From contig JAJDWX010000037.1 in the NCBI GenBank assembly GCA_022825385.1, positions 67,748 through 131,747 on the forward strand: a stretch of DNA of 64,000 nucleotides, in the 5' to 3' direction. Below the pieces are notes generated by a model. It searched no databases and was not told where the DNA came from. It saw only the letters and a list, made by a program, of their open reading frames with translations. Source of the DNA: Rhodothermales bacterium (GTDB lineage Bacteria; Bacteroidota; Rhodothermia; Rhodothermales; VXPQ01). Shown here piece by piece: positions 1-64,000 of this stretch. Made by a program: the position numbers and the translations under genes. Position 1 is the stretch's first letter. Each line of letters starts with the position of its first letter.

Positions 1-2
1 TT

Positions 3-161
3 TCGCTGGGCATGGAGGCGCTGCGACGCGAGGAAATTACCCGGAACAAGCTCCGGGAACTCATCCAGTTGGCAGACCCTGACCGGAATGCAGATGCGCT
101 GCTGAAGCAAGCGGGCCTGGATACAATCCAGCCGGTCGATATACTGCGCGGGGAATGTTGA
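3..161 (+). CDS. C-terminal end of an unidentified protein
   Basis: An open frame enters from the left edge and ends at TGA 159-161, leaving 52 residues. The visible tail is helical and charged, with EALRREEITRNKLREL followed by a DALLKQAGLD segment. Tails of this kind occur in ImmA/IrrE-type (M78) metallopeptidases and other XRE-linked regulators, but no catalytic motif lies inside the window, so this is only a resemblance. A hairpin with a T tract follows about 50 bases later, which supports this being a real gene end. The remaining spacer up to the next gene (162-363) holds nothing else I can support. Confidence 0.55.
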   Translation, partial: SLGMEALRREEITRNKLRELIQLADPDRNADALLKQAGLDTIQPVDILRGEC

Positions 162-207
162 AAATTATGGGAGGAGGGGAGGAAACCCCCCATCCATTAG
201 CAAAAAT

Positions 208-228
208 GTAACGGAAATGTTACTTTTT
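208..228 (+). terminator. Rho-independent terminator candidate
   Basis: The arms GTAAC (208-212) and GTTAC (219-223) enclose a 6-base loop and are followed by five T. A run of five A precedes the left arm, so the structure could work in both directions. The stem is short and AT-rich, so strength is uncertain. It lies just downstream of the gene fragment that ends at 161. Confidence 0.5.
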
Positions 229-363
229 CAGGGCCTCCGTTTAGATTGAGCTTGGATCGGGCCTTGATTCTTGTCCGGCGGTTTCTGCGTTTTGCAAGGA
301 TTTCGAGCGATCCAGGGCGGGGGCGCGCGCAACGGTTTTGCCTGCACCTTCCCCCGATTCCTG

Positions 364-2658
364 ATGAAATTCCGATGCCTGATGGTTGCGGCTTGCATGC
401 TGGCGGGCGTCGTCGAGGCGCAATCGCTTGCCGATCTTAATGCCCTCACGGTGGCTCCGGAGTCGCGCTGCTCTCCTTACGAACGGTCGCATTATTCGTA
501 TCCGCAGAGCGTGGAGGAGCAAATCGTGCAGAGACAGGGCGGCGCGTATAGCCCGTATGACGGAACCGTGTTCGCGTCGCTGGGGGATAGCGATATCGAA
601 CACATTGTCGCAACGTCCGAAGCGCACGATTCAGGCATGTGCGCCGAGGATCGCGACGCCAGGAAAACGTTTGCGCGGGACCTTGACAATCTTACGCTCG
701 CAACGCCCCAGTTGAATCGGCACCAGAAAAGCGGCAAGGACGCCGGGGAATGGCTTCCTGCGCAGAATCGTTGCTGGTTTGCCCAGACTATTGTGCATGT
801 GAAGAAAAAATACGCGCTGTCCGTAGATCAGCGGGAATACAATGCGTTGCGCGGCATCCTGGTCCAGGCTACGTGCGGGGGCGGCGTGACGGTTTCCGAA
901 TCTGCGCTGGCCCTGACCGAACTGGGTTCTTCGAATGCGGCGGAGAAGACCTATACGGTGGCGCTTGCCTCCGATCCAACGGCTGACGTCACGATCACGG
1001 TCGCCAACGGCGACGCCACCGCCGTCGAGGTAGACACCGACAGCGGCGCGGCGGGCAACCAGCGCACGCTGACCTTTACCCATGGCTCTTCCGGCAATTG
1101 GGCCACCGCCCAGACGGTGACGGTGCGGGCGCTAAACGATGGCGACGGCGACAACGAGTCCTTCGAGATCGCCCACAGCGCAAGCGCCGCAAGCGGCCCC
1201 TACGACGGCGCCACGATTAGCCCGGTTGCGGTGACGACGACCGACGCCGGGCACGGGGTCGTTGTGTCTGAATCCGGTTTGTCGGTGGCGGAGAACGGCG
1301 GCGCGGATACCTACGCTATCGTCCTGAACTCGCAGCCTGCGCACGACGTCATGGTTATCGTCTCCTCTGGAACGCCCGGAGCGGCTACGGTCAACGCGCC
1401 GGGCGGGACCCCCGGAGCCGCGCAGACACTGACGTTTAGCGCCAGCGGGAGCAATGCCTGGAATAGGGCGCAGACAATCGCCGTCGCCGGGGTGGACGAC
1501 AACATCGACAACCCGGAAGACAGCCGTTCTTCTACGATCAGCCACGCGATTTCTTCGTCGGACGCGAATTACAACAACCTGTCGCTGCCGGATGTAACGG
1601 TTACGGTGATCGATGACGACGATGCACCCCCACCGCCGCCCGCCACGCCGGTGGCCTCCTTCGCCCAGGCCGCGGCCAGCGTGACGGAGAGCGCAGGGAC
1701 GCACGATGTGACGGTCAATGTAAGTCCTGCCCCTACTGTTGACGTTACGGTAGACTACAGCCTGTCCGGCACGGCTGCGCGGGGCGCGGATTATGCGATC
1801 AGCGGTGCCGGGAGCGTTCTGGTGGGCGCCAATCAGTCCGCTGTGATTATCCCGGTGGCGATTGCCGACGACAGCGAGGACGAACCGAGCGAAACGGTCA
1901 TCCTGACGCTGACGAGCGGGACGGGCTATGACGTGGGCAGCGCCAGCGTGCACACGTTGACCATCGCGGACAACGACGAAGGCACCGGCGGGACGGGTTC
2001 GTCGCCGCCGCCACCGCCGGCACCCCCTGCCAAGCCTGAGGTTACGCTGTCCGTTTCTCCGATCCCCGTGGCCGAAGGCGAGGAAGCGACGGTTACGGTC
2101 AGCCTTTCGCAACGGGTTTCCCGCGCCGTAACCATTCCGCTTGTCCTGACCGCAGGCGCTGCCGAAGAGGGGGACTACGGCGCGCTTGCTTCCATCGTCA
2201 TTGAAGCGAACCAACCGAACGGAACGGGCGTGATCGCCACCATGAAGGACGACGACACGGACGACGAAACATTCACCGTCGCGCTCGGAACCCTGCCGGA
2301 GGGCTTTGCGGCGGGGGCGCAGACGTCCGTCGAAGTGACGATCGCAGACGATACGGACGTAACGTCAATAGCATCTCCCGCCCGCGAAGTACCCGTCGCC
2401 TTCGCGCTGGAGCAGAATTATCCGAACCCCTTCAATCCGTCCACGGAAATCGCCTACGAACTCCCCGCGTCCGAATACGTACGGCTTGAAGTGTTCGACC
2501 GGACGGGCCGTCGCGTCGCCTTGCTTGTGGACGGCGCGCGTTCGCCGGGCCGGCATACGGTTCGCTTTGAGGCGTCGGGCCTTCCTTCCGGCCTGTACGT
2601 TTATCGCATGCAAGCGGGCAGAGAAACGCTGGCGCGGAAAATGATCCTTGTCCGGTAG
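364..2658 (+). CDS. Secreted HNH (DUF1524-like) nuclease with Calx-beta-like repeats and a C-terminal sorting domain
   Basis: I start at ATG 364 because a signal peptide follows directly (MKFRCLMVAACMLAGVVEAQ); an upstream TTG in the same frame would bury it. Product is 764 residues. Residues about 60-170 match secreted HNH nucleases of the DUF1524 type: DIEHIV (77-82), a DNLTLA segment, NRHQKS (118-123), DAGEWLP and a late CWFA. His80, Asn118 and Lys122 are the expected metal/active-site positions. Next come two or three Calx-beta-like units rich in VSES, LTF and DDD ends, joined by proline-rich linkers. The last about 85 residues are the sorting domain (QNYPNPFNPST, then a sandwich ending KMILVR). 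Inference: a nuclease exported by a type IX-like route and held outside the cell, for DNA scavenging or competition. Nuclease activity is inferred from motifs only. Confidence 0.85.
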   Translation: MKFRCLMVAACMLAGVVEAQSLADLNALTVAPESRCSPYERSHYSYPQSVEEQIVQRQGGAYSPYDGTVFASLGDSDIEHIVATSEAHDSGMCAEDRDARKTFARDLDNLTLATPQLNRHQKSGKDAGEWLPAQNRCWFAQTIVHVKKKYALSVDQREYNALRGILVQATCGGGVTVSESALALTELGSSNAAEKTYTVALASDPTADVTITVANGDATAVEVDTDSGAAGNQRTLTFTHGSSGNWATAQTVTVRALNDGDGDNESFEIAHSASAASGPYDGATISPVAVTTTDAGHGVVVSESGLSVAENGGADTYAIVLNSQPAHDVMVIVSSGTPGAATVNAPGGTPGAAQTLTFSASGSNAWNRAQTIAVAGVDDNIDNPEDSRSSTISHAISSSDANYNNLSLPDVTVTVIDDDDAPPPPPATPVASFAQAAASVTESAGTHDVTVNVSPAPTVDVTVDYSLSGTAARGADYAISGAGSVLVGANQSAVIIPVAIADDSEDEPSETVILTLTSGTGYDVGSASVHTLTIADNDEGTGGTGSSPPPPPAPPAKPEVTLSVSPIPVAEGEEATVTVSLSQRVSRAVTIPLVLTAGAAEEGDYGALASIVIEANQPNGTGVIATMKDDDTDDETFTVALGTLPEGFAAGAQTSVEVTIADDTDVTSIASPAREVPVAFALEQNYPNPFNPSTEIAYELPASEYVRLEVFDRTGRRVALLVDGARSPGRHTVRFEASGLPSGLYVYRMQAGRETLARKMILVR

Positions 2659-2675
2659 GCCGCCCCCGTTCTACG

Positions 2676-2704
2676 AAAAACCCCCGTGCGTTGCCGCACG
2701 GGGG
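2676..2704 (-). terminator. Strong intrinsic terminator for the minus-strand DUF1501/PSD1 operon
   Basis: A perfect 10-bp stem (CCCCCGTGCG at 2681-2690 with CGCACGGGGG at 2695-2704) encloses a TTGC loop. The T tract is on the minus strand (AAAAA at 2676-2680 on plus), so it ends leftward transcription from 2827-6918. It also sits just past the stop of the plus-strand nuclease gene, between convergent genes. Confidence 0.85.
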
Positions 2705-2826
2705 CGAAAAAATAGGCTCGCCTACGAGCATAGCGGATAGGAGCAAGCAAGATAAGATTATGGATTGCCTATGTCAATACCCCTCTCGATTTTTTTTGAT
2801 GGCCCCCTTGCTGCGCCCGGCTGGCC

Positions 2827-4296
2827 TTATGCCAGAATTTGTTGCACCACCTCGCCGTGGACGTCCGTGAGGCGAAAATCCCGGCCCTGATGCTCGTAGA
2901 CGAGCCGTTCGTGATCCATGCCCAGCAGGTGCAGAATGGTGGCTTGCAAATCGTGGATGTGTACGCGGTCCTTCACGGCCGAGTACCCGATTTCGTCTGT
3001 TTCGCCAAAGGAGAATCCGCGCTTGACGCCGCCGCCCGCGACCCACATGGTGTATGCGTCCGTATGGTGATCCCGGCCCACGAAGGGATTGTCGTCGCCG
3101 GTGCGATTCTCCAGCATGGGCGTACGTCCGAATTCCCCGCCCCATACCACGAGCGTATCTTCCAGCAGGCCGCGCTGCTTGAGGTCAAGCAGGAGGGCCG
3201 TCGTCGCCCGGTCTGTTTCGTCGCACCGCTCCTTGAACCCGATGTTGAGCGCTTCCGCCGCGCTGGCGCCGTGCGCGTCCCATCCCCAGTGGAACAATTG
3301 CACGAACCGCACCCCGCGTTCCATCAGGCGTCGCGCCAGCAGGCAGTTGTTCGCATAGGATACCGCGCCGGGCTGCGTGCCGTACAGGTCGTGCACCCAT
3401 TGCGGTTCCTGTTCGATGTCCATCGCTTCCGGCACGGACATCTGCATCCGGAAGGCCATTTCGTATTGCGCCATGCGCGACAGCGTTTCGGGGTCGCCCG
3501 CCTCTTCGTAGTCCCGCTGGTTGATCGCATTGATCGTTTCGATGGATTTCTGGCGCAATGCGCGGGACATGCCTTGCGGATTGCCCACGTAGAGCACCGG
3601 GTCCCCGTGCGAACGGCACTGTACGCCCTCGTATACGGTGGGCAGGAAGCCGCTGCCGAATACGCTGCGGCCGCCGTCGGGCTGCTTGCCCCCGGACAAT
3701 AGCACGATGAAGCCCGGCAGATTCCGGTTTTCCGAGCCGAGTCCGTAAAGGGCCCAGGACCCCATGCTGGGCCGTCCCGGTCGGGCATGGCCCGTATGGA
3801 GCAAGAGTTGCGCGGGCGCATGGTTGAATTCGTCCGTATGCATCGCTTTGAGGAAGGTGACCTCGTCTGCGGCTCTGGCGAAATGGGGAAGCATGTCCGA
3901 AACCCAGGCGCCGCTTTCGCCATGCTGCGCGAAGGTCGCCTGCGGCCCCAGCATTTTCGGCGTACCCTTGATAAACGGGAAAAATTTGCCCTCAAGCAGG
4001 GATTCCGGGCACAATTGCCCATGCAGGCGATGCAGTTCGGGTTTGTAGTCGAACAATTCGAGCTGGGACGGCGCGCCCGCCATGTGCAGGAAGATGACCC
4101 GTTTGGCGCGCGGGGCGAAGTGCAAGCCCCGGATGTCGCTTGCGGCGCTCCGGCTTGCGGAGTCGGCGCTGCCGCACCCGGCAAGCGCGGGCAGGGCCAG
4201 GCCGCCAAAGCCCGCCGCCGCGGTTTTCAGGAAATGCCGTCGGGTAATGCGATGGAGCGCGTCAAGACACCGCTCCCGGTACGCTGCATCGGTCAT
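2827..4296 (-). CDS. DUF1501 family protein (sulfatase-like fold), Tat-exported
   Basis: A 489-residue protein of the DUF1501 family, distantly related to alkaline phosphatase/sulfatase-fold enzymes; its biochemical role is not established. The N terminus has a twin-arginine signal (RRHFLKTAAAGFGG) followed by an LAGC that could be a lipobox, so it is probably exported folded and possibly lipid-anchored. Family features visible include KRVIFLHMAGAPSQLELFDYKP near residues 60-85, HTDEFNHAPAQLLLHTG, VVWGGEFGRTP with its conserved Gly-Glu-Phe-Gly-Arg, and the HHTDAYTMWVAGGGVK segment near the end. It starts 9 bases after the PSD1 cytochrome gene stops. The two families are characteristically encoded together, which supports joint work on one substrate, often guessed to be sulfated or complex polysaccharide. 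Confidence 0.9.
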   Translation of the reverse strand: MTDAAYRERCLDALHRITRRHFLKTAAAGFGGLALPALAGCGSADSASRSAASDIRGLHFAPRAKRVIFLHMAGAPSQLELFDYKPELHRLHGQLCPESLLEGKFFPFIKGTPKMLGPQATFAQHGESGAWVSDMLPHFARAADEVTFLKAMHTDEFNHAPAQLLLHTGHARPGRPSMGSWALYGLGSENRNLPGFIVLLSGGKQPDGGRSVFGSGFLPTVYEGVQCRSHGDPVLYVGNPQGMSRALRQKSIETINAINQRDYEEAGDPETLSRMAQYEMAFRMQMSVPEAMDIEQEPQWVHDLYGTQPGAVSYANNCLLARRLMERGVRFVQLFHWGWDAHGASAAEALNIGFKERCDETDRATTALLLDLKQRGLLEDTLVVWGGEFGRTPMLENRTGDDNPFVGRDHHTDAYTMWVAGGGVKRGFSFGETDEIGYSAVKDRVHIHDLQATILHLLGMDHERLVYEHQGRDFRLTDVHGEVVQQILA

Positions 4297-4305
4297 GGGG
4301 TCTCT

Positions 4306-6918
4306 TTATTCTTTGGTCAGGAAGGCGTCGAGATTGAGGATGGCGTTCGCTGCGACGGTCAGGGCGCCTTCTTCGGGCGAAGCCGATCCTGCCCTTGCCT
4401 GCGAGGCCGGTTCCCGGGAGGCGTACGCCGCCTCGGAGCCGTAGTCCGTTTGCTGCGCTTCCTCGTATCCGGCGAAGGCGTTTTCCTTGATATGCACCAG
4501 CGCGGCGGCGTCTTCCGGAGATGCCCGGTATTGGGCCAGCGCCGTTTCGTAGAGACTCATCAGCGGCTCCAGCGTCGCTTCGGGAGGATCCCGTTGCAGC
4601 GCCAGCCGATAGCCCGCCCGGAGTTGCTCTTCGGGCGCGTCGCTTGCCGCTTTCTGCATGCGGCGGGCCAGCGCCACGGCCGCTTCCACATACACGGGAT
4701 CGTTTAGCGTGATCAGCGATTGCAACGGCGAATTGGTGCGGATGCGGCGCGACGTGCACAGCTCCCGGGTCATGGCGTCGAAGGCGATCAGCGAGGGATA
4801 GGGGACGGTTCGGCGCCAGTAGGTGTACAGGGCGCGGCGGTAACGATCTTCGCCTTCGCTGGTTACCCACGTCAGATCGCTGTACGGATTGCTCCAGAGT
4901 CCCGGCGGTTGCGGCGGAAAGACGCTGGGCCCCAGCATTTTGTCGCTGAGCAGTCCGCTGACGGCGAGCGCTTGGTCCCTGATTTGCTCGGCGGATAGCC
5001 GGAACCGCGGCCCGCGGGCGAGCAACTTGTTTTCCGGATCGACGGCGAGGAGTTCGGGCGAGACATGCGACGACTGGCGATAGGCGGCGCTGGTTACGAT
5101 TTCCTTGAGCAACCGCTTTACGCTCCACCCGAATTCCTGCGAAAATTGCAGCGCGAGGGCGTCAAGCAGGTCCGGGTGGGTAGGCGGCTCCCCCTGCGTC
5201 CCGAAATCCTCGACCGTCTCCACGATGCCCGCGCCGAAAAGCTGTTCCCAGAACCGGTTTACGGCGACCCGCGCCGTGAGCGGATTGCCGGGGTAGAAAA
5301 GCCATTCGGCCAGCCCCAGACGATTCTTTGGGGCGTCTTTCGACAGGGGCGGCAGCGCGTCGGGCACGGCGGGCTGGACCTTGTCTCCATGCGCAAGCCA
5401 GTTGCCTCGTTCGAATATATGCGTTGCGCGGGCCTCGTCCGCCGGAAGCTCCCGGACGATGGGCGTCGTAACCGGGTCCAGGTCGGCGATGGCCTGACGG
5501 AGGCGGGCGCGCTCGTCGCGGCGGGCCTCGAAAGCCGGATTCATGTCGATGAACAGGCTGCGCAACTGGACCCTGTCGTTGGGGCTGCGCCGGTCGGCTT
5601 CTTTCTGCGCAATCCGAATGACCGGCGGAAACAGGGCGCGGCCTTCGAAGAAAGGCGGGCGATCCGTATCCCGGGCGTACGCCTCGAAGCGTTGCGTCCA
5701 GGCGGCGAATTCGTCGGGCGGCACGGATGCGCGCATCGCCTGCTCCAGGTTTTCCAGTTCGGCAAGGAGGCGCTGCCCTTCTTCGGGCCGTTCGTCGAAT
5801 TCATAGAGCTTCGGCTCGTTGTCCTCCCGGTCCATATCCGCCGTATTGTTGAAGAACGCGAGCAATTCGTAGAATTCCTCCTCCCGGAAGGGGTCGTACG
5901 GATGGCCATGGCATTGTACGCACCCGATTGTCGTGCCCTGCCATACCTCGAACGTCGTGTTCAGGCGATCCATGACGGCGGCGACGCGAAATTCCTCGTC
6001 GTCCGTGCCGCCCTCCGTATTGGTCATCGTGTTCCGGTGAAACGCGGTGGCGACCAGGCGCCGCGTATCGGGGTTCGGGAACAGATCGCCCGCCAGTTGT
6101 TCCGTCGAGAACCGGTCGAACGGCATATCCTCGTTGAACGCCTCAATGACCCAGTCGCGGTATCTCCAGATGGTGCGGGGGAGGTCTTTCTCGTATCCGT
6201 TCGAGTCGGCGTAGCGGGCCAGATCAAGCCAGTAGCCCGCCCAGCGTTCGCCGAATCGGGGAGAGGCAAGCAGCCGGTCCGCCGCGGCTTCGTACGCAGC
6301 GTCGGACGGGTCCGAGCAGAATGCGTCGGCGTCTTCCGGGGCGGGCGGCAGTCCCGTCAGATCAAGGCTTACGCGCCGCAGCAACACCCGGCAATTCGCC
6401 TGGGGAGACGGGCGCAGGTTTTCCCGATCCAGCCGGGCCAGCACGAAGCGGTCGATGTCGTTTTTTGGCCATGCGGGGTCGGACACGGCGGGTATGTCCG
6501 GCGCGTCCGGGGTCACGTAAGCCCAGTGCGGTTCCCATTCGGCCCCCTTGTCGATCCAGCGTTTCAGCAGGTCTATTTCCCGGTCGCCGAGCGGCGGCGC
6601 TTCGGCGGGCATGCGTTCGTCGGGGTCGTCGTGCGCGACGCGCCGGATGAGTTCGCTTTCGCCGGATTGCCCTGGAACGATGGCATATTTCCCCGATTCG
6701 GCGGGCTGGAGCGCGTCGTCGCGGAACAGGAGGCTCAGTTCGCCTTGCCTCCGAACGCCGCCGTGGCACGTTACGCAATTTTCGTTGAGAATCGGACGGA
6801 TATCCTCATTGAAATCGACGGCGTCGTCCCCCGTTCTCCCTATCCACAACGCAGCGGCGCCCGCCGCCAGGACAGCGGCGATCGCGAGGATTCGGCGGCG
6901 CGTCGGGAAGGGGAACAT
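4306..6918 (-). CDS. PSD1 / DUF1549-DUF1553 cytochrome c-domain protein
   Basis: An 870-residue protein of planctomycete-type architecture. The N-terminal signal or anchor (residues 1-25) is followed by a cytochrome c-like domain with the haem motif CVTCH near residue 50 and [18 protein letters not shown]. The DUF1549 region ([18 protein letters not shown] onward) contains a second CVQCH motif in [17 protein letters not shown]. The DUF1553 region follows, with [24 protein letters not shown] and [15 protein letters not shown]. It is first in a two-gene operon with the DUF1501 gene (9-base gap). Haem binding is supported by the motifs; the substrate is unknown. It lies 51 bases downstream of purF on the same strand, so some read-through is possible. 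Confidence 0.9.
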
Positions 6919-6969
6919 CTTCTATGTCGGGAGGCGACGATGCGCTACAGGGCATGCAAATGCAACGGG

Positions 6970-8451
6970 TTACCACTCGTTTTCTTCCTTGGCGACCGGG
7001 GCGTGCACCGGCACCGGGTATTTTCCCGTAAAACAGGCGTTGCAATACCCCGCCTCGCTCCGGTTGGCTTTGTACACGGCGTTCATCAACCCTTCTTCGG
7101 ACAGATAGGCCAGCGAATCCGCGCCCAGCCATTTTGCGCGTTCCTCGTCGGAGCCGAACTCGTGGGCGAACAACTCGCTATGGCTGGGAAAATCCATGCC
7201 GTAGTAGCACGGACTGATCACCGGGGGCGACGCCACCCGGAAATGCACTTCCCGCGCGCCCGCCTCGCGGATCATGTGGACAATGTACCGGGCCGTGGTG
7301 CCCCGCACGATAGAGTCGTCCACGATCACCACGATGCGGTCCCGGAGTACGCCCTCCACCGTGTTGAACTTGCAGCGCACCCGCATTTCCCGGCGATCCT
7401 GCCCCGGAGCGATGAATGTGCGCCCCACATAGTGGTTGCGAATGAGCCCGATTTCGAATTTGCCCGAATAGCCCTGTTTGCGGCATTCGCTGACATACCC
7501 GAGCGCGCTTGTGTTGGACGAGTCGGGGACGGAAATGACGATGGGCTGTTTTTCTCCTTTTTTCGTGGCCGGGACCGGCGCCTCGCGCGCCAGTTGCTTG
7601 CCGATTTGCCGCCGCACCTTGTCCACCATCTCCCCGTAGACGCGCGAATCGGGGCGCGAAAAATACACGTATTCGAACACGCACTGGCTTATGTTGTGCG
7701 ACCGCGCCAGATGGAAACGCTGGAACGAGCCCGTTTCGGCGCCTTTCCGGTCAATCACCAGGACTTCCCCGGGTTCCACGTCGCGCACGTATTCGGCGCC
7801 AATCAGGTCGAAGGCGCAGGTTTCGCTGGCTACGCACCAGGAAGCGTCGTGCAGGCGTCCCAGCGACAACGGGCGAAATCCGTTCGGGTCGCGAATGGCG
7901 ACGAGGCTTTCGTCCGTAAGGATTACAAGCGAAAAGGCCCCCTCCAACTGGGCAAGCGCGTCCCGAATCTGGTTGATTTGCTTGCTTCGCCTGCTTTGCG
8001 CAATGAGGTGCAGGATCAGTTCCGTATCGCTGGTGGTCTGGAACAGCGTGCCCTGGTCGCTGAAGGACTGCCGCAGCTCGCGGGCGTTCGACAGGTTGCC
8101 GTTGTGCGCGATAGCCAGGTTGCCATCCTTGTAATGCACCACGAACGGCTGGATGTTCGCCTTGTTGTCCGAGGCGCCCATCGTGGAATACCGGTTGTGC
8201 CCGATGGCGGCGTTGCCGAGCAGTTTGGTTTCGAACAGGGACTGGTCGGCGAACACGTCCAGCACCAATCCGCGGCCCCGGTGGGCTTGCATGACGCGGC
8301 GTTGCCTCGCTTCGTCGTAGGCGGAAGTGACGATGCCCGTCGATTCCTGGCCCCGGTGCTGCAGGGCGTGCAGGCCGTAGTACGTATGTCGCGCCGCGTC
8401 CCCGGCATTGAATATCCCGAAAATGCCGCAATATTCCCGTAACTGGTGCAT
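6970..8451 (-). CDS. purF: Amidophosphoribosyltransferase (glutamine PRPP amidotransferase)
   Basis: Catalyses the first committed step of purine synthesis, PRPP plus glutamine to phosphoribosylamine, in the cytoplasm. I choose ATG 8451 because it gives the family N terminus MHQLREYCGIFGI; Cys8 is the expected nucleophile after processing. The longer frame from 8517 adds 22 unrelated residues. The Ntn glutaminase half shows LHALQHRGQESTGI, a GHNRYSTMG segment and HNGNLSN. The phosphoribosyltransferase half shows VPDSSNTSALGY and the PRPP loop VVIVDDSIVRGTT. At 493 residues it is normal length. No other purine gene is beside it. Confidence 0.96.
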   Translation of the reverse strand: MHQLREYCGIFGIFNAGDAARHTYYGLHALQHRGQESTGIVTSAYDEARQRRVMQAHRGRGLVLDVFADQSLFETKLLGNAAIGHNRYSTMGASDNKANIQPFVVHYKDGNLAIAHNGNLSNARELRQSFSDQGTLFQTTSDTELILHLIAQSRRSKQINQIRDALAQLEGAFSLVILTDESLVAIRDPNGFRPLSLGRLHDASWCVASETCAFDLIGAEYVRDVEPGEVLVIDRKGAETGSFQRFHLARSHNISQCVFEYVYFSRPDSRVYGEMVDKVRRQIGKQLAREAPVPATKKGEKQPIVISVPDSSNTSALGYVSECRKQGYSGKFEIGLIRNHYVGRTFIAPGQDRREMRVRCKFNTVEGVLRDRIVVIVDDSIVRGTTARYIVHMIREAGAREVHFRVASPPVISPCYYGMDFPSHSELFAHEFGSDEERAKWLGADSLAYLSEEGLMNAVYKANRSEAGYCNACFTGKYPVPVHAPVAKEENEW

Positions 8452-8526
8452 TCGGCTCCGTTTAGTGGATGACAAACCTGTGCATAAGGAACAAGGTAGG
8501 CAATTCCCGCCCGCCATACAACGAAT

Positions 8527-9906
8527 TTAACCTTTTTCGCCGGGCCCCGGTTCGCTCTTTTCCTGGTTGCCGGAAGGCAGGGTGCGGCGTACGCGCACGC
8601 GGCCTATCCGGTTGTTTTCGACCGTCACGACCCGCATGGCCAGGTCTTCGATTTGCAAGCGGTTGCCTTCTTCCGGGATCGCGCCGGTTTCGTGGAAGAT
8701 CAATCCGCCCAGCGTTTCGAAATCGTACGCTTCGGTGTCGAGCGAGGCGTCCAGCAGTTCGTTCACGTCGTCCAGATCGATGCGGGCGTCGAACAGGTAC
8801 GCGCCGTCGTCGAGCCGCTCGTAGAGTCGCTCTTCGCTCTCGTCGTGTTCGTCGCGAATTTCTCCCACGATTTCCTCCAGAATGTCCTCCAGCGTGACCA
8901 GCCCCGCCGTGCCCCCGTATTCGTCCACGACCACGGCCATGTGGGTTTTTTTCGCTTGCAAATCCTTCAGGAGGTCGTCCAGCTTCTTGCCCGGCGGGAC
9001 GAAAATAGCGGGACGGGCCACCTCCCTCCAGTCGAGCGGCGCGTTTCCGTTTGCGCTCAGCAGGTACGGGAGCAAATCCTTGGCGTACACGACGCCCAGG
9101 ATGTTGTCCAGGTGGTCGGCGTACAATGGAATGCGGGAATGTCCCGTTTCGCGGATTAGCGCCAGCGCGTCCCCGATGTCGGCGGTTACCGGAAGCGCTA
9201 CGACGTCCAGCCTGCTCACCATGATTTCCCGGACGGAGGTTTCGCCAAACTCCACGATGGAGTAAATCATCTCCTTTTCTTCCTCTTCGAGGGTGCCGTG
9301 CGCCTCGCCGACGTCGGCAAGCGTTTTGAGGTCTTCCGGGGAGATGCGCTCGCCTTCGGTTTCAAGTCGCTCGCGCATGAATCGCGTCGAGCGGGCAAGG
9401 AAGCCGGACAAGGGGTACAGGATGCGGTGCAGCGTCGCCAGCGGTCCGGAAACCGCCCGGCTGAACGTTTCGGCATGGCGCACGGCCAGCAACTTCGGCG
9501 TGATTTCGCTCATGACCAGGATGACGAAGGTCAGCACGACGACCTCCAGAACGACCGTGACGGTCCAGCTCCACGCCATGGCTTCCGCAATCCTCGCAGT
9601 CAGGAGGGCGGCCACGATGGCGGCGGCCACATTCGCAGCCGTGTTCAGGATCAGAATGGTGATGAGCAGTCGCCGGGGCTGTTCGAGCAGTTTCAGCACC
9701 CGCCTTGCCGCGCGGTCGCCGGCTTCTGCAAGGGACGCTTTCGCCGAGCCGGCGAGCGAAAAAAGCGCCACCTCCGAGCCGGAGAAAATCGCTGACATCA
9801 GGAGGAGCGCGACCAGCGCGAGTACGCAAGCGGCCACGAAGGTCCCGCTCAGCGCGACGGGCGCAGTTTGCGCGAGAAGGAATAACGAAGCAGGGTCGGG
9901 GTCCAA
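8527..9906 (-). CDS. HlyC/CorC (CNNM)-family transporter with CBS domains, GldE-like
   Basis: A 459-residue inner-membrane protein. Residues about 20-200 form a DUF21/CNNM membrane domain with hydrophobic segments (FVAACVLALVALLLMSAIF with SGSEVALFSL, LLITILILNTAANVAAAIVAAL, TVVLEVVVLTFVILVMSEITPKLLAV). These are followed by EEEKEMIYSIVEFGETSVREIM, a CBS pair (SRIPLYADHLDNILGVVYAKDLL; THMAVVVDEYGGTAGLVTLEDILEEIVGEI) and a CorC C-terminal domain ending near residue 445. Members move or sense divalent cations; the Bacteroidota relative GldE is gliding-associated, and the exact role here is open. It is 75 bases upstream of purF on the same strand. Confidence 0.92.
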   Translation of the reverse strand: MDPDPASLFLLAQTAPVALSGTFVAACVLALVALLLMSAIFSGSEVALFSLAGSAKASLAEAGDRAARRVLKLLEQPRRLLITILILNTAANVAAAIVAALLTARIAEAMAWSWTVTVVLEVVVLTFVILVMSEITPKLLAVRHAETFSRAVSGPLATLHRILYPLSGFLARSTRFMRERLETEGERISPEDLKTLADVGEAHGTLEEEEKEMIYSIVEFGETSVREIMVSRLDVVALPVTADIGDALALIRETGHSRIPLYADHLDNILGVVYAKDLLPYLLSANGNAPLDWREVARPAIFVPPGKKLDDLLKDLQAKKTHMAVVVDEYGGTAGLVTLEDILEEIVGEIRDEHDESEERLYERLDDGAYLFDARIDLDDVNELLDASLDTEAYDFETLGGLIFHETGAIPEEGNRLQIEDLAMRVVTVENNRIGRVRVRRTLPSGNQEKSEPGPGEKG

Positions 9907-10036
9907 TGCAGGGGCGGTCAGCGCCGCTCAAGCGATAGAAAAAGGTATCCTGACAGGGTACTCTGAAAATAAGGATTCGCGCATACATTCGCGCAGGTTT
10001 GCCTCCGCCGCGGCGCGGGGCGGACGAAGCGGCGCG

Positions 10037-10804
10037 CTATTCGTACAGGTCGTCGAGGTCGGCGTCCGCCAGTTCCTTCAGGAAGGCGGCGATTTTCGTC
10101 GTCAGGTCGTCGAAGAACCGGGCGCCCTTGTCCGCCGTGGCGCGCGACGGGTCTCCCACGCCCGTACTCTCGGTAATCTGCGACCACTGCCGTTCGGCCC
10201 AGACCCATTTTTTCCGCAGTCCCTCGATGTTGAATCGTCGTTCGGCGCCGTCGCCCGCCTCGTCGAGCGGCAGCACGAGGCGGGGAGCAAGATACATCAT
10301 CAGGCTCGTTTCCATTTCCCCGGCGTGGTCCACCGGCATTTCGAAATAGTCCGCAAGGTTCAGCGCCCGGAACCAGTGCATTTCGCACAGAAACATGTTC
10401 GGATGGGCGACGCCGATTTCCCGAATCATCTGCCGAAAATCGTTGCCTCCGTGTCCGTTCAGGATCAGCAGCTTCCGTATTTCGGTGCGCGAGACGGTAT
10501 CGACGATATCCCCGAGGATCGCGGCCTGCGTACTCGGGAAAAGGTTCATGTCCAGCTTGATGTCCAGTTGCCCGGTATTGACCCCGAAAGGAACGGTGGG
10601 CAGCACGATCACGTTCGCCCCGGCGTCCCATGCCTTGCGCGCCGCTTCGGCAGCGATATGGTCGCACTGGGTTACATCGGTTGAGTAGGGCAGGTGGTAG
10701 TTGTGCGCTTCGGTGGCGCCCCAGGGAAGCACCGCCACGTCGTACCGGGTCTGCCGGATGGCTTTCCAGTTCGTGTCGGCAAGGATGTAGGGGCGAATGG
10801 ACAT
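10037..10804 (-). CDS. Creatininase-family amidohydrolase
   Basis: A 255-residue metal-dependent hydrolase of the creatininase/MftE family. Key motifs are GATEAHNYHLP followed by STD (residues 29-43), LNGHGGN (115-121) and DHAGEMETS (159-167), the usual metal-binding and catalytic elements. The first motif has Ala and Asn where many family members have Gln and Gly (EQHG), so the true substrate may not be creatinine. No creatine or mycofactocin genes are nearby. It lies 53 bases downstream of the DNA methyltransferase on the same strand; a functional link is not evident. The spacer to the CBS transporter (9907-10036) shows only a weak imperfect palindrome around 9948-9962. Confidence 0.9.
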   Translation of the reverse strand: MSIRPYILADTNWKAIRQTRYDVAVLPWGATEAHNYHLPYSTDVTQCDHIAAEAARKAWDAGANVIVLPTVPFGVNTGQLDIKLDMNLFPSTQAAILGDIVDTVSRTEIRKLLILNGHGGNDFRQMIREIGVAHPNMFLCEMHWFRALNLADYFEMPVDHAGEMETSLMMYLAPRLVLPLDEAGDGAERRFNIEGLRKKWVWAERQWSQITESTGVGDPSRATADKGARFFDDLTTKIAAFLKELADADLDDLYE

Positions 10805-10857
10805 GGCGGAAGCAGGGCGGTTCGTCCTGGAAAATGACGCGCGTTCAGGCGATGCGG

Positions 10858-11715
10858 TTATGATTTGCGCCGTCGTTTGTCGGGGTCGTATACGGGTTTC
10901 CCCATGGGGCGCGTACGGAGCGTGCCGTTGCGAAGCGCCCGAACCCGGTCGCGGGCGATCGCCACGTAGTCGGGCGAAATATCGCAGCCGTACGCCGTTC
11001 TGCCATGCCGCAGCGCGGCGACGACCGACGATCCGACGCCCATATACGGGTCGAATACCGCATCGCCCGGGTCGGTCATGGACAGCACGAGCCGCTCCGC
11101 CAGTTCGACAGGAAACTGGCAGGGATGGATCGTTTTTTCCACGTGATTATTCTTCACGTTGGGAAATTCCCACACGTCGCTGGGGTTTTTGCCTTTCGGA
11201 TTGCCCGACAACTGCCCGATGTTCGGCCCTTTGAAATGCCGCTTGTTCGGATATTTCGCCGGAACCCGCACCGGGTCCAGATGAAACGTGTAATGGTCGC
11301 TTCGGGTCCACCAGTTGATCGTTTCGTAGCGCCCGGAGAAGCGTTTCGAGCAATGGAGGCCATGTCCGAAACGCCACACGATCCGGTTGCGCATCTTCAG
11401 GCCCTGCTTGCGAAAAAGCGGATACAGCGCGGCGTCGAGCGGGACGATGGCCCCGTTCTCCACATAATTTCCGACCTGCCAGCACAGGGAGCCGGCGGGA
11501 TGCAACAGCCGTACGCATTCGGAAACGACGCGGTCCTGCTGTTTCAGGTAGTCTTCCAGCGGGGCCCGTTTCTCGTAGGCTTTGCCGAGGTTATACGGGG
11601 GCGACGTGACGATCAGTTTCATCCGACCGCCCTCGAGTTCCTGCATGAATGCAAGGTTGTCCGCGCATTCGATGATGCATTCCGCTCTGGTCGCGTCCGG
11701 CCCGTTTGCTTGCAT
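10858..11715 (-). CDS. Site-specific DNA methyltransferase (beta class, N6-adenine or N4-cytosine), no restriction partner seen
   Basis: A 285-residue AdoMet-dependent methyltransferase. The catalytic motif TSPPYN is early (residues 37-42) and the AdoMet-binding motif FDPYMGVGSS comes late (221-230), the beta-class order. Between them are GSLCWQVGNYV, the target-recognition part (WRFGHGLHCSKRFSGRYETI) and a conserved NPKGKNPSDVW plus HPCQFPVEL stretch. A TSPPYN catalytic motif is compatible with either adenine-N6 or cytosine-N4 methylation. Neither neighbour (creatininase-family gene, ssb) is a restriction enzyme, so it appears to be a solitary methylase that could regulate genes or mark DNA for replication and repair. 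A 162-base structured spacer separates it from ssb upstream. Confidence 0.9.
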   Translation of the reverse strand: MQANGPDATRAECIIECADNLAFMQELEGGRMKLIVTSPPYNLGKAYEKRAPLEDYLKQQDRVVSECVRLLHPAGSLCWQVGNYVENGAIVPLDAALYPLFRKQGLKMRNRIVWRFGHGLHCSKRFSGRYETINWWTRSDHYTFHLDPVRVPAKYPNKRHFKGPNIGQLSGNPKGKNPSDVWEFPNVKNNHVEKTIHPCQFPVELAERLVLSMTDPGDAVFDPYMGVGSSVVAALRHGRTAYGCDISPDYVAIARDRVRALRNGTLRTRPMGKPVYDPDKRRRKS

Positions 11716-11755
11716 GCGGCGCTTGTGCGTCAGGTGGACGTATTCCGCCGCCCCG

Positions 11756-11811
11756 CAGGCTCGGGCCGGAAACCTGCCCCCGCAAGGGGGAAAGCCTGTG
11801 TTCCCGGCCCG
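11756..11811. other. Structured spacer with crossing (pseudoknot-capable) inverted repeats between ssb and the methyltransferase gene
   Basis: Three complementary pairs occur within 56 bases: CAGGCT (11756-11761) with AGCCTG (11793-11798); CGGGCCGG (11762-11769) with CCGGCCCG (11804-11811); and CCCCC (11777-11781) with GGGGG (11786-11790) around a GCAA loop. The first two pairs cross, so an RNA could form a pseudoknot or switch between folds; CCTG at 11773-11776 can also compete for CAGG. On the minus strand it lies 41-96 bases before the methyltransferase start, so it could be a leader or attenuator. There is no T tract. Confidence 0.4.
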
Positions 11812-11877
11812 GGAAGCCCTGCAAAGGCGTGAGAGCGCGCTGCGCGCGCGGTCCCTGCGGTCCTGTTCCGATATGGA

Positions 11878-12345
11878 TCAGAACGGGAGGTCGTCGTCCG
11901 GCTCGAACCCCGGGTCCGCCTCGGCGCCGACCGGGGCCGCCGCTTTCGGGGGCGCCTGCGCTCTGTTTCCGGAAAAGCCGTTGCCCGCGCCGTTCCCCGA
12001 TCCGTTCCCGCCCCGCGAGTCCAGCATCAGCATGTCGCGCGCGCGAACTTCGGTGGTGTAGCGCGTGTTGCCGTCGCGGTCTTCCCAGGAGCGCGTCTGG
12101 AGTTGCCCCTCGAAATACACCTTGGAGCCTTTGCGCAAGTATTCGCCGCAAATCTCCGCAAGGCGGGCCCAGGCCACGATGTTGTGCCATTCGGTCCGCT
12201 CGACCATTTCGCCGGCGCCGTCCTTGAAGCGTTCCGTGGTGGCGAGCCGCATGTTGCATACGGCCGTTCCGTTGCCCGTGTAGCGTAGTTCCGGGTCCTG
12301 TCCGAGGTTGCCGATCAGGATGGCTTTGTTGATGGCGTACGCCAT
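11878..12345 (-). CDS. ssb: Single-stranded DNA-binding protein
   Basis: A 155-residue SSB. The N-terminal OB fold (residues 1-107) starts [26 protein letters not shown] (shown here only as the family hallmark [18 protein letters not shown]) and includes [20 protein letters not shown] and [14 protein letters not shown] Gly/Asn/Ala-rich linker follows, and the acidic tip DDDLPF is the protein-recruiting tail of bacterial SSBs. It binds and protects single-stranded DNA in replication, repair and recombination. It is transcribed away from the DnaA-box-like cluster at 12608-12698, a position that fits a replication-linked region. Confidence 0.96.
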
Positions 12346-12607
12346 GAGAATACCTCTCTGTTTTACGTGTATTGGTAGCGAATGCGATGTCGGTCCGCAA
12401 CGCCATAGCTGCAGACGCTCTCATATAGACCCGCAGCATGCTCGAACATAACCTCCGGGGCAAAATTTTTATTCAGGGTACGCCGAGCGGTTTTGCGCAG
12501 CGCACCCTTCGCTCCGGGAAGGAAATTCCGCGTTCGTACGTTACGCACCAGGCCGGAAATCATGGCGATTACTTCCGCACATTTTTTGGACACGGCTTCT
12601 TGTCGGG

Positions 12608-12698
12608 TGTGGACGGCTGTGGACAAGGGCGGGGTATCCACAGGGGACCGTGCGCATGTTGTGGACATTCGGTTTGCGGGCATTTGGCCTGTGGATAG
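12608..12698. other. Cluster of five DnaA-box-like sites: candidate oriC or DnaA-controlled region
   Basis: The non-coding gap 12346-12951 (606 bases) lies between divergent ssb and mazG. It contains TGTGGACGG (12608), TGTGGACAA (12618), GTATCCACA (12634), TGTGGACAT (12660) and TGTGGATAG (12690). Against the consensus TTATCCACA/TGTGGATAA, three of these differ at one base and all keep the TCCACA core. An inverted repeat CATGGCGCG...CGCGCCATG lies at 12858-12889. An AT-rich stretch with three GAACAT repeats lies at 12935-12972, and another AT-rich patch near 12461-12476. No dnaA gene is in the window. Open frames across the gap look non-coding. Confidence 0.5.
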
Positions 12699-12951
12699 TT
12701 GGCTGGCGGACCGTTTGCACAGACCGTTGCGCTGGCATGTCGCCGCGGCGATGCTGCGGGCGTTTTGCGGCGCCTGTTCGCCCGCGGCGCGTCCGCGCAG
12801 CACGTTGTTTATTGCGTTTTTCATCGCGTATGAACGCGCCGCCACGTACCTTTACGGCATGGCGCGGGCAGTATGCGGCGCGCGCCATGGCATGACGCGC
12901 CTGCTGCGGACCTGGTTTGCATGCGATTCGCCGTTCCTGAACATCGAATAT

Positions 12952-13821
12952 ATGAACATTGAACATATGTTGCAAGTTCCCGATAAAAAATTCACGTACG
13001 ACGGCGCGGCGGATCCTGCGTTTGCGCCTGGAGACGCAGAACGGGCGGCGTACGCCGCGTTTTCCGCCATTGTCCGGCAATTGCGGCGGGATTGCCCCTG
13101 GGATCGGGAGCAGACCCACGAATCCGTCAAGCATTTGCTGATCGAGGAGGCCTACGAGGCTGTTTCGGCCATCGACGAAGCGGACCGGGCGGGTTTGTGC
13201 GAGGAACTGGGCGATTTGCTGCTGCACGTGGCGTTTCATGGCGCGATCGCCGAGGAGGACGGACACTTCTCGCTTACGGACATTATCCGCCAGGAAACGG
13301 ACAAACTGGTGCGGCGGCACCCGCATGTGTTCGAGGACGCGCAGGCGGACAATGCGGACGAGGTGGTCCGCAACTGGGAGCAGATCAAATGGGCGGAAGG
13401 GAAGAAAAAATCTGCGCTGGAGGGAGTGCCCCGGCAGCTTCCGGCCCTGCTTCGGGCGCACCGCATCCAGCAAAAAGCCGCCGGCGTCGGGTTCGATTTT
13501 CCCGAACGATCCGACGCCTGGGAAAAAGTTTGCGAGGAAATCCGGGAGTTTGCGGAAGCGCTCGCTCCGGACGGTTCCATGGAGGCGCGGGAGCGCGAGT
13601 TTGGCGACGTGCTCTTTGCCCTGGTGAATTATGCGCGGATGAGCGGTCTCAATGCGGAAAACGCGCTTTCCCGTACGAACGACGCCTTCGCGCGGCGTTT
13701 TCGACATATCGAACAGCGGCTGGCGGCCCAGGGCCGTACGCCTGCGGAAGCGACGCTTGCGGAAATGGACGCCTTCTGGGAAGAGGCGAAGGCGCGGGAG
13801 CAGGGGGAGGGCGAAGCGTGA
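12952..13821 (+). CDS. mazG: Nucleoside triphosphate pyrophosphohydrolase MazG
   Basis: Hydrolyses (d)NTPs to monophosphate and pyrophosphate, cleaning the nucleotide pool. The start is ATG 12952 or ATG 12967 (the second just five codons later); neither has a clear ribosome site. The frame stays open far upstream but that part looks non-coding. Two MazG domains are visible. The first has CPWDREQTHESVKHLLIEEAYE with the EEAYEA and EELGDLL metal-binding glutamates and the following HVAFHG. The second has WEKVCEEIREFAEAL and EREFGDVLFALVNYAR. Length about 284-289 residues is typical of the two-domain form. It runs toward the AAA+ ATPase gene on the other strand, with 46 bases between stops. Confidence 0.94.
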   Translation: MNIEHMLQVPDKKFTYDGAADPAFAPGDAERAAYAAFSAIVRQLRRDCPWDREQTHESVKHLLIEEAYEAVSAIDEADRAGLCEELGDLLLHVAFHGAIAEEDGHFSLTDIIRQETDKLVRRHPHVFEDAQADNADEVVRNWEQIKWAEGKKKSALEGVPRQLPALLRAHRIQQKAAGVGFDFPERSDAWEKVCEEIREFAEALAPDGSMEAREREFGDVLFALVNYARMSGLNAENALSRTNDAFARRFRHIEQRLAAQGRTPAEATLAEMDAFWEEAKAREQGEGEA

Positions 13822-13867
13822 CGCGAGGCGGAAACGCCGCGCGCCCCGCAAGCCCGCCGGCCCGTTT

Positions 13868-15847
13868 TCATTCCACGAGCCGTTTCAGTTCCTGTACGCG
13901 CCGGATGACGTCCGCCCGCCCCATCGCGCGATATTTTTCGGGGAGCAAGGCCCTGCTCGTGCATTCGAGGACCGCCGCGAGCGTTTGCAATTCCACCTCT
14001 TCGGGGTAGGCGGGGGGGATAAAATCGCGCACCGCTTCTTCGAGCATCTTTCTGGAGATGGCTTGCGCGCCGTCCGGCGCACTGGAAGGGGTTTCGCCGC
14101 GCCCGGTTTGCTCTGCGCTCGCCCGAAACTTTGCGCGGGTAAGCAGCGCTTCCATGTCCGCCCCGCTGAACGGAAGATCGCTGTCCAGCAAGGCGTCCGG
14201 CATGTCGGACAGGTCCAGTCGGACGCCGGTCCGTCGCATCACGACGCGCAGCAATTCCTCCCGCTCGTCTTTTGCTTCCGGGTAGAACAGGGCGATGTGC
14301 TCTTCGGCCCGGCCTTGCCGTTTCAGGTCGATGGGCATCAGGTCCGGGCGCGCCGTAACCAGGAAGAAGAGAATGCGTCCCCGGTGGGACGGGTTGCTCA
14401 TGAACGTGGCGATCTGCCCGAACACGCGGCTGGAAACGCCCGAATCCCCCTGGGCGTCCCGGTTGCCGAGCGCCGTGTCCGCCTCGTCGATCATAACCGC
14501 CACCGGCGTCATGGCCTCCAGCAAATGGAGGATTTTTTCGAGATTGCCCTCGGTGACGCCCTGCCATTGCGAACGAAAGTTCTTCAGCGTAACCATAGGG
14601 ATGCCTATTTCGCCTGCAAAGCATGTGATCAGGAAGGTTTTTCCCGTGCCGACGGGCCCGCTGACCAGGTATCCCATGGGCAATACGTCCGGGCGGGCGG
14701 CCCGCAAGGCGGCGGCGGCCTGCCGGAGATGCGCCTTGGCCTGCCGATGCCCGGCCACCATGTCCAGGTCGAATCCGGTTTCCACGAACTCCAGCATGCC
14801 GTACGCTTCCGCCTCGATGAACTCCTTTTTCATGCCGGAAAGCGTCTCGAAGGTCAGCGTCGCCCGGTTTTCAAGCACGTCGCCGAGGATGGTGCGGAGT
14901 TGGGTATAGCCCAGGCCGGCGGCGTGGTGCGCCACGGCTTCCGGGGACACGTCCGAATGCGCTGCGAACAGGGTTTCCCGGTCCAGCAGGGCGCTGCGCG
15001 CGAAAGCGAGGCGGGCTGCCTCGTCCGGCATGGGAATCCGTATTTCCGCCGTGTACGGACTCTGCACGAGTTGCCGGTTCAGGTCCGTAAGATTTTCTGC
15101 AATGAGGCAAAGGGTGAAGTCGCCCGCGAGAAAGACGGGGTCGTGCGCCCATTTCTGGAGAAATACGAGCGCATTCCGGTCTTCGGCGGAATACATGGAC
15201 GCTTCGGCCATCGGAACGATGGTTTCCGCGTAGTCCACCACGCAGGCAATGCGCAGCCCGTCGGCGAGGCGGGTCCGAAAATAATTTTCCAGCACGGAAA
15301 ACACGCGCACCGGGTCTCTCGGGAGCGCCCGCGCATACTCGGTGCCGAAAATGGCGTCGTATCCCGAAAGAGCCCGGTGAAAATCCTTTCTCGACGCCGC
15401 GTCGGCGAAATGAATGCCTGCGGAACGGTCGTAAAAAATCACCACGTCCCGCGCCGCGAACAGATCTTCCGCAAGGAATTCGCGAAGCGGCGCATAGCGG
15501 GGGCGTCCGTCTTCGTCTTCTCCCGGGACGAGATCGCGGACATTCCCGTACAGAATGAATTGCGTGAGCGTTTTCGTTAGGTATTTACGCGCCAGATCGC
15601 GGGCCCAAGGCGGGTAGGTATCCAGGGCGTTGGCCGCGGCGGCTTGTTCCGTTCTGGCGGGCGCCTGGGCGTCGCGGGCGTCGTTTGCCGCCGTTTCCTC
15701 TTCGGGAGCAGGCGTCGCCGCCTCCGCGGACGCTTCCGTCGCAGGCGGTTGCTGTGGCTCCGGCGCCGTCGTGTGAGGGGAATCGGTCAAAGGTTCAGGC
15801 CCGCGTTGGGGCGCGTTTGTAAAGGGTGCGGCCCGGCCGGAACTCAT
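13868..15847 (-). CDS. Ycf46-like AAA+ ATPase with an inactive-looking N-terminal ATPase half
   Basis: A 659-residue cytoplasmic protein. Residues 1-75 are a Pro/Ala/Glu-rich disordered arm. Residues about 80-345 resemble a degenerate AAA unit (FILYGNVRDLV, DPVRVFSVLENYF, RIACVVDYAE) without a Walker A. Residues about 360-580 are an active AAA+ module: Walker A GPVGTGKTF (397-405), Walker B VMIDEAD (451-457), sensor-like ILFFLVTARPDLMPIDL and an FSGADMEALL helix. This layout matches the Ycf46 family, whose role is unsettled. Its start overlaps the stop of the exported amidase gene by 4 bases (ATGA), so the two are translationally coupled. The pairing suggests a link to envelope turnover or stress, which is inference only. 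Confidence 0.85.
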   Translation of the reverse strand: MSSGRAAPFTNAPQRGPEPLTDSPHTTAPEPQQPPATEASAEAATPAPEEETAANDARDAQAPARTEQAAAANALDTYPPWARDLARKYLTKTLTQFILYGNVRDLVPGEDEDGRPRYAPLREFLAEDLFAARDVVIFYDRSAGIHFADAASRKDFHRALSGYDAIFGTEYARALPRDPVRVFSVLENYFRTRLADGLRIACVVDYAETIVPMAEASMYSAEDRNALVFLQKWAHDPVFLAGDFTLCLIAENLTDLNRQLVQSPYTAEIRIPMPDEAARLAFARSALLDRETLFAAHSDVSPEAVAHHAAGLGYTQLRTILGDVLENRATLTFETLSGMKKEFIEAEAYGMLEFVETGFDLDMVAGHRQAKAHLRQAAAALRAARPDVLPMGYLVSGPVGTGKTFLITCFAGEIGIPMVTLKNFRSQWQGVTEGNLEKILHLLEAMTPVAVMIDEADTALGNRDAQGDSGVSSRVFGQIATFMSNPSHRGRILFFLVTARPDLMPIDLKRQGRAEEHIALFYPEAKDEREELLRVVMRRTGVRLDLSDMPDALLDSDLPFSGADMEALLTRAKFRASAEQTGRGETPSSAPDGAQAISRKMLEEAVRDFIPPAYPEEVELQTLAAVLECTSRALLPEKYRAMGRADVIRRVQELKRLVE

Positions 15848-17526
15848 CGCATCCGCACGAGCGAATGCGCCTTGTCGTAGGATGTGCCGGAGAAGCCTTC
15901 CACCCGCAAACGATAAAAATACGTACCCGGCGGGAGTCCGGTTGCATCAAAGAGGACATGGCGCCACTCGCCGCCTTCCGCAGGGCCTTCGACAAGGTTC
16001 GCCACGCTGCGGCCGAGCAGGTCGAATACGGTCAGGCGGACAATGCCGTCCTGCGGAAGATAATACCGGATTGTGGTCGCGTTCAGGAACGGATCCGGGA
16101 AATTTTCCGTCAGCACATGGCCTTCCGGGCGTTCGAGGCGGGCGGCGGCGGTGGCCAGCAACTGTTCGCGCCCGGCCGCAGAACGGCCATGCAGTCGATA
16201 CGATATGGGCCCCGTCCAGGTTGCGCTTCCGTCCGTAAAATCTCCGGCTTGCGGTTGTTCTCCTTCGAAAATTACCACGGGATCGCCGTTTTCCGCGCGT
16301 TCGATGCGGTATTCCGCGATGTTTCCCGGGTCGATGAAGTCCCAGGCCAGATGCACCACGCCGTCCGCGTCGGCCTGGGCGGTCAGTGCGACGCGCCCAA
16401 GCGGGGCGTTGCCCGTCGCAAGCAGGGTGCGAATGCGTTCCACCAGGTCGTCGAAAATGGCCAGGTTATTGTCTCCCGGGCAACTCGTGGACGCGCCGGC
16501 GAATTGCCCGTGCCCCCGCAAGTTGTCCGGGGCTACGCCGTAATTTTCGGACAGGAACGCAAACGTGACGGCCAGCGAGTCGAAGGTGGGCGGGGACAGC
16601 GCATCCATGCATCGGGGCGGAATATAGGGGGGGTGGTAGCATCCCAGCATGCACACGCCGATGTTGCCGGTGTTGTGGCCGCCTACGTGCGCGCCCATGG
16701 CCAGCGCGGGGGCGGAATCCAGCGAAGCGGGGCCCCGCAAAAAGGGCCGCCCCTGATACAGACGGCCGCTTTGATCCAGCACGAAATGATACCCGATGTC
16801 GCTCCAGCCCCGGATATTCTGGTGCAGATCCTGGATGGCTTTCAGTTGCGCCAGCCCTTCTTCGCGCGTGTTGGCCCAGAAACCGGCGGCGTGATGGAAG
16901 GCCATGCGCTGGTAGCGCGGTCGGGCCAGCGCGACGGGGTTGCCTCGAAAGGGGTCGGCGTCCCATGCTGCCCGGTCGTACATGAGCGGGGGCAGGATGA
17001 GGCCCGTCTTGCCGGGGTTTTCGGGCGCGCGGTCGTTCCGGGGGACGTCCTGTTGCGCGTCATGGGGATGGGCGTGTTCTTCGTCGTCTTTCCGGTTGTC
17101 GAAGACGCCTGTGGCGGAGAGGGCGAGGGGAGCTTCTGTTTCGAAGCGTATCTCGAACCGGCCCGCCGAAAACACCTCTTCTCCATGAAATCCGGCGAAA
17201 AACGTATTGCCGGTGGCCGAAAATACAATATGCAGCGGTCGCCAGGGGCCGTTTTCAAAGCGCGCCCATCCGGTCAGGTTCCGGTCCGCCGTCGTTCCCT
17301 GCGCGACGAATCCGGTGGCTTCGGCGGGGAGGGGTTCGGTAATCCATGCAGGTTCGCCCGCTTTGGAGAGCGGGGAGGGGGCCACCGCTACGGCGTCGGC
17401 TTCAAGGTCGGCGAACAGGGAAGCGGCGTGCTGGGCGGCGGCGGGCGTGGAAAGCGCGGTCCAGCCCATCCATCCCAGCGCGACGGTCATACACAGCGAA
17501 AGCGCGCGGCAGCTATGCGCGCGCAT
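15844..17526 (-). CDS. Exported N-acetylmuramoyl-L-alanine amidase (PGRP/amidase_2 type) with C-terminal sorting domain
   Basis: Cuts the amide bond between muramic acid and the peptide of peptidoglycan. ATG 17526 is preferred: a GGA-containing stretch precedes it and a good signal peptide follows (MRAHSCRALSLCMTVALGWM, then TPAAAQ); ATG 17562 is possible. The catalytic domain shows AFHHAAGFW (first zinc His), IGYHFVLDQSGRLYQGRP, HNTGNIGVCMLG and GHGQFAGASTSCPG, supplying the second His and the Cys ligand. A fibronectin-like stretch and a sorting domain follow (TENFPDPFLNATTIRYYLP, ending HSLVRMR). The domain implies export to the surface or medium rather than the periplasm, so foreign cell walls may be the target. 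It is co-transcribed with the AAA+ gene (4-base overlap). Confidence 0.88.
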   Translation of the reverse strand: MRAHSCRALSLCMTVALGWMGWTALSTPAAAQHAASLFADLEADAVAVAPSPLSKAGEPAWITEPLPAEATGFVAQGTTADRNLTGWARFENGPWRPLHIVFSATGNTFFAGFHGEEVFSAGRFEIRFETEAPLALSATGVFDNRKDDEEHAHPHDAQQDVPRNDRAPENPGKTGLILPPLMYDRAAWDADPFRGNPVALARPRYQRMAFHHAAGFWANTREEGLAQLKAIQDLHQNIRGWSDIGYHFVLDQSGRLYQGRPFLRGPASLDSAPALAMGAHVGGHNTGNIGVCMLGCYHPPYIPPRCMDALSPPTFDSLAVTFAFLSENYGVAPDNLRGHGQFAGASTSCPGDNNLAIFDDLVERIRTLLATGNAPLGRVALTAQADADGVVHLAWDFIDPGNIAEYRIERAENGDPVVIFEGEQPQAGDFTDGSATWTGPISYRLHGRSAAGREQLLATAAARLERPEGHVLTENFPDPFLNATTIRYYLPQDGIVRLTVFDLLGRSVANLVEGPAEGGEWRHVLFDATGLPPGTYFYRLRVEGFSGTSYDKAHSLVRMR

Positions 17527-17550
17527 CCGGTTTTTCCAAAATGTCCTGAC

Positions 17551-17577
17551 AGCATACCGCATAAAAGATCGGGTCAA
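17551..17577 (-). promoter_or_regulatory. Possible promoter of the amidase/AAA+ operon
   Basis: On the minus strand TTGACC (17577-17572) and TATGCT (17556-17551) are separated by 15 bases, about 25 bases before the preferred amidase start at 17526. The spacing is short for a sigma-70 promoter and this phylum often uses different elements, so the call is weak. A 12-bp palindrome CCATATATATGG lies upstream at 17637-17648 and could be an operator. Confidence 0.25.
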
Positions 17578-17707
17578 TACGCAGGACATGCTTACGCGCC
17601 GGCAGGCAGAAGGATTTCCGCCAGACAACCATATAACCATATATATGGATACGAATGGATGCCGGGAGGGCGTTTACGCGCCGCGCGCGGTTCCGGTCGG
17701 CGGACTG

Positions 17708-18748
17708 CTAAAACCCAAGATCCACCGTAAACCAGTGCGTCTGTTCGAGGCGCCCGAAATCCGCCCAGGCGTAATCGACGCGGATGCGGAGCGCGCTGTC
17801 GAGGCGCAGATTCAGGCCGCCGCCCATGGTCAGTCCCTGTTCGCTATCCGCTTCGAACAATTTGCGGTAGCCTGCCCGCAGCGCGATCAGGTTCCGAAAA
17901 TCGTACTCTGCGCCGAAGTTCAGGTACTCGTAGTTGTCGTTCGGGTGCGCCGCGTCGGTGGACAGCGCAAAGGTATGGTCCGCCGTCCTGAGCGCATCCC
18001 AGGACAGGCCAATCCGAAACAGGAGCGGCAGCGGGTGCCGGTCCATAAGATATTCCGAATTGACGATCTCCACCACGCCGCTCTGGCCCGGCGTCGGGTC
18101 CGTGCTGAACACAATGTCGCGCCCGCTCATCTGCATTTTCGGGCCGAAGTTCGAGAAACTGGCGCCGAGGCGCAGCCGCTCGTAGGGCGTCGTGAAGAGC
18201 GTACCCACGTCCAGCGCGATCGACGAGGCTGCGCTGTGCCAGATGCGTTCCTGCACGAACTTGACGCTTCCGCCGATAGCGAAGCGGTCCGTCAGCGCCC
18301 GCCCGTACGACGCCTGAATGGCGTAATTCTGCACCTTGAAGCGCTCGCCGGTGCCTTCCGGCTGCGCGATCGTGCGCACGAGCATGTCCCCGGAGTCGAG
18401 GAAGATCAACGACGCGGCCAACGTGCCCAGATTGCCCAGGGACACGCCAAAGGCGGCGAAGTTGTAGTTGACGTCGGCCAGATACCGCGTATGCGCCAGT
18501 TGCACGGACGCGCCCGACAGCAACGCAAGGCCCGCCGGGTTCCAGTACATGGCGGACAGGTCGTTCGCCTGGGCGACGAACGCTCCGCCCAGGGCGATGG
18601 GGCGGGCGCCCACGCCGAGCTTCAGGAATTGGCCCGCCGTCGCGCCCGTCTTGGTGATGGTTTCGTCCCGGGGCGCGGCGTCGTTCTCCTGTCCCCGGAC
18701 GTCGAGGGGCAGGATCAGCAGAAGGGCTATCGCAGCAAGGTATCTCAT
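17708..18748 (-). CDS. PorV/PorQ-family outer-membrane barrel protein
   Basis: A 346-residue protein with a signal peptide (MRYLAAIALLLILPLDVRGQ). It has the family hallmark near residues 35-75: GQFLKLGVGARPIALGGAFVA and DLSAMYWNPAGLALL. Alternating beta strands to the end indicate a FadL-like barrel (last strand THWFTVDLGF, ending in Phe). In type IX secretion PorV shuttles cargo with a C-terminal sorting domain to the attachment complex. Here it is the last gene of a three-gene operon with a TonB receptor and a large exported protein. It starts one base after that protein's gene stops. A dedicated role with these partners is inferred from the repeated gene order in this window. Confidence 0.86.
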   Translation of the reverse strand: MRYLAAIALLLILPLDVRGQENDAAPRDETITKTGATAGQFLKLGVGARPIALGGAFVAQANDLSAMYWNPAGLALLSGASVQLAHTRYLADVNYNFAAFGVSLGNLGTLAASLIFLDSGDMLVRTIAQPEGTGERFKVQNYAIQASYGRALTDRFAIGGSVKFVQERIWHSAASSIALDVGTLFTTPYERLRLGASFSNFGPKMQMSGRDIVFSTDPTPGQSGVVEIVNSEYLMDRHPLPLLFRIGLSWDALRTADHTFALSTDAAHPNDNYEYLNFGAEYDFRNLIALRAGYRKLFEADSEQGLTMGGGLNLRLDSALRIRVDYAWADFGRLEQTHWFTVDLGF

Positions 18749-18749
18749 G

Positions 18750-21700
18750 TCACTTTATGACGGCGAATTTTCCGATAGCCGTGCCTTCCGGCGCGTCCAC
18801 ATGGAAGATGTAGAGGCCGTAGGCGATGTTCATGTTGTCGCGGGTGCGCAGGTCCCAGAAGGCCTTGCCGTCGTCCACCGTACTGCTGTGCTGGATCGTA
18901 TCGACCAGTTCTCCGGCCAGCGTGTAAATGCGGATCGTGCACTCCCGGGGCACATTGGCGAAATACAGCCGCCGGTCCCCGCGTTCGGTATTCGAAATGG
19001 GGTTTCTCGGCTCGATTTCGTTCGTGGCCACGTAGGGATTGGGCACGACGTAGATATTGTCCAGGCCCTCCCTGGCGAGGACGGGGTCCGAAGCGGCGGC
19101 CTCCGTGCGGAAAGCATACGTATCCTCGTCCGCGAACGGCTTGTTCGTTCGAATGAAAAACACGTCTCCTGCGCCGGGCGCTGCGGTGTCGTCTTCCGCC
19201 GGGAACCGGACTTGCCAGGTCGCCACGTCCCGCTCGTCGATGGTTTCCACGAAGATGATCGCCTCGTTCAGGTCCCACTGCCCGTTGCGGTTCGCGTCCG
19301 GCACGAACGCCCGCACCGCCTCGTTCGCCCGGGTCAGGTTGACGATTTCGAAGGGCAGGTCCAGGTTCGTCACAAACGCCTGCATGACGGTCTCGTCGGC
19401 GAACCGGATTTCGTAGTCGTTGGGCTGCCCCCGCCGTCCCGGGCCCGCCGACGCCACGCGCACTTCGAACGGCAAGTCCGCATTGCCTTCGGCCCATCCC
19501 GTCTCGTCGTCGTCGATTTCCAGTACGCGATCCTGCACGAACAGGTGCAGCCCCTCGAACACTGGATTTCCTTCTTCGTTTTGCAGCAGGTCGCTCTGGT
19601 AGACGGGGGAGTACAGGAACGAAGCAACCAGTTTCTGGAACGGCTCGATGCTTGCGTCCGCCAGGATCTCGACGGACCCTGCCTCCGGGTACAGCGCATA
19701 GTCCGCTCCGGCGGCCAGCGTTCGCCCGTCCTCCGTCCGCAGCGCGAAGCTATCCGCCAGGATATTTTTGTGTCCCAGCCCGGAAAATTGCCCCGGCCTG
19801 CCCGTTACGGCGATCGTGCGCGTCGCTTCGTTGGTAACCGTGTAGACCGTCTTGCCGCCCGCCTTGTCAAAGTCGATCCGGTACGGCGTATCGTCCGTCA
19901 CGCCGGGCGCGTCCACGATCAGGATATTCAGGTCGCCGGTCGCCACGCCTTGCGTATGCTCGATGCGGACGGAAGGCGCCACGTACCCCGCCGCCGGAGG
20001 CCGCGGCACGACGGACATGGAGTTCACGTCAAAGACATATTCGTCCGTAGTAGGGTTGTACGTAATGGTTTTGCTGGTTTCCGTGGGGGGAATGCCGCCA
20101 GAGAACCCCTGTACGTCGCTGCCCCCGTAGCCCCGGTCGTACGCGGTAACCGCGTAGTAGTACGTTTGGCCGTTGCGCACGTCGTTCGAATCCACATAGG
20201 TATGAAAGAGACCCGTATCGTCCCCAAGGTCGTAGGCGATGCCCCGGTCCGCAAACGGAATAGCGGACGGGCCGGAAATGCCGTTGTCCAGGTCGAATTT
20301 CGCCTCCACGCCCCGTTCGTCGGTCAGCGGACGGAAGAGGAACCGGGTGCCGTTCACGTCCGTCACGGTCTGCTGGTCGGCGAATTCGTGGTCGGTCGAA
20401 CGGTAGATTACGTATCCCTCGAAATCCGCCTCGCGCGTGAGCGGGTCAATGGTGCCTTCGGAGCGGGTTCCCCAGTAGAGCGTCACCTTTTCGTCTCCGG
20501 GCACGGCCCGTACGATCGGTTTTTGGGGCGGCTTGGCGAAGCGGTACCCCACATCGTAAATCTGCTGCACCGTGCGGGCGTTCAGGCGCAGGTCTTCGAG
20601 GTTCTCGCCTACGAGCAGCGCAATGGAAAACCGCTTCGTTTCCCCGGCGCGCAGCGGAAAATCCCCCGCTCCATAGATGAATACGTAGTCTCCCGGCTCG
20701 CTGGGGATGTCGTCGAAGCGGCCCGGCTCCACGAAATTCCACACGCGCGCGTCATTGGAAATGTTGTTGCCGCCGAACGGGGGAGACGCGAACGACGTCA
20801 GCCCGATCATGTCGCTTTCGTCGATGTCCGTGAACTCGAAGTTCGGCTCGCCCGGCTTGGTGATGTCGAACTGGGAGCCTGCGGTGGGTACGCCGTCGCC
20901 TTCGCCCTCGTCTCCCGTGCCGGGTACCCCGTCGATGCCCACGTCGTTCGTCTCCGGGTCCCAGTCCTCGTCGTTGTCCAGGCCGTCCGTCCACGATTCG
21001 TCCAGCATCCCGTCCTGGTCGTTGTCGATGCCGTCGCCGGGGAAGAACGTGCCCCCGGACGCCTCGCACGTAGCGGCGTCCGCCCCGCTCCCGTCAATGC
21101 ATTCGCGCCCTCGTCCGGGACTTTCCAGAAATTTGTATCCGAAATAGCCCGGCGGCCTGCCCGCCACGTCGGATCGCCCGTCGTCGTCCCAGGCGTAGAC
21201 CATGTTCAGGGCCGTATCGAAGTTGGCCAGGTCGTCGTGCCAGTCGCTTGGCCCGCCTACGTGCGGGTCGCCCCACATCCCGAAACGCACCCGTTCCAGA
21301 TTCTTTTCGCTCTTGTTCGTGATTTTGTAGACCAGGAAGATGGCATCTTCCGCCAGCGGATTCGACCACTGGTACAGCCGCGTTTCGACCTCCAGCCCCA
21401 GGCCCTTGCGGGTGGAATCGCCGGGGAACGGGAAGTAGGCGAATTCCCTGTTCGCGTAGTCGTTCATGAAATACAGGGCTTCCTTGTCTGCGTTCGAAGC
21501 GCCTTGCTGGAGCGCGCCGGGCCACACATATTCGCCAAGGTTGACGTTGTACCAGTCTTCCGGCCATGGATCCGGCTTGCCGTCCAGGTCCCTGTCCCGG
21601 TCGTCGCTCGTGGGGATGAGTCGGGATTCCGCGTTCACCACCTGAATGCCCTCGAAACGGCCCACCGGCTCGGCGCAGGGAATAGGTTGCCAGCCCCAGC

Positions 21701-22232
21701 GCTCCCGATTGTCCGGGGACGTTTCGCCTCCGTTGGAAGCCAGGCCGTCGGACACCACGTGCATCACATAGACCGTGTCCCCCGCCGCGTCCCGCACGAT
21801 CTGGCCGTTTTCGTCGCGTTTCGGGACGCTTTGCGGGTCTTCGCGGTTCGGATCGACGATTTCGGCGCCCACGAACGGCCCGAATTCGTATCCATAGCCC
21901 AGCCCGTTCCACACAATGTCGGTAATCGTGTTGCCGGGCGAAGAGATCGACCCGAAATTGGTGATCTGGGTCGTGATCTTGTTGCCGTTCATGATGGCGT
22001 CGCGCCGGTTCGTAAAGTCCGGGCATTCGGCGCGGGTCGCTACGGGCGATCCCGACGACGCCATGCGCTCCATCCAGTTGCCCACCTGACGGTACGACCA
22101 GTCCCGCGACCGGTTTTCGGTCTTCTGCTGCGCCGCTGCGCCCTGCGCGGCGACGAGCAGGAGCAGACAGGCGACGAGGCCGTGAGCGAAAGCGGTGCGA
22201 AAAGGCATGGCGCGGGGCATGTTCTTGCGCAA
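18750..22232 (-). CDS. Large exported protein with Ca-binding-type repeats and C-terminal sorting domain, partner of the TonB receptor
   Basis: An 1160-residue protein of no assigned function. Signal peptide with core FAHGLVACLLLLVAAQGAAAQ. The first half resembles the proteins encoded next to TonB receptors in this phylum (NRRDAIMNGNKITTQITNFG, EGIQVVNAESRLIPTSDD, RLYQWSNPLAEDAIFLVYKI). Around residues 380-440 lie thrombospondin-3-like acidic repeats (GDGIDNDQDGMLDESW and DGLDNDEDWDPETND), expected to bind calcium. Fibronectin-like segments follow, then VVPNPYVATNEIEP and a sorting domain ending GKFAVIK. It starts 13 bases after the receptor gene stops and ends just before the PorV-like gene. 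The plus-strand cluster has a shorter homologue at 34652-36841 in the same relative position. Inference: a surface-exposed substrate-binding lipoprotein substitute (SusD-like role), not shown. Confidence 0.8.
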   Translation of the reverse strand: MRKNMPRAMPFRTAFAHGLVACLLLLVAAQGAAAQQKTENRSRDWSYRQVGNWMERMASSGSPVATRAECPDFTNRRDAIMNGNKITTQITNFGSISSPGNTITDIVWNGLGYGYEFGPFVGAEIVDPNREDPQSVPKRDENGQIVRDAAGDTVYVMHVVSDGLASNGGETSPDNRERWGWQPIPCAEPVGRFEGIQVVNAESRLIPTSDDRDRDLDGKPDPWPEDWYNVNLGEYVWPGALQQGASNADKEALYFMNDYANREFAYFPFPGDSTRKGLGLEVETRLYQWSNPLAEDAIFLVYKITNKSEKNLERVRFGMWGDPHVGGPSDWHDDLANFDTALNMVYAWDDDGRSDVAGRPPGYFGYKFLESPGRGRECIDGSGADAATCEASGGTFFPGDGIDNDQDGMLDESWTDGLDNDEDWDPETNDVGIDGVPGTGDEGEGDGVPTAGSQFDITKPGEPNFEFTDIDESDMIGLTSFASPPFGGNNISNDARVWNFVEPGRFDDIPSEPGDYVFIYGAGDFPLRAGETKRFSIALLVGENLEDLRLNARTVQQIYDVGYRFAKPPQKPIVRAVPGDEKVTLYWGTRSEGTIDPLTREADFEGYVIYRSTDHEFADQQTVTDVNGTRFLFRPLTDERGVEAKFDLDNGISGPSAIPFADRGIAYDLGDDTGLFHTYVDSNDVRNGQTYYYAVTAYDRGYGGSDVQGFSGGIPPTETSKTITYNPTTDEYVFDVNSMSVVPRPPAAGYVAPSVRIEHTQGVATGDLNILIVDAPGVTDDTPYRIDFDKAGGKTVYTVTNEATRTIAVTGRPGQFSGLGHKNILADSFALRTEDGRTLAAGADYALYPEAGSVEILADASIEPFQKLVASFLYSPVYQSDLLQNEEGNPVFEGLHLFVQDRVLEIDDDETGWAEGNADLPFEVRVASAGPGRRGQPNDYEIRFADETVMQAFVTNLDLPFEIVNLTRANEAVRAFVPDANRNGQWDLNEAIIFVETIDERDVATWQVRFPAEDDTAAPGAGDVFFIRTNKPFADEDTYAFRTEAAASDPVLAREGLDNIYVVPNPYVATNEIEPRNPISNTERGDRRLYFANVPRECTIRIYTLAGELVDTIQHSSTVDDGKAFWDLRTRDNMNIAYGLYIFHVDAPEGTAIGKFAVIK

Positions 22233-22245
22233 GGCGCGGCGGGCG

Positions 22246-25062
22246 TCAGAAGTCGATCGTTACGCCGACGCGAATTTCGCGCGGAGCCGAGAAATACTGG
22301 GGCCGGTTTTCCCAGTCCTCGAGGGTAGGTATGCCGGGCAGGCCGTAGCCGGGGCGCCAGGTGGCGTGCCGGTTCAGTTCCTCGCTCAGCGAATACGAAG
22401 CGCGGCCCGTGTCGTTAAATACGAACACTTCGTTGCGTATGTCCAGCACATTGAAAACCTTGGCGAAGGCGCGCAGGTCGAACGCCCCGAGGGCGAACGT
22501 CTTGAAAATTCGGGCGTCCAGTTTCAGTTGCGTCGGTTTGCGCCCGCTGCGCGGCAGGTCGTCTATGTTCTGGTCGATGAGCAGCGGCGTGTACGGATAG
22601 CCCGTAGCGAAGCGCCCGATGAGCGAGACGCCCCAGCTGGCGGGCTTCGAAATGGTTACCACAGACGATATAATATGGCGCTGGTCGAAATCCGTGGGGA
22701 TGATTTCCAGTTCCGTTTCCCGCCCGGACAGGAAATTGAAGAAGGCCGCGTTCGGGTCGTCGTTGTCCCCCTCGGCGATCTGGTAGGTGTAGTCGAGGTT
22801 CGCCGACAGCAGGCCGTTCCGCGACCGCCGTTTCGTGAGGGCGAACGTTACGCCCTTGACGTTTACGTAATTCTGGTTCGTATAGATGCTGTAGACGTCC
22901 TCGCCCGGAATGGTGCTGTAGCGGATGGTGCGCCGCGTCAGGTAGTCGCGGATGTCCTTGAAGTAGCCGGTCAGGTCGAACGCCAGCGTTTCGGCGAGTT
23001 GCTGTTGCAGGCCGATTTCATACTGCACCGTGCGTTCCGGGCGCATGTTGGCGTTGCCGAACGTGGGGGCGCTGCCCACCGGAAATTCGAATTCCGGGTT
23101 GATGTACATGTTGCGCAGCCTGGGCATTTGCGCAAAGTGCCCGTAGGAAAAGTGGATGATGCCGCGGGCCGTAATGGGGAACGATACGCCGATGCGGGGC
23201 AGCACCATCGTTTTGGGGCTGGCGTCCGCCGGTTCGGCCTGGGGATCGAGCAGGTCCGGGATATACCGCCCGCGGGGAATAAAGTGCTCGGCGCGGACGC
23301 CTGCGTTCACGATAAAGTCCGTGAATTCCAGTTTGTCCTGCACGTAGGCGGCAAGATGGGTGGCGTTTTGCTCCGCGCAGTCGTAGTTGTCGTACGCGCC
23401 CTCCACGCTCAGGAATTCCGTGCAGCCGTATTTGTCCCGCGACGGATTGTCGATGTCTACGACCGTAGGGGCGCGGTAGCGGTTGCCGTCGTAGAGGACC
23501 GCGAAATTCTCCCGGTCCAGCGTATGCAATTCCATGTCGACGCCCGCCATGGCTTCGTGCACCAGCCCGAATTGCCGGGTAAAGTCGATTTTGGCGCGCA
23601 GCGAGGCGGCGTCCTCGTAGATGTGGGCTTTTTCGTTGCCGGCGAACAGGAAGTTCGTGCCCGGAAAGCCAATCATGTTGCCCTCGCCAATGCCGTCGCG
23701 GTCCACGACATAGCGCGTATCCTGCGGATTCTCGTAGAGATGTTGCCGGAAACGGTTCTTTGCGTACGAAAAGCGGGCCGTGTAGAAAGCCCGGTCGCTG
23801 AGCGTGTGCGTCCAGTGCAAGGCATGGTTCCAGCTATGGTCCCGGTAGTCGGCGTTGCCGTCCGGGTTATACCGGTAGCTGAAATCGAAGGGCGTGGCGC
23901 GGACGCCGTCGCGCAGGTGGCTGTATTCTATTTTGGCGCCCCGGAAGGGCCGAAAGGTGATCTTCCCGAGGATGTTGAAACTTTCCCGGGGGTTCAGGGC
24001 GACCCGTTCGTTCGGCAGGGCCTGCGTCGAGTCTGCGGCGTATTCCCACCACGGACGCCCGTGCATTTCGTAGTACCAGTTCGGGCCTTCGTAGTCGGGG
24101 AGATGTTCTTCGATCGCGGCCAGCCGGTCCAGGTCTGCGTTGAAATTCGCCGAGTCGGACGGGAGGAAGCGGCGCCAGCCGTAGATGTGGCCCCGGTCCA
24201 CGTCCCGGCGCCCGGAAACGAAAAAGCGCAGTTTGTCCGAAAGCAGCGGCCCGCTCAGGGAGCCTTCCAGCACGTATACGTTCAGGTCCTGTCCGTCCGG
24301 GGTTCCGTAGGCGGCCTTGTCGCCGGTTACTGCATCCCCGCCGTACGCGCTGACGGAGCCTTCGAAAGAACTTCCGCCCTCCTTGGTTACGAGGTTTACG
24401 ATGCCGGACATGGCCTTGCCGTACTCGGCGTTGAAGGCCCCCGAAATCACCGTCATTTCCTGGATGGCGTCGGCGGCCACTTCGGTGGCGAGGCCGTTCG
24501 TGTTAAAGGGATTCCCCACGGACATGCCGTCCACGAGGTAGGCGATTTCGTTGGAGCGGCCTCCCCGGATGTGGAAGGCGCCGCCCGGTCCCTGCGTAAC
24601 GCCCGCCTGCGTGGCCAGCACCCCAAAGAAGCCCTCGACGGGCAATTGTTCTATTTCCTCGGCGATGGTTGTTTTGCGGGAGGAGGTCAGGTCCTTGCGG
24701 ATGAGGGGACGGTCCGCCACCACCACGATTTCTTCGCCCGCTATCGTTTCTTCCGCCATTTCCACGTCGATGCGCGTGGTGTAGTCCGAGGAGACCTGTA
24801 CTTCCTGGATGACCTGCCGCGCAAACCCGATGTAGGTGAAGGCCAGCGCGTATTCGCCGGGCCGCACATTCAGGATGACGTATTCGCCGTCCGCGTTGGT
24901 GGTGGCGCCCTGCGTCGTGCCCTCGATGACGGCATTGACGCCGATGAGCGCTTCGCCGGTGGCGCCGTCGATTACGCGCCCGGCGATCTTCCCCTGCCCG
25001 AACGCGGGGACCGCGAGAAGCAACGCTGCACAGAAAAGCGGGAAGCCGATCGTCTTGCGCAT
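22246..25062 (-). CDS. TonB-dependent receptor with CarboxypepD-regulatory-like N-terminal domain
   Basis: A 938-residue outer-membrane receptor. Signal peptide (residues 1-22), carboxypeptidase-regulatory-like domain (GKIAGRVIDGATGEALIGVN to about 100), a likely TonB box region (EEIVVVADRP) and a plug domain (about 110-235) with GGAFHIRGGRSNEIAYLVDG and SGAFNAEYGKAMSGIVNLV. The rest is a 22-strand-type barrel ending REIRVGVTIDF with a terminal Phe. It takes up large substrates using energy passed through TonB. It is first in the operon TonB receptor, surface protein, PorV-like barrel. The substrate is not readable from sequence. A strong minus-strand terminator at 25084-25127 separates it from the VCBS gene upstream. 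Confidence 0.93.
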   Translation of the reverse strand: MRKTIGFPLFCAALLLAVPAFGQGKIAGRVIDGATGEALIGVNAVIEGTTQGATTNADGEYVILNVRPGEYALAFTYIGFARQVIQEVQVSSDYTTRIDVEMAEETIAGEEIVVVADRPLIRKDLTSSRKTTIAEEIEQLPVEGFFGVLATQAGVTQGPGGAFHIRGGRSNEIAYLVDGMSVGNPFNTNGLATEVAADAIQEMTVISGAFNAEYGKAMSGIVNLVTKEGGSSFEGSVSAYGGDAVTGDKAAYGTPDGQDLNVYVLEGSLSGPLLSDKLRFFVSGRRDVDRGHIYGWRRFLPSDSANFNADLDRLAAIEEHLPDYEGPNWYYEMHGRPWWEYAADSTQALPNERVALNPRESFNILGKITFRPFRGAKIEYSHLRDGVRATPFDFSYRYNPDGNADYRDHSWNHALHWTHTLSDRAFYTARFSYAKNRFRQHLYENPQDTRYVVDRDGIGEGNMIGFPGTNFLFAGNEKAHIYEDAASLRAKIDFTRQFGLVHEAMAGVDMELHTLDRENFAVLYDGNRYRAPTVVDIDNPSRDKYGCTEFLSVEGAYDNYDCAEQNATHLAAYVQDKLEFTDFIVNAGVRAEHFIPRGRYIPDLLDPQAEPADASPKTMVLPRIGVSFPITARGIIHFSYGHFAQMPRLRNMYINPEFEFPVGSAPTFGNANMRPERTVQYEIGLQQQLAETLAFDLTGYFKDIRDYLTRRTIRYSTIPGEDVYSIYTNQNYVNVKGVTFALTKRRSRNGLLSANLDYTYQIAEGDNDDPNAAFFNFLSGRETELEIIPTDFDQRHIISSVVTISKPASWGVSLIGRFATGYPYTPLLIDQNIDDLPRSGRKPTQLKLDARIFKTFALGAFDLRAFAKVFNVLDIRNEVFVFNDTGRASYSLSEELNRHATWRPGYGLPGIPTLEDWENRPQYFSAPREIRVGVTIDF

Positions 25063-25083
25063 GGCTTCTGGGTGGGATACAAC

Positions 25084-25127
25084 AAAAAGGCTTGCGGCGC
25101 CCGCCGGGCATCCGACAGGCGCCGCAA
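25084..25127 (-). terminator. Strong intrinsic terminator after the VCBS-repeat gene
   Basis: A perfect 10-bp inverted repeat, TTGCGGCGCC (25092-25101) and GGCGCCGCAA (25118-25127), has a 16-base loop. On the minus strand it is followed within three bases by five T (AAAAA at 25084-25088 on plus). It lies between the VCBS gene (stop 25135) and the receptor start at 25062, so the receptor operon must have its own promoter or depend on leak-through. Confidence 0.85.
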
Positions 25128-25134
25128 CGGGGAC

Positions 25135-27117
25135 TTATTTGAGGAGGATCATGGCTTTAACGTCGCGGCGTCCGAGGTATTCCAGACTGTAGAAGTACGT
25201 ACCGCTGGCCAAGGTGTGGCCGCCGTCGCCGGTTCCGTCCCAAATCACTTCATAGACTCCCGGGGCATGCGATTGTCCGCGGACGAGCGTTCGCACGACG
25301 CGTCCTGTAACGTCGTACACGCGCACCGTTACGTTCGTCTCGGACGGAATCGTGTATCCAATGGTCGTGCTTGGGTTGAACGGGTTCGGATAATTCTCAT
25401 GCAACGCGAAGCCGGTGGGGAGGGTCGTTGGATCCTCTTCCGCGGAGACGGTGAAGTCCGCCGCGAATTCGTAGATGCGTACGAAGGGGCGCACGGGGGC
25501 CGGGATGGTTTCCCGCACGGTGCGATCATATCGCATACTGTCGGGGTCGGCGTTCCACACCTCATCGATTACCTGCAGGCTATCGTCAATACCCTGGAAG
25601 GATAGGGCGACTTCGTTTAATTCATCGCCGTCCGGATCTCCGAGAAAGACCACGCCATGCGGAACGACAGCGTGGTCGTCATCGGATGTTGTGGTTCCAT
25701 ACCTCGACAGCGCTACCTCGTAGTAATCACTCATCTCCCCAAGCGAATCGCGGTAAACGCGGTTGAATCCTACTGAGTCCATGGGGGCGCTAGTATTGAC
25801 CTTTGTCAACCTGTAACTGCTCGAACTGGTCGGATCGCCGCCCTTGTATTCCGCAACCTGCAGGAAACTGGAGGGTTCCTTCGCCATAAAACTGGCTGCG
25901 CTGTATGCAAAGCCACCCGCCAGCACATCCATCTTGCCGTCCTTATCCAGGTCGCCGAGCGCAACACCCCCGTATCCAGTGCCTTCAATTACACTGAGGC
26001 CGAACTCATTTTCGGTAATGGAAAGCACGCTTTGATCCTTGTCGTAATCGATTACTGATATCCCTCCAGTGGGGAACCTGCTGTAAAAAGCCTCGTCATT
26101 GCCATCGCCGTCAATATCGCCCATGGCCCCCCCAAAAAGGGCTACATGATCGCCGATTCCGAGGGTTGCTCGCAGAAAGGTATTCATGCCAGCAGCGGTG
26201 TCTGGTAGCGCCACCATATTCTCGCCTGTTACCGTGCCATTAAAGAAATTGTAACTGTTCCAGGCGTGGTACGAGATGTCTATCATGCCGTCGCCGTTCA
26301 TATCGCCGGCGAGCATAGTACTGGGACTTCCGCCTCCCAGTTTATTGCCGCCATCGCGGGCGCTTATTCTCGACTCGATGCGCCATTCGCCAAACTCGCT
26401 TGCAGCGTTTCCTGTCTCAAGTTTGTGACCTATGGAGAGCACATAAAACACGTCATGGGAACTTGGTCCGTTTGCCGGGATGAGTAGTTCCTGGTCGCCG
26501 TCGCCGTCGACATCAAGGGCAGCTATATTTTGTGCGCGTACCCACGGTGACGGTTCAAGACCTTTCAAAAGATCATCGTTCTCGTAGAAGTCGAACACGG
26601 ATGCTGGGAAATCACCGTAATTGTCGTTGCCCGACCCATCGTATTCCCACACATAGACACCCAAGGTCAGGATGTCCTTGTGGACACTTGTTGTGTCGTA
26701 TCCAGTTCCGGCTACATAGACGATTTCTCCTCGGCCGTCTCCATCCAGATCGGCCCCTGTTGCGAAACGCGCATTCTGACTGGAAGCGGATTCGTCAATG
26801 ACTGGAGTCGAATAGACATGTTTCCACATGTCCATTCCCTGATTTTCAATGACATGCACCCGACCCCCAAACCCCTGATGTTGCGCCACCAGGATTTCCA
26901 TTTTGCCGTCGCCGTCCAAGTCGTGCGGTCCGGAAATTCCGCGGGCGCCATTCTGGTTGCCCACCGCAAAGGGGGCCGAAGCATCGGAGGGGTCCGGCGA
27001 AAAGACGTATTCCAGGGTGGCCGGGGCCATTTGCGCCGAAGCCGTCCCGACGCCGATCGCGAGCAGGACGAGGGCGGAAAGCAAAGCGAGATAGCGAGAA
27101 GCAGTAACGAATTTCAT
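25135..27117 (-). CDS. Exported FG-GAP/VCBS-repeat beta-propeller protein with C-terminal sorting domain
   Basis: A 660-residue protein. Signal peptide (residues 1-29, ...GVGTASAQ). Repeated calcium-loop motifs mark propeller blades: HDLDGDGKMEILVAQH, ADLDGDGRGEIVYVAG, LDVDGDGDQELLIPAN, GDMNGDGMIDISYHA, GDIDGDGNDEAFYS, GDLDKDGKMDVLAGG and GDPDGDELNEVAL. The last about 85 residues are the sorting domain (HENYPNPFNPSTTIGYTIP, ending KAMILLK). It is expected on the surface or secreted, as an adhesin or scaffold; no catalytic residues were recognised. The middle of the gene is more AT-rich than its flanks. Its promoter must lie between 27118 and the duplicated 3' end at 27272. Confidence 0.88.
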   Translation of the reverse strand: MKFVTASRYLALLSALVLLAIGVGTASAQMAPATLEYVFSPDPSDASAPFAVGNQNGARGISGPHDLDGDGKMEILVAQHQGFGGRVHVIENQGMDMWKHVYSTPVIDESASSQNARFATGADLDGDGRGEIVYVAGTGYDTTSVHKDILTLGVYVWEYDGSGNDNYGDFPASVFDFYENDDLLKGLEPSPWVRAQNIAALDVDGDGDQELLIPANGPSSHDVFYVLSIGHKLETGNAASEFGEWRIESRISARDGGNKLGGGSPSTMLAGDMNGDGMIDISYHAWNSYNFFNGTVTGENMVALPDTAAGMNTFLRATLGIGDHVALFGGAMGDIDGDGNDEAFYSRFPTGGISVIDYDKDQSVLSITENEFGLSVIEGTGYGGVALGDLDKDGKMDVLAGGFAYSAASFMAKEPSSFLQVAEYKGGDPTSSSSYRLTKVNTSAPMDSVGFNRVYRDSLGEMSDYYEVALSRYGTTTSDDDHAVVPHGVVFLGDPDGDELNEVALSFQGIDDSLQVIDEVWNADPDSMRYDRTVRETIPAPVRPFVRIYEFAADFTVSAEEDPTTLPTGFALHENYPNPFNPSTTIGYTIPSETNVTVRVYDVTGRVVRTLVRGQSHAPGVYEVIWDGTGDGGHTLASGTYFYSLEYLGRRDVKAMILLK

Positions 27118-27271
27118 GGTTTTTCCAGTGGTTCAGGTGGCTGAAGGACCACTCCTGCTGGAGCGGGACACATACTTTAACACATACGAAGGAAAAATAC
27201 AAGGGGTTTCGCCGGGAGGGGGCATTTTTTTTGGTTCCGGGCGGATCATGGGGGCGTTTCGGCGCGGCATC

Positions 27272-27447
27272 GCCCGTCGTCGCACCCCCTACCACCTCCG
27301 AATCATCCCCTTTACGGCGCGGCGGTTTCCGGCGTCCAGCACGTAATAGTAGGCTCCGGGGACGACGGCGCGTCCGGCGGCGTCTCGCCCGTCCCAGCGC
27401 ACGGCATGGGGGCCTTCGGGTTTCCACTGCCCTTCGGCCAGGCTGGC
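27272..27447 (-). pseudogene. Orphan copy 1 of the glycosyl-hydrolase-like gene's 3' end (sorting domain)
   Basis: These 176 bases align without gaps to 29445-29620, with 7 mismatches by my count (about 96%). They encode the end of the sorting domain (WKPEGPHAVRWDGRDAAGRA ... KGMIRRW) on the minus strand, but no gene body precedes it; upstream the frame runs into AT-rich DNA. It is a remnant or duplication of the gene at 29462-31330. The rest of the gap 27118-27579 holds the upstream region of the VCBS gene and one end of the inverted repeat at 27493-27506. Confidence 0.85.
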
Positions 27448-27492
27448 TTTGTTTTGCCCCATCACATTCATTATTAACGAAAAATTCAAAAT

Positions 27493-27506
27493 TTGTCACT
27501 TGACAA
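27493..27506. repeat. Left inverted-repeat element flanking the low-GC cargo gene
   Basis: TTGTCA and TGACAA flank a 2-base centre, a perfect short palindrome. It includes ACTTGACAA (27498-27506), whose reverse complement occurs at 28050-28058 just after the stop of the 154-residue gene. The pair may be 9-bp terminal inverted repeats or two operator/terminator hairpins. Confidence 0.4.
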
Positions 27507-27579
27507 GCCAATACATCATAGTAATATTAGAATTATAGAAGTTCGTTTACAAAATCGAAGCCAAACCCAAACTACAGCC

Positions 27580-28044
27580 ATGCTAAAGCCATCCTTATTG
27601 GTTCTGTCGCTCTCCTTGTTGACGATGTCATTTTCGCCTCTATCATCCGATAGTTCTGGCGCGGAACTTGATCCACATGCATATGTAAGGGTCGGCCATC
27701 CTGGTCCTTGGGATAATTACTCGAACACGCTTGTAGTGCCCAGTGGTGTGGTTTGCGGAGGTGGGTTTTCCAGTGCATGCGAATTGTATCTTGATATTGA
27801 TGTGAATGGTGGCAATACCGGAGACCCGGATATTTTTACAGTGATTGTATATAAGAATAATGTTGCAATTGATTGGTATAATTTTTATCCACATCTCGAT
27901 GACAATGTTACTGAAACATATACAGGATATACTGGGGATATATTCCATTTGGCCATTTATTCGAGCATATGTGTATGTACAGGTACCAGTTGGGTGCCTC
28001 CTGGCACATCGCATCCTTCAATTACTGCGGAATTAAATATTTAA
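27580..28044 (+). CDS. Small secreted protein of unknown function, low-GC
   Basis: A 154-residue protein I do not recognise. ATG 27580 is chosen because a clear signal peptide follows (MLKPSLLVLSLSLLTMSFSP); an in-frame start at 27493 would bury it. The mature part is all-beta in look, rich in aromatic and acidic residues (DIDVNGGNTGDPDIFTVIVY, WYNFYPHLDDNVTETY), with four Cys (VVCGGGF and SACEL; SSICVCTG) that could form two disulfides. The motif NTGDPDIF suggests a calcium-binding jelly-roll or pre-peptidase-like fold, not shown. Base and codon use are strikingly AT-rich compared with neighbours, and it sits between copies of another gene's 3' end, so recent transfer is likely. Confidence 0.75.
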   Translation: MLKPSLLVLSLSLLTMSFSPLSSDSSGAELDPHAYVRVGHPGPWDNYSNTLVVPSGVVCGGGFSSACELYLDIDVNGGNTGDPDIFTVIVYKNNVAIDWYNFYPHLDDNVTETYTGYTGDIFHLAIYSSICVCTGTSWVPPGTSHPSITAELNI

Positions 28045-28058
28045 CTTGATTGTCAAGT
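28044..28058 (+). repeat. Right inverted-repeat element / hairpin after the low-GC cargo gene
   Basis: ACTTGA, TTG, TCAAGT forms a perfect 6-bp hairpin overlapping the last base of the stop codon of the gene ending at 28044. Within it TTGTCAAGT (28050-28058) is the inverse of ACTTGACAA at 27498. There is no T tract, so it is not a standard terminator. Confidence 0.4.
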
Positions 28059-28089
28059 AAATAATAACCCTGTACAGCAAGGCCGTTCG

Positions 28090-28175
28090 GTTCCGTGTGT
28101 TACTGGCCGGAAACACCCGTCGTCGCCACCCCCTACCCCCCCGAATCATCCCCTTTGCGGCGCGGCGGTTTCCGG
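28090..28175. repeat. Copy 2 of the 3'-end/downstream flank of the glycosyl-hydrolase-like gene
   Basis: These 86 bases match 29420-29505, covering the downstream flank (GTTCCGTGTG, TACTGG, CGGAAAC) plus the last few codons of the gene (CGAATCATCCCCTTTGCGGC on plus). The match stops after TTTCCGG, where unrelated DNA begins. Copies 2 and 3 share flank that copy 1 lacks. The rest of the gap 28045-28390 shows no gene I can support. Confidence 0.75.
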
Positions 28176-28390
28176 GAGCGAATGGTTGTGATCCTAAAGG
28201 ATGTCTGAGGGCACGTCCTGCCCTATGTGCCGTACCGTGCCTTCAAGGATAAGAAGAAGGCGTGCTTCCTAACCAGATGCTTTCCAAGCACTTGACCAAT
28301 AATTTACTACCTTGTGGCTGTTGCTGTTATGACCATAGCCCGCGATAACGTTTTTCATTGGGCGCTATATATAAAAATGCCCAAAGCAGA

Positions 28391-28999
28391 TTAAAATTCC
28401 GAGGTTGTTTGTATTAATTCGGCAACAAGTTCAGTTAATGGTCCGAGATAGTTATCTCCGCCAGCATCTGCATTCTTTAAGGCTTTGACATACCGAGTTC
28501 GATTATGTCCCGTACTAAGCGATTCTAATAATTTAGGGCCTTCCGGTAAAAACCCTCCAATTTTTGTACAAAGAATAAAGTAGAATACTGCTCTTGCAGT
28601 TCTTCCATTTCCATTAACAAAGGGATGTATGTTATTTATACGCCATAAAGCAAAGCAAGAAAGAGGAATAGGAGTTGATGTTTCCCAGAAATCGTTAATC
28701 TGCACTACGAATTCCTCCATAAGCATAGGGACATAGCCTGAAGCGGGTGGCCTATATGTGCCAACGTATACGGGGTATTTACGATATTGTCCGGCATCTT
28801 CATGCAAACCTGCTATAGCATGACAATTCAGGTTTTTAATAAACGACTGGGATAGCCTTGGCGGATGAGGATGGTCCAAAGCGATTTGAATCGTTGAATT
28901 CATGAAGTCGTAGTGTCTCCCGTAATTTTCTGCTTTGAGGTGCTGGTAGAGAGGATTGTCTTCTCCTCCGGGCAACTCTGATAAGTTTGCTATACTCAT
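28391..28999 (-). CDS. Fic-domain protein (probable AMP/nucleotidyl transferase) with a variant active-site motif
   Basis: A 202-residue Fic protein. The motif HPFVNGNGRTAR at residues 125-136 supplies the catalytic His125 and the GNGR anion-hole loop. The usual acidic residue (HxFxDGNGR or E) is Asn129 here; that residue normally holds Mg-ATP phosphates, so activity may be altered. A flap region (YPVYVGTYRPPASGYVP, 75-91) and an N-terminal NLSELPGGEDNPLYQHL segment are visible; no SxxxEG inhibitory helix was recognised inside the protein. The start codon overlaps the stop of an upstream 64-residue gene (ATGA), the usual layout of a toxin-antitoxin or regulator pair. DNA is AT-rich and lies in the accessory pocket. 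Target and toxicity are unknown. Confidence 0.88.
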   Translation of the reverse strand: MSIANLSELPGGEDNPLYQHLKAENYGRHYDFMNSTIQIALDHPHPPRLSQSFIKNLNCHAIAGLHEDAGQYRKYPVYVGTYRPPASGYVPMLMEEFVVQINDFWETSTPIPLSCFALWRINNIHPFVNGNGRTARAVFYFILCTKIGGFLPEGPKLLESLSTGHNRTRYVKALKNADAGGDNYLGPLTELVAELIQTTSEF

Positions 29000-29190
29000 T
29001 TTACCTTCCCGTACCGATTATCGAAATGTTTTGCGACCTCGTCTCTCGTCATGGTGTCTTTAGGCCCCATCATCCCCATGGTAAAGGAGATAGCCCCCTC
29101 TCTTTGCTCCTTGGGGCTTAACGATTTTTTCGCTTGCTTACGCAGCTTGGTTTCCAGTGCTTGGTATTTCGGTTTGCTTTCCAGAGTCAT
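28996..29190 (-). CDS. Small protein upstream of fic, possible antitoxin/partner
   Basis: A 64-residue, Lys-rich, mostly helical protein: residues 1-35 (KYQALETKLRKQAKKSLSPK) are predicted helix, then REGAISFTMGMMGPKD and a short C-terminal helix (TRDEVAKHFDNRYGKVK). It ends with a 4-base overlap into fic, so the two are co-translated. Known Fic antitoxins such as VbhA or YhfG carry an (S/T)xxxE(G/N) helix; this protein has only SPKEQREG, where the spacing does not fit. It may therefore be a different kind of partner. Not recognised otherwise. Confidence 0.65.
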   Translation of the reverse strand: MTLESKPKYQALETKLRKQAKKSLSPKEQREGAISFTMGMMGPKDTMTRDEVAKHFDNRYGKVK

Positions 29191-29310
29191 GGCTTTCAGT
29201 ACTTGTGCAGTCAGGAGTTGTCAAAAGCGATTATGAGCAGGGCTGGGCCAGAGGAGGTACTCGTGCGGTCATCCTCACCCCCAAGGATGGAAGTATACAA
29301 AAATTACAGG

Positions 29311-29338
29311 TTATTTGCAAGAAAAAAGACGCAAATAA
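29311..29338. promoter_or_regulatory. Dyad upstream of the small-protein/fic unit
   Basis: The perfect 8-bp arms TTATTTGC (29311-29318) and GCAAATAA (29331-29338) enclose 12 A-rich bases. The dyad is about 120 bases upstream of the start at 29190 on the minus strand, a plausible place for an autoregulatory operator. The rest of 29191-29461 holds copy 3's downstream flank and nothing else supported. Confidence 0.35.
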
Positions 29339-29461
29339 TCGTTTTTCCGTCTGGAAAGAGGCCAGCGGGTAAGTTCGCCGTGACAGGAGCGAAGGAGCAC
29401 AGAGGCCGGAGGCCATGCAGTTCCGTGTGCTACTGGACGGAAACGCCCGTCGTCGCACCCC

Positions 29462-31330
29462 CTACCACCCCCGAATCATCCCCTTTGCGGCGCGGCGGTT
29501 TCCGGCGTCCAGCACGTAATAATAGGCCCCGGGGACGACGGCGCGTCCGGCGGCGTCCCGCCCGTCCCAGCGCACGGCATGGGGGCCTTCGGGTTTCCAC
29601 TGTCCTTCGGCCAAGCTGGCGACCTCCCGCCCGAGCACATCATATATATGGAGCGTGACCGGCGCCGGACGGCCCAACGCAAACCGGATTTCCACGGTCT
29701 CCCGGAACGGATTCGGATAGCTCTGCTCCAGTTCGAACGCTTCCGGGCGCTCGGTTTCGGAGCCGGTCGGCCCGCCGAGGGACACGACGTTGCTGGCCGC
29801 GCTTTCTATGGAATTCGCGCTAACCGCCGTCACGAAATAATGCAGGGGATCCGCCCCCGCAAGCATTCCGTCTCCATCGACGAACGAAGTTTCTCCGGTC
29901 ACGGCCACCAGGTTGTTCGGGTCGTCCATGGCGAAGGCGGGAGGCGGCGGCGTCGGGGAGCGCATCCGATACACGGCATACCGCCGCGCTTCGGGCGCGG
30001 AAGCGTCGGGCGCCGCCCAGGAAAGCCGTACGCCGTCCGCCCCGGTCAGGGCATAGGTCAGTTCGCCCGGCGCGCCCGGCGCCGCCATATCCTTCCAGTC
30101 CATGGGCGGCGTAAGCGCCGGATTCCGGTACAAATCCGTCCGCAGCGTGTCCGCAAAGCCCTTTGACGAAAAGACGGTGATGTTTTTCGCCCGGAAGAAC
30201 ACGCTGCCCTGAATGTCGTCGCGGGCGCGATTAAACCGGACTTGCCGGGGCACCTCCCTTTCCGAAAACAACGTATTGCTGAAGGTGGCCCGGTCCGACC
30301 GGTACAGGCCGTGGCCGACGTAGAGATGCCGCCCCGCTTCGGCGACGCGCGCGGCCCACCAGGGCGCCAGTTTGGCGTAGTCCTGTCCGCCGCCGAAAGC
30401 CCAGTAGAGTTGCGGCGCGAGATAGTCCACCGTGCCGGCCTCCAGCCACGCTATGGCGTCGCCGTAGATTACGTTATAGGCGTCCAGCCCCACAATGCCC
30501 GCAGGCACCCGGTTTTTCCATATCCCGAAGGGGCTCACGCCGAATTTTACGGACGGGCGAATGGCCCGTACGCTGTCCGCCACTTGCGCCACGAACAGGT
30601 TTATATTGTCGCGGCGCCAGTCTGCAATGCTGAAAAAGCCTCTCGAATCGTTGTTGAACGTGGCCCAGTCCTGCGTTCCGATCTGGTTTGGCGGATACGG
30701 GTAGAAATAATCGTCGAAGTGCACCCCGTCGATATCATAGCGCCGCGCGACGTCCGCAATGACGGTTGCAATATAATCGCGCGCTTCCTGCAATCCCGGA
30801 TTCAGCACCGTCAGGTTGCCAATGGAAAGCGTCCATTCGGGATGTTGCCTTGAGACGTGAGAGGAATGGTTTGGATACCCCGAACCGCGCACGGCCCGAT
30901 AGGGATTGAACCAGGCGTGCAGCTCCATGCCTCGCTTGCGCGCTTCCGCTATGGCGAACGCGAGAGGATCGTAGAATGGATTCGGCGGGGCGCCCTGCCT
31001 GCCCGTAAGCCAGTAGGACCAGGGTTCGTAGGGCGAGTCGTACAGGGCGTCCGCCTCGGGCCGCACCTGAAAGAACACCGCGTTGACGCCCGCCGCCTGC
31101 AACTTGTCCAGCATGGTCGCAAGTTGCGCCTTCTGCGTGTCGACGATCCTCGCGCCGTTGCCCCGAACGCCGGGCCAGTCGAGATTGACGACCGTGGCGA
31201 TCCAGGCTCCCCGGAACTCGTGCTTGGGCGCGGGCTGCGCGGACGCGGGCGCAGCAAGCGCCGTGATCGCAAGGATCGCCGCCGCCGCGACGCAGCGCGT
31301 ATATTTGTAAAAAAGCATGGTTCGCCGCAT
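29462..31330 (-). CDS. Family-10-like glycosyl hydrolase (GHL10/DUF187) with C-terminal sorting domain
   Basis: About 622 residues. The start is ATG 31330 or 31318; both lead into a signal peptide (CVAAAAILAITALAAPASAQ). The catalytic TIM barrel begins HEFRGAWIATVVNLDWPG, with TMLDKLQAAGVNAVFFQVRPEADALY, ELHAWFNPYR, YDIDGVHFDDYFYPYP, KFGVSPFGIW and DYLAPQLYW. The His-Phe-Asp-Asp segment is the conserved acid region of this family, which acts on bacterial surface or other beta-linked glycans. A fibronectin-like domain follows, then a sorting domain (EQSYPNPFRETVEIRFAL, ending KGMIRGW). Its 3' end exists in two further partial copies at 27272 and 28090. It is transcribed divergently from a TonB receptor operon across a repeat-rich promoter region. 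Confidence 0.9.
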   Translation of the reverse strand: MRRTMLFYKYTRCVAAAAILAITALAAPASAQPAPKHEFRGAWIATVVNLDWPGVRGNGARIVDTQKAQLATMLDKLQAAGVNAVFFQVRPEADALYDSPYEPWSYWLTGRQGAPPNPFYDPLAFAIAEARKRGMELHAWFNPYRAVRGSGYPNHSSHVSRQHPEWTLSIGNLTVLNPGLQEARDYIATVIADVARRYDIDGVHFDDYFYPYPPNQIGTQDWATFNNDSRGFFSIADWRRDNINLFVAQVADSVRAIRPSVKFGVSPFGIWKNRVPAGIVGLDAYNVIYGDAIAWLEAGTVDYLAPQLYWAFGGGQDYAKLAPWWAARVAEAGRHLYVGHGLYRSDRATFSNTLFSEREVPRQVRFNRARDDIQGSVFFRAKNITVFSSKGFADTLRTDLYRNPALTPPMDWKDMAAPGAPGELTYALTGADGVRLSWAAPDASAPEARRYAVYRMRSPTPPPPAFAMDDPNNLVAVTGETSFVDGDGMLAGADPLHYFVTAVSANSIESAASNVVSLGGPTGSETERPEAFELEQSYPNPFRETVEIRFALGRPAPVTLHIYDVLGREVASLAEGQWKPEGPHAVRWDGRDAAGRAVVPGAYYYVLDAGNRRAAKGMIRGW

Positions 31331-31337
31331 GCAAAAA

Positions 31338-31403
31338 TGAGTTTTAAGTGAAATTAAAATGAGTTTCGGATGAAGACGAAGTGAGTTTAGGGTGAATACG
31401 AAA
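31338..31403. promoter_or_regulatory. Six head-to-tail 11-bp repeats (three 22-bp units): OmpR/PhoB-type operator candidate
   Basis: Units start at 31338, 31360 and 31382, exactly 22 bp apart, each TGAGTTTNNNNTGAA followed by an A-rich end. Each splits into two 11-bp halves, TGAGTTTNNNN and TGAANNNNAAN, all six beginning TGA. Two helical turns per unit is the geometry of tandem sites for OmpR-family winged-helix response regulators. The array lies between the divergent gene at 31330 (minus) and the receptor operon at 31509 (plus), so it could control both. Confidence 0.6.
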
Positions 31404-31508
31404 CGAAAATACCCAAAACGCAATATTGTTGTTGCGGAATTTCTTGTGATTCCGTACTGTTTAAGTGCGTTTTGGAAATTCCTTTTTCTCCTGCCTTGTG
31501 GCTACGCC

Positions 31509-34500
31509 ATGAAACGGAATTTTTCCTGCATTGGCCTGATAGCGGCCCTCGCTATCCTTACGGCTTCGGGCGCCTTCGCCCAGTCCGGCAAGATCGCCGG
31601 GCGCGTCATCGACGCCGACGGCGCCCCGATTCCCGGAGCGAACGTCGTGATCGTGGACGACATTCGGGGGGCGGCGACAGATGCGGACGGCTATTATGTG
31701 ATTCTGAATGTTTCGCCCGGCGTCTACGCGCTGCGCGGCTCCTTTATCGGCTTTACGGCGCAAACGATACAGGATGTTCGGGTCAACATAGACCAGACGA
31801 CCGCCATAGATTTTCAGCTGAACGAAGACGCCCTCGGGCTTGACGAAGTGGTGGTGACGGCGGATCTGCCCGTCGTGCAAGCCGACGTTTCCAACAGCCA
31901 GTTGAACGTATCGTCCGACCAGATCGAGGCGCTCCCCGTCTCCAGCATATCCAGCGTGGTGGGCTTGCAGGCCGGGGTGCAGGGGCTGTCCGTGCGGGGA
32001 AGCGGCTCCGACGAACTGGCGTTCATGGTCAACGGCCTGGGCCTCCGGGACGAACGCAACAACGCGCCCTTCACCAACATCAGCCTTACCTCCGTTCAGG
32101 AAGTGCAGGTGCAGACCGGCGGGTTCAACGCCGAGTACGGCAACGTGCGTTCGGGCGTGGTCAATGTCGTAACGCGGGAAGGCAGCGCGGACCGGTATCA
32201 ACTGGACGCCATCGTGCGCTACAGCGCGCCCGCCCAGAAGCACTTCGGCGCCCGCGCCGACGACCTGGGCGCCTACTGGATTCGCCCCTTCATGGACCCG
32301 GACGTGGCCTGGCTGGGCACGGAAAGCGGCGCATGGGACGAAGCCACCCAGCAGCAATATCCCAATTTCGAGGGCTGGGTGGCCGTGTCCGATCAATTGT
32401 TGCGAGACGACGATCCCGGCAACGATTTGACGCCGGAAGCGCTTCAGAAAGCGTTTCTCTGGCAGCACCGGAAAGAAATGGAGATCGTTTCGCCGGACTA
32501 CAACATAGACGTGGGCCTGGGCGGCCCTGTCCCGCTTGTCGGCAAGGCGCTGGGGAACCTGCGTTTCTACGCTTCTTTCCGGTACGATCAGGACATGTAC
32601 CTCATTCCCCTGCATACGGACCGGTTCCGGGCGCATACGGGCCATGTCAAGTTCACCAGCAACCTGGCTCCCGGCATGAAACTCACCGTGGAAGGGTTGC
32701 AGGGCCGCAACAAGGGGACGGCCAGCAGTCGCGCCGGACAGCCGGGCATTTTTCGTTCGCCGTCCAGTATCGCCGCGCAACTGAACCGGATCAGTTTTAT
32801 CGATTCCCGCACGTTCTCCGGCGACTACTGGGGGCCCTCCACGGTGGATTCCTGGATGGCCGGGACCAAATTCACGCATTTGCTAAGCAACGCTTCGTTC
32901 TACGAAATACGATTCAACGCCTTCGGGTCCCGTTACGACACCACTCCCGGCCCGCTCCGCGACGAAACGCCGGTCGTAACGTTCGGGGGCGTGGGTTTCG
33001 ACGAGGCGCCGTTCGGTTTCCAGCCCAAGCCCACCTTTGGCGTGGACGGCATGCGCACCGGCGTGGGCATGAGCAACGCCCGCGACAGCAGTCGCGTCAT
33101 TACGTATAATCTGCAAGGGGATTTCACCAGCCAGGTCAATCGGTTCCTGCAAGTCAAAACAGGCCTGGAATTCAACCTCTCCGATACCCGGGTGAACTAC
33201 GGGCGATACGACGAATTTCTTCCCAGCAGCAATTCGCATTCGACTTGGGAAAAGACGCCCGTACGGGGGGCGGCCTACGCGCAAAGCAAGCTTGAATTCA
33301 AGGGCATGATCGCCAACCTTGGCGTACGGCTTGATTATTTCAACGCGGGGGGAGACTGGATATCCTACGAAGATCCGTTCACCAACGCCTTTTCGGCCCG
33401 TTTTTCAAGCCAGATCGATTCGTTGCTGGCGAAGGAACCGACGTCTCCGCTTTTCAAGCTCAGTCCCCGCATGGGCGTTTCGTTTCCCGTTACGGCCGTC
33501 AGCAAGTTGTTCTTCAATTACGGGCATTTCCACTCGCTTCCCGACCCGAACAATCTGTACCTGATTCGCCCCTTTACGGAGACCGGGCAAATCAGCCGCG
33601 TTGCGAATCCGAACAATCCGCTGCCGAAAACGATCGCGTACGAACTTGGATACGAACAAGCGCTCTTTGACCAGTTTCTGGCGCGCCTGGCCGGGTATTA
33701 CAAGGACGTATCGCTACAGCCCTATCTGGTGGAATACGTCAGCCGCGACGGACAGGTCAACTACGACGTAACGGAACCCAATTCCTACGAAGACATCCGG
33801 GGTTTCGAGGTCACGCTTTCGCGGACCCGCGGGCGGTGGGTGCAAGGATTCGTCAATTATACGTACATGGTTTTCACGTCGGGCTATTTTGGCCTCCGGC
33901 GCAATTTCGAAAACCCGACGGCGCAGCGCGAATTCGAAGAAAGCGACGCGGAGCGGCGGCGCGCTTCCTCCAAGCCCGTTCCCCGGCCCTACGGACGATT
34001 GAATCTCGACGTCATTTCCCCCGCCGATTTCGGGCCGAACGTGGGCGCGATACATCCGCTCGGCGGCTGGCGAGCCAGTTTCATCGGAAGTTGGCAGCAG
34101 GGGAGTAAATATACGTGGACGGGCGGCGGCGCCGTGCCCGGGGTGCTGAACAATGTTTCGTTCCGGGATTCCTGGAACCTGAACCTGCGTTTTTCGAAGC
34201 AATTCGATGTCGGGGGGCGCCGGGCGCAGTTTTTCGTGGACATCTTTAACGTGCTGAACCGGCGGACGCTTTCGTTCAGCGGATTCGTGGACGGCAACGA
34301 CCAGAACGCCTACCTGCGGTCGCTGCACCTGCCGGAATCGGACGACTACGCCACGAACATTCCGGGGGACGACAAGATCGGCGCCTGGCGCAAGTACGAA
34401 ACAGCCTTCCAGCCCATGCAGCGCATCCCCGACCGCGCCAACGTGACGGCGCCCGACCCCGGCGTCATCTACTGGGAGTACGAAACAAGAACCTGGCTCG

Positions 34501-34649
34501 AATACCAGGACGGGGGCTGGGCGCCCGCCGACCAGCGAAAGGTAGACGACGCCCTGGACAACAAGGCGTACATCGACATGCCCAACCAGAACTACCTGAC
34601 GTTCCTGAATCCGCGGGACGTGTACTGGGGCCTCCGAATCACGCTGTAA
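31509..34649 (+). CDS. TonB-dependent receptor with CarboxypepD-regulatory-like domain
   Basis: ATG 31509 is chosen because MKRNFSCIGLIAALAILTAS begins a proper signal peptide; the frame is open further upstream across the repeat array. Product is 1046 residues: regulatory domain (GKIAGRVIDADGAPIPGANV to about 105), VVVTADLPVV, plug (about 110-225; GLSVRGSGSDELAFMVNGLG, TGGFNAEYGNVRSGVVNVV) and a long barrel ending YWGLRITL. It is the first gene of a plus-strand operon: receptor, surface protein (2-base gap), PorV-like barrel, TIG lipoprotein. The order matches the minus-strand cluster at 17708-25062. Substrate unknown; the neighbouring exported glycosidase hints at a glycan. Confidence 0.93.
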   Translation: MKRNFSCIGLIAALAILTASGAFAQSGKIAGRVIDADGAPIPGANVVIVDDIRGAATDADGYYVILNVSPGVYALRGSFIGFTAQTIQDVRVNIDQTTAIDFQLNEDALGLDEVVVTADLPVVQADVSNSQLNVSSDQIEALPVSSISSVVGLQAGVQGLSVRGSGSDELAFMVNGLGLRDERNNAPFTNISLTSVQEVQVQTGGFNAEYGNVRSGVVNVVTREGSADRYQLDAIVRYSAPAQKHFGARADDLGAYWIRPFMDPDVAWLGTESGAWDEATQQQYPNFEGWVAVSDQLLRDDDPGNDLTPEALQKAFLWQHRKEMEIVSPDYNIDVGLGGPVPLVGKALGNLRFYASFRYDQDMYLIPLHTDRFRAHTGHVKFTSNLAPGMKLTVEGLQGRNKGTASSRAGQPGIFRSPSSIAAQLNRISFIDSRTFSGDYWGPSTVDSWMAGTKFTHLLSNASFYEIRFNAFGSRYDTTPGPLRDETPVVTFGGVGFDEAPFGFQPKPTFGVDGMRTGVGMSNARDSSRVITYNLQGDFTSQVNRFLQVKTGLEFNLSDTRVNYGRYDEFLPSSNSHSTWEKTPVRGAAYAQSKLEFKGMIANLGVRLDYFNAGGDWISYEDPFTNAFSARFSSQIDSLLAKEPTSPLFKLSPRMGVSFPVTAVSKLFFNYGHFHSLPDPNNLYLIRPFTETGQISRVANPNNPLPKTIAYELGYEQALFDQFLARLAGYYKDVSLQPYLVEYVSRDGQVNYDVTEPNSYEDIRGFEVTLSRTRGRWVQGFVNYTYMVFTSGYFGLRRNFENPTAQREFEESDAERRRASSKPVPRPYGRLNLDVISPADFGPNVGAIHPLGGWRASFIGSWQQGSKYTWTGGGAVPGVLNNVSFRDSWNLNLRFSKQFDVGGRRAQFFVDIFNVLNRRTLSFSGFVDGNDQNAYLRSLHLPESDDYATNIPGDDKIGAWRKYETAFQPMQRIPDRANVTAPDPGVIYWEYETRTWLEYQDGGWAPADQRKVDDALDNKAYIDMPNQNYLTFLNPRDVYWGLRITL

Positions 34650-34651
34650 CC

Positions 34652-36841
34652 ATGTTCGCAACGCGACGCCAACGCATCGACGGTACGTTGACTACACAAT
34701 ACGCATCCTGCTTCGCGCCGCCCGCCAAAGCGGGCTTGCGTCGCCTGTGCCGAACAGGCGCGGCGGCGGCCTGTCTGGCGCTGCTCGCGGCGGGCGGATT
34801 GCGTCCGGCCCAGGCCCAGTTTGCGAACAAATGGCTTTCCGCAGGCTCGCTGCACAACTGGTATTCCGAAATCGGGAGCGAATGCGAAGCGTGCGGTTTC
34901 GTGAAGACGCAGCAGGACGGCTTGCGCTGGCCCGGCGTCTATCGTTATACGGATATGCAGGCGGCCAAGGCGCTGTGGATCGCCGCCCGAGACGTAACGG
35001 ACGAGTTCGGCGCTGCGTATCCGGCGCGCGTGGTGCACGTCGGCCCCCGGGTTTCGGGTTCCGGGGAATTCTTCCCGTTGCGCTTTGAAATGATAAGCCG
35101 TCGGGATCCGCCGGCGGTCTTCGTGGACGGGGCGCTTTCGGTGCCCGAAGCGGAAATGGCCAACGACAACGTGGACCCGGACCAGATTCCCGACGTGATG
35201 ATCGTGAACGAGGCGAACACGCTCCTCGGCGTTACGATGGAGCGCAAAATCATGCAGTTCAGCCAGGAATATCACGATAATTACCATGTGATGGAATATA
35301 CCTTCACGAATACGGGCAATACGGACGGCGACCCGGACATCGAATTGCCCGACCAGACGCTCGAAGGGGTGTATTTCTTCTTCCAGTGGCGCTTGTCCGT
35401 AGCGAAAGAAACGCGCTACGTCATAGGCAACGGCACCGGCTGGGGGCTGAACGCCATGCTGGATACGCGCGGCGACGGCGTGAAGCCGGACCCGCCGGGG
35501 GAAGATTTCCGGGCGCAGTTCGTATGGCACGGCAAGTTTCCTCCCTTTACGGCGTATGACAACCTGGGCGGCCCGATTCTGCCCCAGGCCTTGCCGGCGG
35601 CGAACATTGCGCCGACCGATACGCTCGGGCGCCTGGGCGCTTCCCAGTTCGCGGGTATCGTTACGCTGCATGCGGACACGTCGCCCGCCGACCCGACCGA
35701 CGACCCGGCGCAGCCCGCCACGACCACCTGGATCGGTTCGGACGAAACCTACACGTCGCAAAACGACGCGTTCAATCCGGCCAAAATGGAAGTGGAATAC
35801 AGTTTGATCACGAGCGGGCACCGGTCGCCCCGCCATGCCGACGTGGTGGAGCCTTCCGGCATGGACGGTTTCCTGAATCCGACGGGATCCCCCGCGCTGG
35901 GTACGCCCGGCGGCTTTTCCAATGCGAACGGATATGGTCCCTATACGCTTGCGCCGGGGGAAAGCGTACGTATCGTGATTGCGGAAGCGGCGGCGGGGCT
36001 GAGCCGGGAGGCCAACATTGCGATAGGCCGCGCCTACAAGGATTCGGGGGCCAACGACGCCTTGCCGATCTCCTACGAAGTGGGCGGGCGGGCGCATTCC
36101 ATGACCAAAAACGAATGGGTGTTTACGAGCCGGGACTCGCTTTTTCAAACATTCCGCCGCGCACGGGCCAATTTCGAATCGGGATATGCGATTCCTCGTC
36201 CGCCGGCGCCGCCCGCCATATTCGAGGTAAACGGCGGCGGGGATCGCATTGGGCTCCAGTGGCAGCCGTACGCTTCGGAAGCGTTGCCGGACGAGTGGGA
36301 AATCTACCGGGCCCAGGGCCGTTTCGACAGCACGTACACGCTGGTCCACAGCGCTCCCGGCAGCGCCACGTCCTACGACGACACGACCCCCATACGGGGC
36401 ATCGATTACTACTATTATATCGTGGGCGTCCGCTCGTCCAGCGATACGAACGGGATGACGCCCGCCGGCCCCCTGCGCAGCAGCCGCTACTACGCCCAGA
36501 CGTACACCCCCACCCAACTGAAGCGCCCGGCCGGGGAAAGCCTGTCCGACATACGGATCGTGCCGAACCCGTTCAACATCGGGTCCTCGCCCGACGTGCG
36601 CTTCCCGGATCAGACCGATAAACTGGCCTTTTTCAACATTCCCGGGCAGTGCACCATAGAAATATATACGCCGCTTGGAGAATTCGTCGACCGCATCGAA
36701 CATAGCGACGGCAGCGGGGACGCATTCTGGGATCACACCACGGCCTCTCGCCAGGTTGTGGCCAGCGGATTGTATATCGCGGTCGTCACGGACACGGAAA
36801 CGGGCGAGCGAGCGATCAAGAAATTCGTCCTCATCCGGTAA
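34652..36841 (+). CDS. Exported partner protein of the TonB receptor with C-terminal sorting domain
   Basis: A 729-residue protein without an assigned function. A long N-terminal signal region (LCRTGAAAACLALLAAGGL, then AQAQ) is followed by FANKWLSAGSLHNWYSEIGS. This opening and the large middle (QFSQEYHDNYHVMEYTFTNT; FVWHGKFPPFTAYDN) resemble the partner proteins found beside TonB receptors in this phylum. A fibronectin-like domain (about 520-600, WEIYRAQGRFDS) precedes RIVPNPFNIGSSPDVRFP and a sorting domain ending KKFVLIR. It is the plus-strand counterpart of 18750-22232, though shorter and lacking the acidic calcium repeats. It starts 2 bases after the receptor stop. Inference: substrate capture at the surface. 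Confidence 0.8.
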   Translation: MFATRRQRIDGTLTTQYASCFAPPAKAGLRRLCRTGAAAACLALLAAGGLRPAQAQFANKWLSAGSLHNWYSEIGSECEACGFVKTQQDGLRWPGVYRYTDMQAAKALWIAARDVTDEFGAAYPARVVHVGPRVSGSGEFFPLRFEMISRRDPPAVFVDGALSVPEAEMANDNVDPDQIPDVMIVNEANTLLGVTMERKIMQFSQEYHDNYHVMEYTFTNTGNTDGDPDIELPDQTLEGVYFFFQWRLSVAKETRYVIGNGTGWGLNAMLDTRGDGVKPDPPGEDFRAQFVWHGKFPPFTAYDNLGGPILPQALPAANIAPTDTLGRLGASQFAGIVTLHADTSPADPTDDPAQPATTTWIGSDETYTSQNDAFNPAKMEVEYSLITSGHRSPRHADVVEPSGMDGFLNPTGSPALGTPGGFSNANGYGPYTLAPGESVRIVIAEAAAGLSREANIAIGRAYKDSGANDALPISYEVGGRAHSMTKNEWVFTSRDSLFQTFRRARANFESGYAIPRPPAPPAIFEVNGGGDRIGLQWQPYASEALPDEWEIYRAQGRFDSTYTLVHSAPGSATSYDDTTPIRGIDYYYYIVGVRSSSDTNGMTPAGPLRSSRYYAQTYTPTQLKRPAGESLSDIRIVPNPFNIGSSPDVRFPDQTDKLAFFNIPGQCTIEIYTPLGEFVDRIEHSDGSGDAFWDHTTASRQVVASGLYIAVVTDTETGERAIKKFVLIR

Positions 36842-36858
36842 GCGCAAGGCCACGACGC

Positions 36859-37902
36859 ATGAAAGGATTCGCACGCATAGCGACAGGATGTTGCCTGCTG
36901 GTTTCGCTGGCGCTCTGGCCCGCTGCGGCAAACGCCCAGCAGGACAAGATTGCCCAGACCGGGATGAAATTCCTCAGTTTCTCGCCCAGCCCGCGCGCCG
37001 CCGCCCTCGGAGACGCCATGTCGGCCATGGAAGGCGACGCCCGGAATCTGTTCTACAATCCGGCGAGCATGGGGTGGCAACGCGCGTACGTAAGCGCATC
37101 CATGGCCACGACGCAATGGATCGCCGACATTGATTTTTACGCCGGGAGCCTGTCTTTCCGGCCTGCCGGCGGGCGTCTGGGCGTGTTTGGCTTTTCCTTC
37201 ATGAGCGTGGATTTCGGCGAACTCGAAGAAACGATTCGTTTCGACAACGACGACGGATTTATGGATATCGGCACGTTCAGTCCCATGTCCTGGGTCTTCG
37301 GTTTCGGGTATGCGCGGCCCTTGAGCGACCGCTTTTCCGTAGGCGGCCATGTGAAATACGCCCAGGAGAACCTGGCCGAGAGCATTGTGGGCTACGCGAC
37401 GGAGGGGGACAACGAGTACGTTCGCGCCGACAACAGCGCCGGCGTGTACGCGTTCGACTTCGGCGTACTGTACAAAACCGGGTTTCGCAGCCTGAACTTT
37501 GCGGTGGACGCGCGCAATTTTTCGCAGGAAATCGTCTACGAGGAAGAAAGTCTTCAGCTCCCCCTTACGCTTTCCATTGGCGTATCCATGGACGTCATGG
37601 ACCTCTTGGCGGCGACCGGAACCGGCGCGCAAGGCCGAAAATTGCACGCCCTGCGCATTGCGTTGAATGCGTCCAATCCGCGCGACTTCTCGGAGCAGAT
37701 CAAGGTGGGCGGCGAATATTCGTTTTTGCAAACCTTCTCCTTGCGGGCCGGCTATGCGTTTCCGTCGGACGTGCAGGGGGTGACGTTCGGGGTCGGCGTA
37801 CAGCGGCTATTCGGCAATGGCGGGTTTTCGGCGGATTACTCCGCCACCACCTTCGATATTTTTTCCACGGTGCATCGCATTGCCCTGTCCTTTTCTCTCT
37901 AA
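36859..37902 (+). CDS. PorV/PorQ-family outer-membrane barrel protein
   Basis: A 347-residue protein with a signal peptide (MKGFARIATGCCLLVSLALW, PAAANAQ). It carries the family hallmark TGMKFLSFSPSPRAAALGDAMSA and NLFYNPASMGWQ near residues 35-75. The remainder alternates amphipathic strands and ends RIALSFSL. It is third in the operon, 17 bases after the surface-protein gene and directly abutting the TIG lipoprotein gene. It is related to, but clearly diverged from, the PorV-like protein encoded at 17708-18748. Expected to handle sorting-domain cargo or hydrophobic substrates with its operon partners. Confidence 0.86.
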   Translation: MKGFARIATGCCLLVSLALWPAAANAQQDKIAQTGMKFLSFSPSPRAAALGDAMSAMEGDARNLFYNPASMGWQRAYVSASMATTQWIADIDFYAGSLSFRPAGGRLGVFGFSFMSVDFGELEETIRFDNDDGFMDIGTFSPMSWVFGFGYARPLSDRFSVGGHVKYAQENLAESIVGYATEGDNEYVRADNSAGVYAFDFGVLYKTGFRSLNFAVDARNFSQEIVYEEESLQLPLTLSIGVSMDVMDLLAATGTGAQGRKLHALRIALNASNPRDFSEQIKVGGEYSFLQTFSLRAGYAFPSDVQGVTFGVGVQRLFGNGGFSADYSATTFDIFSTVHRIALSFSL

Positions 37903-39165
37903 ATGCGTTCCTGCCCAGACGCCTTGCATGCAATGAAACCGGGATTCGCCGCGCCGCGCCATAGCGACTTTGCTGTCCGAAAACCGACGTTCGGGTCGGT
38001 TGCGCGGTCGTATGTCGGGGCCGCGGCCCTGCTTTTCGCCTTTGCAATGGCCGGATGCGATTCCGGCCCGGCGCCCAGTTTGTACGACCCGGACCGTGCC
38101 TCTGGACCCGATCCCGCGATTACGTCCATCGAACCGGCCGGATTCGCCCTGGCGGGCGTAGATATCGTAACGCTTGCCGGCAGCAACTTTTCGGCGGACG
38201 CCGCCAATAACCTGGTGTATTTCAACGAAGTCCGCGCAGAGGTGGCGGAAGCCTCGCCCACAAGCCTTAAGGTCAAGGCGCCTGCAACGCCGGGCGCTGA
38301 TATAGAGGTTCGGGTTTCCGTATTGGGCGCGGAAAATTACAGCAACGGGATTCCCTACCGGCTCGAAGCGGCGGTCGAGTCGTTCGGCGAAATCGCCGGA
38401 TTCGAAGAGCCGTTTTCCATTACTTCCGATCTGGCGGGCAATCTGTACGTGTCCATGAATGTCAACGGGCGCTCCGCAGGGGTTTTGCGTATGGCCCCCG
38501 ACGGTACGCGCAGCCCCTTCATAGAATCGAACTTTATATGGAGGAGCATGGCGTATGGCACGGACGACATGTTGTACGCGGTCCGCGGAGTGCGCGCCGT
38601 CTTCCGGTTCATGGAAGGGGGAAGGCAGCAAGTATGGGTTGCTGTTCCAGACAACGCTGTGAGACTTTCGGCGATGACGTTCGACCCGGATAACAATATG
38701 TGGGCGGGCGGCAACAACGAAAACATCTACCGCATCGCCCCGGACAAATCGGTGGAAGCGTTTCCTTTCGAGGCGAACGTTCGCGCGCTGCGTTTCTTCG
38801 ACGGCTATTTGTACGCCGCCGCCACGCGGGACAACGCAAGCGGCATATGGCGCTGGCCGGTTGCCGGAGGGGAGCCCGGAGAAGCCGAACGGTACTTTGA
38901 CGTAACCGGAGCGAACGGCGCGGAAGCCCTGGCGCTTGCCTTTGCGACGAACGGCGACTTGTTTGTGGGGACGAACGGGGCGGACCCTGTGTTGCTGGTG
39001 GAGCCGGGCGGCGAGGGAAGCGTACTCTATCCTGGCTTGTTGCTTCCGGCGGCGGCCTCGTTCGCCTGGGGCGACGCGCCCAACCTGTATATGGTTCAGG
39101 GAAGAACGGATGCAACGACGCCGGATCTGATCCGAATCAATACCCGTCGCGAAGGCGCGCGATAG
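37903..39165 (+). CDS. Lipoprotein with an IPT/TIG domain and NHL/SMP-30-like propeller
   Basis: About 420 residues. ATG 37903 begins on the base after the preceding stop codon; ATG 37933 is an alternative start. A hydrophobic stretch ends in the lipobox FAMAGC, followed by DSGPAP, so it is probably lipid-anchored. The TIG domain (about 65-140) reads ITSIEPAGFALAGVDIVTLA, SNFSADAANNLVYFN and ends PYRLEAA. Six or so propeller-like repeats follow (ITSDLAGNLYVSMN, MAYGTDDMLYAVRG, AMTFDPDNNMWAGG, LALAFATNGDLFVGT). The fold suggests sugar or lactone binding; no enzyme residues were identified. It is last in the receptor operon and may present substrate at the surface. Confidence 0.85.
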   Translation: MRSCPDALHAMKPGFAAPRHSDFAVRKPTFGSVARSYVGAAALLFAFAMAGCDSGPAPSLYDPDRASGPDPAITSIEPAGFALAGVDIVTLAGSNFSADAANNLVYFNEVRAEVAEASPTSLKVKAPATPGADIEVRVSVLGAENYSNGIPYRLEAAVESFGEIAGFEEPFSITSDLAGNLYVSMNVNGRSAGVLRMAPDGTRSPFIESNFIWRSMAYGTDDMLYAVRGVRAVFRFMEGGRQQVWVAVPDNAVRLSAMTFDPDNNMWAGGNNENIYRIAPDKSVEAFPFEANVRALRFFDGYLYAAATRDNASGIWRWPVAGGEPGEAERYFDVTGANGAEALALAFATNGDLFVGTNGADPVLLVEPGGEGSVLYPGLLLPAAASFAWGDAPNLYMVQGRTDATTPDLIRINTRREGAR

Positions 39166-39336
39166 CCCTTTTGGTGAAGATATGCCTAATACGACAAAAA
39201 AAACTTGTATATCCTTGCATATGTACTGCCGAATAGTTTCTTTGGAAACACTACGGTAATATCGTAGCAAGCACCTTGAATATGTACCCTGTTGGTACGC
39301 AAACCTGCCTCAGCCCACTTAAACCCCGTATTCACC

Positions 39337-40779
39337 ATGAAACGACTTCTACTAAGCCTTTTCGTACTCCTTCTTGCTCCTGCGACGGCGTTGGGGCAAT
39401 GGACTTATTCGTCCGATGTTTCGCTTGCTATTCATGGTTCCTTGTCCCATTCTTCGGGCATGCATGGCGTCGCCTTTGATCCCGACGGCAAGTTATGGGT
39501 ACAGTCGTACTATCCTACGGATAGCGTAATGGTGCCTCAGTTGGAAAACGACTATGGAGACAGTTACGCCATTCACGTATTCAATGCGGACGGTACGCAG
39601 GCGGACTTCTCTCCCATAAAGTTCGCAATGTCCGCCGATGGCATGATCGCGGATACGCTGGGCGCTTCCTGGGACGGCAGCGAATGGCAGAGCGGCCATG
39701 CTACTTCAGGCGGGCGCGGTATTACCGTGGACATGGAAGGCAACATCCTTGCGTCGCAGTACAGAACGCTGTACAAGTTCGATTACAAAACGGGCGCTGC
39801 GTTGGCCAAGAACGATTTTACGAGCTATCCGGCAGGCGCCAGCGGGCTCACCAAGCCTGCTGCGGGCGGCAATAACGTGTTCGTATCCTTTGTTGTCGCT
39901 GGCGCTAACGGGAGGGGAGTCCTGGTGTTGAATAAGGATGATCTGTCCGTCGAGTCCACCATTGGGAATGCGGATGGCACGGTTCCGGGTTTGTCTCGCA
40001 GCCTTGAGGTGTCGGCAGACGGTCATCGCGTTTTCTGGCCGATGTTTCTTACCCAGGCTATTGTGGAGTATGCCCGTCCGGATGAATTCTCGGATTACGA
40101 TTCTGTAGGCGTAGTGATTTCGGGCGTCGAGGGCGAGTCGATGACCCGTAGCCCGGCCGGGCACCTTTGGGTAGGTTCCGGCTCGACTCGGGATCTGAAT
40201 ATGCCCACATACGACCCTGACAATGTGCTCGAAACGTCCTGGGAGCCCAAGACCCATTACGCGTTCGACATGGCGGACCTTAAGCCTGACATGGTCCCCG
40301 TTGCCAAAGACCATATCACATGGCATGCAAGCGATAGCGCGGTCGATGACGATGGCAGCGGGTTTCCCAGAGGCATTGCTTTCTCGCCGGATGGGAAGAC
40401 GGTGGCTCTCGCTCAGTTTACCGGTGCTCCGCCCCTGATCCGGGTATATACGGGCATGACGACAACCAGCGCGGAAGACGAGCCGTTCGAATTGCCCGAA
40501 CAGTTCGTGCTCCACCAGAATTACCCGAATCCGTTCAATCCCTCCACGATGATCGAGTATGAGGTAATGGAGGCTGCGCCGGTTACGGTCCGCATATACG
40601 ATACGCTGGGTCGCGTCGTATCTACGTTGGTAAACGGGGCGATGCAGCAGCCTGGAACGTACAGCGTACAGTGGAATGGCCGTACGTCGTCTGGCGGGCA
40701 GTTGGCAAGCGGCATGTATTTCTACTCGCTGGAGACGCCGACCTTCCGTCAGGTCCGGCAGATGGCGCTGGTGAAGTAA
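39337..40779 (+). CDS. Exported beta-propeller-like protein with C-terminal sorting domain
   Basis: ATG 39337 is chosen because it opens a signal peptide (MKRLLLSLFVLLLAPATALG); an upstream start would add 15 unrelated residues. Product is 480 residues. Repeats resembling NHL/SMP-30 blades include GMHGVAFDPDGKLWVQSYYP, GRGITVDMEGNILASQYRTL, SRSLEVSADGHRVFWPM and PRGIAFSPDGKTVALAQF. The sorting domain is canonical (HQNYPNPFNPSTMIEYEV, ending RQMALVK). It has its own spacer (39166-39336), with a weak CTACG/CGTAG inverted repeat at 39251-39267, and its own terminator, so it seems monocistronic. Function unknown; possibly a secreted lactonase-like or binding protein. Confidence 0.86.
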   Translation: MKRLLLSLFVLLLAPATALGQWTYSSDVSLAIHGSLSHSSGMHGVAFDPDGKLWVQSYYPTDSVMVPQLENDYGDSYAIHVFNADGTQADFSPIKFAMSADGMIADTLGASWDGSEWQSGHATSGGRGITVDMEGNILASQYRTLYKFDYKTGAALAKNDFTSYPAGASGLTKPAAGGNNVFVSFVVAGANGRGVLVLNKDDLSVESTIGNADGTVPGLSRSLEVSADGHRVFWPMFLTQAIVEYARPDEFSDYDSVGVVISGVEGESMTRSPAGHLWVGSGSTRDLNMPTYDPDNVLETSWEPKTHYAFDMADLKPDMVPVAKDHITWHASDSAVDDDGSGFPRGIAFSPDGKTVALAQFTGAPPLIRVYTGMTTTSAEDEPFELPEQFVLHQNYPNPFNPSTMIEYEVMEAAPVTVRIYDTLGRVVSTLVNGAMQQPGTYSVQWNGRTSSGGQLASGMYFYSLETPTFRQVRQMALVK

Positions 40780-40824
40780 CTGTCCGGCTTTGCAGACGGC
40801 CTCGTCCGTTTCGCAAGAACAGGG

Positions 40825-40857
40825 AAGGGCCCTTCCTCGGAAGAGGGAGGGCCTTTT
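40825..40857 (+). terminator. Intrinsic terminator after the propeller gene
   Basis: GGCCCTTCC (40828-40836) pairs with GGGAGGGCC (40845-40853), with one G-T wobble, and is followed by TTTT. It lies 46 bases past the stop at 40779 and separates this gene from the convergent small-gene cluster on the minus strand. Confidence 0.75.
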
Positions 40858-40927
40858 GCTTGTTGCTTATCGGGAATTACAGCCCATTGCCAGGAAGGCG
40901 CTCCCGGCCTGAAATCTCCTCAAGGAT

Positions 40928-41182
40928 TTACCCTATCCAGAGGCCCAGCACGGTGACGGACAAGGCGGCAAGGGCGATGCCCGTTCCGACGACCCAGCAA
41001 GTAATTGCGAATTTCGCCGCGCTGATTTCGCTGCGCACGGCACTTATTTCGCTTCGTACGGCGCTGATTTCGCTGCGCACGAAGTCTTTCGTTGCGACTT
41101 CGTCGTACTGTTTTTCGACGGCGGACGCAATGACCCTGGCGTGCGCTTCGGCGTGTTTTTTATCGATGCCTGCGGCGGTCAT
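40928..41182 (-). CDS. Small tail-anchored coiled-coil protein (DUF1640/CCDC90-like), copy A
   Basis: An 84-residue protein. The N-terminal helix GIDKKHAEAHARVIASAVEK, then EVATKDFVRSEIS, is the pattern of the DUF1640 (CCDC90-like) group. It is followed by three VRSEISA-type heptads and a single C-terminal membrane segment (CWVVGTGIALAALSVTVLGL, then WIG). It is nearly identical to the protein at 41949-42191, from which it differs mainly by two extra heptads and a different N-terminal few residues. The shared tail also ends the gene at 41189-41716. Function of the family in bacteria is unknown. It is the most downstream of three minus-strand genes. Confidence 0.8.
   Translation of the reverse strand: MTAAGIDKKHAEAHARVIASAVEKQYDEVATKDFVRSEISAVRSEISAVRSEISAAKFAITCWVVGTGIALAALSVTVLGLWIG
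41021..41083. repeat. Three tandem 21-bp units encoding heptads
   Basis: Units 41021-41041, 41042-41062 and 41063-41083 each encode the seven residues VRSEISA (minus strand). The paralogue at 41949-42191 has one unit, so the array has expanded or contracted by whole heptads and keeps the coiled-coil phase. Units 1 and 3 are almost identical; unit 2 has synonymous changes. Confidence 0.8.
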
Positions 41183-41188
41183 AAGATT

Positions 41189-41716
41189 TCACCCTTTCCA
41201 GAGGCCCAGCACGGCAATAACCAGGCCTGCAACAGCAATGCCCGTTCCGATAGTCCAACGGATTTGTTTGTCGAACTTCTCCGCAATGGTCGTTTCCATT
41301 TTACCGAATCGCTCCGCTATCGTTGTGTCCACTTCCCCGAATTTTTTCGAAAGCGTTGTATCCACCTCGCCGAATTTTTCGGCCAGCGCTGTGTTCTGCT
41401 TGTCGAATTTTTCGGCGATGGTCGTTTCCATTTTGCCGAATCGCTCGGCAATCACTGTGTTTTGCCTGCCAAATTGCTCGGCAATTGCTGCGTTCTGCTT
41501 GTCGAATCTTTCCGCAATCGCTGTTTCAACCTTGCCAAATCGTTCGGCAATCGCTGTGTCCTGTCTGCCGAATTTCTCTGCAAGGACTGTATTCTGCCTG
41601 CCGAATTGCTCCGCAAGCTCGGTGCGGACGTCGCCTGTTTCGGCGCGTACTTCAGCGCGGACAAAGTCAGAAACGGGAATCGTCGGGTTGTCCGTTTTTC
41701 CGGGTTCCTTCGCCAT
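41189..41716 (-). CDS. Tail-anchored hendecad coiled-coil protein
   Basis: ATG 41716 is chosen because a good ribosome site (GAGGTGGAG) precedes it; the longer frame from 41914 adds 66 low-complexity residues across a conserved hairpin. Product is 175 residues. Residues 35-151 are ten 11-residue repeats of the pattern AE[KRQ]F[GD][KR]xxTxI plus a partial eleventh, which predicts a long, nearly straight or right-handed coiled coil. Residues 152-175 are one membrane helix (RWTIGTGIAVAGLVIAVLGL, then WKG), homologous to the tails of both neighbours. It is expected as a rod held by its C terminus in the inner membrane, probably oligomeric. No family was recognised beyond the DUF1640-like tail. 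Confidence 0.8.
   Translation of the reverse strand: MAKEPGKTDNPTIPVSDFVRAEVRAETGDVRTELAEQFGRQNTVLAEKFGRQDTAIAERFGKVETAIAERFDKQNAAIAEQFGRQNTVIAERFGKMETTIAEKFDKQNTALAEKFGEVDTTLSKKFGEVDTTIAERFGKMETTIAEKFDKQIRWTIGTGIAVAGLVIAVLGLWKG
41264..41614. repeat. 33-bp tandem coding repeats (hendecads)
   Basis: Ten complete 33-bp units plus 21 bp encode the 11-residue repeats of the gene above. Third positions vary between units, so selection seems to hold the protein pattern rather than recent DNA duplication. Confidence 0.85.
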
Positions 41717-41870
41717 GTTCTCCACCTCTTTGAGGATTTGCGTTTTTGATGTACGCTCGTCAGGGTCGGGCGTGTTCCGCGTTCGCCGCGTTCCCGCGCC
41801 GTGTGCGGGGTTCTGAAGGGCTTGTCTGGTTTCCGGCATATCGCAATCGTTGTTTGGGGTTGTTCCTGTA

Positions 41871-41902
41871 GCGTCGGCGGAGCCATTTCGCCCCGCCGTC
41901 GC
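41871..41902. promoter_or_regulatory. Conserved hairpin upstream of the hendecad gene
   Basis: GCGTCGGCGGAGC (41871-41883) pairs with GCCCCGCCGTCGC (41890-41902), two mismatches in 13. The same block, followed by CCCCNATAGAC and then AATATACCCTT, recurs at 42282-42305 before the next small gene. It lies about 155-186 bases upstream of the start at 41716 on the minus strand. Confidence 0.5.
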
Positions 41903-41948
41903 CCCCATAGACAAATTGCTAACCGGAATATACCCTTCGCGAGAATAT

Positions 41949-42191
41949 TTATCCTATCCAGAGACCCAGCACGGTTACGGACAAGGCGCCAAGGGCGATG
42001 CCCGTTCCGACGACCCAGCAAATAATGGTGAATTTCGCCGCGCTGATTTCGCTGCGCACGAAGTCTTTCGTCGCGACTTCGTCGTACTGTTTTTCGACGG
42101 CGGACGCAATGACCCTGGCGTGCGCTTCGGCGTGTTTTTTATCGATGCCTGCGGCGGCGAGGTCTGCGGCCATGGATAGGGTGTCCATCAT
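41949..42191 (-). CDS. Small tail-anchored coiled-coil protein (DUF1640/CCDC90-like), copy B
   Basis: An 80-residue protein, first of the three tandem minus-strand genes. It reads MMDTLSMAADLAAAGIDKKH, then AEAHARVIASAVEKQYDEVA and TKDFVRSEISAAK, then one C-terminal membrane helix (CWVVGTGIALGALSVTVLGL, WIG). The Ala/Gly-rich N terminus with AGIDKKHAEAHA is the typical DUF1640 opening. DNA is over 90% identical by eye to 40928-41182 through most of the length, so one arose by duplication. The repeated hairpin block at 42282-42305 lies about 90 bases upstream. Expected to form membrane-anchored oligomers; role unknown. Confidence 0.8.
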   Translation of the reverse strand: MMDTLSMAADLAAAGIDKKHAEAHARVIASAVEKQYDEVATKDFVRSEISAAKFTIICWVVGTGIALGALSVTVLGLWIG

Positions 42192-42281
42192 GACGTTTGC
42201 TGGCGGTTTGGGGTGAATACTTTATGCGTACGGCAGCGGTTCCGGCGCAATGCGCTCGCCACTCCATTCGCTTCTCTTGAC

Positions 42282-42305
42282 CGGCGGAGCCATTTTGCCC
42301 CGCCG
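42282..42305. promoter_or_regulatory. Second copy of the conserved hairpin block
   Basis: CGGCGGAGC (42282-42290) pairs with GCCCCGCCG (42297-42305), one mismatch, followed by TCGCCCCTATAGAC and further on AATATACCCTT, as at 41871-41940. It lies in the 281-base gap 42192-42472, upstream of the gene starting at 42191. Confidence 0.5.
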
Positions 42306-42374
42306 TCGCCCCTATAGACCCAGGAATGACCGAAATATACCCTTGGCCAGAAAAATTTTCTCCGCCAAATCCTG

Positions 42375-42391
42375 GGGCGAAATTATCGCCC
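42375..42391 (-). terminator. Weak hairpin downstream of the HEAT/cytochrome gene
   Basis: GGGCGA and TCGCCC flank AATTA, 82 bases past the stop of the gene ending at 42473 on the minus strand. T-rich DNA follows only after a gap, so termination here is doubtful. Confidence 0.3.
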
Positions 42392-42472
42392 GCAACGGCA
42401 ACCTTAAAAACTAAGGCCGCGAAAATCGAAGGTTAAATAATTAAGGATGCGCTCGTGGCAAGGCGCTTTGTC

Positions 42473-45400
42473 TCACCATTCCCTTGCTACGGAAACGCCC
42501 GCGCTATTTGCGCCTCCGGTCAGTTTCGCCCGTAGCGCGCCTGCTTTGTGCAGCGTTCGGTCCACGGCCAGCGTAATGCGCCGCCGCCCCGCCTCGGCGG
42601 CGAATTCGATCCGCCCTTCGGCGAGAGACGCGGGCTGTCCGTCTACCCAGATCGCAACGCCTTCCGTCTGCCCGCCGGGGATTTCCACGACCAGGGCGAC
42701 GGGGCCGGGCGCTTCGACGTCTACTTCGAAGTACGCCATGCTGTATCCGGCGGCTTCGGGCAGTTCCGCGAGCGGCAAATTCCCCGCTACGGCGCTGTGC
42801 ATGGGCGTCCAGGCCACGCTTTCTTCGGCAACGGCGAATTCGGGCCCGGCCTGCCTTATTTCCTTGATCGCGGCGTCGGATGGCCGCCATACCCGCCATC
42901 TCCGCACCATTTGCTCCCCATCCGTCGAGGCGGGCGCCCGATACGGCCCTTCTTCGCCCAGCGCGGACAAAAAGGCCACCAGGTCCACGAACTCGTCCCG
43001 GTCGAGCGAGGCGGTGAGGCCCGCCGGCATGAGCGATCCCGGAACGATTTCCCGCGTCCGGATGCGGCTTTTCGGAATGCGCTCCACGTTGCCCGCCGCG
43101 TCGCGCACCAGCACGTCCGCCTCCGTTTCGCCCATAAGATTTCCCGTCGCAATGCGCCCGTCCGTATGTACGATGCGAATGAGGGCATACCCGTCCTTGA
43201 CGGCCTGTTCTGGCTTCAGGAGGGATTCCGTAAGATAATCTATGGGGGCCGTAACCCCAATCGTCGACAAATCCGGCCCCGATAGTCCGCCCGCCCCGCC
43301 AATGACATGGCACCGGGCGCATTGCAGCCGCCCGTAGAGCGCTTCGCCGCGGGCAGGGTCGCCCGTCCCTTTCACTTCGTAATGGAGGCGTTGCAATGCC
43401 CAGCCGTCCATGTCTGGATCGACGCGGGGGGCCGTGGAGGTCGCGCCCGAAGCCCGAAACGCATCCCGAAGCGGCTCGTAACTGCGGTTGCGTCCGCGAA
43501 TCCGATCCAGCCCTTTTTGCGCGAATGCCGCCGGGACGCCGTGCGCGCGCAAGGCGTCGGTCAGCGCGTCCCGTCCGCCGTCCTGCATGAGAAACGCATT
43601 GAAGAGCGGCCAGGGATCCATATCGCCCGCCTCGCCATGCGCGTCCTGCAAAAAAGCCAGGGCGATGGGCGCGGCTTGCTCCATATCGACGGCGGGCAGG
43701 AGCCGGGCCGCTTCCAGTCGCAAGGCCACAGATCGATCCGCACGATCTGCGCGATCCGCATTTTCCGCAATGGCCTGCAAGGCGGCGAAACTGGCGCTGT
43801 CTCCAAGCGCGGCCAGCCCTTCCAGACCGGCTTCTTGCAAGGATTCGTCTGCTTCCTCCACGAGGTTTGTCAGGGTGGTTCGCAGGGTCGCTTCGCCCCA
43901 GGACCCGGCCAGGCGGGCCGCCCGCCCCCTGATTTCCGGGTCCTCGCGTTCGAGCAGCGTCCGCAGCCGGTCGGCCACATCGGCGGGACGGCGGGCCTCG
44001 TCTTCCGCGGCCGCCAGCAAGGCGTCGAGATGTTCGAGCGCGCCGTTCTCGCCCCGCGTTTCGTCCTGCGCCGCAAGGTCGAGGAGCGCTTCCATGGCCT
44101 CGGCGTTCCCGCGTTCCGCAAGGGTTTCCAGTACGCTGGCCGCCTGGTCTTCGGGAATATTTCCGCGGGTGTAATGCGCTGCAAGGCGGGCTGTCGCTTC
44201 AGGCGCTTCCGCCGCCTGCAAGGCAAAGGTTATGCGTCGGATATTGTCGCCGAAGAACGTGCTGTCCCGCTCGAAACGCGGCGTCCAGAAGGGCTCCAGC
44301 TGCCGGATGGCATGCCACAGGGCGTAATCCAGAAATTCGTCCATGGGATGGTCGAGCGCCCGCAACGCGACGTTCGCGGCGCGGGCCCCGGCTTCCGCGC
44401 CGCCGACCGTACCCCGTTCGCCCAGCGCGTGCACGGCCTCCCGGCGTACGCGCGGGTGTTCGTCGTCGATCAACGCGGCCAGCAAGGCGTCCGTATCGGG
44501 AAGCAGGTCTGGAAAATGTCCCAGTACGCGCACGGCGGCGGCGCGCGCCCGATGATCCGGGAGTCCAAGCGCTTCGCGGAGCGCGTCCGCGTTCATTCGC
44601 CCGATGGCCTGATAGGTCCAGAGCATCTGAAGCAATGCGTGGGCGGCGTCCGGCGCGCTTCGATCCAGGCGGGCCACTTCTGCGTCCAGCGCCGGGCCGA
44701 CCGCCTCCGCGCCGCGTTCCCTGAGCAGGCGCTTCGCCTGCCGCCGCGTCCAGGCTTCCGGCAAGCGAAGGGCCGCAAGCAAGTCTTCTGTCGAGGCGTC
44801 GCGCAGGGTTGGCGCCTCCACGAGCGGCCGCCCCGTAGCCGTAATGCGCCAGATGCGTCCATGCCGGTGGTCCCGCCGCGGATCGCGAAAATCCACTTCT
44901 CCATGCTGTATGATCGGGTTGTACCAGTCGGCCAGATACAGCGCGCCGTCCGGCCCCACGTTCAGGTCCACGGGCCGGAACGCCACATGGTCCGTCCAGA
45001 TCAAATCCTCCTGTTCCCCGGACGAAAAACCGCTGCCGTCCTCGGCCAGCGCAAACCGTTTGACCCGGTTCGCCCGAAAGTCGCTGGCGATGAGTTGTCC
45101 GCCGAGCGAGTCGGGAAAATGCCTGCCGGAGAGGAGCGCCAGCCCGGCGTATTTGGGATGCTGCGGATTCAGGCCCGTAAGCGTCCGGGCGGCTCCGTAG
45201 GCGGGCGCGTACGCCGCATGGGGAAAAATGAAATACACGCCCTCGCTGCCTGCGCCATCCGTAGCGAACGATTGCCCCCACCGGTCGAAATCGAATCCCC
45301 ACGAGTTCCACATGCCGCGCGCCAGCACGTTCAGTTTCAAGGCGCGGGGGTCGAATTGCCAGATTCCGCCTTGCTTGAGGCGCCGCACCCCCCAGGGCGT

Positions 45401-45964
45401 TTCGATATGGCTGTAGATATAAACGGACTGATTCAGATAAAAAAGGCCGTCGGGACCCCACAAAAAGCGGTGAATGATATGGTGGGTGTCGTCCGCGCCG
45501 AATCCCGAAAGAACCACGCGCCGCCGGTCTGCCCGCCCGTCTCCGTCTGTGTCCCGAAGGTGCAGGATTTCCGTGGAATTGGCCACGTATACGCCGCCGT
45601 CGCCGGGCAGTACGCCCGTGGGCGTCAGCAAACTGTCGGCGAACAGGATGGAGCGATCCGCCGCGCCGTCGCCGTCCGTATCCTCCAGCATGAAAATCTT
45701 GTCGTTGGCTGCTTGTCCCGCGACGGGCTGCGGGTAGGAGGCGCTGGTCGCCACGAACAATCTCCCCTGTTCGTCCCACGCCATCTGGATGGGCGGATCG
45801 ATCATGGGATCCGCGGCGAAAAGGTTGATTTCGAAGCCTTCCGCTACGTGCAGCGCAGCCATCTGGGCCGCCGGATCGGGGTCCGGGATATTGGTCAGCG
45901 TGGATTGCGCGGCCAGCCAAGGAGCGACCGTCAGGCTGGCTATGGCCAGAATGCATCGTCGCAT
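42473..45964 (-). CDS. Exported membrane-bound-dehydrogenase-type protein with HEAT repeats and cytochrome c domain
   Basis: A 1163-residue protein of planctomycete-type architecture. Signal peptide (residues 1-19, ...PWLAAQS). The N-terminal propeller (about 40-400) resembles TIGR02604/PVC dehydrogenase domains: FEINLFAADPMIDPPIQMAW, MLEDTDGDGAADRSILFAD, WNSWGFDFDRWGQSFATDG and LADWYNPIIQHG. HEAT-like helical repeats span about 410-820. The cytochrome c domain has CARCHVIGGAGGLSGPDLS and a DRDEFVDLVAFLSALG tail. A C-terminal beta domain ends the protein. The single haem motif CARCH is intact. It is one base from the SGNH hydrolase gene upstream, so they form an operon. Expected to oxidise a sugar or sugar derivative in the periplasm; substrate not known. 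Confidence 0.87.
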   Translation of the reverse strand: MRRCILAIASLTVAPWLAAQSTLTNIPDPDPAAQMAALHVAEGFEINLFAADPMIDPPIQMAWDEQGRLFVATSASYPQPVAGQAANDKIFMLEDTDGDGAADRSILFADSLLTPTGVLPGDGGVYVANSTEILHLRDTDGDGRADRRRVVLSGFGADDTHHIIHRFLWGPDGLFYLNQSVYIYSHIETPWGVRRLKQGGIWQFDPRALKLNVLARGMWNSWGFDFDRWGQSFATDGAGSEGVYFIFPHAAYAPAYGAARTLTGLNPQHPKYAGLALLSGRHFPDSLGGQLIASDFRANRVKRFALAEDGSGFSSGEQEDLIWTDHVAFRPVDLNVGPDGALYLADWYNPIIQHGEVDFRDPRRDHRHGRIWRITATGRPLVEAPTLRDASTEDLLAALRLPEAWTRRQAKRLLRERGAEAVGPALDAEVARLDRSAPDAAHALLQMLWTYQAIGRMNADALREALGLPDHRARAAAVRVLGHFPDLLPDTDALLAALIDDEHPRVRREAVHALGERGTVGGAEAGARAANVALRALDHPMDEFLDYALWHAIRQLEPFWTPRFERDSTFFGDNIRRITFALQAAEAPEATARLAAHYTRGNIPEDQAASVLETLAERGNAEAMEALLDLAAQDETRGENGALEHLDALLAAAEDEARRPADVADRLRTLLEREDPEIRGRAARLAGSWGEATLRTTLTNLVEEADESLQEAGLEGLAALGDSASFAALQAIAENADRADRADRSVALRLEAARLLPAVDMEQAAPIALAFLQDAHGEAGDMDPWPLFNAFLMQDGGRDALTDALRAHGVPAAFAQKGLDRIRGRNRSYEPLRDAFRASGATSTAPRVDPDMDGWALQRLHYEVKGTGDPARGEALYGRLQCARCHVIGGAGGLSGPDLSTIGVTAPIDYLTESLLKPEQAVKDGYALIRIVHTDGRIATGNLMGETEADVLVRDAAGNVERIPKSRIRTREIVPGSLMPAGLTASLDRDEFVDLVAFLSALGEEGPYRAPASTDGEQMVRRWRVWRPSDAAIKEIRQAGPEFAVAEESVAWTPMHSAVAGNLPLAELPEAAGYSMAYFEVDVEAPGPVALVVEIPGGQTEGVAIWVDGQPASLAEGRIEFAAEAGRRRITLAVDRTLHKAGALRAKLTGGANSAGVSVAREW

Positions 45965-45965
45965 G

Positions 45966-47168
45966 TTACTCGCGGGTCAGGGTGAAAACGAGCGGGGGCG
46001 CCATGCGCAGCCTGCCGATCTCGTTTTCCTTTTCGTGAATGATGGGGTCCAGTTCTGTGAGTTCCGGGGCGTTCTGTCCCTGTTCGTACTGCCGAAATCC
46101 CACGAGATAGGTTTCGTTTTGCGGGCGGTACTGGCGAAAATACAACCGGTTCTTTTCGACAATGGCGCGGCGCAGGGCGGTCTGTTGTTCGGTTTCTGCA
46201 GGCGGGCGCGCGGGAAGGCCCTCCCGCCATGCGCGGGCGGAACCCGTGGCCAGCGTCTGGTTGCCTGCTTTGAGGCGATACGTGCCTCTGGGCAACCCGG
46301 AAATCGTTACCTGTCGCGTTTCGTGGGGGTAGGGCAGCCGGTTCGGAATCATCCTGTAGACGCCGGGCTCCTGTTCGCTGCCTTCGCGGCGCGCGCCGCC
46401 AGAAATGGTCCCCGAATCTGCGTCCACGGATATATCGACGGCAAGGTCCGGCGGAAGCGGCTCCATCGCTTCGACGAGGCGGCGAGCCAGCGCCCGATAC
46501 CCGGCTGCGTTCAGGCGCATCCCGTGTTCGGCGAGGGTTTTGCCTTCGGTCGCCGCCCGTTCGTATTCCTCGGCCATGGCGTCGAATACGTCCGCCCAGC
46601 CGCATCCGCGCCGGGCGGCTACCTTCCGAAAAGCGTCTCGCGCGGCGGCCAGCCGCTCGTTCAGCGCCGCTGCGTTCGGGTTGGGCGACGCGCGTTCGTC
46701 TTGCGGGACGGGGGAGACAAGGACGCAGCGGATGTCTCGCGCAGCCAGCGTATCGAGCAAGGCGTGGTAGCCTTCCACAGCCCTGGACAAGGCCTCGTCG
46801 TCTTCGAACGCCAGTCCGCCGCCGTACGCCAGCACGGCCACCGAGGGCTTCGGGGAGGCGAGTTGCTCCACAAGGTGCTGGAATCCCGTGGGCGGGTGGG
46901 TGTAGTGCTCGCGCGCTTCCCCGAACACCGTGTCCCCGCTCCATCCGACGTTGCGGAAGGTCAGGCCAGGGCGGCGCACCGTGAGCGCCGCCTCGACGTA
47001 TCCGAAACGCTGGGCGTTTTCGACGAGGCCGTCTCCCGCCAGCACGACGGCGTCTCCGTCCTCAAGGAAAAAGCGGGGCGGATCCTGCGCCTGGGCAGGC
47101 CCGCGCCGTATCGGAAAAAGCAGCGCGCCGACGAGAAGCGCGGCGGCAAACGGGGGTAGCGGTTTCAT
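45966..47168 (-). CDS. Exported SGNH/GDSL-type hydrolase
   Basis: About 400 residues. ATG 47168 is chosen because it opens a signal peptide (MKPLPPFAAALLVGALLFPI, ...AQAQ); ATG 47195 is possible. The SGNH fold shows VVLAGDGLVENAQRFGYVEA in the block I place, where Asp replaces the usual Ser of GDS(L), then TFRNVGWSGDTVFG, AVLAYGGGLAF and GKTLAEHGMRLNAAGYRALA with the block V His. The missing Ser in block I means catalysis may differ or be lost, as in several planctomycete-type homologues. A C-terminal beta domain and helix (IVEKNRLYFRQYRPQNETYL) follow. It is first in the operon with the HEAT/cytochrome dehydrogenase. Confidence 0.8.
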   Translation of the reverse strand: MKPLPPFAAALLVGALLFPIRRGPAQAQDPPRFFLEDGDAVVLAGDGLVENAQRFGYVEAALTVRRPGLTFRNVGWSGDTVFGEAREHYTHPPTGFQHLVEQLASPKPSVAVLAYGGGLAFEDDEALSRAVEGYHALLDTLAARDIRCVLVSPVPQDERASPNPNAAALNERLAAARDAFRKVAARRGCGWADVFDAMAEEYERAATEGKTLAEHGMRLNAAGYRALARRLVEAMEPLPPDLAVDISVDADSGTISGGARREGSEQEPGVYRMIPNRLPYPHETRQVTISGLPRGTYRLKAGNQTLATGSARAWREGLPARPPAETEQQTALRRAIVEKNRLYFRQYRPQNETYLVGFRQYEQGQNAPELTELDPIIHEKENEIGRLRMAPPLVFTLTRE

Positions 47169-47448
47169 GCGCACAAAATAAAGGTTCCGCCGCATGGGAG
47201 CAAAAAGCGTACCGACAAGAAATGGGTAGGCTGGGCGCCCTGCCAGCATCAAGGGGTGACGGCGTTTTTCCCGGAACCGGGCATAGAGAGGTTGCAGGCC
47301 TTTATTTTTCACAGTATATTCACAAAAATTTTTCATGAATTCTTTATACTGAGATCAACGTGATGCATGTATGCCGCCAGGCTCAAGCGACGAATCAGGC
47401 TTGGTCTGGTAACCTTGATGTGTCCCCAACCCCAACCAACGGAGAACC

Positions 47449-49182
47449 ATGTCAAAATCGTTACCAGTTCTGACCTGCGCCTTACTCTTCTTGGCCATGC
47501 TGCCGGCAACCGCCATCGCACAAAGCGAAATGGTCATTCAGTGGAACGGCATTCCTGGCCAGATTGAAACCACTATCACCGCCGATACATTGGCCGATGG
47601 GTCGCAAGCGCACGATGTGTATATTCTGCAGCACAGCAGGATCTACCTGCAGATCGACGAACTGCAAGTCAAAAACAGTTTCACCGTTCGCGGACAAGCC
47701 GTTCCTTCCGGCCAGGCCAATGCCTTTCCTGCAACGGTACAGCCGTTTCCGGGTCCGGATGGAATGTCAAGATATAGCCCCTGGCCTCCCGGAGCCCATT
47801 TCAGGATGAATGTCGACGACGTTATCCTTACCCTGGACAACCTGCTGTTCAATGGCGCCATGGCCGATGGGAGCGGGCACGTTTGGGGCGTCGTGGGTCC
47901 GGGCGGCGACAACCAGACCATTAAGGTCGAAGACAATGTCTGGTCAGGCTACCAGCTGAACCTGACCACAGGCAAGAATACCTCTTTTTATTTTAATGAT
48001 AGTATTTACAAGTCCGTTCCATCGTATCCAGGTGGCGTTTTTTTCAATGGACTTTTTTGGGGCGGCGGATCTTGGTTGGGGACCATCGATTCCTTGGTGG
48101 TCACCAACAGCAGTATTATAAATTCGTGGGGCGAAGCCCTCGTGGTGTATGAGCAGGTTAATCACGGCCTGGTTGATCATACCAGCTTTGTCAATATTGT
48201 AATGCATCCTATTTTCTTCCGTGGCGGAAACAATATGACCTTCACGAACAATCTGTTCTATAACACAAGAATATTTGGTCAGTCCTCTCATTTTTCTGGT
48301 ACATTTGGTAGCGTAGGCTCAGCGGGGACGGGCATTATGAATGTTCTCCCCATTGATCCGCCGGATACTACAGCGATCGCCGCCGGGAGGAATTGGGACC
48401 ATCTCAATAGAAATATCACTTGGAATAATAATGCCTGGGCACACGATGAACAGGTGTTGGCATTCTGGCAAGAAGGTCCTTGGGAATGGGAAGTAACCAA
48501 TGAAGATGGCACCATGGAAACCCGACAGGATACAATGTTTGCTGTGGAGGCGCAAAATAAGTTCTCCTCGGATACACTGCGGACGTTGATGGCGGCAGAT
48601 CCCACGATCAGGGAATTCAATAACGTCAAAACGACAGCTACATTACAGCTGGATCCTCAATATCTTAAGCTTATAATAGATCGTATAAGAGATTTTAGAG
48701 ATAACGAAAAACATGATACCTTCAAGGATGAGTGGTGGCAATACGAGGCGGACAATAACCCGGTAAACGTTCAATGGCCAATCCATGAGGATCTGCGGTA
48801 CGCTGGCGACTCGCCTGCTGCAACTGCAAGTGAAACAGGCGGTCCGGTTGGGGATCCAAGGTGGATACCGGTTCCTGTGAGCGTCGAAGAGGATGTTCTG
48901 CCAATACATTTCGCGCTTCATCAGAACTATCCGAACCCTTTCAACCCGTCGACAGAGATTACATTTTCTCTGGATGAGCCATCTGACGTCAAGCTGGTGG
49001 TCTACAACATTCTGGGTCAGGCTGTGCGCGAATTGGCAAGCGGATCTTTGACCGTTGGCTCGTATACATATCGTTGGGACGGCAGGAACGATGTCGGCCT
49101 TGATGTTACGAGCGGTCTGTATATCTACACGCTTAGTACCGGGAGCAGATCCGTTTCCAGGAAAATGATCCTGGTTAAATAG
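47449..49182 (+). CDS. Exported right-handed beta-helix-like protein with C-terminal sorting domain
   Basis: A 577-residue protein. Signal peptide (MSKSLPVLTCALLFLAMLPA, TAIAQ). Residues about 60-330 look like a parallel beta-helix, with Asn-rich turns (DVILTLDNLLFNG, DSLVVTNSSIINSWGEALVV, HTSFVNIVMHPIFFRGGNNM, TFTNNLFYNTRIFG), as in polysaccharide lyases or binding proteins; no catalytic set was identified. The sorting domain is canonical (HQNYPNPFNPSTEITFSL, ending RKMILVK). The gene is more AT-rich than those to its left. A TATACT hexamer lies at 47345-47350, but no good partner element was found. A perfect 11-bp hairpin follows the stop. Confidence 0.86.
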   Translation: MSKSLPVLTCALLFLAMLPATAIAQSEMVIQWNGIPGQIETTITADTLADGSQAHDVYILQHSRIYLQIDELQVKNSFTVRGQAVPSGQANAFPATVQPFPGPDGMSRYSPWPPGAHFRMNVDDVILTLDNLLFNGAMADGSGHVWGVVGPGGDNQTIKVEDNVWSGYQLNLTTGKNTSFYFNDSIYKSVPSYPGGVFFNGLFWGGGSWLGTIDSLVVTNSSIINSWGEALVVYEQVNHGLVDHTSFVNIVMHPIFFRGGNNMTFTNNLFYNTRIFGQSSHFSGTFGSVGSAGTGIMNVLPIDPPDTTAIAAGRNWDHLNRNITWNNNAWAHDEQVLAFWQEGPWEWEVTNEDGTMETRQDTMFAVEAQNKFSSDTLRTLMAADPTIREFNNVKTTATLQLDPQYLKLIIDRIRDFRDNEKHDTFKDEWWQYEADNNPVNVQWPIHEDLRYAGDSPAATASETGGPVGDPRWIPVPVSVEEDVLPIHFALHQNYPNPFNPSTEITFSLDEPSDVKLVVYNILGQAVRELASGSLTVGSYTYRWDGRNDVGLDVTSGLYIYTLSTGSRSVSRKMILVK

Positions 49183-49196
49183 ATGTGTTGCGATAT

Positions 49197-49225
49197 CGGA
49201 GTAGGCCTGAATGCGGCCTACTCCG
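49197..49225 (+). terminator. Hairpin after the beta-helix gene, no T tract
   Basis: CGGAGTAGGCC (49197-49207) and GGCCTACTCCG (49215-49225) form a perfect 11-bp stem with a 7-base loop, 15 bases after the stop codon at 49182. No T run follows on either strand, so it may act as an mRNA 3' stabiliser or a factor-dependent terminator. Confidence 0.5.
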
Positions 49226-49301
49226 CAATGCAGGGGTCTGACCGTAACAATTTGTCCATTAGGGGCGTGTAACACGTACCGTCGAAGCCCGTGAGGCGCC
49301 A

Positions 49302-49979
49302 ATGATCCGACGAATCATGTGGTTGATGCTCTTCGTCAGCGTACCCTTTGCCGAGGCGCAGACCGCGCGCATTACCGGGACGGTGCAAGACGCGCAGCTT
49401 GGCGCCCCCATAGTAGGCGCCCCTGTTTATCTGATTGGCTCCAGCGGTCTTGCAGTCACTAAAGAAAATGGCCAATTTGTTTTACAGGACGTGCAGGCGG
49501 GGACGTACATACTCACGGTTGTTTACGAGGGGTATTCATCGGAAAGCGACACGCTTGTTGTTTCCGGAGACGCTGATGTTGAAAACAACTTCAGCCTGCA
49601 CCCTGTACGCGCAGCAGGCGAAGAGGTGGCCATTGGCCCCAAAACGGGAGATCAGGAGGCAAAACAAAATTTTGTTCTCTCCCCAAGCCAGGACAGCCTC
49701 CGTTCCGAATTAAAAACGGTCTGCGCCTGTTTCGAATCGGCTGCTGGTATACTCAATGACGCTGTCCTTCTTCGCAAGAAGTATGAAGATACAGAGCAGT
49801 ACCAGAGAGATCGTGAGGCTGTCGAGCAAATGAATGCCCTGTTAGCGTTATGGCGCACTGTCCAGTACCATTGCTTGACAGTATTCGGCACTGAATTGTT
49901 CGTAGACTCAGCGTGTAATCGCCCGGATGAAATATCCGATATGCGCAGAAAATTGGATAATCTGGGGATAGGTACGTAG
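49302..49979 (+). CDS. CarboxypepD-regulatory-like domain protein with an unknown C-terminal domain; receptor N-terminus paralogue
   Basis: A 225-residue exported protein. A ribosome site (GTGAGG) precedes ATG 49302. Signal peptide MIRRIMWLMLFVSVPFAEAQ. Residues 21-110 are a regulatory-like beta-sandwich (ARITGTVQDAQLGAPIVGAP, VQAGTYILTVVYEGY, VVSGDADVENNFSL). They closely resemble the first 110 residues of the TonB receptor encoded next (both begin MIRR and share the SDTLVVSGDAD-type stretch), but there is no plug or barrel. Residues about 120-225 are a helical domain (FVLSPSQDSLRSELKTVC, YQRDREAVEQMNALLALWRT) with five Cys (VCACF, YHCL, SACN). Not recognised. Likely periplasmic, perhaps modulating the neighbouring receptor. 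Confidence 0.75.
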   Translation: MIRRIMWLMLFVSVPFAEAQTARITGTVQDAQLGAPIVGAPVYLIGSSGLAVTKENGQFVLQDVQAGTYILTVVYEGYSSESDTLVVSGDADVENNFSLHPVRAAGEEVAIGPKTGDQEAKQNFVLSPSQDSLRSELKTVCACFESAAGILNDAVLLRKKYEDTEQYQRDREAVEQMNALLALWRTVQYHCLTVFGTELFVDSACNRPDEISDMRRKLDNLGIGT

Positions 49980-50036
49980 ACAGAACAAACGCTGGATCCC
50001 CCTTTTTGCCTGTTACAGAGAGCCGCAAGAACCTCA

Positions 50037-52964
50037 ATGAATGAGCCCATGATACGCCGAGCGATCTGCCCCATCTTCTTATGTATTGTCTTTTTTGGCG
50101 CAGGGCTTGCTCACGCACAGTCCGTCAGCATTAGCGGGACGGTGCGAGACGCACAAGATGGAGGCGCGCTGATTGGTACGAACGTTATTCTGATTGGCAC
50201 AAGTCTTGGGGCGGCCACCAACGAATCCGGGCGATATATTATACCGAATGTAAAGGCAGGGACATACATAATCAGGGTTGGCTACATCGGGTATTCCCCG
50301 ATATCCGATACACTGATCGTTTCGGGCGAAGCCGATATCGAAAAAGACTTTAGCCTGAACTATATAACCCTGGAGGGCGAAGAAATACTTGTTACTGCTC
50401 AGGCCAGAGGTCAGATGGATGCCATTAACAGGCAACTTGCAGAAAAATCGCTCGTCAACATTGTTTCTTCGGACAGAATCGAAGAGCTGCCCGACGCCAA
50501 TGCTGCAGAGTCTGTGGCGCGTATTCCAGGCATCACGGTACAGCGCGAAGGCGGAGAGGGAAATAAAGTGGTGGTCAGGGGGCTTTCACCTCAATATAAT
50601 GCCATTTCCGTGAATGGGGTGCGATTGGCTGCTACGGATTCTTCGGATCGCAGTACCGATCTGAGCATGGTTTCGCAGTATATGCTCACAGGCATAGAAG
50701 TCACCAAAGCCGGTACTCCGGATCAGGATGCCGATGTACTTGGTGGAACCGTCAATTTCAGGCTCAAGAAAGCCGAGCCGGAATTTCATGTGAATGCCCT
50801 TGCACAGGGGATGTATAATGGCCTGCGGCAATCGTATAAAGACTATAAGCTGGTGCTTAACGTGAGCAACCGGTTTCTCAATAATCGTCTCGGGGCGCTA
50901 GGCTTGGTTGATGTAGAAAACAGGAACCGTAGTTCTCATGAATTGAGTGCTTCCTACGATAATCCGAATGCAAAACTGGATTCGCTTAACGCATTGCGGA
51001 GCACGGGAATAAATTTGTTTGACATTACCCGTCAAAACGACCGCGTAAATAGCCTCTTCGTTACTGATTTCAATCTGCCAGAAGGAAATGTCAGCTACAG
51101 TTTTTTGAACAGTTCGATCAGATCTGACCAGATCCGATATTTTGAATCCTATGCTCTTGCCACAAGACAGCGAAGTTATAATTCCGGTACCGGGGATAGA
51201 AAAATAAAAGTAAATACGCATATTCTTGAATATAACCAAGTGTTATTCTCCAAATTCCACATAGATGCTTCGGCGTCCTTGTCTGAATCAACCCAGGAAT
51301 TTGATACGTTTGCGGCGCAATTTCTTCAGGATTTTGCATTCGACCAAACGGTTTTGGGTGTAGGTGTTAGAAATATTCAGGATTATCTGGTAGATAATTT
51401 TCCATCTGTCTATGCGAACGGGTACACAATCAATGAAGACGAAAACAAAGAGACGGATAAAACGATTCGTCTTGACCTGGGCTATGATTTTACATTATTC
51501 GACGACTTGTCTGGCAGAATCAAGGCCGGTGTAAAATATCGTAAAAAATCGAGGGAATTTGATAAGGGGGTTCAGGCAGGACGCCTTAATTTTGTATGGC
51601 AACCCGCTATGGATTCACTTCTTGTTGCGTTTCCTCGTCTCGATGAATATGGCGATCCTGGGGTGAGGCGCCTTCCCTACAGGGCATTCGTTGACGAGGA
51701 TTATGAGGCAGGTGATTTCCTGAATGGCGACTATACCCTGGGGCCATTTGCAGACCTGGATTTTATGGGAGAGATTTCGGGTTTTCTGAGTGAGAATTTC
51801 AGTTTTGCTACCTATTGGGAGGAAATTGCGCACACGTTCCACCAGACGAATTCAAATCTGTTTGACTACTCAGGCGAGGAGACATACACGGCATCCTACC
51901 TGATGGCGGATGTTGATATTGGTCCCAAGTTGAATGTGGTTACGGGGGCGCGTTGGGAAAGAAACAAGACTGCCTATAGTTCATGGCAGGGTTGGTTGGA
52001 TGTTATTCCGAGTTTTACTTTTGCGGGACACGACTTTGTTACGCATGAGCGAAATAATGAGCATATACTACCGGCATTGTTCGTACGGTACCGCCCGATT
52101 CCCTGGCTTGAGGCGCGATTGGCCGGTACCCATACGTTAGCCCGACCGAATTATACCGACTTATTGCCGCTTTATAGTATTGCTGGCGCAAACAGGAATG
52201 TTAATTACAGAAACCCTTACCTGAGACCTGCCTTATCAAAAAATATCGATGCAAACGTTTCTGTTCATCAACGTCATATTGGTTTTTTGAGTGCTGGATA
52301 TTTCGAAAAGAATATTAAGGATCTCGTTTTTTCCGGCGGACGAAGATATATCGTAGATCCGGAACCATTTGGTCTTCCTGAGGAAATAGAAAAGGGGTTT
52401 ATTCAGAATTATATTTCAAATAACCCCAATAATGTAAAATTGCGAGGTTTTGAATTCGATTATCAAACCCGATTCTGGTATCTTCCCGGCTTTTTGAGCG
52501 GATTAGTCTTTAATGCGAATTATACGATCACAAGTTCTGAGGTCAAGTATCCTCGAACAATCATTGATTTTGAGATTGATTTCGGCCCGCCGTTGCAGGT
52601 AGTCGCCGTAAATAACGACACCTTGTATGTGGATCGTTTGATCGATCAACCCGACCAGATCATGAATCTGTCGATGGGGTACGACTATAAAGGATTCTCT
52701 GCCAGGGTTTCTATGCTTTACCGGTCTGACATTTTCACAAGGACCAATTTTTGGCCTGAATTGAGGGAATCAACCGATGACTTTAGAAGATGGGATCTCT
52801 CGGTAAAGCAGTCGCTGCCGGTTCGGGGACTGGACATCTATCTGAATGTCAGCAACATAACGAAGTCAGAAGATATCAACAGATTCCTCGACGAGACGAA
52901 AGCCATTGGGCTGCGACAAAGTTACGGAAGGACGATTGACCTCGGCCTCCGCTACGCCTTTTGA
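50037..52964 (+). CDS. TonB-dependent receptor, AT-rich, with CarboxypepD-regulatory-like domain
   Basis: A 975-residue receptor; ATG 50037 and ATG 50049 (MIRRAICPIFLCIVFFGAGL) are both possible, the second matching the paralogue at 49302. Regulatory domain (SVSISGTVRDAQDGGALIGT to about 110), ILVTAQARGQ near the TonB box position, plug with SLVNIVSSDRIEELPDANAA, AESVARIPGITVQREGGEGN, VVVRGLSPQYNAISVNGVRL and DADVLGGTVNFRLKKAEP, then a barrel ending TIDLGLRYAF. The plug wording (SDRIEELPDANAAESVARIPG) is that of the TonB-dependent receptors linked to carbohydrate uptake in other groups. Base composition is clearly lower in GC than the rest of the window. It is 57 bases downstream of the small regulatory-domain gene. 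Confidence 0.92.
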   Translation: MNEPMIRRAICPIFLCIVFFGAGLAHAQSVSISGTVRDAQDGGALIGTNVILIGTSLGAATNESGRYIIPNVKAGTYIIRVGYIGYSPISDTLIVSGEADIEKDFSLNYITLEGEEILVTAQARGQMDAINRQLAEKSLVNIVSSDRIEELPDANAAESVARIPGITVQREGGEGNKVVVRGLSPQYNAISVNGVRLAATDSSDRSTDLSMVSQYMLTGIEVTKAGTPDQDADVLGGTVNFRLKKAEPEFHVNALAQGMYNGLRQSYKDYKLVLNVSNRFLNNRLGALGLVDVENRNRSSHELSASYDNPNAKLDSLNALRSTGINLFDITRQNDRVNSLFVTDFNLPEGNVSYSFLNSSIRSDQIRYFESYALATRQRSYNSGTGDRKIKVNTHILEYNQVLFSKFHIDASASLSESTQEFDTFAAQFLQDFAFDQTVLGVGVRNIQDYLVDNFPSVYANGYTINEDENKETDKTIRLDLGYDFTLFDDLSGRIKAGVKYRKKSREFDKGVQAGRLNFVWQPAMDSLLVAFPRLDEYGDPGVRRLPYRAFVDEDYEAGDFLNGDYTLGPFADLDFMGEISGFLSENFSFATYWEEIAHTFHQTNSNLFDYSGEETYTASYLMADVDIGPKLNVVTGARWERNKTAYSSWQGWLDVIPSFTFAGHDFVTHERNNEHILPALFVRYRPIPWLEARLAGTHTLARPNYTDLLPLYSIAGANRNVNYRNPYLRPALSKNIDANVSVHQRHIGFLSAGYFEKNIKDLVFSGGRRYIVDPEPFGLPEEIEKGFIQNYISNNPNNVKLRGFEFDYQTRFWYLPGFLSGLVFNANYTITSSEVKYPRTIIDFEIDFGPPLQVVAVNNDTLYVDRLIDQPDQIMNLSMGYDYKGFSARVSMLYRSDIFTRTNFWPELRESTDDFRRWDLSVKQSLPVRGLDIYLNVSNITKSEDINRFLDETKAIGLRQSYGRTIDLGLRYAF

Positions 52965-53071
52965 GCGGCGTTGCGCATTGCTATGGCAATTTTGCGCTTC
53001 CTGTCTCTCCTGCACCTTCTTCGCTGGGCTCCATGGCCCTATCTCGGCCAAGCTTCTGACGCCACTCGGAT

Positions 53072-56000
53072 TTACTCCACCCGCATCGCCTGGTGGAAGC
53101 GTTCCGGCGTGACGTAGCGGGTGTGGTAGCGCGCCCAGTCGTCCGGGAAGCGGCGGTAGACCGGGTCGTCTTCAAGCCGCCCCGGAGGCGTGGCGTAGGC
53201 TGCGTCGTCGTGCGAGGGCAAAGGGAGCACGGTCTTGGAGAAGCCCGTGTTGTAGTCGCCGTCCTTCACCCAACCGTCCCCGACGAGCACGAAATCGCGC
53301 GTCCATCCGTCGGGCGGAGGCGGCGGGGCCTCGAAACGAAACGCCATCTCGTCGGCCGCATTCATGATCACGTACCGGTCGTCCACGGTTTCGAGCAGTT
53401 CGCGCACGTCGCCGAACCGCGTGTGATATCCGACGAGATCGCGCCAGACCTGACCCGTTGCGGCCAATTCGTCGTAGACGGGCAGTTCCGGGGAGAAGGC
53501 GTCCGCCTCGTACGTTTCCGAAAAGCCCCGGTAGCGCAGGTCCGCCGCATCGGGCAGGAGGCGCCGGGTCATGGTCTCGGCGTCGGGCTGTCCGACGGCC
53601 CACGCAAAGGCGTCCCAGAAAATTTCCAGATTCGTATGCAGGCGAAGCCGAAGGGTTTCGGTCCCCTCTGATTGCGCCGGCAAGGCCTCCGTCAGGTCTA
53701 TGAGCACCGTTTTCGTCTTGCCGGCCGGGAAGCCGAGGTTCGGATGGACGGTTCGCCAGCCGCCTTCGCCGTCGGAGACGTCCAGACGCAGGCCCTGCGG
53801 CGGAACATGCGATCCTTGCGCGAGCGCCACATTGATCGAACTGTCCGTGGGATAAATCCAGCCGGACGCTACAAGCCATACCGGGCCGTTTCGGGCGGCG
53901 TCGCCGGGAATGTTCTCCAGCGTCAGTTCCACGTAGTGATCCCGCGTGACGCCCTGGTATTGTCCGTGTCCGAACGTGGCGAGATACCGTCCGTCCTCTT
54001 CTGCAAGGAGCTCGGTTACGTCCTGGCCCAGGTCGTCCCATGCCCCGGCAAGGGGCTGGGGCAACGCGGTAACGTGCACCTTCATTTCAGGAGGCGGAAA
54101 GGCAAACCGCTCGTCCACATAGATTTCGGTGTCGTCGGGATGATCGACGACGAGCAGCGAAACATGGTCGAAGAAGTGCGTTTCCCAGAGTTCCGCCGTG
54201 ATGCGCAGGTCGTACCAGGGGGGCGCGCCGTTTTCTCCCGGGCGGGGGGCCAACTGTTCTCCGCGTATCCGAACCCAGTCCTCGGTGGTCATGACGCCCG
54301 CCGTTTCCTGCGCGTTGATCTTGAGCCCCAGCGGCGAACGCCAGATGAAATCGGTGACGAAATCCATGCGTTCCCCGTTCCATGCGAAGAGCCATGGGCA
54401 TGACCCCTTGAGGCGTTGCTGCGCCAGCACGACTTCCCCGGAAAGCAGATCGAATTCGGCCTGTACGCTGCCGTTGGGCCACACGATGCGGGCCACGTCC
54501 GCCACGGCGTGGGTGCCCAGTCCGAAATGCACAAGGGGCCCTTCGATCACCTGTTTCTGGAAAGACAATCCGGCCCGTATTTCTACCTCGCCCCCGATCC
54601 CGAACGAATTGATGCGCTGATCGCCCACCGCTTCGGCGGCGCGCAGATGCATTTGCTTCCAGTGGTAGGGTTTGCTGCCTTCGTTTTCCAGACGGATGGG
54701 CGCGCCCGTTTCGGAAAATCCGATCAGGTCCAGGCGTCCGTTGGCGGTCAGGTCGGCGACGGCGAAGATATGTTCGGAGAAGGCGTGCCCCGTCGGATGC
54801 AGGACGCCGCCCGGATGCGCTGCGTCCGCGTCCCGCAGCCAGACGCGGGCGCCGTGAGGCGTGGCCGCCGTCAGGTCCAGCCCGCCGTTGTTATCCAGGT
54901 CTGTGACGAAAATCCGCGCGGCGCCGGGCGCTATGTCCGCAGGCATATCTTCCCAGCGGGCGATTTCTTCCGAAAACCATGTGGCGCTTGCGTCTTCGCC
55001 GTCGGTCGAAAGCCGCAGAATCGTTCCGTCCGCCTGCAGCGCCGCCAGATCGACCGTCGCGTCGCCGTTCAGGTCCGCCGCCCGGACGGCGAGGATGCGT
55101 TCCGTTTCGGCCATGGGCTGCCGTGCGAAAAGCCCGCTGCGCCGGTTGGCGAAAAGGTGCAACGTTCCGTTTGCGTCCACGAGCGCGGGGTCCGGGTCTC
55201 CGTCGCCGTCGAAATCCCCCCAGGCAAAGGCCCGCAACGCGTCGACTTCCCCGAAAAGGTCCAGCGGGGCGAACGTTCCGTCGCCGTTGTTGCGCAGGGC
55301 GAGGGGCGCGCCTTCGATGCGGGCCGCCACAAGGTCCACGTCGCCCTCCAGATCAAGGTCCGCGGCCCAGGCGTTCGCCAGCGAAGCGGTCAGAATCTCT
55401 GCGGGCAATCCGAGTTGCGAAGTGGTTTCTGCAAAGGTCCCCGCGCTGTCCTGCCGGAACAGGCGCAGGCCGCCCGCGCCGACCAGCGCAAGGTCCATCG
55501 TAAAGTCGTAGTTGTAATCGACGCCGGTTACGGCTTGCGGTCCGTCCTGGTCGCCGCCGGGCCATTCGAGTAGTTGCCCGTTCGGGAGATGTAGCCCGTT
55601 TCCGTCGGCAAGGGCCAGCGCCACGCCGGGGGCGTTCGTTGCCTCCTCGCCTTCGTCCGCGCTGACCGCGCCGCCGCCCGCCGGAGAAAACACCGCCACG
55701 CTGCGCCAGAGGTTGTCCTCCGCGTTCAGCGATTGCGGGGTGAACGTCAATTGTTCGTCGCGGGGCGCGATGGCGGGAGGCGGTTCGGGCAACCGCAGAA
55801 AGCCCGTCATCAGTTCGCCGACCTGTTCGGCGGGCGTCTGGATGGCGCGCAGGTCCTGTCGGTAGGCGGAAACCCGCAGCAGCACGTTCCGCAAAAAAGC
55901 GATGTGGGTCGTCGCCGTCGCAAAGTCGGGCGCATCCGGGTCGGATGCGGCGGCGACGGCGGCTGTCAGTTGTTCCAGGGCTTCTTCCGGCCAGGACGCG

Positions 56001-56653
56001 GACAAGGTTTCGATATGCGCCAGCGCATGCCGCAACGCTTCGCCGTCGCCGGAACGCGCCGCCGCTCCGGCGCGCCGGACGAGGGCTGCCCCGTTGTCCG
56101 GATGTACGCGCAACAGCGCGTCAAGCAGCGCCGCGGATTCGTCGTCGCGTCCGGCTTCCGCAAGGTGCTCGGCCAGCGCATACAGCGCCTTCGCGTTCGT
56201 CGAATCCAGCGCCACGGCCTCCTGCAAGCGCAGGGTGGTTTCTGCACCGTTGCCCTGGCTCTTTTCGAACAGGCCGAGCAGCAGGCGGATCACGCTGTTT
56301 TCCGGCGCAAGCGTTTCCGCCTCCTCCAGGTATTCCGAGGCCAGCGCATAGTCGTTCCGCCGCATGGCGAGCAGCCCCAGGTTCACCCAGGCCGCGGGCT
56401 CTCCCGGCGCCAGTTCCGTTACCCGAAGCAGATTTTCCTCGCCTTGCCGGTCGACGCCCGACTCGATAGCCGCCAGGCCCGCATAGAACGCCGAAACCGT
56501 CTCGCGATAGGTTTCGGAATCCGGTTCCGGGAGCGCCGGGGTGCCGCACGCCCCAAGGTACGCGGTCAACAAAATTGTTGAAAAAACAATCCATGCCTCG
56601 TTCGAACAGGGCCGGATCGAAGCGTCGGAACGCTTAATCATGGAGCGTAACAA
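53072..56653 (-). CDS. TPR plus FG-GAP/ASPIC (CRTAC1-like) lipoprotein
   Basis: A 1193-residue probable lipoprotein: a hydrophobic stretch (WIVFSTILLTAYLGAC) ends in a lipobox. ATG 56638 is an alternative start. Residues about 50-210 hold TPR-like helical pairs (EPAAWVNLGLLAMRRNDYAL, AKALYALAEHLAEAGRDDES). A propeller of FG-GAP-type blades follows (DLALVGAGGLRLFRQD, WGDFDGDGDPDPALVDANG, TDLDNNGGLDLTAATPHG, ADLTANGRLDLIGFSETG). An ASPIC/UnbV-like module (FGIGGEVEIRAGLSFQKQ, VHFGLGTHAVADVARIVWPN) and a large C-terminal beta region of unknown type complete it. It is 37 bases downstream of the aldolase gene on the same strand. Function unknown; surface binding is the usual guess for this family. 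Confidence 0.86.
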   Translation of the reverse strand: MLRSMIKRSDASIRPCSNEAWIVFSTILLTAYLGACGTPALPEPDSETYRETVSAFYAGLAAIESGVDRQGEENLLRVTELAPGEPAAWVNLGLLAMRRNDYALASEYLEEAETLAPENSVIRLLLGLFEKSQGNGAETTLRLQEAVALDSTNAKALYALAEHLAEAGRDDESAALLDALLRVHPDNGAALVRRAGAAARSGDGEALRHALAHIETLSASWPEEALEQLTAAVAAASDPDAPDFATATTHIAFLRNVLLRVSAYRQDLRAIQTPAEQVGELMTGFLRLPEPPPAIAPRDEQLTFTPQSLNAEDNLWRSVAVFSPAGGGAVSADEGEEATNAPGVALALADGNGLHLPNGQLLEWPGGDQDGPQAVTGVDYNYDFTMDLALVGAGGLRLFRQDSAGTFAETTSQLGLPAEILTASLANAWAADLDLEGDVDLVAARIEGAPLALRNNGDGTFAPLDLFGEVDALRAFAWGDFDGDGDPDPALVDANGTLHLFANRRSGLFARQPMAETERILAVRAADLNGDATVDLAALQADGTILRLSTDGEDASATWFSEEIARWEDMPADIAPGAARIFVTDLDNNGGLDLTAATPHGARVWLRDADAAHPGGVLHPTGHAFSEHIFAVADLTANGRLDLIGFSETGAPIRLENEGSKPYHWKQMHLRAAEAVGDQRINSFGIGGEVEIRAGLSFQKQVIEGPLVHFGLGTHAVADVARIVWPNGSVQAEFDLLSGEVVLAQQRLKGSCPWLFAWNGERMDFVTDFIWRSPLGLKINAQETAGVMTTEDWVRIRGEQLAPRPGENGAPPWYDLRITAELWETHFFDHVSLLVVDHPDDTEIYVDERFAFPPPEMKVHVTALPQPLAGAWDDLGQDVTELLAEEDGRYLATFGHGQYQGVTRDHYVELTLENIPGDAARNGPVWLVASGWIYPTDSSINVALAQGSHVPPQGLRLDVSDGEGGWRTVHPNLGFPAGKTKTVLIDLTEALPAQSEGTETLRLRLHTNLEIFWDAFAWAVGQPDAETMTRRLLPDAADLRYRGFSETYEADAFSPELPVYDELAATGQVWRDLVGYHTRFGDVRELLETVDDRYVIMNAADEMAFRFEAPPPPPDGWTRDFVLVGDGWVKDGDYNTGFSKTVLPLPSHDDAAYATPPGRLEDDPVYRRFPDDWARYHTRYVTPERFHQAMRVE

Positions 56654-56690
56654 GGAATGGGTTGCCGAACAAGGGCGGTTTTTGGGCGAC

Positions 56691-57770
56691 CTATGCGATG
56701 GTCACCTCGTCGTCGAGGTACACGTCCTGGATGGCGTTCAGGATTTCGACGCCTTCGCGCATCGGTTTCTGGAAGGCCTTGCGACCGGAAATGAGTCCCA
56801 TGCCTCCGGCGCGCTTGTTGATCACCGCCGTCCGCACCGCTTGCTGCACGTCGTTTTTCCCCGATCCGCCGCCGGAATTGATCAGGCCGCACCGCCCCAT
56901 ATAGCAGTTGGCCACCTGGTATCGCGTCAGGTCGATGGGGTGGTCGGTCGCCAGTTCGGTGAACATGCGTTCGTCCAGTTTGCCGTAACTCGAGGCGCCC
57001 ATATTCATCGCCTTCAGGCCGCCGTTCTGTTCCGCCTGCTTCTGCTTGATGATGTCGGCTTCGATGGTTACGCCGAGGTGGTTGGCCTGTCCCGTCAGGT
57101 CGGCGCTGGATTCGTGGTTCACGCCGTTCTGGTTGAACGCGGAATTTCGAACGTAACACCACAAAATCGTGGCCATGCCCAGTTCATGGGCCGCCGAGAA
57201 GGCTTCCGAGACTTCCTGTATTTGCCGGTCGGAATCCGACGAGCCGAAGTACACGGTGGCGCCCACGCCCACGCAGCCCATTTCGTACGCATCCTCGATT
57301 TGCGAAAAGATGATCTGGTCGTACGTGTTCGGGTAGGTGAGCAATTCGTTGTGGTTGAATTTCAGAATGAAGGGAATCTTGTGCGCGTAGCGCCGCGCCA
57401 TGGCCCCGAGGACGCCGTACGTCGAAGCCACCGCGTTGCATCCGCCCTCGATAGCCAGTTCGACGATGTTCCGGGGATCGAAATAGGCCGGATTTTTGGC
57501 GAACGAGGCCCCGGCGCCGTGCTCGATGCCCTGATCCACCGGCAGGATCGACAGGTATCCCGTGCCGCCGAGCCGTCCCGCGGCGAAAAGTTGCTGCAGG
57601 GCGCCCAGCACGCGCGGCTTGCGGTCCGAGCCGATCCATACGCGGTCCACGAAGTCGGGTCCCGGAAGATATAAATGTTCTTTGGGGATCGTGCCGCATT
57701 CGTGGTCGAGCAAATACGCGGCTTCGTCGCCGAGCGCGTCGGCGGTGCGGGAAATCAGGACATCACCCAT
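56691..57770 (-). CDS. fbaB: Class I fructose-bisphosphate aldolase (DhnA/FbaB type)
   Basis: Splits fructose-1,6-bisphosphate into two triose phosphates through a lysine Schiff base, in glycolysis/gluconeogenesis. The 359-residue length and motifs match the archaeal-type enzyme Fba[77 protein letters not shown] with the candidate lysines, and NSGGGSG at the phosphate site. The gene lies between two very large FG-GAP lipoprotein genes, an odd place for a glycolytic enzyme, with 37 bases to the one downstream. Upstream (57771-57991, 221 bases) is a divergent promoter region with AT-rich stretches. Confidence 0.94.
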
Positions 57771-57991
57771 GGCAAGGTCGGAAAAAAGAAGGTTTAACGG
57801 AAAATCGGAGTGTTTTCGGCAAAGCCAAAATCATATACAATATACGTACATTTTGCGTACGGATTCTGTGAATTGCCAGCGGACCCCTTGTTTCCAGCGG
57901 CCGCCGTCGTGCAACCGGACGCGCCGCAATACGTTTATATATATGACGTTACGTATCGGCGCTGATCGCCCTTCGTCCCCTCCCGCATTCC

Positions 57992-60900
57992 ATGTCCTCG
58001 CGCCGCATGAAGCGCATCATCGTCTCGCCTTTCTTGCTTCTTGCGTCGGCGTGTCTGTTTGGCGCGTGCGGCGGGAGCGATCCCGCAAGCGAAGATCCCG
58101 CGCAGCCGCTCTTTACGCGCCTGTCCGCCGCCGAGACGGGCGTCGATTTCGTAAACCGGCTCGAAGAGCAGGACGCGTTCAACGTGCTGGAGTACGAATA
58201 TTTCTATAACGGCGGCGGCGTGGCCGTCGGCGACGTGAACGGGGACGGCCTGCCCGATCTGTATTTATCGGCCAACATGTTCCAGGATCGCCTGTACCTC
58301 AATCGGGGCGGGCTGACGTTCGAGGACGCCACCGAGGTGGCGGGGCTGACAAGCGAATTAAGCTGGACGACCGGCGTCGTCATGGCGGACGTGAACGGGG
58401 ATGGCCATCTGGATATATATGTGTGCAAATCGGGCCGGGTCAGCGAGCGTCGTCGCCGGAACGCCTTGTACGTCAACGACGGGGACGGGACGTTTACCGA
58501 ACGGGCGGCTGAGTACGGCCTGGACGATCCTGCGTATTCGAACCACGCCGTCTTCTTCGATTACGACCGGGACGGAGACCTGGATATGTACCTCCTGAAT
58601 CATTCGATCCGGCGCCTGAGCCGTTTCGACGTGGAGTATATGCGGACTGCGCGCGACGCGCTTGCAGGCGACAAACTGTACCGGAACGACGGCGGGCGCT
58701 TTACGGACGCGAGCGAAGCGGCGGGCATTATCGGGAATCCGCTGGGTTTCGGGCTTAGCGCCATTGCGGGCGACGCGAACCGGGACGGCTGGCCCGATCT
58801 GTACGTTTCCAACGACTATATCGAGGACGATTATCTGTACGTGAATGGCCGGGACGGGACGTTCGTCGAATCCGCGCGCGATATGCTGACGCATACGTCC
58901 TATTCGTCCATGGGGGCGGACGTCGCCGACGTAAACAACGACGGCTGGCCCGATATCGTGACGCTGGATATGCTGGCCGAAGATCATTTTCGGCAGAAGG
59001 TCCTGAAAGGCCCGGAAGACCATGTGTTTTACGAAGATTTTCGCAATAAGGGATTTCACGAGCAGTATATGCGCAATATGCTGCAACTGAACCGGGGCGA
59101 TGGCGGGTTTACGGAAACAGGGCAAATGGCGGGGATTTCCAATACGGACTGGAGCTGGGCGGCGCTATTGGCCGATTTCGATCTGGACGGGCGAAACGAC
59201 CTGTTCGTGACGAACGGCTATTTGCGGGACTACACGAACCTTGATTTCCTGCGGCGTACGCTGGTGAATGCGCACAGGGAGGCGAGCGCGCGGGGCGAAG
59301 CGCTGTCCTCGGCGGACATGGTTCGGCAAATGCCTTCCACGCCCATACCCAATTATATCTACAGGAATATCTACAGAAAAGAATCGGGGCCGGCGTTCGC
59401 CGACAAGACGCAAGACTGGGGTCTGGGCGAGCCCGCCTTTTCGAACGGCGCGGCGTACGCAGACCTGGACAACGACGGGGACCTTGACCTTGTGGTCAAC
59501 AACATTAATGCGGAAGCGTTCGTCTATCGGAACGATGCGGACCGCCTTCGCGCGGGGCATTATCTGAAGATTCGCCTCGAAGGCCCCGATGGCAACCGGT
59601 TCGGGATCGGGGCGGCGGTGGAGGTTACCGGGGCGGGACAGCGGTTTTACCGGGAAATGAACCCGGTGCGGGGGTATTTGTCTTCCGTGGAGCCGGCGCT
59701 CCATTTTGGCCTGGGCGACCTGGAATCGGTTGATGTCGAGGCGATTTGGCCGGACGGCGCCCGCGAGCGCCTGCAGGGCGTTTCGGCGAACCAAACGCTT
59801 GCGCTGCGCTGGCGGGACGCGGATTTCGAGGCGCCGGACGAAGAGATAGACGCAGCGCTGCGGACGCCGCCGTTTTTTACGGAGGAGGCGGGCGCGCGCG
59901 GGTTACAGTTCGCGCATGTCGAAAACCCGTTCGTGGATTTCGAGCGCGAGCCGCTGCTGCCGCATATGTTGTCCCGACAGGGGCCTGCGCTGGCGGCGGG
60001 GGATGCGAACGGAGACGGGCTGGAGGATGTATTCGTTGGCGGGGCGCGGGGGCAGGCGGGCGCGCTCTTTTTGCAACGCCCGGACGGATCGTTTCGCCGG
60101 GGACCTGGCGCGGCGTTCGAAGCGCACGGCGGCTACGAGGATACGGACGCGCTCTTTATCGATGCGGACGGCGACGGCGACGAGGATCTGTATGTGGTGA
60201 GCGGGGGCTCGTTCGAAGCGGAGGATCTGTCGGCGTACCAGGACCGCCTGTACGTCAACGACGGGTCTGGCGCGTACGCCCATGCCGCGCAAGCCTTGCC
60301 TGCGTTGCACAGCAGCGGGGGCGCCGCGGCGGCGCGCGATTTCGACGGGGACGGGGATATGGACCTGTTCGTGGGCGGGCGGGCGCTTCCGGGCCGCTAC
60401 CCGCTGGCTCCGCGCAGCTACGTGCTGGAGAATACGGGCGGTTCGTTCGTGGACGCTACGCCGGACCTTTTGCGGGCGCCGGGGATGGTGGCGGACGCCT
60501 TGTGGGCGGATATGGATGGGGACGGGCGCGACGAACTGGTTCTCGCAGGAGAATGGATGCCGATTCGGATGTTCCGCTACGACGGGCAGTGGACCGAGGC
60601 GCCCGCCGACGAAACCGGCTTCGCCGATACGGAAGGCTGGTGGAATGTCTTGCGCGCGCAGGACCTGGATGGCGACGGCGACCTGGACCTGGCGGCAGGC
60701 AACCGAGGGTTGAATGCGCAGATGCAGGCCAGTCCGGACAAGCCCGCCGCCGTGTATTCCGCGGATTTCGGGGGAGACGGGCGCTTCGAATTCGTCTTGG
60801 GGCATTACCTCGGCGAGCAAAGGCATCCTGTGCCCTGGCGAGACGAATTGCTGGAGGCGATCCCTTCGCTGGCCCGGCAATTCCCCGATTACGCTTCGTA

Positions 60901-61339
60901 CGCCCGCGCCACGCTGGACGATGTTTTTTCCGAAACGGAGCCTGCGGCGAGGCTTGCCGCCGCCCGGTTCGAAACCAGCGTTTTCGAAAACGACGGCGCA
61001 GGCCGGTTCCGGGTTCGGGCATTGCCCCCCGAAGCGCAGTTCGCGCCCGTGTACGCCATCCTTTTCGAAGATGCGGACGGCGACGGACAGACGGATATGC
61101 TCTTTGCGGGCAATGCGTTCGAGGCGCGGGCGCAGTGGGGCCGGTACAATGCGGGTCGCGGGCTGCTGTTGCTGAATCGCGGCGGGATGGCCTGGGAAAG
61201 CGTTCCCGCTTCCCGAAGCGGCTTTTTAACGCCCGGGGTCGTGCGCGGGATGGTTCGCTTCGCCACCGCCGCGGGTCCGCTTGCGGTGGTTGCGCAGAAT
61301 GACGCAGCGTTGAAAACGTTCGCTTCGGTCGCTCCCTGA
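57992..61339 (+). CDS. FG-GAP/VCBS-repeat ASPIC (CRTAC1-like) lipoprotein
   Basis: A 1115-residue lipoprotein; ATG 57992 or 58007 (MKRIIVSPFLLLASACLFGA, then C) both give a signal ending in a lipobox, then GGSDPASED. The body is a long run of calcium-loop repeats: VGDVNGDGLPDLYLSANMF, MADVNGDGHLDIYVCKSG, FFDYDRDGDLDMYLLNH, AGDANRDGWPDLYVSND and VADVNNDGWPDIVTLDML. An ASPIC/UnbV module follows (RFGIGAAVEVTGAGQRFYRE, MNPVRGYLSSVEPALHFGLG), then a second set of repeats (DFDGDGDMDLFVGGRALPG; ADMDGDGRDELVLAG). Genes of this family in the phylum are often next to SusC/SusD pairs. Here a SusC-type receptor starts 371 bases downstream, so a role in the same uptake system is likely. No catalytic motif seen. 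Confidence 0.9.
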   Translation: MSSRRMKRIIVSPFLLLASACLFGACGGSDPASEDPAQPLFTRLSAAETGVDFVNRLEEQDAFNVLEYEYFYNGGGVAVGDVNGDGLPDLYLSANMFQDRLYLNRGGLTFEDATEVAGLTSELSWTTGVVMADVNGDGHLDIYVCKSGRVSERRRRNALYVNDGDGTFTERAAEYGLDDPAYSNHAVFFDYDRDGDLDMYLLNHSIRRLSRFDVEYMRTARDALAGDKLYRNDGGRFTDASEAAGIIGNPLGFGLSAIAGDANRDGWPDLYVSNDYIEDDYLYVNGRDGTFVESARDMLTHTSYSSMGADVADVNNDGWPDIVTLDMLAEDHFRQKVLKGPEDHVFYEDFRNKGFHEQYMRNMLQLNRGDGGFTETGQMAGISNTDWSWAALLADFDLDGRNDLFVTNGYLRDYTNLDFLRRTLVNAHREASARGEALSSADMVRQMPSTPIPNYIYRNIYRKESGPAFADKTQDWGLGEPAFSNGAAYADLDNDGDLDLVVNNINAEAFVYRNDADRLRAGHYLKIRLEGPDGNRFGIGAAVEVTGAGQRFYREMNPVRGYLSSVEPALHFGLGDLESVDVEAIWPDGARERLQGVSANQTLALRWRDADFEAPDEEIDAALRTPPFFTEEAGARGLQFAHVENPFVDFEREPLLPHMLSRQGPALAAGDANGDGLEDVFVGGARGQAGALFLQRPDGSFRRGPGAAFEAHGGYEDTDALFIDADGDGDEDLYVVSGGSFEAEDLSAYQDRLYVNDGSGAYAHAAQALPALHSSGGAAAARDFDGDGDMDLFVGGRALPGRYPLAPRSYVLENTGGSFVDATPDLLRAPGMVADALWADMDGDGRDELVLAGEWMPIRMFRYDGQWTEAPADETGFADTEGWWNVLRAQDLDGDGDLDLAAGNRGLNAQMQASPDKPAAVYSADFGGDGRFEFVLGHYLGEQRHPVPWRDELLEAIPSLARQFPDYASYARATLDDVFSETEPAARLAAARFETSVFENDGAGRFRVRALPPEAQFAPVYAILFEDADGDGQTDMLFAGNAFEARAQWGRYNAGRGLLLLNRGGMAWESVPASRSGFLTPGVVRGMVRFATAAGPLAVVAQNDAALKTFASVAP

Positions 61340-61413
61340 ACGTCCGCCAGGCATGGCGCCGGCGTTTGCGGTCCTCGCGTTGTTGCGGGCCTGGCCAGAT
61401 ACAGGACGCTGCA

Positions 61414-61432
61414 AAACGGCGAGCGTTTTTTA
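61414..61432 (+). terminator. Weak intrinsic terminator candidate
   Basis: AAAACG (61414-61419), a 5-base loop, then CGTTTT (61425-61430) and two more T. It is 75 bases after the lipoprotein stop. The gap 61340-61710 is otherwise AT-rich (61430-61620) and holds no gene I can support. A TATCCTTTG at 61609-61617 resembles the -7 element of Bacteroidota promoters (usual spacing TAnnTTTG), but with an extra base. Confidence 0.35.
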
Positions 61433-61710
61433 TGAATAAACGGCAAATAATCTCCTGATAATTTATTTTTCAAGGCGATTCCCGTCTTTTTCCGGGTTTA
61501 TAAACGCTTCATGGGGCGTTTGGCGTACATATTTTAGCGCTATGCATAGAATTCATATTAGTTAAATAAGAAAAATTATTGAGGAAAATATTTTTACTTG
61601 ACTTTCGATATCCTTTGTTCGTACCATGAATGCGAATTGCAGGCGGCGGCATCCTCCCCTTCTGTGCGCTACCTTCTTCCTCACTATCTGTTCACACCTT
61701 TCTGATTGCC

Positions 61711-64000
61711 ATGAAAACGGTTACTGGCGCTTTCCGAACCTGCTCCGCGCTCTGCGCTTTGCTCTTTGCGGGGCTTTTGCTTTCAGGTCCTCGCGTGGCG
61801 CATGCGCAGGTCCTCACTGTAAACGGCGCGGTGGTTGCCGACGCAGACGACGCGCCGCTTCCCGGCGTGAATATTCTCGAAGACGGTACGCTGAACGGCG
61901 TCGTCAGCAACGTGGACGGCACGTTCGAGATAACCGTGTCCAATGCGAACGCCTCGCTGGTCTTTTCCTTTGTGGGCTACGTTACGCAAACGATCCCCGT
62001 GAACGGGCAGGCCAATCTGGCGGTGCGGCTCGTAGAGGACGTCGAACTGCTTGAGGAGGTGGTGGTCACCGCCTTTGGCATCGAGCGTCAGGAACGGGCG
62101 CTCGCGTACTCCGTGAGCGAAGTTTCCGGCGAGGACCTGCGCGAAGTGCGGGAAAACAACGTGGCGAACGCGCTGTCCGGGAAAGTGGCCGGGGTACAGG
62201 TTACCAAGCCTGCCACCGGTCCCGCGGGATCCAGCCGGGTGATTATCCGGGGCATTTCGTCGCTGGGCGAAGACAGCCAGCCGCTGTACGTGGTGGACGG
62301 CATTCCCATCGACAACTCCACGATCGGCTCCGCCGGGATGTGGGGCGGCTCGGATGGGGGCGACGGCATTGGTTCCATCAACCCGGACGACATCGAGAAC
62401 ATCTCGGTGCTCAAGGGGCCTTCCGCCGCCGCGCTGTACGGTACGCGCGCCAAGAATGGCGTCGTGCTGATCAGCACCAAGCGGGCGACGCCTGGCCTGG
62501 GCCTCGGCGTAGAGTTTTCGAGCAACACTACCTTCGAGACGGTGCTGGTCAATACGGATTGGCAGAACGAGTACGGCCAGGGAACGCGGGGCGAAAAGCC
62601 GACTTCCGTGGACGATGCGCTGAGCACGGCGGGCTCGGCTTGGGGGCCGCGGCTGGACGGTTCCAGCGTAATCAGCTGGGACGGCACCAATCAGCCGTAT
62701 AGCCAGGCACCCAGCGCCATCGACAATTTTTACAACACGGGCCTCACGACCACGAACAGCCTTGCCCTTTCTACGGCGACCGAGACGAGTTCGCTGCGCA
62801 TGGGATTCTCCCATTTGCAAAACGAAGGCATCAGCCCCAATTCGGGGCTTGCCCGCACCTCGTTTACCATACGCGGCGGGTCGCAATTCGGCGCGCGCCT
62901 GAGCGCGGACGCGAAGCTGAACTTCGTGCGCGAGTATGTCAAGAACCGCCCCCGGTTGAGCGACTCGCCGGGCAATGCGAATTATTCCGTGTATCAACTG
63001 GCCCCGAACGTGGACGTAACCACCATGGAGTGCCCGCCCGAGGACGAAGCGTGCACGGATCCCGGCGCGGACGTGGACGGCACGGAGTTGCATCGCGGGC
63101 TGTTCGGCAATTCGTTTCGGCAGAATCCCTACTGGGCGGCGCACCAGTACACCCAGTCGGACGATGATCGCCGGCTCATTGGCTTTGCCTCCCTGAGCTA
63201 CAAGTTTGCGGACTGGATTTCGTTGACGGGCCGTTTTGGCGGCGACACCTATACCACGCGCCGCACGAGCGTCACGCCATGGGGCACGGCGTACCAGCCG
63301 AACGGGAGCCAGGCCGAGCGGGAATTCCGCATCACAGAAATCAACACCGACTTCCTGTTTAACGTCAACCGGTCTCTTCCCGGAAACGTTGGCCTGGTGG
63401 CGACGGCGGGCGGCAACATCCTGTACCGGAGCCGGGAGGATTTGACCCTCAACGGAAGCGGCGGGTTCAACGTGCCGGGCCTGGAAACGGTGACCAACCA
63501 GAATGTGCGCCTCCACGGCTACGGCTTCAACGAGAAGCAGATCAATTCGCTGTACGGATCGGCGGAGTTTTCCTGGAACGATTACCTGTTCGTTACGGGC
63601 ACGGCCCGCAACGACTGGTCCAGCACGTTGCCCATCGACAACAATTCGTACTTCTACCCGTCCGTCGGCGTGAGTTTTGTGTTCTCGGACGCGCTGAATT
63701 TGCCGGGCTGGATCAGTTTCGGGAAGGTGCGGGCGTCCTGGGCGGAAGTCGGCGGCGACACCAGCCCGTACCAGTTGGCGTTGACCTACAACCTTCAGGG
63801 AAGCCACCTTGGGCAACCGCGCGGCGGCGTGGCCCAGGGGCAGATTCCATTGTCTACCCTCAAGCCTTCCTCCACCGTGGGCATCGAGGGCGGGTTTGAC
63901 ATTCGCTTCGTCGACAACCGGTTTGGACTGGACTTTACGTATTATACGGAGACGGCGACGGACCAGATTCTTTCGACGACCATATCCAGCGCTTCCGGCT
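61711..64000 (+). CDS. SusC/RagA-family TonB-dependent receptor, cut by the right edge
   Basis: The reading frame is open from ATG 61711 to the window end (763 codons so far), so it is incomplete at the 3' side. Signal peptide (MKTVTGAFRTCSALCALLFA, ...RVAHAQ). A regulatory-like domain (LTVNGAVVADADDAPLPGVN) and a QTIPVNGQ strand are followed by VVVTAFGIERQERALAYSVS. The SusC signatures are LSGKVAGVQVTKPATGPAGS, VIIRGISSLGEDSQPLYVVD, INPDDIENISVLKGPSAAAL and YGTRAKNGVVLISTK. SusC proteins import oligosaccharides or peptides with a SusD lipoprotein lid. No susD gene is visible in the window, but it would normally follow to the right. Neighbour on the left is the FG-GAP lipoprotein. Confidence 0.95.
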   Translation, partial: MKTVTGAFRTCSALCALLFAGLLLSGPRVAHAQVLTVNGAVVADADDAPLPGVNILEDGTLNGVVSNVDGTFEITVSNANASLVFSFVGYVTQTIPVNGQANLAVRLVEDVELLEEVVVTAFGIERQERALAYSVSEVSGEDLREVRENNVANALSGKVAGVQVTKPATGPAGSSRVIIRGISSLGEDSQPLYVVDGIPIDNSTIGSAGMWGGSDGGDGIGSINPDDIENISVLKGPSAAALYGTRAKNGVVLISTKRATPGLGLGVEFSSNTTFETVLVNTDWQNEYGQGTRGEKPTSVDDALSTAGSAWGPRLDGSSVISWDGTNQPYSQAPSAIDNFYNTGLTTTNSLALSTATETSSLRMGFSHLQNEGISPNSGLARTSFTIRGGSQFGARLSADAKLNFVREYVKNRPRLSDSPGNANYSVYQLAPNVDVTTMECPPEDEACTDPGADVDGTELHRGLFGNSFRQNPYWAAHQYTQSDDDRRLIGFASLSYKFADWISLTGRFGGDTYTTRRTSVTPWGTAYQPNGSQAEREFRITEINTDFLFNVNRSLPGNVGLVATAGGNILYRSREDLTLNGSGGFNVPGLETVTNQNVRLHGYGFNEKQINSLYGSAEFSWNDYLFVTGTARNDWSSTLPIDNNSYFYPSVGVSFVFSDALNLPGWISFGKVRASWAEVGGDTSPYQLALTYNLQGSHLGQPRGGVAQGQIPLSTLKPSSTVGIEGGFDIRFVDNRFGLDFTYYTETATDQILSTTISSASG

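Follow-up and report, generated by a model that had tools for sequence, protein, structure and literature searches.

Three small tandem genes, termed A, B and C, and duplicated leader blocks are found on the reverse strand of the window, i.e. the whole stretch of 64,000 nucleotides that was analysed (Table 1). The genome of the window is denoted G000 and its five congeners G001–G005, G001 being the sister genome. The trio is bordered on the upstream side by a gene for a 1163-aa protein on the same strand (42473–45964), and on the other side by a gene on the opposite strand (39292–40779), whose product ends with a likely secretion sorting domain. The start of C lies 6 nt past the end of B.

Re-reading of the sequence confirmed the three frames of the trio, the repeats and the leader duplication as real. 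The most likely start of B is the ATG at 41716 behind the SD-like GAGGTGGAG rather than an upstream TTG, since the matching leader of the C17 paralog comes immediately after an in-frame TGA. In comparison with G001, synonymous changes and codons with an amino-acid change number 9 and 6 in A, 7 and 1 in B, and 11 and 5 in C; with an assumed neutral synonymous share of 25%, all three frames are under purifying selection (p = 0.004, 0.0004 and 0.0003, respectively). A 381-aa open frame on the forward strand opposite B and C (40671–41816) most likely arises as a shadow of the repeats, which are rich in G+C. Rfam revealed no RNA family at the locus.

Table 1. Genes, protein segments and upstream elements of the A–B–C locus in window coordinates
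Feature	Position	Strand	Description
Leader block, first copy, upstream of A	42282..42352	-	hairpin at 42282-42310
Gene A	41949..42191	-	80 aa; head of CCDC90/DUF1640 type, neck with VATKDF, stalk of one heptad, membrane helix at the C-terminus
Beta-layer neck motif VATKDF of A	42060..42077	-	residues 39-44; same motif in C
Leader block, second copy, between A and the promoter-like element of B	41875..41945	-	hairpin at 41875-41903
Class-II promoter-like element GGAACA-N17-CGTACA upstream of B	41750..41778	-	33 nt before the ATG; G000:C39:109497-109525
Gene B	41189..41716	-	175 aa; headless, N-terminal neck-like motif, hendecad rod, C-terminal membrane helix
Neck-like motif VSDFVRAEV of B	41648..41674	-	residues 15-23; motif-level only
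Hendecad rod of B	41255..41617	-	11-residue repeats with the consensus IAERFGKQNTA, ten of them full and the eleventh partial
Gene C	40928..41182	-	84 aa; head (first ten residues missing), neck, stalk of three heptads, anchor

Protein architecture and leader blocks

Proteins A and C have a common architecture that includes a head of two short helices, the VATKDF neck, heptad units of the ISAVRSE type, of which A has one and C has three, and a membrane helix at the C-terminus. Each of the three proteins has one hydrophobic 19-mer, at its C-terminus and with a mean hydropathy of 2.0–2.1 (2.09 for the best 19 residues of A). The rod of B shows a lag-11 identity of 0.57, compared with a maximum of 0.17 among 2000 shuffles, and a hydrophobic period of 3.66, the ideal hendecad value being 3.667; this periodicity is far beyond chance. 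The partial eleventh repeat merges into the anchor. Matches of B to ParB, apolipoprotein, ZorA and other Pfam, NCBIfam and PADLOC models are far under the cut-offs and look like coiled-coil noise. AlphaFold predicts two short helices, a break at residues 34–41 and a helix at 42–79 for A (mean pLDDT 61, pTM 0.30), and a single helix at 20–174 for B (mean pLDDT 71, pTM 0.29). Both monomer models are weak, and low pTM values would be expected for isolated rods.

Alignment of the two family profiles, type A (A, C and relatives) and type B, by hhalign covered the anchor alone (probability 96.9, E 1.5e-10). At the neck position B contains SDFVRAEV, which has a motif-level likeness to the beta-layer neck and matches ATKDFVRSEI of A and C; B paralogs have ATQDFVRAEI and ATKDFV. 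We read these as a putative common neck core, as a motif match only. The tail anchors, the hendecad rod and the combination of a related anchor with rods that differ in length, all proposed in the initial annotation, are borne out, and its statement that B shares only the C-terminal helix with A and C is correct for the anchor and seems too narrow with respect to the neck motif.

The duplicated leader hairpin block that had also been described is present in two copies with 83% identity over 71 bp, and a genome-wide search that allowed up to three mismatches found no other copy of the hairpin. Compared with shuffled sequences, the second copy folds clearly better (z −3.7) and the first reaches only z −1.55. 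We rejected the hairpin as a conserved regulator, since it has only two copies in the genome, the first of them not significant, and one stem is partly broken in G001.

Relationship to CCDC90/DUF1640 proteins

In mitochondria, CCDC90/DUF1640 proteins act as organisers of inner-membrane complexes. A profile built from ten G000 proteins of type A, A and C included, matches the solved head–neck structure of human CCDC90B (PDB 6h9m) with E 2.3e-6 across head and neck. Against Pfam PF07798, A (E 4.6e-5, 23.8 bits) and C (E 5.2e-4, 20.4 bits) score below the cut-off of 33.5, as expected of short members, and their paralogs C4a and C49b score above it (44.0 and 39.7 bits); A and C are placed in CCDC90/DUF1640 by homology to these paralogs. 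On the sequence level, A and C are small CCDC90/DUF1640 proteins and distant relatives of mitochondrial MCUR1 and CCDC90B, in agreement with the DUF1640-like character ascribed to them initially. The score of B is 13.2 bits, and we do not claim its membership.

The VATKDF motif of A and C fits the beta-layer consensus [aliphatic]-A-T-K-[polar]-[DE] of DUF1640/DUF3782 (PMC4786415) at all positions except the last, which is F rather than D/E. The yeast proteins Put6 and Put7 form a hetero-oligomer with soluble domains facing the matrix (PMC7519068). DUF1640, whose bacterial relatives were called uncharacterised in the initial annotation, is not wholly so, as the neck has been described, the 6h9m structure solved and the Put6/Put7 hetero-oligomer reported. 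We found no report in the literature on the role of bacterial CCDC90/DUF1640 relatives.

The proteins described here resemble the known CCDC90/DUF1640 members (PF07798; MCUR1, CCDC90B, Put6/Put7) in having a head, an ATK beta-layer neck, a coiled-coil stalk and a C-terminal membrane helix, and differ from them by a head and stalk of much smaller size, a high copy number per genome, variable stalks of 7- and 11-residue units, headless hendecad paralogs and dedicated promoter-like elements. The family is a variant of this already known kind, newly seen here. DUF3782-type coiled coils, such as Tcar0761 of Thermosinus, have a similar ATK(polar)(DE) beta-layer and stalks built from short repeats; in contrast to the nonad repeats and internal beta-layers of Tcar0761, there is one neck N-terminal to a stalk of 7/11-residue units. 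Members of the LA_3696 family (NCBIfam NF047472) in a related genus of the order are also characterised by several copies per genome, a hendecad stalk and a C-terminal membrane helix, but their N-terminal head is unrelated: the LA_3696_Nterm domain has no match in A, B or C, and matches a protein of genome G007 with E 9e-18. One locus of that related genus (L056, 3672–7900) has three genes in tandem whose products each combine an LA_3696 head with a hendecad stalk and a C-terminal anchor, and several further copies are present in the genome.

Distribution of the family and its promoter-like elements

The genome of the window has about 12 type-A and 8 type-B genes, roughly 20 in total, that are scattered among unrelated genes. 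Type A was found in all five congeners (3 to 14 matches each) and type B only in G001; few other members of the order carry type A (2 of the 54 genomes sampled outside the genus). Most type-A genes stand apart from any type-B gene. The neighbours differ from paralog to paralog, with none common between copies, and give no functional clue. The minimal member (L013, 11652–12209) has 51 aa comprising a disordered-looking start, an ATQDFVRAEI neck, a short helix and the anchor; its protein is identical in G001, with five synonymous changes. At another locus (L019, 5027–7881), close to a type II methyltransferase, the modules occur in new combinations: a type-B rod, a rod anchored at its N-terminus and an ATKDFVRAEI protein with two anchors. 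The Erwinia tracheiphila plasmid pETR006-a also encodes a CCDC90 family protein (L121, 4989–5252), with a recombinase gene on one side and phage head genes on the other. Phage origin was rejected: a phage collection contained no match to A, and plasmids gave two weak matches.

Outside the window the trio was found only in G001, where the flanks are about 95% identical, the gene order is B-C-A, the stalk of A is longer and that of C shorter. The 93-base tail of C in the window has 4 differences to the tail of A in G001, 6 to that of C in G001 and 7 to that of A in the window; although the margin is small, this suggests recombination or conversion between copies. At the same site, ATK-neck rods of another type are present in G004 (two) and G003 (one), the latter also having a remnant tail of a decayed copy. 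In G002 and G005 there are no rods at the site, with the caveat that the far flanking gene differs in both as well. With the order permuted in G001 and the trio absent from the four other congeners, the trio is not a fixed unit. An operon-like system was rejected on the same grounds, and the proposal of a discrete undescribed system is not supported. A search for the same trio in other genomes, which had been suggested, succeeded in one congener, with permuted order, and failed in four. The conserved entity is the genus-wide dispersed family, of which the trio is one rearranging array.

These observations bear on the idea, put forward in the initial annotation, that A, B and C co-assemble, rods of different length being bundled via related anchors and necks into one scaffold of the locus. 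We consider it unlikely, since the hendecad stalk of B is unlike the heptad stalks of A and C in pitch and length, the trio is missing or permuted in the congeners and type-A genes mostly occur away from type B, even though the anchors are related, B and C nearly abut, the three genes also occur together in G001 and Put6/Put7 provide a precedent.

Two classes of promoter-like elements were found upstream of family genes. The class-I element is a 29-nt block, TGAAACAGAACGCCGAAAACGGTATATTA; in most of the type-A genes that have it, it lies 23 to 26 nt ahead of the start, and in two of them about 64 nt. In the six genus genomes, at up to three mismatches, all 18 matches are upstream of type-A genes (among them G000:C49:62782 in L018, sites on C4 and C12 of G000, and sites in congeners) and a reversed-pattern control gave 0; the element is absent upstream of A, B and C of the window. 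The class-II element, GGAACA-N17-CGTAYA, which we take to resemble ECF-type promoters, has 4 matches in G000 and 7 in G001. Ten of these 11 are upstream of type-A or type-B genes, B of the window included, and the eleventh precedes a small N-anchored rod. The other four genus genomes have two matches in total, both within coding frames, and the reversed control gave 4 in six genomes. Since the class-II pattern was derived from three leaders of the family that had already been seen, the matches at those leaders are not independent and the rest are. For both classes in G000 and G001, all 19 whole-genome matches precede genes of small membrane coiled-coil proteins (18 of the family and one N-anchored rod).

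As the class-II element precedes both A- and B-type genes, they share a promoter-like signature despite different spacers and proteins. The elements support joint expression of the whole family, judging from the upstream regions, and not of the trio alone; they may partly reflect shared descent of cassettes and not selection for co-regulation. In G001, one type-A gene (L132, 1434–1916) is preceded by a B-type leader that contains the class-II element, an apparent sign of module shuffling.

The family could alternatively comprise small accessory membrane proteins of anti-phage defence. IetAS genes (L018, 533–4138 and 4820–5738) lie directly upstream of two type-A genes, C49b and C49c, also in G001; the C7 genes adjoin a type II methyltransferase, an McrBC-like pair lies next to a related N-anchored rod, and a CCDC90 protein is found on the Erwinia phage-plasmid. 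However, the relative of C49b in G002, G003 and G004 has no IetAS nearby, none of the genes read around the trio is a defence gene, and PADLOC matches are of the coiled-coil kind for B and absent for A and C. This role is highly improbable and was rejected, as the IetAS linkage is not conserved.

Stalk length and possible function

Seven of ten ortholog pairs of G000 and G001 differ in length, with indels of 7, 7, 7, 11, 14, 22 and 40 residues, all made of 7- or 11-residue units (the last being 33+7). The indels are in the stalk only, and none was found in the head, neck or anchor among the ten pairs. The size of the units follows from slippage or recombination between repeats, and retained function would explain the confinement of change to the stalk.

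A nearly neutral cassette family, birth-and-death or semi-mobile, with tandems and length changes arising by recombination or slippage and no joint function, would account for the permuted block order and mosaic tails of G000 and G001, the unrelated neighbours of each copy and the decayed copy in G003. We find it doubtful, if somewhat less so than co-assembly, because A, B and C are under purifying selection, the head, neck and anchor have no indels while the stalks vary, the cis elements are dedicated and relatives are kept across the genus.

The explanation we favour, and consider probable, is that the family consists of rods of the CCDC90 (DUF1640) kind that are expressed together and act as spacers or scaffolds tethered to the membrane. 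A, B and C would be tail-anchored, probably trimeric coiled-coil membrane rods, presumably directed to the cytosol and assembled from modules that can be exchanged: a head, which is optional, a beta-layer neck that could set the oligomer, a stalk of 7-/11-residue units and a membrane helix at the C-terminus. With 1.5 angstrom per residue, the head would be held about 2 nm (A) or 4 nm (C) off the membrane, and the headless B would form a rod of about 18 nm. The genes would represent a fast birth-and-death family of dispersed single-gene cassettes, many of them behind one of two dedicated promoter-like elements, with stalk length altered through repeat gain and loss. Their products may serve as spacers or scaffolds by analogy with mitochondrial MCUR1 and Put6/Put7, and this analogy is distant. 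A still more specific version, in which about 20 rods of shuffled modules form a genus-specific regulon under two dedicated promoter types, mix with each other and set inner-membrane spacing by the adjustable stalk, appears to us less probable than any reading above except the defence role.

The lasting points are the change of stalks by whole repeat units between sister species and the two family-specific promoter-like elements. A genus with many copies, common promoter-like elements and length variants in sister species offers a ready comparison of the roles of head, neck and stalk length. One type-A protein, C4b (L061, 1070–1909), has an odd non-repeat insert in the stalk, TSGDTRNLRPVVPGKTGCPIEG, which is kept in G001 and is perhaps an old frameshifted repeat.
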